IMG/VR virus record: IMGVR_UViG_3300044568_004623
Span: 1-30,490 of that record
Length of the DNA: 30,490 nucleotides
DNA from: a virus
Reading direction: 5' to 3' (one strand)
The notes beneath the pieces were generated by a model. That model saw only the letters and a list, made by a program, of their open reading frames with translations, made no database searches and was not told the origin of the DNA. The translations under genes and the position numbers were made by a program. Positions 1 through 30,490 of this stretch are shown here, piece by piece. Each line of letters opens with the position of its first letter. Position 1 is the stretch's first letter.

Positions 1-232
1 AGTAGCTGGTTCTTCTGGTTCTAGCGGTACAAGCGGAGATTCAGGTTCTTCTGGTTCTTCTGGCACAAGTGGTGATTCTGGATCAAGCGGTTCTTCTGGC
101 ACAAGCGGAGTAGCTGGTTCTTCTGGATCTAGCGGTACAAGCGGAGTAGCTGGATCAAGCGGATCTTCTGGAACAAGTGGAGTAGCTGGATCAAGCGGTT
201 CTTCTGGAACGAGTGGAACAAGTGCTAGCGGT
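1..232 (+). repeat. Gly-X-Y coding repeat array, left window end
   Basis: Degenerate 9-nt units (GGN plus two Ser/Thr/Asp codons) are arranged in larger blocks, including 36-nt units that start GTAGCTGG. The array encodes GSSGSSGTSG, GDSGSSG and GVAGSSG. Its first 126 bases are identical to 30363-30488 at the other end of the window. The next base differs (A at 127, T at 30489), while 30471-30490 also match bases 1-20, so the join is ambiguous by a 108-nt unit. Confidence 0.9.
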
Positions 233-730
233 GTAATATATTCTGCTACTACAAACTCTGGATCAATCAGTTTTAACACTGCAGAAGCAATAGCAGAAAG
301 TATTTTAATTCCTGGAGGAACTTATACACAAGGAGATATTCTTATCTTAGATGTCTTATGTAGAAGAAATACAACATTTGGAAGCCCTACTACAACAACT
401 TGGAGAGCACGTTTTAATACATCAAATTCACTTTCTGGGGCTACACAAATAGCAGCAGGTGGACAAAATCAGGGCAGCAGTGGTTCAACACTAGCTACTC
501 ACTATACAAGAACTTATCATATTGCCGTTGCAGCTGGTACTGGTGATGGCACATTAGGATATGCAACTACTACTGATGCGGCTAATGACTGGTACGTTAA
601 TAATAATAGCAACAACTCTGTGACTCTTGGTATTAACTGGAACAATGATGTTTATATTTTACTAACTGCACAGAATTCATCAGCTCTAGACACTTCGTGG
701 ATTCAAGGTTATTACTTAAAAACGGTATAA
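2..730 (+). CDS. Collagen-like repeat tail fibre, C-terminal part (5' end missing)
   Basis: The frame is open from base 2 and stops at TAA 728-730, giving about 242 residues with no start in the window. The first ~77 residues are Gly-X-Y triplets built from GSS, GTS, GDS and GVA. The remaining ~165 residues form a globular Thr/Asn/Ser-rich domain ending ...WIQGYYLKTV, which I do not recognise; its place after a repeat shaft suggests a receptor-binding or trimerising tip. Bases 1-126 are identical to 30363-30488 and in the same frame, so this is most likely the C-terminus of the fibre gene that starts at 28426. It could instead be a second, paralogous fibre gene. Cell-surface attachment is inferred from architecture. 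Confidence 0.75.
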   Translation, partial: VAGSSGSSGTSGDSGSSGSSGTSGDSGSSGSSGTSGVAGSSGSSGTSGVAGSSGSSGTSGVAGSSGSSGTSGTSASGVIYSATTNSGSISFNTAEAIAESILIPGGTYTQGDILILDVLCRRNTTFGSPTTTTWRARFNTSNSLSGATQIAAGGQNQGSSGSTLATHYTRTYHIAVAAGTGDGTLGYATTTDAANDWYVNNNSNNSVTLGINWNNDVYILLTAQNSSALDTSWIQGYYLKTV

Positions 731-746
731 AAACTGAAGAAAATAA

Positions 747-757
747 TATCTATATAA
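747..757 (+). promoter_or_regulatory. Putative late promoter element TATCTATATAA
   Basis: This is one of a recurring set of TATCTAWATWAAA-like elements found in short gaps before rightward structural genes (also 2734, 12141, 19807, 27888, and a weaker one at 25631). Here it touches the ATG of the 50-residue ORF at 758, so a transcript would be leaderless for that ORF, or would serve mainly the gene at 915. The late-promoter role is inferred from recurrence and from the phage sigma genes. Confidence 0.4.
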
Positions 758-910
758 ATGTTTAACTCACCATTTTTTACAATTGGTTCGATTCCAGCAC
801 CTTTTGCTCCAATGTCTATTCATTTTAGCACATCTTTTTTCTATACTCCGACTGCAACAGGTGATACACCCTTCAGTACAGACTTTTACTACAATCCAAA
901 TATAGAATAA
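758..910 (+). CDS. Small hypothetical protein, 50 aa
   Basis: The ORF runs from ATG 758 to TAA 908-910 in the gap between the fibre C-terminus and the next fibre gene. It fills the gap almost completely, with 27 nt before it and 4 nt after it. The product (MFNSPFFTIGSIPAPF...) is rich in Phe, Pro, Thr and Ser, with a hydrophobic first third. It has no Cys and no clear transmembrane helix. I do not recognise a family. Tight packing and rightward strand suggest a minor virion or fibre-associated protein, but a chance ORF cannot be excluded. Confidence 0.5.
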   Translation: MFNSPFFTIGSIPAPFAPMSIHFSTSFFYTPTATGDTPFSTDFYYNPNIE

Positions 911-914
911 CACT

Positions 915-2726
915 ATGGCATTTATACATACTAACTTCCTAACAGGAAACGATTCAACTGGAGATGGTTCTACGGGCACTCCTTATAAAACAGTTTTTAA
1001 AGCGCTCGGCGTAGCAGCATCCTCAGATTTTATCAAAGTAGCAGGTGGACAATGGTCTTCTGCCTTAGCAGGTACTTTTACTTTTACTTATGATTCAAAT
1101 GTTGTTACTACTTCTGTATCACAAGTTGGTACTGTACTTGTAGATGATATTCTTTCTTTTGAAGATGGACAGTTTGGATTCGATCGTTTTCATGTTAAAG
1201 TTTTAGCAGTAACAGCAGGCAATATCACAACACAGTTATTTTGGGGTTTAGATACTGTCACAGTATCAGATGTAAAGCGTATACAAACTTATCACTACAC
1301 TACCACTGGAACTACAACTTTTGAAACACAGACTTCTACCAATATAAATCCTGGCGGCAGAACAGGAATTACAGTTTCTGGCGGCTGGTCTAACGATTTT
1401 ACAACTCAAGGTGGATGGACAGTAGTAAGAAGAACTGCACAGCCAATTACTGGGGCTCCCGGTCCGGCACTTTTTACTCCTAATTTTTCTCTATATGGGG
1501 CACTTGGCGCTTGGAACGAAAACCTTATTTTTGATAAATTCTTATTTGAGAATGCTATTATGTGGGCTGTTACGGGAGCCACTTCTACTGTAACCACTAA
1601 CTCTTCTTTTGCACTTGGAGAAATTGCTTTTGTCAGAGGCAGATTTAGCGGAAACTCTCAGTCCGGTGGTTTTGGAATATTTCAAAACAACCCTGCGGTT
1701 CCTGTAAAAATCTATAATACTTGTAGCAATGGACAGCTATTTTTAGAAGCTTGTAATGCCAACGGAAATGCTAACAGACCAGAGGCAACTAAATTTGAAA
1801 TGTGGAATACTGCTTCCAGTAATACTGCTAATAATGCAACAACTAATGACTGGGGATTTGGCATGCTTTCTTCTGGTGGTCTTGACGGATCTATAAACCA
1901 AATTACTTTACACTATAGATCAAATTATTTTACAAGCGGAACTTCTACTAATGGTTCTATTAATAGCAACAGCTGGGGAAACAGCGGCGGATATTATGAT
2001 GCGGTGAATTTTTACTGTAATAGACCTACTTTCTTTAATATCCTTGTTGGGGTTGGTGTTTTCCAATTTGACGATATAAATCTTTTAGGAGCATACGCTA
2101 ACCAATCAACTTTAACCCTTTCACCGACTGGTACTACTTCAGGTGTTAACTACCAAATAATTACAAATACTACATCAACTATAGATTCTATAAAACCTGG
2201 CTTTACTGCCAGAGGAGTTTTAGAAGGTGCAAGTGCTACAGGGGCTTTCAACAGAATTACACAAGGTCCTCCTTCTATTGTAACAGTGGTAGATTCAGAA
2301 GGTCTAAAGACAATGGATCTTTATAACAATGTTTATTTTAAAGATAACGGTAACCTAAAAGTAGGGTCTTCTTATTCTTTTAGCACAAATTCATCTCCTT
2401 ATGATGTGCCTAAACTTATTGGAGTATTCGAAAAGCCGCTTGTAGAATTTACAGTTTCTTTTACCTTAAAAGTAGATGCTGGAGCAGAAGGAAAATGGAC
2501 TAAGTTGTTGATACAGTACGGTCCTAATGTAAACCAAGTTATTGAACAAGCACTTACTCCAACAGATACTTTTGCTACTTACACTATGACGGTAGATCCG
2601 GCAGATTATGGAGATTGGACTAAATTCCAATTTCCTATCTACTTAGGAATTCAGGCAAGATCTGCTAATGCTTACTTGTCAGAAGCAATGACGTATTGCT
2701 ACATACAAAGCGTTACAATAGTATAA
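915..2726 (+). CDS. Tail fibre/adhesin with beta-helix-like N-terminus
   Basis: This encodes 603 residues starting at ATG 915. The N-terminus contains a DGSTGTPYKTVFKAL stretch (residues ~17-31). That form, an Asp-Gly-rich turn followed by P-Y/F-K-T and a short helix, is typical of right-handed parallel beta-helix proteins of phage tails and surface adhesins. The rest is Asn/Thr/Gly/Ser-rich beta-type sequence with many aromatic residues and few charges, as expected for a beta-solenoid with a C-terminal jelly-roll-like end (from about residue 480). It follows the collagen-like fibre and precedes the portal. The likely role is host-surface binding or polysaccharide contact. No catalytic residues could be assigned. 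Confidence 0.65.
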   Translation: MAFIHTNFLTGNDSTGDGSTGTPYKTVFKALGVAASSDFIKVAGGQWSSALAGTFTFTYDSNVVTTSVSQVGTVLVDDILSFEDGQFGFDRFHVKVLAVTAGNITTQLFWGLDTVTVSDVKRIQTYHYTTTGTTTFETQTSTNINPGGRTGITVSGGWSNDFTTQGGWTVVRRTAQPITGAPGPALFTPNFSLYGALGAWNENLIFDKFLFENAIMWAVTGATSTVTTNSSFALGEIAFVRGRFSGNSQSGGFGIFQNNPAVPVKIYNTCSNGQLFLEACNANGNANRPEATKFEMWNTASSNTANNATTNDWGFGMLSSGGLDGSINQITLHYRSNYFTSGTSTNGSINSNSWGNSGGYYDAVNFYCNRPTFFNILVGVGVFQFDDINLLGAYANQSTLTLSPTGTTSGVNYQIITNTTSTIDSIKPGFTARGVLEGASATGAFNRITQGPPSIVTVVDSEGLKTMDLYNNVYFKDNGNLKVGSSYSFSTNSSPYDVPKLIGVFEKPLVEFTVSFTLKVDAGAEGKWTKLLIQYGPNVNQVIEQALTPTDTFATYTMTVDPADYGDWTKFQFPIYLGIQARSANAYLSEAMTYCYIQSVTIV

Positions 2727-2733
2727 ACGAAAA

Positions 2734-2746
2734 TATCTATATTTAA
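2734..2746 (+). promoter_or_regulatory. Putative late promoter element TATCTATATTTAA
   Basis: This is a copy of the recurrent TATCTATAT element in the 20-nt gap between the adhesin stop and the portal start. It abuts the ATG at 2747. If it is a -10 element, transcription would begin inside the assigned portal start, so either that message is leaderless or short, or the true portal start is the in-frame ATG at 2798. Confidence 0.4.
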
Positions 2747-3925
2747 ATGAGCAATTCTAAACATAACTTCTACAGTGTCAATCCGATACAACCGAATATG
2801 CCGACTTTCATCGAAAGACCTGGCAAGAAATTCATCGAGTACGGAGATGACAACTTGTACCCACAGTTTGTTGCGAGCTTATTTTACAAAAGTGCAATCA
2901 ATAGAACAGCGATTCAGTCGAAACTGGATGGTGTAATTGGTCAAGGTCTCAAAACCATAAAAGAAGACCAACAATATGTTCTGAATAGAGCAAATCCGTT
3001 CGAAAGCTGGAATGAAGTTTTTGAAAAAGTAGCTCTAGATTATATCACTTTCGGTGGAATAGCTATCAATGTAATTTGGGATCAAGCAGGCGAAAACATC
3101 GCAGAAATCTATCATGTAGATTTTACAAAAGTGAGATCTGGCTTTCACTCACAAGAAACAGATAAAGTCGAAGAATATCTTTTTTCAAGTAACTGGGGAG
3201 AATATAGAAAAGAGCTATTCAAACCCAGATCTTTTCCGGCATACAATCCAGCAAAAGCAGATGAGCACCCTAGCCAAATTTGGTACTGGTTTGATTATGA
3301 GCCAGGGAATCTATGGTACCCTCTACCCTCTTACGCAGGATCTCTAAATGATATTCAGATTGATATCGAGACTTCTAAGTTTCATATCAGTAATCTTGCA
3401 AATTCTCTGAACCCATCGTTATTCATCGGTCTGAATAACGGAATACCTGAACCAGAGGAACGCGAAGAAATTTATGACGAGCTGATGATGGCGTATCGTG
3501 GATCAGAAAACGCAGGTAAAGCTTTTATTGCATTTAGCCAAGACAGAGAACATGCACCTGATATTATACCAATTCCTTCTGCCAACGATAACTACTACGT
3601 AAATCTCGAATCTCGTGTCACAACTCGTATCTTGACTGGGCATCGGATCACATCTCCACTCTTACTCGGTTTGTACCATCAAGGTGGAAGTGGTCTAGGA
3701 TCGAATAAAGACGAAATCATGGTTGCATACGAACACTTTATTTCAACTGTTGTCAAGCCAATTCAAAAGAATCTCTTGAAAGTATTTGATAACTTGTTCT
3801 CTTACTATGGATACGATTCGGCTTTATACATAGAACCTAATAAACTTTTTGAAGCAAGCGAAGTTACTATTGCTGACGAAGAAGAAAAAACAGAAGTTGA
3901 TAACACTTCACTAAATAATCAATAA
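2747..3925 (+). CDS. Phage portal protein
   Basis: This 392-residue protein should form the dodecameric ring at the capsid vertex through which DNA is packaged and ejected. The sequence has the usual portal layout. An N-terminal region includes YGDDNLYP (residues ~32-39), a pattern I know from portals of Bacteroidota phages. A long alpha/beta body follows, with the RITSPLLLGL segment near residues 300-310 in the position of the wing/stem transition. The tail is acidic and disordered (ADEEEKTEVDN). It sits directly upstream of a connector gene with a 2-nt gap. The start is ATG 2747; an in-frame ATG at 2798 is the alternative. The large terminase is 5.5 kb downstream rather than adjacent, which is unusual. 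Confidence 0.85.
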   Translation: MSNSKHNFYSVNPIQPNMPTFIERPGKKFIEYGDDNLYPQFVASLFYKSAINRTAIQSKLDGVIGQGLKTIKEDQQYVLNRANPFESWNEVFEKVALDYITFGGIAINVIWDQAGENIAEIYHVDFTKVRSGFHSQETDKVEEYLFSSNWGEYRKELFKPRSFPAYNPAKADEHPSQIWYWFDYEPGNLWYPLPSYAGSLNDIQIDIETSKFHISNLANSLNPSLFIGLNNGIPEPEEREEIYDELMMAYRGSENAGKAFIAFSQDREHAPDIIPIPSANDNYYVNLESRVTTRILTGHRITSPLLLGLYHQGGSGLGSNKDEIMVAYEHFISTVVKPIQKNLLKVFDNLFSYYGYDSALYIEPNKLFEASEVTIADEEEKTEVDNTSLNNQ

Positions 3926-3927
3926 AG

Positions 3928-4569
3928 ATGGCCGTCTATAATGTGTTAATGATCTCAGAAGAAAAGCTTAAGAGCTATACTTCTATTCACGAATCGGTTT
4001 CTCCTGATGAGTTAGTGCCATACATTCTGCAAAGTCAAGACTTGTACTTGCAGAACTATCTAGGTGCAACTTATTATCAGCAACTGCAAGCTCAGATTAC
4101 TGCAGGTACAGTAACTACTGCAAACAGATTCTTGCTTGATAACTACATTGGAAATCTTCTTTGTAACTATGCAATGTATCATGCACTGCCCTTCTTGAAG
4201 TACAAAGTCTTCAACAAGAGTATTCTTTCGCCTTCCAGCGAAACAGCAGAAAACATTCAGCTCGACGAGTTGAAATTCTTACAAAACGAAGTACGATCTG
4301 TTGCAGAAAACTATACAAAGTTAATGCAAATCTTTTTACAGAACAATCCAAATGATTATCCTGCTTGGACTTCACCTAATGTTCTTGATGGAATGGCTCC
4401 TGACAAGAAAACTCCATTTTTTGGTGGTCTACAGACAAATTCGCGCTGGTTCAACTATAAAAAGTATCGCAACTACCCTTATGGGCAAGGTGAACGTGGG
4501 CCTTGGACTGGAAACGGTTACATTGAAAGCGAAAATTGTTTTGGGTGTGGCGACTGGCCTATAAACTAA
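3928..4569 (+). CDS. Head-tail connector/adaptor-like protein (DUF6712-like)
   Basis: This encodes 213 residues starting two bases after the portal stop. The N-terminal ~130 residues are helical and begin with ISEEKLKSYTSIHESVSPDEL, followed by a region rich in Tyr, Leu and Gln that resembles head-completion adaptors of the gp6/gp15 type. From memory, Bacteroidota phages carry a DUF6712-type gene in this place. The C-terminal ~60 residues are Gly/Asn/Trp/Tyr-rich and end with CFGCGDWPIN, a Cys-X-X-Cys pair that is unusual for an adaptor. Probable role: docking to the portal ring during head completion. Assignment rests on position and general pattern. Confidence 0.6.
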   Translation: MAVYNVLMISEEKLKSYTSIHESVSPDELVPYILQSQDLYLQNYLGATYYQQLQAQITAGTVTTANRFLLDNYIGNLLCNYAMYHALPFLKYKVFNKSILSPSSETAENIQLDELKFLQNEVRSVAENYTKLMQIFLQNNPNDYPAWTSPNVLDGMAPDKKTPFFGGLQTNSRWFNYKKYRNYPYGQGERGPWTGNGYIESENCFGCGDWPIN

Positions 4570-4578
4570 TCTACTCTT

Positions 4579-4698
4579 ATGAGTAAAGAGAAAAAACTCG
4601 CAAAAGTATACACAAAGACCTGTAAGAACGCAAAACTCTTGCAGGTCTATTTACAAAAAATAGAAAAAGATGGCAAATCCAGCGTGGGAAAAGGGTAA
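4579..4698 (+). CDS. Possible tiny basic protein, 39 aa
   Basis: ATG 4579 begins a 39-codon ORF (MSKEKKLAKVYTKTCKN...) ending TAA 4696-4698, overlapping the next gene by 29 nt. The product is Lys-rich. It fills the only gap between the connector and the DUF5681-type gene, but it also contains a strong 12-bp hairpin (4616-4648). The stretch may therefore be regulatory rather than coding. Confidence 0.25.
   Translation: MSKEKKLAKVYTKTCKNAKLLQVYLQKIEKDGKSSVGKG
4616..4648 (+). other. Long RNA hairpin before the putative small terminase gene
   Basis: AGACCTGTAAGA (4616-4627) pairs with TCTTGCAGGTCT (4637-4648) over 12 bp with one G-U pair and a 9-nt loop. A run of mostly A and T follows, without a real T tract. 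It may be a partial terminator for the portal/connector message, an RNA processing site, or a translational control for the gene at 4670. Confidence 0.5.
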
Positions 4699-4972
4699 GA
4701 GTGGAAATCCATCGGGAAGACCAAAAGGGATTGTAAATAACTCCACTGAAAAAATCAAGACTGCTTATGCAGAATTGATCGAAGGTAATTTACAGAATAT
4801 CCAAGATTGGTTAAATGTTACTGCAGAACGAGATCCTGCACGAGCACTCGATTTCTTGATTAAATTAAGTCCATTTGTAATTCCAAAGAAGCAACAAGCT
4901 GACATTACATTTGAGAATCCAATCAATATTGTTCTGCCAAAGAAACCTTCTGAGGATAGAGAAGAAGAGTAA
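4670..4972 (+). CDS. DUF5681-type protein, putative small terminase subunit
   Basis: This 100-residue protein starts MANPAWEKGKSGNPSGRPKG. The KGxSGNPxGRPKG signature at residues 8-20 is the hallmark of the DUF5681 family, short phage and prophage proteins usually found beside terminase or portal genes. The middle (residues 25-75) is helical with the LIEGNLQNIQDWL and ARALDFLIKL segments, and the C-terminus is charged. Its place near portal and connector supports a role in DNA recognition during packaging, as a small terminase or similar factor. That function is inferred; the family itself is uncharacterised as far as I know. It is the last rightward gene before a convergent terminator. Confidence 0.6.
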   Translation: MANPAWEKGKSGNPSGRPKGIVNNSTEKIKTAYAELIEGNLQNIQDWLNVTAERDPARALDFLIKLSPFVIPKKQQADITFENPINIVLPKKPSEDREEE

Positions 4973-4990
4973 TAAGGTATCTATTATCAA

Positions 4991-5018
4991 AGAAGCCCGC
5001 TTATTACAGCGGGCTTCT
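4991..5018. terminator. Bidirectional terminator hairpin between convergent genes
   Basis: AGAAGCCCGC (4991-5000) pairs perfectly with GCGGGCTTCT (5009-5018) around an 8-nt loop. It lies between the rightward gene ending at 4972 and the leftward gene ending at 5039. There is no long T tract on either side, so its efficiency is uncertain, but placement and GC-rich stem fit a shared terminator. Confidence 0.75.
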
Positions 5019-5038
5019 CTGTGTCCTGAGAATACTGA

Positions 5039-5485
5039 TTAAGCCAAACCAGTATTAGGTTTAAAAATGTGCATAAGTTTTTCAGCTTTTTCTACATTTT
5101 CAATTTCTTCTTTGCAAGATTCACAAGGTTCGTCAAACGTTGATACATAACCTTCTAAATAAGCTGCAAAATTCTTAACGATATCGATTCTACGCATTTC
5201 GCCAAACCAATCTGAAGCATATACACCGCATACTTGTTCGGCATAAGCTTCATCACTTGCAATAAATTGATCCCATATTTCAAGTAAAATGTGATTCTTA
5301 GCATAAGAAGTAATGTACTTAGCAGAACGACTTGGCTTCGCATTAAAATCATGCGTTTCAAGTAGTTGCTCATGTGCAGCATTTGTGTATTCTTTTAAAA
5401 TACCTGCAGCATCTGCAGCATCGAATGCAAGAGCAGCTTCTAGCATTTGCTCTTCAGTTGTAGTGTGTGGTTGTTTCTTTTTCAT
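5039..5485 (-). CDS. Hypothetical acidic protein, 148 aa
   Basis: This is a leftward gene with ATG at 5485, 18 nt from the end of its TATATTTG promoter element. The product is helical and acidic, with an Ala/Asp-rich stretch (LAFDAADAAG) near residues 19-28. A CESCKEEIE segment near the C-terminus carries a single Cys-X-X-Cys that could bind metal or form a disulphide. No family is recognised. It is monocistronic, with its own promoter at its 5' end and the convergent terminator at its 3' end. The shared promoter type links it to the leftward cassettes at 11421-12044 and 23968-25137, so I infer an early or host-interaction role. Confidence 0.75.
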   Translation of the reverse strand: MKKKQPHTTTEEQMLEAALAFDAADAAGILKEYTNAAHEQLLETHDFNAKPSRSAKYITSYAKNHILLEIWDQFIASDEAYAEQVCGVYASDWFGEMRRIDIVKNFAAYLEGYVSTFDEPCESCKEEIENVEKAEKLMHIFKPNTGLA

Positions 5486-5502
5486 TGTTTAAATTTATAG
5501 TA

Positions 5503-5533
5503 CAAATATAATACATATACTTGACACTAGAAA
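5503..5533 (-). promoter_or_regulatory. Bacteroidota-type promoter for the gene at 5485
   Basis: Read leftward, TATATTTG (5510-5503) matches the -7 consensus TAnnTTTG. The -33 position holds TTTC at a 19-nt gap (5533-5530). The 20 bases at 5491-5510 are identical to 12055-12074, upstream of another leftward gene. The promoter consensus is established for Bacteroides; its use here is inferred. Confidence 0.65.
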
Positions 5534-5537
5534 ATAT

Positions 5538-5840
5538 TTATGAAAAAGTTTTCTTCAGCCATCTTGCAATTCCACCTGCACGTGACCGTAGAACTTGATT
5601 CAGTTCATTATCTACTTTTAGACCGAGACTTCTTTGTAGATTTCTTTGAATCAGATGCGACTCTTTTCTTGTGTCACACCAAGCAATAATTTCGATTTCG
5701 AGATCTACACCTTTGAAAGGTGAGCGTGTACGAGTACGGTGCTGTCTGAGACGATCTTCGATTTCTTGTCCTGTTTCTCCAACATAGACAATCTGATCGC
5801 CCTGTTTCATTACATAAACTGCTCTAGTTTCCATTTCCAT
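5538..5840 (-). CDS. GIY-YIG domain protein
   Basis: This is a 100-residue leftward protein from ATG 5840. An upstream GTG at 5855 would add five residues, and ATG 5834 is another option. The N-terminus AVYVMKQGDQIVYVGETGQ matches the GIY-YIG nuclease core: VYV stands for GIY, YVG for YIG, and a helix with Arg (RLRQHR) follows. The domain covers nearly the whole protein, with no extra DNA-binding region seen. Such stand-alone domains are found in homing endonucleases and in UvrC-like or Slx1-like nucleases. It overlaps the 3' end of the sigma-like gene by 17 nt and is probably translated from the same message. DNA cleavage is known for the family; the target here is unknown. Confidence 0.75.
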   Translation of the reverse strand: MEMETRAVYVMKQGDQIVYVGETGQEIEDRLRQHRTRTRSPFKGVDLEIEIIAWCDTRKESHLIQRNLQRSLGLKVDNELNQVLRSRAGGIARWLKKTFS

Positions 5841-6213
5841 TTTCTTTATATTCACCGGTTACAATTAAGAGATCAACATGAACATAATTCTTGTTCTTAT
5901 GATATAGTTGAAAATATTCCATTTTAGCTACTTGTGTAAAGTAAGCAAAAACATTTGTAGATTTTTCGGGATTGAATTTATCCCACATTACTAGCATTCG
6001 TAAGAGAGCATTCGAAACATTATCATCGAACCAATGATTTTTTGCTGCATACTGACGAGCAGCTCTGCGTGCTAGTAACTGAAGTGATAGTGCAAATTTG
6101 TCTGTGACTTTTCCCTCTTCTTTGCAAACATACCATTCAGCTAGCATTTCTTTATTGCTGAGGTAGTTCCCAGATTCTCTTTCAGCTAAAGTTATTTTGG
6201 GAGGTCTTGCCAT
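5824..6213 (-). CDS. T4 gp55-like late sigma factor
   Basis: This is a 129-residue leftward protein. Residues ~18-110 follow the layout of T4 gp55 as I remember it. An N-terminal YLSNKEMLAEW segment corresponds to YVNNKELLQA. A helical stretch (LSLQLLARRAARQYA) follows. Then comes a sigma region 2-like motif, FNPEKSTNVFAYFTQVAKMEY, against [21 protein letters not shown]. It is shorter than gp55 (185 aa) and lacks the C-terminal clamp-binding motif, so it may work without the sliding clamp. The expected role is to redirect host RNA polymerase to phage late promoters. It has a 5' leader with a strong hairpin. It could also be a more general sigma-70 region 2 protein. The alignment is from memory, not computed. 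Confidence 0.6.
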   Translation of the reverse strand: MARPPKITLAERESGNYLSNKEMLAEWYVCKEEGKVTDKFALSLQLLARRAARQYAAKNHWFDDNVSNALLRMLVMWDKFNPEKSTNVFAYFTQVAKMEYFQLYHKNKNYVHVDLLIVTGEYKENGNGN

Positions 6214-6225
6214 TATTTAAAAGAA

Positions 6226-6283
6226 GGGGGAGATCAGGCTGGAAATCAACGCAACGATTAAGAAAAAATACCCTCTCTCCCCC
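6226..6283 (-). promoter_or_regulatory. Hairpin in the leader of the gp55-like gene
   Basis: GGGGGAGA (6226-6233) is complementary to TCTCCCCC (6276-6283), an 8-bp G/C-rich stem enclosing 42 nt. On the leftward transcript the 3' arm ends 12 nt before the start codon at 6213, so folding could limit ribosome access. In a genome with few G runs this stands out. Confidence 0.5.
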
Positions 6284-6330
6284 ATAACGTAACTCAATTA
6301 AAATGAATCAAAAAATAATGGGTTACATAT

Positions 6331-6361
6331 TAAATATAGAAAATCTGAACTTTGTTTCAAT
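6331..6361 (-). promoter_or_regulatory. Putative promoter for the gp55-like/GIY-YIG operon
   Basis: Leftward reading gives ATTG (6361-6358), a 19-nt gap, then TATATTTA (6338-6331). This is one mismatch each from TTTG and TAnnTTTG. It lies immediately upstream of the sigma-like gene leader and partly overlaps the end of the gene at 6357. Confidence 0.4.
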
Positions 6362-6920
6362 AATCGCAAAATTCAAATCCTTTTACTTTACAGTCAGCTT
6401 CCAGACCTGGATAGACATCAAAGACACGGGTATAGATCCGCTCTCGTTTAAATGTAGAATAGAAACATTTACCCAATGAGTAGCGTTTTGTATAGAGTAT
6501 AGTTGCTTTTGCAAACCCATCTACAATATGATGTGGAGTGCCCTGATCTAGAGTCGTAGTTGTTTTAACAAACCAGCCCTTTTCATCATACACATGCATT
6601 GTAAAATTGAATCCATAACCTGGTTTCTGCGGAACAGGGTTCTTACCGAAAGCTTCGATATAGTCTCTTGTGTAGCAATAATCGAAATGAGTTAATCTAT
6701 AACCATAGAATTCAGCCCAGTCAAGAAATGATTGCCAATCAAAAAACATATCATACACATGATCAGTTCCTGGCTCGAGCAAAAACAATGAATTAAACTT
6801 ATGTGGATTTTCTATTCTGTTCTTAAAGTGTGCTCTGCTACTCGAGTATTTACTCGTGCCAGGTGTAAGCTCGACTTTCTTGATTTCGTTTATATTGAAT
6901 TTCGTGATATGCTTGATCAT
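6357..6920 (-). CDS. Hypothetical protein, 187 aa
   Basis: This is a leftward gene starting at ATG 6920, just inside the 471-nt structured gap. The product is rich in aromatic residues (Phe, Tyr, His, Trp) and is mixed alpha/beta. It contains HVYDMFFDWQSFLDWAEFYG near residues 54-73 and ends CKVKGFEFCDY. No signal peptide or membrane segment is visible, and I recognise no family. It is the first gene of the leftward block that contains the sigma-like protein, so early expression is likely. No convincing TAnnTTTG promoter lies immediately before it; the best candidate, TAGATTTA at about 6963-6970, has one mismatch. Confidence 0.7.
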   Translation of the reverse strand: MIKHITKFNINEIKKVELTPGTSKYSSSRAHFKNRIENPHKFNSLFLLEPGTDHVYDMFFDWQSFLDWAEFYGYRLTHFDYCYTRDYIEAFGKNPVPQKPGYGFNFTMHVYDEKGWFVKTTTTLDQGTPHHIVDGFAKATILYTKRYSLGKCFYSTFKRERIYTRVFDVYPGLEADCKVKGFEFCDY

Positions 6921-6937
6921 TTTGTTTATCTTAAAAG

Positions 6938-6956
6938 GAAGTTGCTAAGCAACTTC
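6938..6956. other. Hairpin upstream of the gene at 6920
   Basis: GAAGTTGC (6938-6945) pairs with GCAACTTC (6949-6956) around TAA. It is flanked by A/T tracts on both sides (TTTCTTTAAA to the right, TTAAAA to the left), so it could terminate transcription in either direction or structure the leader of the 6920 gene. Confidence 0.55.
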
Positions 6957-6971
6957 TTTCTTTAAATCTAT

Positions 6972-7312
6972 GGTGTTTTACACCTTTGTTTAGTTTTAAT
7001 GGGTTCTATTTTATAGATGTAGAAAGAGATGTGTTTTAGAAACCAGACCCTTTCTCTCAGTCTATCATGGAACCCACCAAGGGTATTAAGCGCGAGAGCG
7101 CTCTGTCGAACCATTCAAATCAGAGGGTAACAATTAGTAACAAGCCCTCTTCTCTGCTTAACTCTCTTATAAAGCGCTGTTAAGTATCCCCACTTCTCGG
7201 TTGGTGACTTTCGTCAAGACCTGCGGTGACCCTGTATATAGTCTAATTGCCGCCTCTGTGCTTTTGCGATTGATCTGGATGTAGTTGCGCTGATAGTTCA
7301 CTATCATTTCTT
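6972..7312. ncRNA. Candidate structured non-coding RNA in the divergent gap
   Basis: The gap 6921-7391 has no convincing ORF, and its central part is richer in G+C than its flanks. It folds into many helices. GGTGT/ACACC is at 6972-6976 and 6980-6984. TGGGTTC/GAACCCA is at 7000-7006 and 7070-7076, enclosing AGAAAG/CTTTCT at 7021-7026 and 7050-7055. AGCGC-GAGA-GCGCT, capped by a GNRA loop, is at 7089-7102. AGAGGG/CCCTCT is at 7122-7127 and 7145-7150, and CTTAAC/GTTAAG at 7157-7162 and 7179-7184. TGAC/GTCA is at 7205-7216, GCGGTGA/TTGCCGC at 7223-7253 and TGATAG/CTATCA at 7291-7306. The last helix is followed by TTTCTTATTTG, like a rightward terminator. It could instead be a replication origin or packaging site. 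The strand is not decided. Confidence 0.4.
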
Positions 7313-7391
7313 ATTTGATTATTATAGAGAATCCGATTAAAAGGTTTAAAATTTATCTAAACTATTTGAATATATATTATATAATTAAAAT

Positions 7392-7811
7392 ATGCAAATG
7401 GAAGAATTTACAGAATCGGAAGCTCTACAAAAGTTTAGAGAAGATGTCAAAAAGCTCGAAGATTACATCAGAGAGCAAAGGCTAATATTAAAAGAAGAAA
7501 AAATTCTGCTCAGAGCTCGTGAAGTCGAAGAAAAGCTTGCTCGTGTAGGTCAAGGCACACACACTCGACATGCACGTGGGATTGAGCACTATGCATCTAA
7601 ACCTTGGGATGTATGGGAACTTACTGACAGATCTAGCAAAGAATACACTTATGTCGGGAGGTTTGGCTCGATTGGAGAGATAGCTAAAGTATATAATAAA
7701 AATTACTATAGTGTGTGGCAAATGAAAAACCGCTGGGAAAAACTTAAAGAGAACTATATACTGAATCCCAACAAAAGATCCATTCTGCTCCGAATCGAAC
7801 CTGTTATTTAA
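7392..7811 (+). CDS. Hypothetical coiled-coil protein with possible HTH/NUMOD-like C-terminus
   Basis: This encodes 139 residues from ATG 7392, preceded by an extremely A/T-rich tract. Residues ~10-55 are a charged coiled coil (Glu, Lys, Arg, Leu). Residues ~88-115, GRFGSIGEIAKVYNKNYYSVW, follow the pattern F-x-S-I-x-E-A/I-A-K followed by a turn and a second helix. That pattern is seen in NUMOD1-type modules and other helix-turn-helix units, so DNA binding is likely. No nuclease motif is present. The stop overlaps the start of the sigma-like gene (TAATG), which implies coupled translation and perhaps a shared role in transcription control. The family was not identified. Confidence 0.7.
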   Translation: MQMEEFTESEALQKFREDVKKLEDYIREQRLILKEEKILLRAREVEEKLARVGQGTHTRHARGIEHYASKPWDVWELTDRSSKEYTYVGRFGSIGEIAKVYNKNYYSVWQMKNRWEKLKENYILNPNKRSILLRIEPVI

Positions 7812-8278
7812 TGACCTTGAACGAGTGTTTAGAAATCGAATATCCACACTTGGTAGAAGCCTCTCTGAAGATCACATCAGGGCACGAGTTACATTTGGAC
7901 TTACTCCACTATTGTATCGAAGATCTCAGCAAAAAGCCGAACTTACAGGATATTGTAGATTCGGGAGGATTGAGATTCTACATCGTCAGAATGATGATGA
8001 CACAGTTCAGATCGGTAACAGGCCCTTTCTACAAAATGTACATGAATCATTGGAGTCGAGAAATCGAAGAAAGGGTAGATGAAAAAGAAGAACATTTAGA
8101 CGTGAAAAAGATAGAACAACTCTTACAAGAACTTCCCTGGTATGACAAAATGTTATTCCAATCATTTGTAAATGGAGATCATTCATATTCAAGTCTAAGC
8201 AGAGCAACTGGAATTCCACGCACCAGTATCTCATTAACAATAAACCGCGTGAGAAAACACATAAAAAAGAACCTATAA
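7811..8278 (+). CDS. Sigma-70-like transcription factor (region 2/region 4)
   Basis: This 155-residue protein starts in a TAATG overlap with the previous stop. The N-terminal half has a helical block, LHLDLLHYCIEDL (residues ~27-39), then a segment ending FRSVTGPFYKMYMN that sits where ECF sigma region 2 would be. The C-terminal ~48 residues (about 108-155) read LPWYDKMLFQSFVNG, then SYSSLSRATGIPRTSISLTI and a basic helix, NRVRKHIKKN. This is a region 4-type helix-turn-helix with the usual leucine-proline start. It should bind promoter DNA with host RNA polymerase. It is the second sigma-like gene in the window, about 1.6 kb from the gp55-like one and on the opposite strand. It could be a stand-alone HTH regulator rather than a full sigma factor. 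Confidence 0.6.
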   Translation: MTLNECLEIEYPHLVEASLKITSGHELHLDLLHYCIEDLSKKPNLQDIVDSGGLRFYIVRMMMTQFRSVTGPFYKMYMNHWSREIEERVDEKEEHLDVKKIEQLLQELPWYDKMLFQSFVNGDHSYSSLSRATGIPRTSISLTINRVRKHIKKNL

Positions 8279-8279
8279 T

Positions 8280-8678
8280 ATGAGCTTTCAATTTTTCAAA
8301 AATGGTGTAGAAATCAGCGCACCTCGACGTATCAAATGGCGTTTCCAAGGACACGATCAAGTCTTTGAATCTAATCCAGAAAAACTGGATATCAATGCAA
8401 ATTTCTGGCGTAAGAAACTGGATATTCCAGCAGAAACTGGAATACAAATCTATGAAGATGGCTTTGAAATAAAACAAGAAGATGCAACAAATATTCCACT
8501 CCCTACTCCTGACCCTGCTGATATCGCTCAGTACGACGGGACTGTTACTGAACCCAGTGTACCAGAAACTTCTGAGAATACTGTCGATACTCCTAAACGT
8601 AAAACTAGAAGGCAAGCCGCTGAACTGTCCGATGTGCCTACCGAGTTGGATAACACTGATAACACTCCTGCTGAATAA
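8280..8678 (+). CDS. Hypothetical protein, 132 aa, with disordered tail
   Basis: It starts one base after the sigma-like gene stop. The first ~65 residues form a small folded beta-rich unit (FFKNGVEISAPRRIKWRF...) with aromatic and basic residues. The remainder is Pro/Thr/Glu/Asp-rich and disordered, interrupted by a basic patch KRKTRRQ near residue 105. The arrangement could suit a nucleic-acid or protein-binding adaptor. No family is recognised. It belongs to the rightward series of small genes leading to the large terminase. Confidence 0.65.
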   Translation: MSFQFFKNGVEISAPRRIKWRFQGHDQVFESNPEKLDINANFWRKKLDIPAETGIQIYEDGFEIKQEDATNIPLPTPDPADIAQYDGTVTEPSVPETSENTVDTPKRKTRRQAAELSDVPTELDNTDNTPAE

Positions 8679-8703
8679 CTATGGACTCATCTCGATACCC
8701 TGT

Positions 8704-8757
8704 ATGTTTATTGCAGGGTATCTGGGAGAGCTATTCTATAAAATAGTAACTGAATAA
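8704..8757 (+). CDS. Possible 17-aa hydrophobic peptide
   Basis: ATG 8704 gives MFIAGYLGELFYKIVTE and stops at TAA 8755-8757, overlapping the next start (TAATG) as at the neighbouring genes. The peptide is short and amphipathic to hydrophobic. An alternative 21-codon ORF in another frame begins at ATG 8681. The 78-nt gap may hold neither. Confidence 0.2.
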   Translation: MFIAGYLGELFYKIVTE

Positions 8758-8909
8758 TGTTTAAATACGAAATCATCGACGAACGAACTCACGAAACTGT
8801 ATTCAGTGGACATGCATCTGATGTAGAAGAAGTCTGGCAGAGACACTTCGAAAACGGAGGCTACAATGAACATTATTTACTTGTCTGGGATCAAACAGAA
8901 CTAAACTAA
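8757..8909 (+). CDS. Small hypothetical protein, 50 aa
   Basis: ATG 8757-8759 to TAA 8907-8909 encodes MFKYEIIDERTHETVFSGHA... The product is acidic with a compact beta-type pattern and three Trp/Tyr clusters (VEEVWQRHF, GGYNEHYLLVW). Both ends sit in TAATG overlaps (8755-8759 and 8907-8911). That tight coupling, plus a codon pattern like its neighbours, supports a real gene. It has no known family. It lies in the chain of small proteins upstream of the large terminase. Confidence 0.65.
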   Translation: MFKYEIIDERTHETVFSGHASDVEEVWQRHFENGGYNEHYLLVWDQTELN

Positions 8910-9112
8910 TGGGAAGAGGTTACACAGGACAGAGCAAAGAAGATATTGCTGTTAACAAGATGCTAAAAGAGTGTCGCAAACACAAGACCGAACCCCGAAA
9001 AGCACCGGCTAATCATCTGCTTGCATCCTTGAAAGAAATGTGTCCCCATACATGGAAAGAAGAACTCGCAAAAATGAAAAAAGAATATGCAGAACAAAAT
9101 AGAAATAAGTGA
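8909..9112 (+). CDS. Small basic protein, 67 aa
   Basis: The ORF starts in a TAATG overlap at 8907-8911. The product is strongly basic (many Lys, Arg, His) and helical, with two Cys (KECRKHK and EMCPHTW). The C-terminal helix KEELAKMKKEYAEQNRNK is charged. It is probably nucleic-acid binding, but no family is recognised. Its end overlaps the next gene by 26 nt. Confidence 0.65.
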   Translation: MGRGYTGQSKEDIAVNKMLKECRKHKTEPRKAPANHLLASLKEMCPHTWKEELAKMKKEYAEQNRNK

Positions 9113-9305
9113 TGAGCTGAGACAAGAGCTCTTAATCTTTTCAGATCTCATTACAGCATCTAGCCGACTGTATTCAGCAGAAGATATCGCAAAAGTCTAT
9201 TCTCTGCACAATAGAATCTTGGGTAGTAATAAGAAACCGAATGGCTGTCCCTCTTGTTTAAGATCAACTCTCAGAGATCTAATTAAAGTAATCAAAGCAC
9301 TATAA
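9087..9305 (+). CDS. Small hypothetical protein, 72 aa, with Cys pair
   Basis: ATG 9087 lies inside the end of the previous gene, with a 26-nt overlap. The product is helical. It contains NGCPSCLRSTLRDLIK at residues ~52-67, where a Cys-X-X-Cys precedes a basic helix; this resembles a half zinc ribbon or redox pair. I have a vague sense that similar small proteins occur before terminase genes in Bacteroidota phages, but cannot confirm it. A small terminase role is an alternative to the DUF5681-type gene at 4670, since this is the gene next to the large subunit. Confidence 0.6.
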   Translation: MQNKIEISDELRQELLIFSDLITASSRLYSAEDIAKVYSLHNRILGSNKKPNGCPSCLRSTLRDLIKVIKAL

Positions 9306-9389
9306 TTTGAAAAAGATATATTGGTTTTTTTGGTGGTTATACAATTGTCCTGAAATAGTGTGGTTGAAAATTAAATTATTAAAGAAATA

Positions 9390-10676
9390 GTGAAAAAGGA
9401 ATTCCGGATATTAGACGAATATGCTCCAGTCTTTTACTCAGACAAGAGCTATTATCTTATATCAGGCGGAAGAGCAAGCGGCAAGAGTACGCAGATTGCA
9501 GCTTATTTCCTAATCAAGCTAATGGGAGATGAATTCTTTCGTGGTGTAATCTCCCGTTACACACAGAAAAGTATCAAGAGTTCTATCTATCGAGATATCT
9601 TAGATCTTGCAGAGCAATGGGGTATCAAATCATTTCTGCGAATCGAGGGTGATGAAGTCATTAATCCATCTAATGGCAACATGATTATTACTCACGCAAT
9701 GCGACTTGCAGATGGCACAATGACAGCTCGAGGTAAAGGTCTATCCCGAGTAACTCATCTACTTATTGACGAAGCAGTTGAATTACCTTCTGAAGAAGAA
9801 TTTATTAAGCTGAATGACTCATTCAGAACCAAAGGAGTCGAAAGAAAAATTTTCTTACTCTTCAACCCTACCACAGTAAGACACTGGATTTTCAAGCGGT
9901 GGTATATCGACGGAAAGCCAAATCCAAAATGGTCAGAAGATCACGAATACATTCATACTACATATCACTGTAATATCGAAAACATCGATCCCAAAAAAGT
10001 ACTCGAATGGGAACGAATGAGAGAGATCGATCCCGAGTACTATAGTCACCATATTATGGGTGCTTGGTCTGAAGGCTTGCTGGGTCGTATCTTTAAACAC
10101 TGGTCTTTCGAGTACTCACCTGATCCAGAAGCACAAGTCTTTTATGGATTAGACTTTGGTTTCTCTAATGATCCCTCTGCACTTGTCGAAATCAAAAAGA
10201 AGGGAAACAAGATCTGGATCAAAGAACTACTTTACGAAACAGGTCTAACCAATGAAGATATCTCGGTAATGCTCGAAAAAGCAGGTCTTAAAAAGACATC
10301 TATCATTTATGCAGACTCTGCCGAACCCAAATCTATTGAGGAGTTAAACCGAATGGGCTGGAGAAACCTCCAGAAATGCTACAAAGGACCCGACTCTATC
10401 CGTAATGGTATTAATAAGCTTCACCAGCTCGAGGTCTTCTGCGATCCTTCTTCTAAGAATCTTGTTGATGAATATAACTTGTACTCTTGGGATAAAACAG
10501 GAGAGCGTCCCGAAGATCAGCATAATCACTTAATGGATGCTCTACGCTACGGAGTATCTAAAATGGAGAACAATGCTTCTTACGGTTTCTACTCACGAAA
10601 ACGAAAAACCCTTGATGAAGAAGGACTACCACTAGAGCCAATAGATCCCACGAAGAAACTATACACATACAAATAG
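9390..10676 (+). CDS. terL: Terminase large subunit (PBSX/XtmB-type, Terminase_3-like)
   Basis: This 428-residue DNA-packaging motor starts at GTG 9390; no nearer ATG keeps the N-terminus. The Walker A motif GGRASGKST is at residues 26-34. The Walker B motif is LLIDEAVEL, with Asp127 and Glu128. The nuclease domain has the expected acidic residues: Asp255 in GLDFGFSNDPSAL, Asp309 in YADSAEP and Asp383 in HLMDALRYG. It therefore appears complete, with ATPase and RNase H-like nuclease halves. It couples ATP hydrolysis to DNA translocation through the portal and cuts the concatemer. An 84-nt T- and A-rich gap lies before it. It is followed after 10 nt by a glycosyltransferase, which is not a usual terminase neighbour. 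Confidence 0.93.
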   Translation: MKKEFRILDEYAPVFYSDKSYYLISGGRASGKSTQIAAYFLIKLMGDEFFRGVISRYTQKSIKSSIYRDILDLAEQWGIKSFLRIEGDEVINPSNGNMIITHAMRLADGTMTARGKGLSRVTHLLIDEAVELPSEEEFIKLNDSFRTKGVERKIFLLFNPTTVRHWIFKRWYIDGKPNPKWSEDHEYIHTTYHCNIENIDPKKVLEWERMREIDPEYYSHHIMGAWSEGLLGRIFKHWSFEYSPDPEAQVFYGLDFGFSNDPSALVEIKKKGNKIWIKELLYETGLTNEDISVMLEKAGLKKTSIIYADSAEPKSIEELNRMGWRNLQKCYKGPDSIRNGINKLHQLEVFCDPSSKNLVDEYNLYSWDKTGERPEDQHNHLMDALRYGVSKMENNASYGFYSRKRKTLDEEGLPLEPIDPTKKLYTYK

Positions 10677-10686
10677 AAAACAACAA

Positions 10687-11424
10687 ATGAGTATCAATCA
10701 AATTTTAAACCGAAACCAACTCCCAGATGTTCACTCAAAAATCCCATCGTGGGTAATCAATCGTGAACAAGACACAGAAAGACTCGATGCATTTAGACAA
10801 GAAATGATGAAAGTCGGCTATACAAATGTAACAAAGTGGACTGCAATGGAACATGAACGTGGGCAAACAGGTCTCGGACTTACTCTCATCTCGATGTTTA
10901 ATGCAGCTCACAAGTTCTCCGAAGAAACCGGTGGACCCAATATGTGTCTGATCTTCGAAGATGATTGCCGATTCACATGTGCACAGTCTTATCACTGGTT
11001 CTGGAAGATGTGGCAACTCTTACCACCTAACTGGGATGTGTTACTCGGTGGAGCATACGGAGTGGAAGCAGAATCTATTTCATCAACTCCCTACTTGAAA
11101 AAGGTAAAAGCTTTCACTGGCTGCCACATGGTTCTATGGAATAGTTTTGCAATGAGTAAAGTAATGAGAGAATATGATCCGCACTCTCCGCGTGCAGTAT
11201 CTCATATCGATAGATTCTTAGAGAGGGCAGATCTGAATATCTACTTATGTGATCCACAAGTCGCAATACAACAACCAGGTATACAATCAACAATCGGTCC
11301 AGGAATAGTCCCAGACCGATTTAGTAGACAGAATCTTTTGACAGCTTACAAGTTCAGAGATGAATTACCTAATATCGCAAAGAATTCAACTATTTTTAGA
11401 ACAGAAGCACAGGGTAGAAACTAG
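10687..11424 (+). CDS. Family 25-like glycosyltransferase
   Basis: This encodes 245 residues from ATG 10687. The N-terminal IPSWVINREQDTERLDAF (residues ~19-36) matches the start of GT25 (LPS glycosyltransferase/collagen galactosyltransferase) domains, which begin with a beta strand, then a Arg/Asp-rich turn and a helix. FEDDCRF with Glu91-Asp92-Asp93 is the acidic metal/nucleotide-sugar motif in the expected place. It is followed by GGAYG and a GCHMVLWNSFAMSKV segment typical of the second half. It should transfer a sugar in the cytoplasm; donor and acceptor are unknown. Possible acceptors are host surface glycans or the phage's own Ser/Thr-rich fibre. Its stop codon overlaps the stop of the leftward gene at 11421 in a shared CTAG. 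Confidence 0.75.
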   Translation: MSINQILNRNQLPDVHSKIPSWVINREQDTERLDAFRQEMMKVGYTNVTKWTAMEHERGQTGLGLTLISMFNAAHKFSEETGGPNMCLIFEDDCRFTCAQSYHWFWKMWQLLPPNWDVLLGGAYGVEAESISSTPYLKKVKAFTGCHMVLWNSFAMSKVMREYDPHSPRAVSHIDRFLERADLNIYLCDPQVAIQQPGIQSTIGPGIVPDRFSRQNLLTAYKFRDELPNIAKNSTIFRTEAQGRN

Positions 11425-11765
11425 TGGATTTCGAGATAAATAGGATAGTTTTCGAGGTCATCGTCATCGCCACCGATAAAGATGTCAGCGTCATCACAGC
11501 TATATTTCTCATCTGTATTCCAATATTCTTGATTCTCCCAAGGGCTTAATGATCGCACTTTATGGTACATTTCATAAAGAGGTAAACCTGCATCTATCAT
11601 TTTATTTAAATCAGATACAATGCCTTCATAAGTTAATTCTGGGTAAGGCCAGTCAGAAGGCCAACTAGGATCGATTTCAGTAGATGTTTTACAATAGAAA
11701 AAAAACTGCCCGTCTTCAAATGCATCGAAAGTAATGCGCAATAGTTTTATAGATTCATTTTTCAT
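11421..11765 (-). CDS. Hypothetical acidic protein, 114 aa
   Basis: This is the second gene of a leftward pair; ATG 11765 lies 3 nt after the stop of the gene before it. The protein is acidic with Trp-rich PSWPSDWPYPELTYEG (residues ~34-49) and an Asp run (GGDDDDLENYP) near the C-terminus. Negative charge and surface aromatics resemble small phage proteins that bind host enzymes or mimic DNA, but no family is recognised. Its stop overlaps the glycosyltransferase stop on the other strand at the palindrome CTAG, so there is no terminator between the two convergent genes. Confidence 0.7.
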   Translation of the reverse strand: MKNESIKLLRITFDAFEDGQFFFYCKTSTEIDPSWPSDWPYPELTYEGIVSDLNKMIDAGLPLYEMYHKVRSLSPWENQEYWNTDEKYSCDDADIFIGGDDDDLENYPIYLEIH

Positions 11766-11768
11766 AGT

Positions 11769-12044
11769 TCAAAACAATTCCATGGCTTGTGCAACAGATA
11801 ACTTAACATCTCCATTATCATTTGAAATAAGATACTTGCCAGTTGGATACGCAGGCTTATCTCCTACGAATCCTGTCAGTATAGCATCTGGTTCCGAATC
11901 TACATCTCCAATAAAATCTACAAACTCTAAGTGGTCTGCTTCAAGGAGTGATAAAGTTTCTTTGTACCTTTCTCTAGGATTTTCTGAAAGATTGGCGTAC
12001 GTGATCATTACAGCGTACCTTGTGTCGATTAAAATTGCTTTCAT
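11769..12044 (-). CDS. Hypothetical protein, 91 aa
   Basis: This is the first gene of a leftward pair, ATG 12044, 22 nt from the end of the TATATTTG promoter element. It starts MKAILIDTRYAVMITYANL, a beta strand pair, followed by an acidic helix and FIGDVDSEPDAILTGFVG. No Cys, signal peptide or membrane span is seen. Family unknown. It is probably co-transcribed with the gene at 11765 and expressed with the other cassettes that carry the same promoter. Confidence 0.7.
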   Translation of the reverse strand: MKAILIDTRYAVMITYANLSENPRERYKETLSLLEADHLEFVDFIGDVDSEPDAILTGFVGDKPAYPTGKYLISNDNGDVKLSVAQAMELF

Positions 12045-12066
12045 GGTTGTTTTTAAATTTATAGTA

Positions 12067-12095
12067 CAAATATATATATAAAAATCGAGAACAAA
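12067..12095 (-). promoter_or_regulatory. Bacteroidota-type promoter for the 12044-11421 cassette
   Basis: Leftward reading gives TTTG (12095-12092), a 17-nt gap, then TATATTTG (12074-12067). The element shares its downstream 20 bases with 5491-5510. It also shares its upstream part (AAAAAACTTTT, then GAAAAC) with the promoter region at 25190-25207. Confidence 0.7.
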
Positions 12096-12140
12096 AAACT
12101 TTTGGAAAACTATTTTCTAGTTCAAAACATGAAACCGCTA

Positions 12141-12153
12141 TATCTATATAAAA
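12141..12153 (+). promoter_or_regulatory. Putative late promoter element TATCTATATAAAA
   Basis: This is the best placed copy of the recurrent element. It lies in the divergent gap between the leftward cassette and the first tail gene, 8 nt before ATG 12162, and an AAAGG sequence lies between. As no rightward gene lies immediately upstream, a promoter is required here. Confidence 0.5.
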
Positions 12154-12161
12154 AGTAAAGG

Positions 12162-12644
12162 ATGTCTATAGTCTACGCTACTACATACAGCAAATTGATC
12201 TCAGCACTAAAAGAGCTGGCACTTTCTAACTTGGCAATAAAGTCTTTTAGAGTAGGACCTCTTTCGGACGTAGAAATTGCAATGAAGAGTGATGATCAGC
12301 AAGCACAGAACTCTTTCAAATATCCCTATGTACATCTCGTTCCAGTTAATGCTACAATGAACGGGAGATCTACGATCTTCTCTTTCGACATGATCATTAT
12401 GGATCTTGCAAAAGACGAAATCGATCTTGAAACTACAGTACACTCATCTACTTTAGAAATCACAAGAGATATCATGGCCAAGTTTAATCAAACTACTTGG
12501 ACAGAGTTTAGATACAATATCCAATTACCAGCTACGACTACTCCTTTTGTAGAAGGTTACTTAAACTCGGTAGCTGGATGGACAACACAATTAAATGTAG
12601 AAGCCATTACACCTCTCGATCTTTGTAACGCGCCTTTTATCTAA
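12162..12644 (+). CDS. Putative tail completion/terminator protein
   Basis: This encodes 160 residues from ATG 12162, preceded by AAAGG, one of the few starts with a purine-rich site. The sequence is mixed alpha/beta. An N-terminal helix (TTYSKLISALKELA) is followed by beta segments such as YPYVHLVPVNATMNG, and by FSFDMIIMDLAKDEIDLET, which resembles the core of tail terminator proteins that cap the tail tube. It opens the rightward tail module and is separated from the gp10-like gene only by a homing endonuclease. The assignment is by position and fold impression, not by a recognised signature. Confidence 0.5.
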   Translation: MSIVYATTYSKLISALKELALSNLAIKSFRVGPLSDVEIAMKSDDQQAQNSFKYPYVHLVPVNATMNGRSTIFSFDMIIMDLAKDEIDLETTVHSSTLEITRDIMAKFNQTTWTEFRYNIQLPATTTPFVEGYLNSVAGWTTQLNVEAITPLDLCNAPFI

Positions 12645-12671
12645 TCTCGCCAAAAATGATTATAATATAAT

Positions 12672-13142
12672 ATGTACACCGTCTATAAAATATTCGAAAA
12701 CGAGACTAGAAAGGTCGTTAAAGTCGGAAGGACTAATGATCTTTGGCGAAGAATAAATCAGCACTTCAAACAGAAGACTGGTAAGTTCTATGGAATGCAA
12801 GATACTCACACAATACAAGTGATAGAAGAAGTATCTACACTACTATTAGCAAATAAGAGAGAAGAGTACTGGCAAAAATTCTATGAATTAGAAACTGATC
12901 TAGAAAAGAAAAAGTATGGAGGATTTGCTACAACTGACTTCTTAGAATCTCTTTCATCTGGTGAAAAGAAACTTTACTTGACGGGTAAAGCAGTAAAAGG
13001 AGTTGATACATTCTTTTCAAAAGGAGAAGATCATGTTAGTTCTTGGAAGTCCAAAATTTCAGAAACACTTAAAAATAAACAACCCTTTGCATGTGCTTGC
13101 GGTAAAATGCTAAAAGCGCAAGGAAGGCATAAATGTAAATGA
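12672..13142 (+). CDS. Free-standing GIY-YIG homing endonuclease
   Basis: This encodes 156 residues from ATG 12672. The GIY-YIG core is in the first ~90 residues: TVYKIF for GIY, VVKVGRT for YIG, Arg in DLWRRINQH, and Glu in the later helix NKREEYWQKF that should bind the metal. The C-terminus has a basic helix (SWKSKISETLKN) and CACGKMLKAQGRHKC, a Cys-X-Cys...His-X-Cys set that could bind zinc and recognise DNA. It lies between two tail genes, with a 27-nt gap before it and an ATGA overlap after it. This fits a mobile intergenic nuclease that spreads by cutting related genomes lacking it. It is not in an intron as far as I can see. Confidence 0.8.
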   Translation: MYTVYKIFENETRKVVKVGRTNDLWRRINQHFKQKTGKFYGMQDTHTIQVIEEVSTLLLANKREEYWQKFYELETDLEKKKYGGFATTDFLESLSSGEKKLYLTGKAVKGVDTFFSKGEDHVSSWKSKISETLKNKQPFACACGKMLKAQGRHKCK

Positions 13143-13603
13143 GTACTTTTCTAGGTGTATTTAGCGAAATCGAAGATCAAATCTTGGCTGACTTAAAAGT
13201 AGTCGGAGACTTCATGGTGCAAAAATACAAGCAGCAAGTACCTGTAGATACTGGTCGTTTGAAAAACTCTATCAAGTATGCAATCACTAAAGTACCTGAT
13301 GGATATAGAATCAGTATTGGTTATTTGATCTATGGAGTCTTTCAAGACTTAGGTGTAAATGGAACCAAAGTCAATCGCGGATCTCCATTTCAATTCAGAT
13401 CACAAACTATTGGTGGCCGCTTACCTTTTGCAGTGCGTAAATCAATCGCAGAAAAAGGACTCAGAGCCAGAAACTGGACCACATTAGATCCTACAGCAGA
13501 AGCTCAAATTGAAGAAAAGATTGTAGAGATCTTCGGAGAAGGATACGAAGAAATCTTTGGTAGAATATTTGCTAGAACGAAAACAGAAAAAACTCTATTA
13601 TGA
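13139..13603 (+). CDS. HK97 gp10-like tail/neck protein
   Basis: This 154-residue protein carries VPVDTGRLKNSI at residues ~35-46, the signature of the HK97 gp10 family of minor tail or head-tail joining proteins. The rest is alpha/beta, with GYLIYGVFQDLGVNG in the middle and a helical, charged end. It should act at the neck where tail meets head. ATG 13139 overlaps the endonuclease stop (ATGA), and its own TGA overlaps the next start (ATGA), indicating coupled translation. The order gp10-like then tail assembly chaperone then tape measure is that of siphoviruses. Confidence 0.85.
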   Translation: MSTFLGVFSEIEDQILADLKVVGDFMVQKYKQQVPVDTGRLKNSIKYAITKVPDGYRISIGYLIYGVFQDLGVNGTKVNRGSPFQFRSQTIGGRLPFAVRKSIAEKGLRARNWTTLDPTAEAQIEEKIVEIFGEGYEEIFGRIFARTKTEKTLL

Positions 13604-14402
13604 TAGAATTTAGCCTTGATAAAAAAGAATACGAGATCGGTGATGTAACTATCGAGCAGTACTACAAAATTGTAGACTTGCTCATTCTTACTGAGTCAGT
13701 ACAAGCTCAATATGAAATCATCAATTTGCTTTCAGATGCACCCATCGAAGATTTAAGGAAACTGGGTATGGGAGAATTTACACTCTTATGGAATGAAGTG
13801 CAACGCGGACCCTTGGGTCTAGAAGACAACCCACCCCTGATAAAATCTTTCTACATCGAGAATCAGTGCTATGCTTTTCTAGACTTGAACAAGTTAACAA
13901 TCGGAGAGCTTGCAGATATGGATGTTCTACGACAAGATCCACAGCGAGATAAGAAGCTACACACGATGATGGCTATTATGTACAGACCTGCAGTAGAAAT
14001 CTCTAAAGCATGGTTCAAGATCGAAGAGTATGATTCGGACACACTGGAACTCAGAGCAGAACTCTTCAAGACAATGCCCATCAAAAATGTAATGGGAGCT
14101 ATCAACTTTTTTTTTCATTTCATAAAAGCCTCTTACGAAAGTATTCTGGACTCTTTGGCCTCGACGACGGAGAATCAGGAGGAGAAGCAGAGACTAATGG
14201 AGGCGAAGTTCGTCATGTTAAGTCTGCTAGATTCTGGACAGGGATCTTCTACTTTCTTTGCGGAGAAAACATTCTCGAAATGGAAAGAGTTACACGTATC
14301 CCTGTTACAACAGCTTTCAACTTTCTCGCCCACAAAAAGACAGAAGCTCGTAAAGCTGCCTTGGAAGCAGAAAAACTCAAGAAAAAACACAATCTAATAT
14401 AA
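13600..14402 (+). CDS. Tail assembly chaperone-like protein with probable -1 frameshift
   Basis: The 0 frame from ATG 13600 is open for 265 codons (stop 14395-14397). After codon 172, at a run of nine T (14107-14115), codon use changes: the 0 frame then has TCG-ACG-ACG-GAG and similar G-ending codons unlike the neighbours. The -1 frame from 14115 is open to TAA 14400-14402. It reads naturally (FWTGIFYFLCGENILEMERV, then TRIPVTTAFNFLAHKK and a Lys/Ala/Glu-rich helix), and its stop overlaps the next ATG as TAATG. The fusion would have 267 residues. Position between gp10-like and tail-tip genes upstream of the tape measure matches gpG/gpGT chaperones, which use such shifts. A one-base assembly error is the alternative. 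Confidence 0.7.
14107..14115 (+). promoter_or_regulatory. T9 slippery run in the tail chaperone gene
   Basis: In the 0 frame the codons are AAC TTT TTT TTT CAT. A one-base backward slip leaves all codon-anticodon pairs intact and moves the ribosome to the frame TCA TTT CAT AAA AGC. A run of nine T could also cause transcriptional slippage. I saw no strong downstream pseudoknot by eye. Confidence 0.6.
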
Positions 14403-15847
14403 TGGCAATCACTTCAGTAGCATACAAACCCTTATGGCTTTGCACTGGTTACAATCCCATTGTCTGGTCTGTACTCTCAAACAATGTAGCTCAAGTCGAT
14501 TTCTCGTACGTATTTGACGTATACATCAATGGAGTTAACACAGTACGAATCAGACAAAGACCTAATCCCACGAATTACGGGATGATAGATGTTTCTGCGA
14601 TTGTAGAACCCTATTTAAACACGTCTAACTTTACACAGGGCTTAACAGAGACAGGACCTAATGACTGGTTTTGGAATAATGCAGATGCATCTGCGCATGT
14701 ATACATTAAAGTCGGAGAGCAGTGGGGACCAGATGGAACAATCTACAATGGACTTGCAAACACAGTAGGTGCTCCTGCTTATGCAGTATACTCTAGCTAT
14801 TCTGGTCTAGATGTTCCAGTTCATGCAATTGCTGGATCTCTTGACGATCACACAAATCTTTGGGCAATGCAAAACACAAGTGGCGGTGGAATCTGGGCTT
14901 CTAATCCTTTTCAAGAAGATAGAAATTATGATCATGGGCTTGATCTTGCATATCCACTTTCATGGGATACTCTAGAGCGTGATATGTTCGAATTCGACAA
15001 AGGCATTATTACGTGGATCAACTGGTCACCTTGGGCAGCACAGCAAAATAGACCTATTTACGGATTCCGTTACAGAGTTTACAATGCTCTGGGAACTCTG
15101 GTTTCTACTACTGATGTACCTGTTATTGTTGCAGATGGAAGTGGACCCAGAACTACTTGCTCAACTTCTATTGCGGCACAAATCGATAATGAGTATGATT
15201 TGATTCATGTAGTTTGCGGACCAGATGAAATTAGAGATCTTACAGTGAATCCAACGCTGGCTCCAGGCTGGAGCTACAGCATACAGGGTTATGAAGTAGG
15301 TACTCTGGGTACTTGTACATTCGGAGAGCCAGTCACAGTAGAAGTTACGATTAATGTAAAAGAATATTGCGAATACTTGTACCCAAGAGCTCGACTTAAC
15401 TGGTTGAATTCTTACGGAGGGCGAGATGGATTCAATTTTACTGCAGAAGCAGAAGAAAATATTTCATCTACTCAATCTTCTTACGCACAAGAGCAACTCA
15501 ATTGGAGCGGTTCTGTTCCCGTGACTCAATTGAATTCTACTTATCCACCTACGGCTACTCTTGCAATCAAGGGTGGTAATAAGGTGTATAACAAAAACAT
15601 CACAACCACTTGGAAGCTTACCACAGACTGGTTAACTCAAGACCAAATAACCTTATTAAAGGATTGCGCAAAGTCATCTCAGGTCCTTATGTACATCAAG
15701 GGTGATAGCACAATCTACGATTATTTCCCTTATGCATGCACTATCAAAAATGCAAGTTACTCAGTAAAGCTGATTAAAGCTTACAAGATGTACAATGTAA
15801 CTTTTGAAGTAGAACTTGCACAACCACAGAAAATGCAGAATAACTAA
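14402..15847 (+). CDS. Tail structural protein (distal tail/baseplate-like)
   Basis: This encodes 481 residues from ATG 14402, overlapping the TAA of the shifted frame of the preceding gene. It is beta-rich with many Trp, Tyr, Asn and Thr residues, no signal peptide and few Lys. The opening AITSVAYKPLWLCTGYNPIVW and the repeated short beta units suggest a tail-tip protein. The C-terminal ~110 residues (TTWKLTTDWLTQDQITLLKD...) resemble a second tail domain. From memory, Bacteroidota phages and prophages carry a similar pair of large proteins at this place. It lies before the 1241-residue tail-tip protein and upstream of the tape measure. In lambda-like order these genes follow the tape measure, so the order here is rearranged. 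Confidence 0.6.
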   Translation: MAITSVAYKPLWLCTGYNPIVWSVLSNNVAQVDFSYVFDVYINGVNTVRIRQRPNPTNYGMIDVSAIVEPYLNTSNFTQGLTETGPNDWFWNNADASAHVYIKVGEQWGPDGTIYNGLANTVGAPAYAVYSSYSGLDVPVHAIAGSLDDHTNLWAMQNTSGGGIWASNPFQEDRNYDHGLDLAYPLSWDTLERDMFEFDKGIITWINWSPWAAQQNRPIYGFRYRVYNALGTLVSTTDVPVIVADGSGPRTTCSTSIAAQIDNEYDLIHVVCGPDEIRDLTVNPTLAPGWSYSIQGYEVGTLGTCTFGEPVTVEVTINVKEYCEYLYPRARLNWLNSYGGRDGFNFTAEAEENISSTQSSYAQEQLNWSGSVPVTQLNSTYPPTATLAIKGGNKVYNKNITTTWKLTTDWLTQDQITLLKDCAKSSQVLMYIKGDSTIYDYFPYACTIKNASYSVKLIKAYKMYNVTFEVELAQPQKMQNN

Positions 15848-15849
15848 TT

Positions 15850-18800
15850 ATGCCCGGTGTCCAACTCTATGTAAAATATCCAGATACTACAAACTGGATT
15901 GTGCTTGATCAGTTTCAGTCAGAACCAATCAAGCTGAACTTCTCGGTTTCGAATATTATCGATCCCTTGCAAGTAAGTTCTATTTTCTCTAGAACATTCC
16001 GAGTTCCACACACAACTATCAACGGACCTTTCTTCCGAGCAGTCTTTAATGTGAATTCTGTTTCTTTCGATGCAAGCAGAAAAGCAGATGCATATATTAA
16101 TGACAATGGAGCTCTTTTCTCAGTAGGTAATATCAGACTTGATTCTATCTACAGAAACGAAAAAAGCGGAGATATCCAGTATGAAATTATTTTCTATGGA
16201 GAGACTTCAGACTTTGGCTCGAAGATTGGTGGTGGATTCTTAAGTGAAGTTAACTTAAGCGCATACAATCACACTCTGAACTACCTGAATATTACAAACT
16301 CATGGAGCAATGGATTATTCGGCGGTGATATTGTCTATCCCTTGTGTGAATGGGGATATGACTATGAAAATGGTGTACCTGTACAGACTACTCTTGCATT
16401 CGGTGGTGCAAATGGATTTGTAGGCCCATCACCCCCAGCACTTGCACAAAATCAATTCAAACCTGTAATTAGAGCCAAAGCACTCTGGGATGCTATCTTT
16501 GAGGAAACTGGTTATACATACGATTCTACCTTCTTGAACTCTACAGAGTTTACAAATCTATATGTAATTACAGAGAGCACTGCAAGAGCAACACTGAACG
16601 TAGACAATACTTTCTCTGCGACTAATGGTACACAAGATATCACTACTGGCACTTGCGGATATCCAGTTCAGGCTGATACTGAAATTTCAGATCCAAATAA
16701 CAACTGGAATCCAGTCACTGGAATCTATGTAGCTCGTGCCACAGGTGCTCATACTTTTACTTTTAATGGAACACAGTGGGCTTTACCGCCACCTGGACCC
16801 GGTTCTTATACTTTTACATGGACTCTATCCATTGTAGATGCAGATACTCTCGTTACATTGGCAACTACAAGTCCAACGAGTGCAGGCTCTGGCTATAATG
16901 CTCCGATTTCTCGCACATTCAATGTCTCTCTTACAAGTGGACAAAGAGTAGCATTTAAGTATTGTGTATCTGCAGTAACTGTAGGTATCATTACTTCTTT
17001 TCTTACTCGTCTCTTAAATGTGACTCTTCGTTGTACAGTAGCTCCCGAAGAAGTTACTATGACTTCTCTGATGCCGAACAACATCAAGAAGATTGACTTT
17101 ATGAGATCTATTATCAACCAGTTCAAACTTGTATTTGTACCTGATAGAGATATTGCTCGAAAATTTGAAATCACTCCTTGGAAAGACTGGATCTTGCAGG
17201 GCACAAACAAAGACTGGACAGCAAAACTAGATGAATCGAAAGACATGAAAATTAAGCCCTTGTTCTACGGACAAGAGCGCTTTCAGATCTATAGATATCT
17301 AGAAGATGCAGACTTTGTAAACTTAAACTACGGACTTGTCACAAAGCAGACTTATGGCCAGCTGAATCAAGAATCTGAAAACGAACTTATCACAGGAACA
17401 AAAGAAACGGTGCTACAATTTGCACCTACTCCCTTGTTACCGATTGGAAATGCAAATCCAAATGCAGATCCCGCAACAGATCCTTATGAGTATTATGCTT
17501 CTGAGTTCTTGATTCCGCATCTGGCAAAAGATACAAATACTGAAAGATCACCTATTCAGCCAAAATTGAGATTAGTCTATTACAACGGAATGATCTTGGT
17601 TCCAGATGCAACTCAAAACTGGAAACTTTTAAATGATGCAAATGCTGGAGTAACTCAGACACGTTATCCTCTGGTTTCTCAATATTCTGCATGGCCTCCA
17701 AACTCTTCTACCTTTGATCTAAGTTGGGAAAATGAAGCTCCGCTCTGGAACACAGAGCAAACAAGCAATCCAGCAGCTCGTACTCCTTATGATACATTTA
17801 ATGTGTACTGGAAGACTTGGTATGATACTACTTTTGATCCCTATTCTCGAATAGTAGAAGCAAATTTTGTTCTTGAATATAATGACATTTACGACATCAA
17901 GTTCAATGACTATGTTTTTGTAATTGATGCATGGTATGTAGTGAATAGGATTGTAGACTTTATTGCAGGACAAATAACAAACTGCAAAGTCGAGTTGATT
18001 AAAGTCGGTAACTCTATTGGCTTAACTATTCCGCCTAGCGTAGAACTCTTTACTCCAGTTGTTCTGTGTTTAGGTGATACTGAGTGTGAAGCATTTTGCT
18101 GCAACGGAGAATATGGCTATCAAACTTACTATGTAGATGGTACAGATCTTTTAGATTCAAATTTCATTTACTCAGACATCTACGGTAGCATTCCAGTTTC
18201 AGAAGGAATCTATTCAGACGGCACAACTACAGTCGGCACTGCAGCAGGCGGAGTAATTGCAACAGTGTATGATACTTCAGGTTGTGATTGCGAACCAGCA
18301 GCAGTTTATAGTTTCGAAGTTTGTTATGCAACCGAAGATGAGGGACTCTGTGTAGCATGTTGTTGCACTGGAGATTCAATAACAGTGTACGGAACAGATC
18401 CTACTCTGGTCAATAATACATATTTGTACACAGATGCGGGTCTTACTTCGCCAGCGCCAAATGGAAACTATTACGATAGTTCTGTTTCTGCAAGTCCATT
18501 CACTGCACAAGTCGGTGGCGGAGAGGGACAAGTTCAAGCAATTGGAGTTTGTACTTCATGTGAGTGCAATCTACCAGAGCTTTATGAATTAGAAGCAGAA
18601 TTTATTAGTTCAGAATTTTCTCCTGCAGAAGCTTGTACTGAAACAGGTGCTGAAACCCTTGTTTGGGGTGATGCTTCAACCTGGGCTACAAGCACAAATG
18701 TTTATGCAGATGCATTTGGAATTGCAGCTGCAGCAGAAGGAAACTATTATGTTCTAGCAGATGATTCAGTTTATGTAGTAAACTCTAGCGGAGTAATTAC

Positions 18801-19575
18801 TTCAGTTTACAACTGTAGTGCACCACCTTTAGATCCAGACGCAGAAGCATTCTTACTAGCTGCTGGAATTACAGATCCTACCGAAACTGCAGCGGTAAAT
18901 ACTCTAGTATTAGATTTAAAAGCTGCAAGTCTCTGGACTCTATTTGATGCATTCTATCCTTTTGTTGGAGGTACTGCTAGTACTTGTAAATGGAATCTTA
19001 AAGATCCACAAAATACAGATGCATCATTTAGAATTACATGGTACGGTGGAATGACTTTCTCATCAACAGGAATACTAGGTAACAGTAGTAATTCAGGTGG
19101 AAATTCTAATCTTAATCCTACTACAGAATCATACACTCAGATTTGTATGGGAGTCTATATTAATGATGGATTTGGGCCGGTTCCAAATGGTGACTATGAT
19201 ATGGGAGCTTACGATGGTGCACGAGATTGGATGATTTCGCTAGGATTCCAGAACAAAACAACTAAATATGCAAATTTTGGTAGTGGTTATGTTACTACAG
19301 GCACAGGCACTTATGCAAAAGCCCTCTTCTTAGGCCAAGATAATGGTTCAAATATACAAATGTACCAAGGCACAACTCAATTAGCGTCACAAGCCCATAT
19401 TCAGTCTGCACAAACACGGTCTCTAGGAATCGGTTGTAGTTGGAGAAATTTAGTTTCTGAATCAACAGGAAGAGGATATGGCACTGCATTCTTTGGTGGT
19501 ACATATTTAACTGGCGGCCAGATAACAAATTTAAACACTGCTATCGTAAACTTTAACAATACATTAGGAAGATGA
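15850..19575 (+). CDS. Large tail-tip protein with Cys-rich repeats and C-terminal lectin-like domain
   Basis: This encodes 1241 residues in four parts. Residues 1-~400 are beta-rich and begin MPGVQLYVKYPDTTNW, with FSVSNIIDPLQVSSIFSRTF, resembling a distal-tail or hub domain. Residues ~400-735 include the hub-like MRSIINQFKLVFVPDRDIA segment. Residues ~740-990 hold three diverged repeats of about 80 residues: Cys cluster (EAFCCNG, VACCCTG, EACTETG), then Tyr-Val/Asp, a YYSDG-like turn, and Cys pairs such as CDCEP and CECNL. Residues ~995-1241 begin AFLLAAGITDPTETAAV and include FYPFVGGTAS and CKWNLKDPQN, a domain I know from many Bacteroidota phage tail proteins and regard as a jelly-roll glycan-binding head. 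Host recognition is inferred. The stop overlaps the next start (ATGA). Confidence 0.7.
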   Translation: MPGVQLYVKYPDTTNWIVLDQFQSEPIKLNFSVSNIIDPLQVSSIFSRTFRVPHTTINGPFFRAVFNVNSVSFDASRKADAYINDNGALFSVGNIRLDSIYRNEKSGDIQYEIIFYGETSDFGSKIGGGFLSEVNLSAYNHTLNYLNITNSWSNGLFGGDIVYPLCEWGYDYENGVPVQTTLAFGGANGFVGPSPPALAQNQFKPVIRAKALWDAIFEETGYTYDSTFLNSTEFTNLYVITESTARATLNVDNTFSATNGTQDITTGTCGYPVQADTEISDPNNNWNPVTGIYVARATGAHTFTFNGTQWALPPPGPGSYTFTWTLSIVDADTLVTLATTSPTSAGSGYNAPISRTFNVSLTSGQRVAFKYCVSAVTVGIITSFLTRLLNVTLRCTVAPEEVTMTSLMPNNIKKIDFMRSIINQFKLVFVPDRDIARKFEITPWKDWILQGTNKDWTAKLDESKDMKIKPLFYGQERFQIYRYLEDADFVNLNYGLVTKQTYGQLNQESENELITGTKETVLQFAPTPLLPIGNANPNADPATDPYEYYASEFLIPHLAKDTNTERSPIQPKLRLVYYNGMILVPDATQNWKLLNDANAGVTQTRYPLVSQYSAWPPNSSTFDLSWENEAPLWNTEQTSNPAARTPYDTFNVYWKTWYDTTFDPYSRIVEANFVLEYNDIYDIKFNDYVFVIDAWYVVNRIVDFIAGQITNCKVELIKVGNSIGLTIPPSVELFTPVVLCLGDTECEAFCCNGEYGYQTYYVDGTDLLDSNFIYSDIYGSIPVSEGIYSDGTTTVGTAAGGVIATVYDTSGCDCEPAAVYSFEVCYATEDEGLCVACCCTGDSITVYGTDPTLVNNTYLYTDAGLTSPAPNGNYYDSSVSASPFTAQVGGGEGQVQAIGVCTSCECNLPELYELEAEFISSEFSPAEACTETGAETLVWGDASTWATSTNVYADAFGIAAAAEGNYYVLADDSVYVVNSSGVITSVYNCSAPPLDPDAEAFLLAAGITDPTETAAVNTLVLDLKAASLWTLFDAFYPFVGGTASTCKWNLKDPQNTDASFRITWYGGMTFSSTGILGNSSNSGGNSNLNPTTESYTQICMGVYINDGFGPVPNGDYDMGAYDGARDWMISLGFQNKTTKYANFGSGYVTTGTGTYAKALFLGQDNGSNIQMYQGTTQLASQAHIQSAQTRSLGIGCSWRNLVSESTGRGYGTAFFGGTYLTGGQITNLNTAIVNFNNTLGR

Positions 19576-19799
19576 TACAAGTAGGACTATTAACAATTGA
19601 ACAAAAAGATTCTCTGGTTGGACAATTCTGGGAAACTGAGGTGTACTTTAACCCAGTTCAAGATCTAAATAATAACTGGGTTCTTTCGACAGAAGAAATG
19701 CAGGGTAATACAAATCCAAATTTTACATGGGTTTCTGAATTGCCCTTAATACCTTTCGAGAAAAAGCCTGTTGAACCAAATCCTGTTTCAAATGAGTAA
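19572..19799 (+). CDS. Small hypothetical tail-associated protein, 75 aa
   Basis: ATG 19572 overlaps the preceding stop as ATGA, so translation is coupled to the tail-tip gene. The product has a helical start (LTIEQKDSLVGQFWETEVYF) and Asn/Trp-rich NNNWVLSTEEMQGNTNPNF. It ends with a Pro-rich tail, PFEKKPVEPNPVSNE. No membrane segment is present, so it is not an obvious holin. Similar small proteins after tail fibre genes often act as fibre chaperones or tail cap pieces, but this is only a guess from context. Confidence 0.65.
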   Translation: MIQVGLLTIEQKDSLVGQFWETEVYFNPVQDLNNNWVLSTEEMQGNTNPNFTWVSELPLIPFEKKPVEPNPVSNE

Positions 19800-19806
19800 A
19801 AACAGA

Positions 19807-19819
19807 TATCTAAATAAAA
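19807..19819 (+). promoter_or_regulatory. Putative late promoter element TATCTAAATAAAA
   Basis: This is a copy of the recurrent element in the 29-nt gap before the tape measure start at 19829. It is followed by GAGCG. The downstream AAAAGAGC is shared with the copy at 27888, which extends the similarity beyond a simple A/T tract. Confidence 0.5.
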
Positions 19820-19828
19820 GAGCGATAA

Positions 19829-22108
19829 ATGGCAGATAGAACCATAGGTTTTACCCTCAAAGTCAACGGCGTCCAGCAAGCAATCACTTCGATTGATCAG
19901 CTGGACCAAGCAGTAGTTGATCTCGAAACTTCGCTGAAACAAGCCGAGTTTGGATCAGCTCAATTCAAAGAGCTACAAAAGCAGTTGATTGCAGCAAAGT
20001 CTGCAAAAGAAGATCTCGATAAATCACTCGAGGGTAGAGGCGCGGAAAAACGTCTGCAAGGTATTATCGGTCTTGCAGAAGGTGTAGGCGGTGCTTTTGC
20101 ACTTGCATCACAAACAGCAACACTCTTTGGTAAAGAATCAGAGCAGCTTGCAAAAGCAGAAGCAAAAGCTCAACAAGCTATTTCAGTAGTTCTAGGTATT
20201 AGAGCTATTAAAGAGGGCTTGCTAAACTCTGCACTAGAAAGAAAAATCATTCTAGAAAAAGCATCAGCTGCTGGTACTGTAATCTTAAACGCAGTCAATA
20301 AAGCTTTTAATCTTACTCTTAGTCTGAATCCTATTGGACTTATTGTAACAGCAGCAGGTCTACTTATAGTTGCATTCTTGAATCTTATTGGTCCGATCAA
20401 GAAATTGATGGCTCAATTTGACTTCTTGAACAAAGCTGCAGATGCAGTTCTAGGTACTCTAAGAGATATTGGATCTTTTTTAACTGGTGGATTGATCTCA
20501 GATTCAGCAACTGCTAAAATCGAAGAAAATGCTACAAAAGCAGTCGAAGCCCTAGATGATATTGCATCAGCTGGTAACAAAGTAATTGATGCAGAGAAGC
20601 GTAGATTAAGTTTCTTAGAAGCAAGTGGTGCTACAGAAGAAGCAATCTATGAGCAGAAGCAAAAAATTACTAAAGCTGAACTTAAACTGAAAACAGATGC
20701 AGCAAATGCACTAATCAGACTGCAACAAAAGACTGGAGAATTAGATGAAGAGCAGCTAAAGAAACTGCAAGAACTACAAAAAGCAATTGCAGACTTAAAT
20801 CAGCAAGCTATCAACGAAGAAACTGCTTTCGAAAAGAAGAAAGCTGACGATAAAAAGAAGGCAGCAGAAGAAGCCAAAGCCAAAGCAAAAGAAGCTGCAG
20901 ATAAAGCTGCTGAAGCTCTAAAGAAGCGTAGAGAAGATGCACTGGCTCTTGAAAAAGATGCTCTGAAAACATCTAAAGACTTACAAAATCAATTCTATTT
21001 AGAATCTCTAAAGGACGAAGAGTTTAAAGCACAAGAAACTCTCAGAATTCAACAAGAAGCTGCACAAAAAGAGCTTCAGTTACAGATTGATACTCTTGCA
21101 AAGAAAAAGGCTCTTACAAAAGAAGAAACTGCAGCACTTACTGCACTTCGTCAAGAGCAAACTAATTTAACAGCAGTACAGGGTCAACAAACTCAAGCAC
21201 TTCTAGATACACAAGCTGAAACTCGTAAGCAAAAGCAGAAAGAATTTGATGCCGAGTTAAAAGGCTTACAACAAGCAGCAACTCTAGGAGCAATTGAAGA
21301 TGAGCGAGAACGTGGCCGTAAGACAATTGAAGTCGATCTACAAAATCAGATAGATGCAATCAATCAAAGAGAGCTAACTGAAACTCAGAAAGCCGAACTG
21401 ATAAAAGCTATTACCACAAAGAGCAATCAAGATCTACTTGAACTAAATAAGCAATATGCTGAAGAAGATAAACAGATCGACATGGCAAAGCTTGAATCCA
21501 AGTATGCAAATGCACAAGTGCAGATCGATCTTGTAGCACAAGTAGGATCTTTCTTATCACAAATAGCTGGTGAAAACAAAAGACTTGCAATCGCAGGTAT
21601 TGTAATAGAAAAAGCTGCAAGTATCGCAAATATTGTAGCAAATACTGGAATTGCAAATGCAAAAGCAGTAGCTGCTACACCTCTTACTGCAGGTCAACCT
21701 TTTGTAGGAGTAAATACAGTTTCTGCTGGACTTTCAATTGCACTTGCAATTGCAGGAGCTGCAAAATCTATAAAAGAAATCAATGCAGCTGGTAGTGAAG
21801 CCGGTGGAGGCGGTGGAAACAAGCCTACTCCGTCTAAGTTTGCATCAGGTGGTATGGTATATGGTCCAGGAAGCGGCTCCTCTGACAGCATACCCGCATT
21901 GCTTTCTAATGGTGAATCTGTAATCAATGCGCAATCAACACAAATGTTTGGTGGTGTACTTTCTGCAATTAACCAAGCAGGTGGTGGAGCACCAATCACA
22001 AATGGTGGTGACAGTATTGCACCAATCGTAAAAACTTATGTAGTTGCTTCTGAGATGAGCTCTCAACAAGAAGCAGACTTCAGAATCAATCAAATAGCAA
22101 GACTCTAA
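19829..22108 (+). CDS. Tail tape measure protein
   Basis: This 759-residue protein sets tail length and is ejected during infection. The N-terminal ~80 residues hold a helical region with a Gln/Lys-rich coiled coil. Residues ~148-190 are strongly hydrophobic (GTVILNAVN..., then NPIGLIVTAAGLLIVAFLNL), the usual membrane-active segment. Residues ~235-555 form a very long Ala/Lys/Glu/Gln coiled coil. Residues ~570-660 are Ala/Ile-rich. The C-terminus has a Gly-rich FASGGMVYGPGSGSSDSIP with SIPALLSNGESVINA, a motif found at the end of many tape measures. At about 0.15 nm per residue the tail would be roughly 110 nm long, an estimate from the general rule only. The stop overlaps the protease start (TAATG). 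Confidence 0.92.
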   Translation: MADRTIGFTLKVNGVQQAITSIDQLDQAVVDLETSLKQAEFGSAQFKELQKQLIAAKSAKEDLDKSLEGRGAEKRLQGIIGLAEGVGGAFALASQTATLFGKESEQLAKAEAKAQQAISVVLGIRAIKEGLLNSALERKIILEKASAAGTVILNAVNKAFNLTLSLNPIGLIVTAAGLLIVAFLNLIGPIKKLMAQFDFLNKAADAVLGTLRDIGSFLTGGLISDSATAKIEENATKAVEALDDIASAGNKVIDAEKRRLSFLEASGATEEAIYEQKQKITKAELKLKTDAANALIRLQQKTGELDEEQLKKLQELQKAIADLNQQAINEETAFEKKKADDKKKAAEEAKAKAKEAADKAAEALKKRREDALALEKDALKTSKDLQNQFYLESLKDEEFKAQETLRIQQEAAQKELQLQIDTLAKKKALTKEETAALTALRQEQTNLTAVQGQQTQALLDTQAETRKQKQKEFDAELKGLQQAATLGAIEDERERGRKTIEVDLQNQIDAINQRELTETQKAELIKAITTKSNQDLLELNKQYAEEDKQIDMAKLESKYANAQVQIDLVAQVGSFLSQIAGENKRLAIAGIVIEKAASIANIVANTGIANAKAVAATPLTAGQPFVGVNTVSAGLSIALAIAGAAKSIKEINAAGSEAGGGGGNKPTPSKFASGGMVYGPGSGSSDSIPALLSNGESVINAQSTQMFGGVLSAINQAGGGAPITNGGDSIAPIVKTYVVASEMSSQQEADFRINQIARL

Positions 22109-23880
22109 TGAAAAACAAAAAACTAGTAGAACTCGGTATCTTATCTGAAGATGAGAACTCAGGAGTAAGTGCAATTTCTCTTGTAGAGAATCCAGCAATT
22201 GAAGTCGACTTCTTGTACTTCAGAGAAGAAAAATTCGTAAAGCCAAGTGCTGGAGAATCAGAAAATGAATTCATCGGTAGATGTATTCCAGTTCTTAGAG
22301 ATGAAGGCAAACCAGAAGAGCAAGCAATTGCAATCTGTTATTCATACTGGGAGAACAGAATGGAGAAAATGGAAATCACTCCAAACCCATGTTGGAAAGG
22401 TTATGAACCTATTGGCTTAAAAGACAAAGGCGGAAGAAAAGTTCCTAATTGTGTAAAGATGGAGGGTTACGATTTCGAAGAACTAGATATCTTTGGTTAC
22501 AAAACTCGTTTCTTTTTTATCTGTCCAGGTGCAACAGCTACCTTTGAACATCTTATCTCTATGAATCCAGATGACGAGACTCAGGGAATGATCAGAGCAG
22601 CTGCAGTAATTGCAGATAGAGTTTTCGAAATCGAAAAAGAAGTAGTAGATGAAGGCGTAGCAACTCCAGAACAATTACAAGAAGCTGTAGTTTTGGTAAA
22701 TGACTTCTATGATATCATATACGAAATCGATGAAGAGCTCGGAATGGTACACAATGTACAATACATGGAAGGACATCTTGAATTGATCTTAAGCTACATT
22801 CCAGATGAAATGAGTATTGATACTGCAGGCTTGCCACCTTATGTCGATGAGATTGGTAAAAAAAAAGAAATGAGTCTAGCTGAAAAACTGGGTGAAACTG
22901 ATTTAAGTATTTTTTCTGAATTCGAACTCAGTGTTCTAGAAAGAGCAAGTGAGCTTGGAATTCCAGATAAAGAAAATTTTGCTACAGAAACTACGATTAA
23001 TAAAGCAAGAGAAATTAGCGAAGTAGTACCTTCTGGCCAAAAGATCACAAAAGGTGAAACTTTAATCAGATACAAATACACAAAAAACCCACTTGCGGGC
23101 GGTGGCCGAGCTCAACGCGGATTTTGTAAGTCAATGCTGTATCTAAACAGATTCTATTTATATGATGAAATCAGATCATTAGACGGTTCAAATGAAGGGT
23201 TTGGTCTTAACGGTGCTGCTACTTACAATATCTTCGAATACAGAGGTGGTAGTTTCTGTAAGCACTACTGGAAAGCTTTCAAGTTTGAAAAACCTGCAGA
23301 TGGATCTAAAACAATCATAACAGAAAGCCCAAGTGACGATGGCCCAACAGATAATATACCAAGAGTGAATCCTCCTTCGACCGGCGGACAGTCGTTTTCG
23401 AAATGCTGTTCTACAGAGACTCATTTCTCTGCACTTCGTTTTGCAGATGAAGAACAGAAAATAGTAGTCGGACCAGCAATGATTCCCGAGATGGCAATTC
23501 CACGTAGAGACGAAGATGGTGATATCTACTATGTAAAGTTCTCTGCAGAAACTATCAAAGAGATCATGATGAAATTCATGAAAGAAGCTCGTACAAATGC
23601 TACAAATCAAGATCACCAAGAAGACAATGCAGCTGGAGCTTATGTGTATGAGTCATGGTTAGTAGAAGATCCTGAAAACGATAAAGCAAATACGAAATAT
23701 GGATTCAATGTACCAGCTGGAACTTGGATGGTAAGTATGAAAGTTGATGATAAAGAAACTTGGAAGCGGGTAAAGAACGGAGAACTTCGTGGATTCTCTG
23801 TAGAAGGATTCTTCTCAGATCTAGATGAAATACAGGGATTGAAAAAGTATCTAAAGATCATGAAGATCTTAAAAGACTAA
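22108..23880 (+). CDS. Multidomain prohead protease (XkdF-like C-terminus)
   Basis: This encodes 590 residues. The N-terminus VSAISLVENPAIEVDFLYF is typical of capsid maturation proteases of Bacteroidota phages. Next come a Cys-containing GRCIPVLRDEGKPEEQAIAI unit (residues ~52-71) and GLKDKGGRKVPNCVKM (~108-123), motifs I know from phage head proteins. Residues ~125-440 hold further domains, including RYKYTKNPLAGGGRAQRGFC and FEYRGGSFCKHYW, a possible Cys/His metal site. Residues ~450-590 match XkdF: a NQDH segment, YVYESWLVEDPENDKA, GTWMVSMKVDD and GELRGFSVEGFF. The His in NQDH and Ser in YESW may be catalytic, but this is unproven. Its expected role is cleavage of scaffold and capsid during head assembly. 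It is far longer than a simple protease, so fusion of head factors is likely. Confidence 0.75.
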   Translation: MKNKKLVELGILSEDENSGVSAISLVENPAIEVDFLYFREEKFVKPSAGESENEFIGRCIPVLRDEGKPEEQAIAICYSYWENRMEKMEITPNPCWKGYEPIGLKDKGGRKVPNCVKMEGYDFEELDIFGYKTRFFFICPGATATFEHLISMNPDDETQGMIRAAAVIADRVFEIEKEVVDEGVATPEQLQEAVVLVNDFYDIIYEIDEELGMVHNVQYMEGHLELILSYIPDEMSIDTAGLPPYVDEIGKKKEMSLAEKLGETDLSIFSEFELSVLERASELGIPDKENFATETTINKAREISEVVPSGQKITKGETLIRYKYTKNPLAGGGRAQRGFCKSMLYLNRFYLYDEIRSLDGSNEGFGLNGAATYNIFEYRGGSFCKHYWKAFKFEKPADGSKTIITESPSDDGPTDNIPRVNPPSTGGQSFSKCCSTETHFSALRFADEEQKIVVGPAMIPEMAIPRRDEDGDIYYVKFSAETIKEIMMKFMKEARTNATNQDHQEDNAAGAYVYESWLVEDPENDKANTKYGFNVPAGTWMVSMKVDDKETWKRVKNGELRGFSVEGFFSDLDEIQGLKKYLKIMKILKD

Positions 23881-23903
23881 GTGAGGAGGAGTATATTTAC
23901 AGC

Positions 23904-23933
23904 AGCAGAGAGGCCTTTCGGGGCCTCTCTGCT
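23904..23933. terminator. Strong terminator after the protease gene
   Basis: AGCAGAGAGGCC (23904-23915) pairs with GGCCTCTCTGCT (23922-23933) around TTTCGG, a perfect 12-bp G/C-rich stem. It lies between the rightward protease gene and the convergent leftward cassette ending at 23968. Short T tracts on both sides allow bidirectional use. Just to its right, GATCTATTT occurs twice (23938 and 23959). Confidence 0.85.
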
Positions 23934-23967
23934 TTAAGATCTATTTTGTTAAATAGGATCTATTTAT

Positions 23968-24405
23968 TTAGAAAAGAGATTGTAAACCGTTAGGATTCTG
24001 TATTTCTTCAGAAATTTCAGTATCACTAGAATTGAATGTCATGCGTTTATCCAAAAGATTTTTGTTACCCATCTTATCGATTTCGCTCATTAATCTGCAT
24101 TTTTCAATATCGTAATTGTGTTCTCTCCAGTAACCATACTGTAGATCTACACGAGATGTTTTCCAAATTCCATTAGACAATTGAATCCAGCGGTAAAGAG
24201 TCCATGTACCCTGTCTTGAAATGTAGAAAATACAGTTTCCAAACTCATCCATCCAGTCTTCAATGACTTTAGATTTCTTACGAAGTTTCAAACCATAAAA
24301 CTCTTTCATAGCTCTAGATCTCTTTTCGAAATCTAGAGCATGAAGAGTTTCAGCTTCTCGTCTAGTTATACACATATCTGGAGGGTCTTGACATATCAGA
24401 TTCAT
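23968..24405 (-). CDS. Hypothetical protein, about 145 aa
   Basis: This is the last gene of the leftward three-gene cassette. The reading frame is open from 24474, but a start at ATG 24405 (MNLICQDPPDMC...) reduces overlap with the gene before it to 44 nt; ATG 24435 or 24375 are alternatives. The product is basic in the middle (MKEFYGLKLRKKSKVIEDW), with aromatic beta-like segments (NCIFYISRQGTWTLYRWIQL) and a polar, disordered end. It could be a small DNA- or protein-binding factor. No family is recognised. Confidence 0.65.
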   Translation of the reverse strand: MNLICQDPPDMCITRREAETLHALDFEKRSRAMKEFYGLKLRKKSKVIEDWMDEFGNCIFYISRQGTWTLYRWIQLSNGIWKTSRVDLQYGYWREHNYDIEKCRLMSEIDKMGNKNLLDKRMTFNSSDTEISEEIQNPNGLQSLF

Positions 24406-24667
24406 CATACAGAAATAATGCAATAAAGTCTTCATCTTGTAAATGATCAAGAAGTTCAATCCATTTAGAATCATCTATGCGATCTATTTCGAAAACGTGT
24501 TCTTCTTCTTTTGTTTCTTCGTCACAGTTTGTATGAATGTGTTTTGCATTTAAATCTAAATCTTCAAATACATCTTCTAACATTTTAGTTACTTCTACAC
24601 TTAAACTTATGCCACTGACAACGGGGCTTACAGATGTATACCCTTTCCATAAAATTGATATTTTCAT
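24362..24667 (-). CDS. Hypothetical acidic protein, 101 aa
   Basis: This is the second gene of the leftward cassette; its ATG 24667 overlaps the preceding TGA (ATGA). It begins with a beta-strand stretch, MKISILWKGYTSVSPVVSG, followed by a strongly acidic region rich in Glu and Asp (EDVFEDLDLNAK, CDEETKEEEHVFEI). Net charge is very negative, like the protein encoded at 11421-11765 in the other cassette. A host-interaction or DNA-mimic role is possible but not shown. No family is recognised. Confidence 0.65.
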   Translation of the reverse strand: MKISILWKGYTSVSPVVSGISLSVEVTKMLEDVFEDLDLNAKHIHTNCDEETKEEEHVFEIDRIDDSKWIELLDHLQDEDFIALFLYDESDMSRPSRYVYN

Positions 24668-25137
24668 AGTGCTGCGATTTCGTTGTTAATGAAAGTGATT
24701 AACTCGTTGTAAGATCTGTTTGGATCTTTGATATTCAAAGCTTCGATTTCATGAGCAAATTTCGTAGTCTTATGAACCCAAGGATTCTTAGCACGCTTTA
24801 ATGCTCGTTCGATTGCTTTTGCTTTACTTAAGAAATCTGGATCTGAAGTATCGATAGTACTTGGTACATTTGGAATCCAATTTTCCATTCCACAAATTTC
24901 TTTCAATTTGTCTTCACGCTCTAGAATGAAATTTTTCATTGCTTCGTTTCTAGATACGATTTGAATGCGCTTATCATCGTAATAACAGCGAATCTTGTAA
25001 TCTTCATGTTCTTGAATAGCTGTTCTACGATGTGAAACAGATACTGTACCAACTGCAGTTTTGATTTCCTGTGACTGCTCCACAGGGCTTTGTGTTTGCT
25101 CCTTGCTAACACTTGCGGTTTCGTTTTTTGTATTCAT
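24664..25137 (-). CDS. Hypothetical protein, 157 aa
   Basis: This is the first gene of the leftward cassette. I chose ATG 25137 over the open frame that begins at TTG 25167, because the TATATTTG promoter element (25172-25165) overlaps the earlier start. The first ~30 residues are Ser/Thr/Gln/Glu-rich and disordered. The rest is helical and basic to neutral, with HEDYKIRCYYDDKRIQIVSR, EREDKLKEICGMENW and a basic AKAIERALKRAKNPW. No recognised family or nuclease motif. It is likely expressed early from its Bacteroidota-type promoter and is co-transcribed with the two genes below it. Confidence 0.7.
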   Translation of the reverse strand: MNTKNETASVSKEQTQSPVEQSQEIKTAVGTVSVSHRRTAIQEHEDYKIRCYYDDKRIQIVSRNEAMKNFILEREDKLKEICGMENWIPNVPSTIDTSDPDFLSKAKAIERALKRAKNPWVHKTTKFAHEIEALNIKDPNRSYNELITFINNEIAAL

Positions 25138-25164
25138 TGCGTTGTTTATTAAATTAATTGAGTA

Positions 25165-25193
25165 CAAATATAATATATAAACACGAGACCAAA
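25165..25193 (-). promoter_or_regulatory. Bacteroidota-type promoter for the 25137-23968 cassette
   Basis: Leftward reading gives TTTG (25193-25190), a 17-nt gap, then TATATTTG (25172-25165), the same spacing as at 12095-12067. The surrounding sequence is also alike: A-tract, ACTTTT, GAAAAC upstream, and GTAC directly after the -7 element. Confidence 0.7.
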
Positions 25194-25224
25194 AAACTTT
25201 TCGAAAACTTTTTATAGAAAGCGC

Positions 25225-25629
25225 ATGGCAAATAGAACAGGAACCAAGTTAACTGCAGACTTATCTAAAAATTTCTATACTGGACAGAATCCGCAAAAAG
25301 ATTACTACACAAAATATCTAGCTCCGTATATTAAAAAGTGTTTACCGATACCTGATGAAAACTTAACTCGCTTTTATGAAATTGCGCTTGATCTTCTTTT
25401 ACAATCATTAGAACTTGATATCAGAAGAATGATGTATATTGTATATGATAAAATAGAAAAGCGCCCGCACAAGCGCGATAAATTATTAATGTATGCGCAC
25501 GCGGAGAAAGAAAAGATAGAAAAACAGATGGAAGAAGCAAAAGTATTCTATGCATCTCGTCCACAAGTAATCATTACGCAGACAATTGCACTAAAACGTA
25601 AGCGAGAAATGTCACGTGTAAGTAGATAA
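25225..25629 (+). CDS. Small basic hypothetical protein, 134 aa
   Basis: This is a rightward gene from ATG 25225, diverging from the leftward cassette. The protein is helical and basic, with NFYTGQNPQKDYYTKYLAPY in the first third. A long helix (LQSLELDIRRMMYIVYDKIE) follows, then a Lys/Glu/Arg-rich coiled coil, and the end is very basic (ALKRKREMSRVSR). It stands before the scaffold-like gene and the capsid gene, so a head assembly or DNA-binding role is possible. No recognised domain. It uses GCGC-rich codons (CGCCCGCACAAGCGCG) more than its neighbours, a sign of different codon use. Confidence 0.65.
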   Translation: MANRTGTKLTADLSKNFYTGQNPQKDYYTKYLAPYIKKCLPIPDENLTRFYEIALDLLLQSLELDIRRMMYIVYDKIEKRPHKRDKLLMYAHAEKEKIEKQMEEAKVFYASRPQVIITQTIALKRKREMSRVSR

Positions 25630-25630
25630 A

Positions 25631-25639
25631 TATCTCTAT
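25631..25639 (+). promoter_or_regulatory. Weak late-promoter-like element TATCTCTAT
   Basis: This is a partial copy of the recurrent element (one base off TATCTATAT at position 6) in the 41-nt gap before the scaffold-like gene. A start at ATG 25671 would leave a leader of about 25 nt. Confidence 0.3.
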
Positions 25640-25670
25640 ATGAGTACCACTCAAAATAAAAATAATACGT

Positions 25671-26264
25671 ATGACAAATTACAAGTTAAAACTTAATCAA
25701 ATTCGCGAGGTGTTAGGAATGCCGGTGAAACTTGAGAGAGCAACTTTAGCTGATGGTACTGTTGTAGAAGTCGAGAAGCTAGAAGTTGGCTTCCCAGTTT
25801 CTATCGTTGCAGCAGACGGTTCTTTAACTCCAGCTCCAGAAGGTGAACATACCCTCGAAGATGGAACAAAGATCAAGGTTGATGCAAACGGAGCAATAGT
25901 AGAAATCATGCCTGCTGAAACAGTAGCAGTTGCCGCTCAAGAAGAAGAAGTCGAAGAAGTTGAAGAAATGCAACTTCCCGAGGGAATCACAGAAATCGTT
26001 TCCGAAATCGTAGAAGAGAAAATCGCCGAAAAAGTTGAAGAAACCATGAAAATGGTTTATGCAGCTGTCGAAGAAATCGCAACAGAAGTTGCAACCGTAA
26101 AAGAGGAAATGGGAGCTATGAAAGAGAAAATGCAAAAATTTGCAAAGACTCCTGCTGGCAATCCAGTTCCAAAAGCAACTGTTGAAAAAGCAAATGAGAA
26201 AATCGATGCACTTGATGCTCGTTTAGCTTCTATCAATGAACTTAAAAAATCACTTAAAAAATAA
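25671..26264 (+). CDS. Capsid scaffold-like protein
   Basis: This encodes 197 residues from ATG 25671, placed directly before the major capsid gene with an 8-nt gap. Residues ~20-85 form a small beta domain with repeated DGT/DGS turns (LADGTVVEVEKLEVGFPVSI, EDGTKIKVDANGAIVEI), a pattern I associate with genes upstream of capsid in Bacteroidota phages. Residues ~90-197 are a very acidic, then Lys/Glu-mixed, coiled coil (VEEVEEMQ..., VSEIVEEKIAEKVEE). Coiled-coil scaffolds that guide capsid assembly and are then removed by the protease have this composition. Function is inferred from position and composition. Confidence 0.65.
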   Translation: MTNYKLKLNQIREVLGMPVKLERATLADGTVVEVEKLEVGFPVSIVAADGSLTPAPEGEHTLEDGTKIKVDANGAIVEIMPAETVAVAAQEEEVEEVEEMQLPEGITEIVSEIVEEKIAEKVEETMKMVYAAVEEIATEVATVKEEMGAMKEKMQKFAKTPAGNPVPKATVEKANEKIDALDARLASINELKKSLKK

Positions 26265-26272
26265 TTTAAACT

Positions 26273-27202
26273 ATGAGTTTTTCATTAGGAGGCTTAAGTG
26301 CCTACACCGATCAGTTATCAACTGACTTGATAACTAAAGCAATCTTGAAGCCTCAGTCTGTAGGCTACTTGACTGTTCGTCCGGGGTTAACAGCCGGAAC
26401 TACAGCTATCAACATCTTAGGTGGTGTTATAGACATTAAAGACAGCACTTGTGGATTCGGTTCTGGTCAAGTAGGAAACAATACTACCGCGTACACACAA
26501 ATCGACTTGGTCGTTCAGAGCAAGATGTTAAAAGAGCAACTTTGCCCCGAGGACTTGAGAAACTACTGGTTGTCGGCTTACATGAACCCTTCTGCTTATC
26601 AGGAGAGTGTACCATTCGAAGTGGCGATCGCGGACTATAAAGTACGTTCTATTTCTGCTTACATCGAAACCACTCTTTGGAATGGTGATGGTGCAAACCT
26701 AGACGGTTTGTTAGCCCAAATCAACGTAGCAAACGGTGCGGTTAACGGTTCTGCTTATGGTGGAGCTTGGACTTCATCTACTGCTGTTGACAATATGTGG
26801 GGTCTTATCGATCTTCTTCCAACTGCTCTTAAGCAAGAAGATGATCTAGTTGCTTATATGAGTTACGCTCAATACAGCAAGCTGACTCAAAACTTGATCG
26901 CAACTGGTAACTCTATCTTGTTGCAGTATCCTAACATCAGCAATACTGCTGGTACTTCGGCTGCTTCTACTTTCGTGTTCCCAGGTACAAATGTAACTGT
27001 ATTTGCTGCACCTGGAATTACTACTAACGAAGTTATCGTAGGTAGTAAAAAGTACGCCTTTATGGGTACCGGTCTTATCGATGATCAAGATGCCTTCAAG
27101 TTCTACTACAACCCAGCTGATGACATCGTGAATTTCATGAGTAAGTTCAGATTAGGGACTGCAGCACTTGCTGATCAGTTCGTATCAAGTTCAGCTTACT
27201 AA
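26273..27202 (+). CDS. Major capsid protein
   Basis: This 309-residue protein is expected to have the HK97-type fold and form the head shell. It begins SFSLGGLSAYTDQL, and has a long N-terminal helix region, a Gly/Thr-rich middle and a C-terminal RLGTAALADQF. The segment LWNGDGANLDGLLAQINVAN (residues ~136-155) resembles the start of the A-domain of capsid proteins. Codon use is more biased than in the other genes (many AAC, TAC, ATC, GGT), typical of a highly expressed product. Order is protease, scaffold, capsid as in siphovirus head modules, and a terminator follows it. Identification is by context and composition, not a diagnostic motif. Confidence 0.8.
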   Translation: MSFSLGGLSAYTDQLSTDLITKAILKPQSVGYLTVRPGLTAGTTAINILGGVIDIKDSTCGFGSGQVGNNTTAYTQIDLVVQSKMLKEQLCPEDLRNYWLSAYMNPSAYQESVPFEVAIADYKVRSISAYIETTLWNGDGANLDGLLAQINVANGAVNGSAYGGAWTSSTAVDNMWGLIDLLPTALKQEDDLVAYMSYAQYSKLTQNLIATGNSILLQYPNISNTAGTSAASTFVFPGTNVTVFAAPGITTNEVIVGSKKYAFMGTGLIDDQDAFKFYYNPADDIVNFMSKFRLGTAALADQFVSSSAY

Positions 27203-27213
27203 ACCAAACCAGC

Positions 27214-27237
27214 AAGGGCTGGAGAAATCCAGCCCTT
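27214..27237 (+). terminator. Terminator after the capsid gene
   Basis: AAGGGCTGG (27214-27222) pairs with CCAGCCCTT (27229-27237) around AGAAAT, followed by TCAT. It lies 12 nt after the capsid stop and 28 nt before the next start, so some polymerases may stop here, making the capsid message the most abundant part of the module. Confidence 0.8.
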
Positions 27238-27264
27238 TCATAAAAAACAAAATAAAAAACTAAC

Positions 27265-27795
27265 ATGAGTTGTAACATAACCGCAGGAATTGCACTGGAC
27301 TGTATTAATGGTCTAGGTGGAGTCAAGGAGATGTACGTTTTTGCTGGAACTTGGGGAGGAATCACTGAAGTAGCTGGAGAAGTTACTTTAATTAGTGCAA
27401 CTGGGGCATTCTACACAATGGAATTACCAAAGGACACCGCTTCTTTCACAGAAAGCATTAACGTTGCTCCAACAGCTGGTACAATTTTTTACCAGCCAGA
27501 GCTAACAGCAATCTTCCAGAAAATGGAAGCTGCTAAACGCAATCAAATTCTTTTGCTTGCACAAAATAGAGATCTAAGAGTAGTATTCGTTGACAATAAC
27601 GATGTTACTTGGTTGATGGGTGAAAGCCGTGGTTGCGTAGTATCTGCCGGTACTTCACAAACTGGAACAGCTGTAGCAGATGCTAACAGTTACTCAATCA
27701 CCATTCAGGGACAAGAGCCTCTACCGGTTTATCCAGTAGATGGAACTCTGGCCAATGTAATTGGTTCAGGAATTACTATTGTAGCTGCACCTTAA
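27265..27795 (+). CDS. Probable major tail tube protein
   Basis: This 176-residue protein begins MSCNITAGIALDCINGLGGV, an opening I recall from structural proteins next to capsid in Bacteroidota phages. Gly/Thr/Ala-rich beta segments (YVFAGTWGGITEVAGEVTLI), an alpha helix, TAIFQKMEAAKRNQILLLAQ, and GQEPLPVYPVDG follow. The size and beta-barrel-plus-helix layout suit a tail tube subunit, but a head decoration protein is possible. It sits between the capsid terminator and two strong hairpins. Codon bias is like that of the capsid gene, so it is likely abundant in the virion. Confidence 0.6.
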   Translation: MSCNITAGIALDCINGLGGVKEMYVFAGTWGGITEVAGEVTLISATGAFYTMELPKDTASFTESINVAPTAGTIFYQPELTAIFQKMEAAKRNQILLLAQNRDLRVVFVDNNDVTWLMGESRGCVVSAGTSQTGTAVADANSYSITIQGQEPLPVYPVDGTLANVIGSGITIVAAP

Positions 27796-27799
27796 TCAA

Positions 27800-27820
27800 C
27801 GGCTTCGAGGCCGAATTTTT
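27800..27820 (+). terminator. First terminator after the tube gene
   Basis: CGGC (27800-27803) pairs with GCCG (27810-27813) around TTCGAG, followed by A/T and a T5 run (27816-27820). The stem is short, but the G/C content and the T run give the classic intrinsic terminator form. Confidence 0.6.
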
Positions 27821-27834
27821 CTAATTGTGTTGTT

Positions 27835-27862
27835 AAGGGGGCTAGAGAAATCTAGTCCCTTT
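27835..27862 (+). terminator. Second terminator after the tube gene, GAAA loop
   Basis: AAGGGGGCTAGA (27835-27846) pairs with TCTAGTCCCTTT (27851-27862) with two G-U pairs and a GAAA tetraloop at 27847-27850; TTTCTTTATG follows. It stands in tandem with the hairpin at 27800 and just before a late-promoter-like element at 27888. Confidence 0.75.
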
Positions 27863-27887
27863 CTTTATGTCAAAAGATACCTTTTCT

Positions 27888-27900
27888 ATATCTAATTAAA
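27888..27900 (+). promoter_or_regulatory. Putative late promoter element TATCTAATTAAAA
   Basis: It is placed between a terminator and the first gene of the fibre module, where a new promoter is needed. It is followed by GAGCC and lies 13 nt before the GTG start at 27914. It shares AAAAGAGC with the copy at 19807. Confidence 0.5.
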
Positions 27901-27913
27901 AGAGCCACAAAGC

Positions 27914-28414
27914 GTGATTAATCTTCAGAATTTAGACACGAATAATATCATCATTTATGTAAATGTAGATGATGTAGAGATCAATCCATTTTATGGTTCT
28001 GGTCTTTTCTTATTTGGCTTTAAAAATGGATTCAGTAGACAATATTCTTATGTGATTCCGAATATTGTTACTTCGAATTCACGTTATACAGAGTTCCAAA
28101 TCCAACTTACGGTAATTGCAAACGAAGATCCAGAAAATGGATTAGTAAATCTTAGTCCTAGCGGAAACTGGGACTATAAACTTTGGGCAATTGATGAAGT
28201 AACTCTTGATCCATCAATCGGTGTTCTGATTGACAAGGGTCAAATGTATCTTGAAAACGTAGCTGCAGAATCGCAAAACATTATTTATGTTAGTGACAAT
28301 GACAGTGACAAAAATATCGTCTATCTAACAAGAAGCGAAACAACTTGTGCAATCTGGAGTACATTCCCAGATATTTACAATCAGACTTCTCTTGCTTGGG
28401 ATGATTGCTTATAA
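27914..28414 (+). CDS. Small tail/fibre-associated protein, 166 aa
   Basis: This encodes 166 residues from GTG 27914; no ATG gives a longer frame. It is beta-rich: INLQNLDTNNIIIYVNVDDV, a Phe/Gly-rich SGLFLFGFKNGFSRQYSYVI segment, then Asn/Asp/Ser-rich beta units, and an end rich in Trp and Cys (CAIWSTFPDIYNQTSLAWDD). No signal peptide. I recognise no family for certain. It lies 11 nt before the collagen-like fibre gene, so it may link the fibre to the tail or assist its folding. Confidence 0.65.
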   Translation: MINLQNLDTNNIIIYVNVDDVEINPFYGSGLFLFGFKNGFSRQYSYVIPNIVTSNSRYTEFQIQLTVIANEDPENGLVNLSPSGNWDYKLWAIDEVTLDPSIGVLIDKGQMYLENVAAESQNIIYVSDNDSDKNIVYLTRSETTCAIWSTFPDIYNQTSLAWDDCL

Positions 28415-28425
28415 AATAATAAAAC

Positions 28426-30490
28426 ATGGCAGATTTAACCGGAAAACAAATTAAAGATACTTACCCTTCACTTGTAGGTATCGGCACTAGCGGAACAGCA
28501 GGTGTTAGTGGATCTTTACAGCCTTTAACAGACGGTGAAGGCGTAGAACTTCCAATTGAAGTCAGTACTACCGCAGTAAAAATTACTGCAGCTACTACAA
28601 CTACTCAACAACTCTCAATAGATGGTTACGGAGAAGTAATTAATGACTCCGGACAATGGGTAGGTGGTGGGCCTGTCGGTTCTTCTGGAACTAGCGGATC
28701 AAGCGGTTCTTCTGGAACAAGCGGACAAAATGGATCTAGCGGTTCTTCCGGTTCTTCTGGCACTTCTGGCGTAGCCGGTGCTTCTGGTTCTTCTGGATCA
28801 AGTGGTTCTTCTGGTTCATCTGGCACAAGCGGTTCTTCTGGTGCTACTGGCACAAGTGGAACAGGTGGATCAAGTGGAACTAGTGGTTCTTCTGGTTCTT
28901 CTGGTTCATCTGGATCAAGTGGTTCTTCTGGTTCATCTGGATCAAGTGGTTCTTCTGGTTCTTCTGGATCAAGTGGTTCTTCTGGCACAAGCGGTTCTGC
29001 CGGCACATCTGGAACAAGCGGTCTTTCAAGCAGTTTCTTTAACTATCAAGCAAAGACTACTATTACTTCGGGTGATCCTGGAAGTGGTCACTTTATTTGG
29101 AATAATGCAACACAAGCAAGTGCTACAACAATTAGTGTTAGTGAAACAGACCAACTTGGAAACAACGTAGACATTTTTCTTGGTAATTTAGCCATAGGAA
29201 CACTCTTTACATTACAAGATCAATCAGATCATACAAATTTCCAGACCTGGACTATTACATCGAAAACAGATAACACAACTTACTGGACTTTTGGTGTAAC
29301 ATTAGGAACTTCTACTTACACATTCCCTAATAATCACCAGAGTTTGTTTATTATTACTACTACGCCTTCTGGTACAAGTGGCACAAGCGGTTCTTCTGGA
29401 ACTAGCGGAAGCTCTGGTTCTAGCGGTTCTTCTGGTACAAGTGGAGATTCTGGTTCTAGTGGAAGTTCAGGTTCTTCTGGTACAAGTGGAGATTCTGGAT
29501 CTAGCGGAAGTTCTGGTACAAGTGGAGATTCTGGTTCTAGTGGAAGTTCAGGTTCTTCTGGTACAAGTGGAGATTCTGGATCTAGCGGAAGTTCTGGTAC
29601 AAGTGGTGCATCAGGATCTTCCGGGACGAGTGGAACATCCGTAGTTGTATCAGGCACAACAGGTGGTATTGTTTATTTTGATGGCACAAATCCAGTAGTT
29701 TCACCTGATGTAATTTATGGTGTAGCATCTGAACCAGGATTCACAATTACCAATTTAAGCATTATTGGTAATAGAGAATTAGAAGTTTTCAGTGGAGGGA
29801 TAGCAATGAAGCAAGGCAATCTAGGTATAGGCGCGGAAGATCCTTCAGGCACAAGTAATATTCAAATAGGACAAAGTGGTGGTGCTACTGGTACTATTAC
29901 TATTGGTGCATTCATGAATAACACTCCGTCTATTCGTCTTAAATCAAATTTGACTACTGCAGATGGAAACTTAACTGTTGGTGGACAAGCAGCAGCTACC
30001 TTACATAATAATGGTACATCTGGAGCTGTCGATTTCGACAATTCAAATATTCAATCAATTGAACTTACTGCAAACACTACATTCACTTTTGCAGATGGTT
30101 TAAGTGGAGGTACTTATACTCTTAAATTAGTTCAAGGCGGAAGCGGTGGATATTTAGCAACCTGGCCTGGTTCAGTAACTTGGGCAAGCGGTTCTGCACC
30201 TACTTTACAAACTGGCATCGGAGATGTGGATTTTGTATCTTTCTCTTATGATGGAACTACTTACTATGGGTTTGCTGCTCCTACAAATGGCACTTCTGGA
30301 TCTAGCGGTTCATCAGGAACTAGCGGAGTAGCTGGTTCTTCTGGTTCATCAGGAACTAGCGGAGTAGCTGGTTCTTCTGGTTCTAGCGGTACAAGCGGAG
30401 ATTCAGGTTCTTCTGGTTCTTCTGGCACAAGTGGTGATTCTGGATCAAGCGGTTCTTCTGGCACAAGCGGAGTAGCTGGTTCTTCTGGTT
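28426..30490 (+). CDS. Collagen-like repeat tail fibre, N-terminal part (runs off the window)
   Basis: From ATG 28426 the frame is open to the window end (688 codons). Residues 1-84 form a head domain (ADLTGKQIKDTYPSL...). Three Gly-X-Y arrays follow (residues ~85-199, 316-405 and 622-end) made of GSS, GTS, GDS and GVA triplets with no proline. Two folded domains separate them. Residues ~200-315 are Asn/Thr-rich. Residues ~406-621 include TANTTFTFADGLSGGTYTLK and GYLATWPGSVTW, a fibre domain common in phage tails. The arrays are likely extended shafts. If the 126-nt match to the window start is a circular join, the gene ends at 730. The Ser/Thr-rich shaft is a candidate substrate for the family 25-like glycosyltransferase. 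Confidence 0.8.
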   Translation, partial: MADLTGKQIKDTYPSLVGIGTSGTAGVSGSLQPLTDGEGVELPIEVSTTAVKITAATTTTQQLSIDGYGEVINDSGQWVGGGPVGSSGTSGSSGSSGTSGQNGSSGSSGSSGTSGVAGASGSSGSSGSSGSSGTSGSSGATGTSGTGGSSGTSGSSGSSGSSGSSGSSGSSGSSGSSGSSGSSGSSGTSGSAGTSGTSGLSSSFFNYQAKTTITSGDPGSGHFIWNNATQASATTISVSETDQLGNNVDIFLGNLAIGTLFTLQDQSDHTNFQTWTITSKTDNTTYWTFGVTLGTSTYTFPNNHQSLFIITTTPSGTSGTSGSSGTSGSSGSSGSSGTSGDSGSSGSSGSSGTSGDSGSSGSSGTSGDSGSSGSSGSSGTSGDSGSSGSSGTSGASGSSGTSGTSVVVSGTTGGIVYFDGTNPVVSPDVIYGVASEPGFTITNLSIIGNRELEVFSGGIAMKQGNLGIGAEDPSGTSNIQIGQSGGATGTITIGAFMNNTPSIRLKSNLTTADGNLTVGGQAAATLHNNGTSGAVDFDNSNIQSIELTANTTFTFADGLSGGTYTLKLVQGGSGGYLATWPGSVTWASGSAPTLQTGIGDVDFVSFSYDGTTYYGFAAPTNGTSGSSGSSGTSGVAGSSGSSGTSGVAGSSGSSGTSGDSGSSGSSGTSGDSGSSGSSGTSGVAGSSG
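28678..29022 (+). repeat. Gly-X-Y array 1
   Basis: About 38 nine-base triplet units encode GSS and GTS, with rare GQN, GVA, GAT and GTG variants. Several longer blocks, for example the 30-nt GGATCAAGTGGTTCTTCTGG-type units at ~28914-29000, repeat almost exactly, which points to duplication by slippage or unequal crossing-over. Confidence 0.9.
29371..29640 (+). repeat. Gly-X-Y array 2 with a perfect 81-nt tandem duplication
   Basis: Bases 29431-29511 and 29512-29592 are identical over 81 nt (27 residues), and a further 14 nt continue the match. The array encodes GTSGDSGSSG-type units. Identity at every synonymous position means the duplication is recent. Confidence 0.92.
30289..30490 (+). repeat. 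Gly-X-Y array 3, right window end
   Basis: The array holds two perfect 36-nt units at 30307-30342 and 30343-30378, then a 108-nt block (30363-30470) whose first 20 bases begin again at 30471. This array is identical to 1-126, so its true length cannot be known from this window. Confidence 0.92.

Follow-up and report, generated by a model that had tools for sequence, protein, structure and literature searches.

A probable T9 slip site with two overlapping C-terminal tails in a candidate tail assembly chaperone gene of tailed phages

In a viral record of 30,490 bases (the window, meaning here the whole stretch of DNA that was analysed), a gene starting at position 13600 carries nine consecutive T near its 3' end, and both the 0 frame and the -1 frame stay open for more than 90 codons beyond them. 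The locus raises the question of which of the two C-termini belongs to the protein, whether the other one is maintained by selection or is a chance opening, and how the change of frame would be made. The initial annotation had proposed a tail chaperone with a -1 frameshift on the T run. The comparisons below go further than that proposal, since the T run and the two open tails are real, and the T9 with its selected, dual-coded tail is an invariant feature of a whole gene family.

Reading frames at the T9 run and the homologous genes

The 0-frame ORF occupies positions 13600-14397 and encodes 265 aa. Its first 172 codons (13600..14115, plus strand) form a G-like N-terminal domain common to both products, which AlphaFold2 models with pLDDT mostly from 83 to 97. 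This domain ends on the T9 (14107..14115, plus strand; AAC TTT TTT TTT CAT), which lies in phase 0 with respect to the reading frame, contains the heptamer U_UUU_UUU and is the sole run of at least 8 T in the window. Past the run, the 0-frame tail has 93 codons and a TAA (14116..14397, plus strand). The -1 tail, a T-like domain, has 95 codons and a TAA (14115..14402, plus strand), giving a fusion of 267 aa, and the two tails overlap almost completely. The -1 frame is open from the T9 to the TAA at 14400-14402, which overlaps the ATG at 14402 of the next gene as TAATG; that gene (14402..15847, plus strand) encodes a tail-module protein of 481 aa and unknown function. The +1 frame is closed by a TAA at 14123..14125 (plus strand), within 3 codons of the run. 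The run coordinates, the tail lengths, the TAATG junction and the two product sizes with their different C-termini had all been given correctly in the initial annotation. Thus, a -1 shift close to the 3' end of the gene would allow two products from a single start, a layout seen in the sequence and again in the comparison with homologues.

Four contigs from IMG/VR (L002-L005) carry the same gene with 85-100% identity, all of them with T9. The contigs of L002 and L003 end before either tail closes, and L004 and L005 have a 0-frame tail of 82 codons and a -1 tail of 95. A profile scan that used only N-terminal residues, and is therefore blind to the run, found 558 stretches encoding relatives in IMG/VR, from which the best 80 were kept; being the best matches to one query, these 80 sample one part of the family most densely. 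Nine T are found in 76 of the best 80 and ten T in the other 4; the conserved tail lies in the -1 frame in all of them. Wherever a tail ends inside the sequence, it measures 46-90 codons in the 0 frame and 79-93 in the -1 frame; in 80/80 a stop of the +1 frame comes no more than 3 codons past the run. A similar closure was observed in 193 of 196 homologues, with stop codons that differ between lineages. The same contigs contain few other T9 runs (11 in 508,600 nt). A DNA pattern of T9 followed by TTTAGG retrieved 120 stretches, 118 of which are members; this set is biased to T9 by construction and was used for the tails only. Family-wide, the 0-frame tail ranges from 25 to 93 codons, the shortest (25-31 codons) being restricted to a few members.

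The family is also present in cultured phages. In Nonlabens (Persicivirga) phage P12024L, gp40 is homologous and carries T9, its -1 frame runs through the separately annotated gp41, and gp41 together with the stretch before it aligns with the -1 tail of the window. Phage P12024S (gp38/gp39) has T9 and the same layout. In both records (NC_018272, gp40/gp41; NC_018271, gp38/gp39) the gene is annotated as two hypothetical genes, the second starting inside the -1 tail. Profile searches of IMG/VR and bacterial genomes gave further members, including one in Flagellimonas onchidii. All other named hosts being Bacteroidota, one member (L020, PAPR01000004.1) stands out, as it comes from a metagenome-assembled genome named for an alphaproteobacterium, Pseudooceanicola; this contig is possibly misbinned.

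Homopolymers are prone to sequencing errors, and the true run could be thought to have ten T, which would make the frame of the window continuous. The homologues rule this out, and we give practically no credence to an error of sequencing or assembly: T9 is found in independent contigs and in deposited isolate genomes, the T10 members (e.g. L016) still need a -1 shift since their phase differs, and the frames are joined in none of the 80 profile relatives. Ten T in one continuous frame, which the initial annotation had named as evidence against a shift, is thus absent, no homologue with a T run having a run length that joins the frames.

Constraint on the two tails

The -1 tail behaves as the regular C-terminus of the protein. 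It is 67-68% identical in L004/L007, and conservation of the -1 C-terminus extends to about 200 distinct homologues. In L036 (273 aa) and L243 (245 aa), both of them distant homologues that lack the T run, the N-domain and a -1-type domain are read in one continuous frame. Moreover, the -1 stop overlaps or abuts the downstream ATG in most homologues, whereas the 0-frame stop does not. From the one-frame homologues and this coupling of stop and start, we take the -1 tail as the canonical C-terminus and the 0-frame tail as an added layer. Modelled alone, the -1 tail is predicted as a helical domain (pLDDT 76). The comparison thus strongly supports the proposed shift on the T9, and the opposite pattern, homologues matching the 0-frame C-terminus and not the -1 one, was not found among them.

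It remains to explain the 0-frame tail. With the -1 protein kept fixed and codons drawn according to phage usage, the 0-frame tail of the window came to a median of 15 codons, and none of 300 trials gave as many as 93 (p<1/300); across the family, the observed median is 62 codons, against 6 for synonymous shuffles. When only the codons beyond the 32nd were redrawn, the tail of the window was longer than in 200/200 draws (p<1/200). A stricter null, synonymous permutation within the tail, was weaker for the window alone (p 0.17), because the codons of the tail are themselves already biased. The initial annotation had pointed to G-ending codons in the 0 frame unlike those of its neighbours; we now read these odd codons as what dual coding would produce.

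Silent sites in both frames past the run, whose testing had been suggested earlier, show constraint in the -1 tail and in the 0-frame tail. As the relatives are phylogenetically correlated and the sequence pairs are not independent, p-values are too optimistic and the effect sizes weigh more: at -1 four-fold sites, the difference in pairs 85-97% identical is 0.289 before the slip, 0.060 in the overlap and 0.259 past the 0-frame stop, and in pairs 65-75% identical it is 0.594 before the run, 0.246 in the overlap and 0.496 past the 0-frame stop. Base changes between the window and L004 tell the same story. Before the run they number 20, 10 and 57 at the three codon positions, mainly at the third as in an ordinary gene, and after it, counted in the -1 frame, 21, 17 and 26, the even spread expected if two frames are constrained. 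Codons with unchanged amino acid differ in 42/143 cases before the run, 9/59 in the -1 tail and 3/54 in the 0-frame tail, and four-fold sites differ in 21/47, 4/24 and 0/23, respectively. Hence the silent sites of the -1 frame are constrained only while the 0 frame is open and relax past its stop, and therefore both tails are selected. These comparisons indicate that the overlap is dual-coding, with purifying selection on each tail.

The constraint is not uniform along the overlap. It peaks in the first 16-24 codons past the run (about 50-70 nt) and declines further on, the silent-site difference being 0.04 in the first 16 codons, 0.46 at the linker codons 32-40 and intermediate beyond. The distal part of the 0-frame tail is less certain since the constraint is weaker there, yet that of the window passes the test on its redrawn distal codons. 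In AlphaFold2 models from 70 aligned 0-frame proteins, a helix continues across the slip (residues 161-189) and a second one follows (193-211), with pLDDT of 83-93, and confidence drops past about residue 210, the last part of the tail being poorly modelled. One phage-database row was left out of the alignments used for these models.

Such a gradient would suit another explanation, in which codon use has left the 0 frame open by accident, the parts that count are the N-domain and the -1 tail alone, and an RNA signal accounts for the scarcity of silent changes near the slip. The concentration of constraint within about 50-70 nt of the run points that way, as do the few members with 0-frame tails of only 25-31 codons and the loss of predicted confidence after about residue 210. 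We consider it improbable. Every tail with a known end in the profile set has at least 46 codons, although shuffles reach a median of just 6, and over much of the distal overlap silent-site rates stay low, increasing once the 0 frame has closed. A structured RNA was rejected as the cause of the silent-site constraint, since no fold signal was detected: downstream of the run there was no structure beyond chance (mean z -0.05, vs -0.14 for the upstream control).

The possible origin of the frame change

The phase of the run varies within the family, being 0 in the window, 1 in most members and 2 in L031, L032, L033 and L035, but its length is always at least nine T (the T9 of L032 and L033 was verified by eye). 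In phase 1, the eighth T is at once the third base of a Phe codon in frame 0 and the first base of a Leu codon in frame -1, where a C would be silent in both. This doubly silent site is T in 63/63 members, while like sites elsewhere in the overlap have 76 T vs 48 C. Since runs of at least nine T recur in three phases and the doubly silent T is invariant, we suggest that the conserved signal is the length of the run, beyond what a slippery heptamer needs. An uninterrupted A/T run of about nine or more with conserved length is the pattern associated with transcriptional slippage, and in many bacterial genomes selection against slippage on A/T runs becomes apparent at a length of nine nucleotides (PMC1088944). 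On these grounds, we somewhat favour slippage of the RNA polymerase over ribosomal -1 frameshifting. The frameshift put forward in the initial annotation is thus kept as a shift into the -1 frame, and its agent may be the polymerase, with run length as the conserved signal.

The tails as described above could also be produced by programmed -1 ribosomal frameshifting on U_UUU_UUU, with no part for the polymerase, and this is a serious, though less probable, reading. A heptamer of the form X_XXY_YYZ is present inside the run in every phase, and the G/GT pairs in the literature consulted here use the ribosome (PMC5009743). The T at most positions of phase-1 runs could follow from the heptamer plus the encoded V/L-F-F-Y/W residues; the T at the run end, however, is silent in both frames and dispensable for the heptamer, yet it never varies. 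The recurrence of runs of at least nine T in phases 0, 1 and 2 also speaks for the polymerase. Stimulators, which are common but not universal at ribosomal sites, are lacking, as few Shine-Dalgarno-like motifs were found upstream and the downstream RNA gave no structure signal. The missing structure does not exclude the ribosome, because phage P2 makes E/E+E' at TTTTTTG without any (PMC3091744).

Under the reading that we prefer, standard decoding would give the 265-aa protein, made of the common N-domain and a mostly helical 0-frame tail, and in a minority of decoding events at the T9 the -1 frame would be entered, giving the 267-aa fusion, in which the same DNA supplies a T-like C-terminal domain. 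The polymerase would add one U, so that some mRNAs have U10; otherwise, the ribosome would slip by -1 on U_UUU_UUU. The reading of U9 as the message for the 0-frame tail and of U10 as that for the T-like fusion, two forms from one gene, is supported by the sequence. More speculatively, a U8 mRNA would yield a product truncated within about 3 codons, as read from the closed +1 frame, and this could be a third form of the chaperone. If the RNA polymerase does make the slip, the control of tail length would be set at the level of transcription. In the open-access literature on transcriptional slippage together with a tail assembly chaperone we found only a general review, a prediction tool and a genome survey. 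The broadest statement, that a large clade of tailed phages of Bacteroidota sets its chaperone ratio by polymerase slippage at an invariant T9 while one DNA encodes two selected tails, is offered tentatively, as an idea with slightly less than even odds.

The product, its neighbourhood and known systems

We infer from position, layout and size that the product is a tail assembly chaperone of the lambda G/GT type. The earlier name of tail chaperone stands on these features, with no recognised sequence homology: searches of Pfam, NCBIfam and PDB sequences gave no match for the protein, and the sole family match common to all 70 aligned members is phrog_32199, of unknown function. A fold search against PDB with the models of both tail products returned nothing significant. 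Weak hits are those to phrog_166 'tail protein' in 6/70 members (best E 4e-4) and to a BFVD entry named tail assembly chaperone (75 columns, E 0.55, prob 0.96). The gene directly upstream encodes an HK97 gp10-like tail-completion protein (13139..13603, plus strand; PF04883 E 5e-5, phrog_5 E 5e-5), and another upstream gene (12162..12644, plus strand) encodes a probable virion or tail-terminator-like protein, an assignment which rests on synteny and a weak phrog_2581 hit (E 0.13). The tape measure gene (19829..22108, plus strand; phrog_24 E 1.1e-17) lies 5.4 kb downstream, so the candidate chaperone precedes it within the tail module without being adjacent. The chaperone with its downstream gene order recurs in L043 and L092, and the order that recurs in relatives is terminase, chaperone, terminator-like, gp10-like, two tail proteins and tape measure, its tape-measure end having been seen by eye in few of them. 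In other members, a homologue of the terminator-like gene directly follows the chaperone. As an observation apart, most members (among them L050, L092, L178 and L181) have the chaperone ahead of the terminator-like and gp10-like genes, and in the clade of the window (12162-13603) it comes after them.

In the textbook case of the G/GT frameshift, the unshifted protein simply stops. Here, it would keep a long tail that is under selection and shares its bases with the T domain, and the overlap itself would be functional. The tail-assembly frameshift is conserved among dsDNA phages, lambda G/GT being the reference (PMC5009743, citing Xu, Hendrix and Duda 2004). The present gene shares with it one start, a common N-domain, a -1 shift near the 3' end, a T-like extension, the location in the tail module and a widely conserved layout. 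On the other hand, the unshifted product carries a selected tail of 25-93 codons with no early stop, a homopolymer T9 takes the place of a heptamer of varied sequence as slip site, sequence homology is undetectable and the gene is not directly beside the tape measure. Since the early stop of the unshifted product is a defining feature, we call the gene a variant, and not a member, of G/GT; the dual-coded T9 gene is a variant of a known tail-chaperone device. The initial annotation had found the long 0-frame tail unusual next to gpG/gpGT. The lack of an early stop is indeed at odds with that system, but it is not peculiar to the window, being a family trait under selection. In lambda, the tape measure is the binding partner of the G part, and T brings in the tail tube protein (PMC5009743). 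By analogy, the unshifted form, the more abundant of the two, would coat the tape measure, and recruitment of the major tail protein would fall to the rarer fusion. As a whole, a chaperone pair of G/GT layout, made by a slip at the T9 (more likely of the RNA polymerase) and bearing two selected, dual-coded tails, is in our judgement a well-founded and probable reading of this gene.

Other systems share part of these features. P2 E/E+E' (PMC3091744) also has a T-rich slip site, a -1 frame and no RNA structure, but uses T6G instead of T9 and belongs to a different protein family. The A9/T9 slippage genes (Thermus dnaX, Shigella mxiE and IS elements; PMC1088944) likewise have an unbroken run of nine A or T in the coding region and need a frame change; unlike the phage gene, they are cellular or IS genes, and their extra frame restores one product or truncates it, whereas in the present gene each of the two downstream frames seems to encode a selected protein sequence. 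The genes of P12024L (gp40/gp41) and P12024S (gp38/gp39) have the homologous N-domain, T9 and -1 tail, and differ from the window by a 0-frame tail of only 25 codons and by their annotation as two separate hypothetical genes. These cultured phages allow direct testing. The T9 with its shared downstream signature finds the gene in raw viral DNA (118/120 matches) and would correct the annotation of hundreds of contigs.

Flavobacterium phage 6H gp10 (L241, 10352-10927, minus strand) was considered as a family member and rejected. It has TTTTTTC near its 3' end, a -1 stop just past it and no T9, and a long -1 frame opens only after that stop. Given a structural match (E 2e-4), it is a possible remote structural relative without T9, and it was excluded from the family counts.

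A GIY-YIG endonuclease gene (12672-13142; PF01541 E 4e-7) is found between the terminator-like and gp10-like genes, and it looks like a homing-type insertion because these neighbours overlap directly in L014. A second protein with a GIY-YIG domain is encoded at 5538-5855 (minus strand; PF01541 E 5e-5). An A9 run (22858-22866) lies inside a gene with an XkdF-like protease domain (PF14550, 22108-23880). Long (GSSGTSG)n collagen-like repeats occur at 28426-30490 and 1-730, in open frames that run off the ends of the window, and are probably one gene of a circular or permuted genome.
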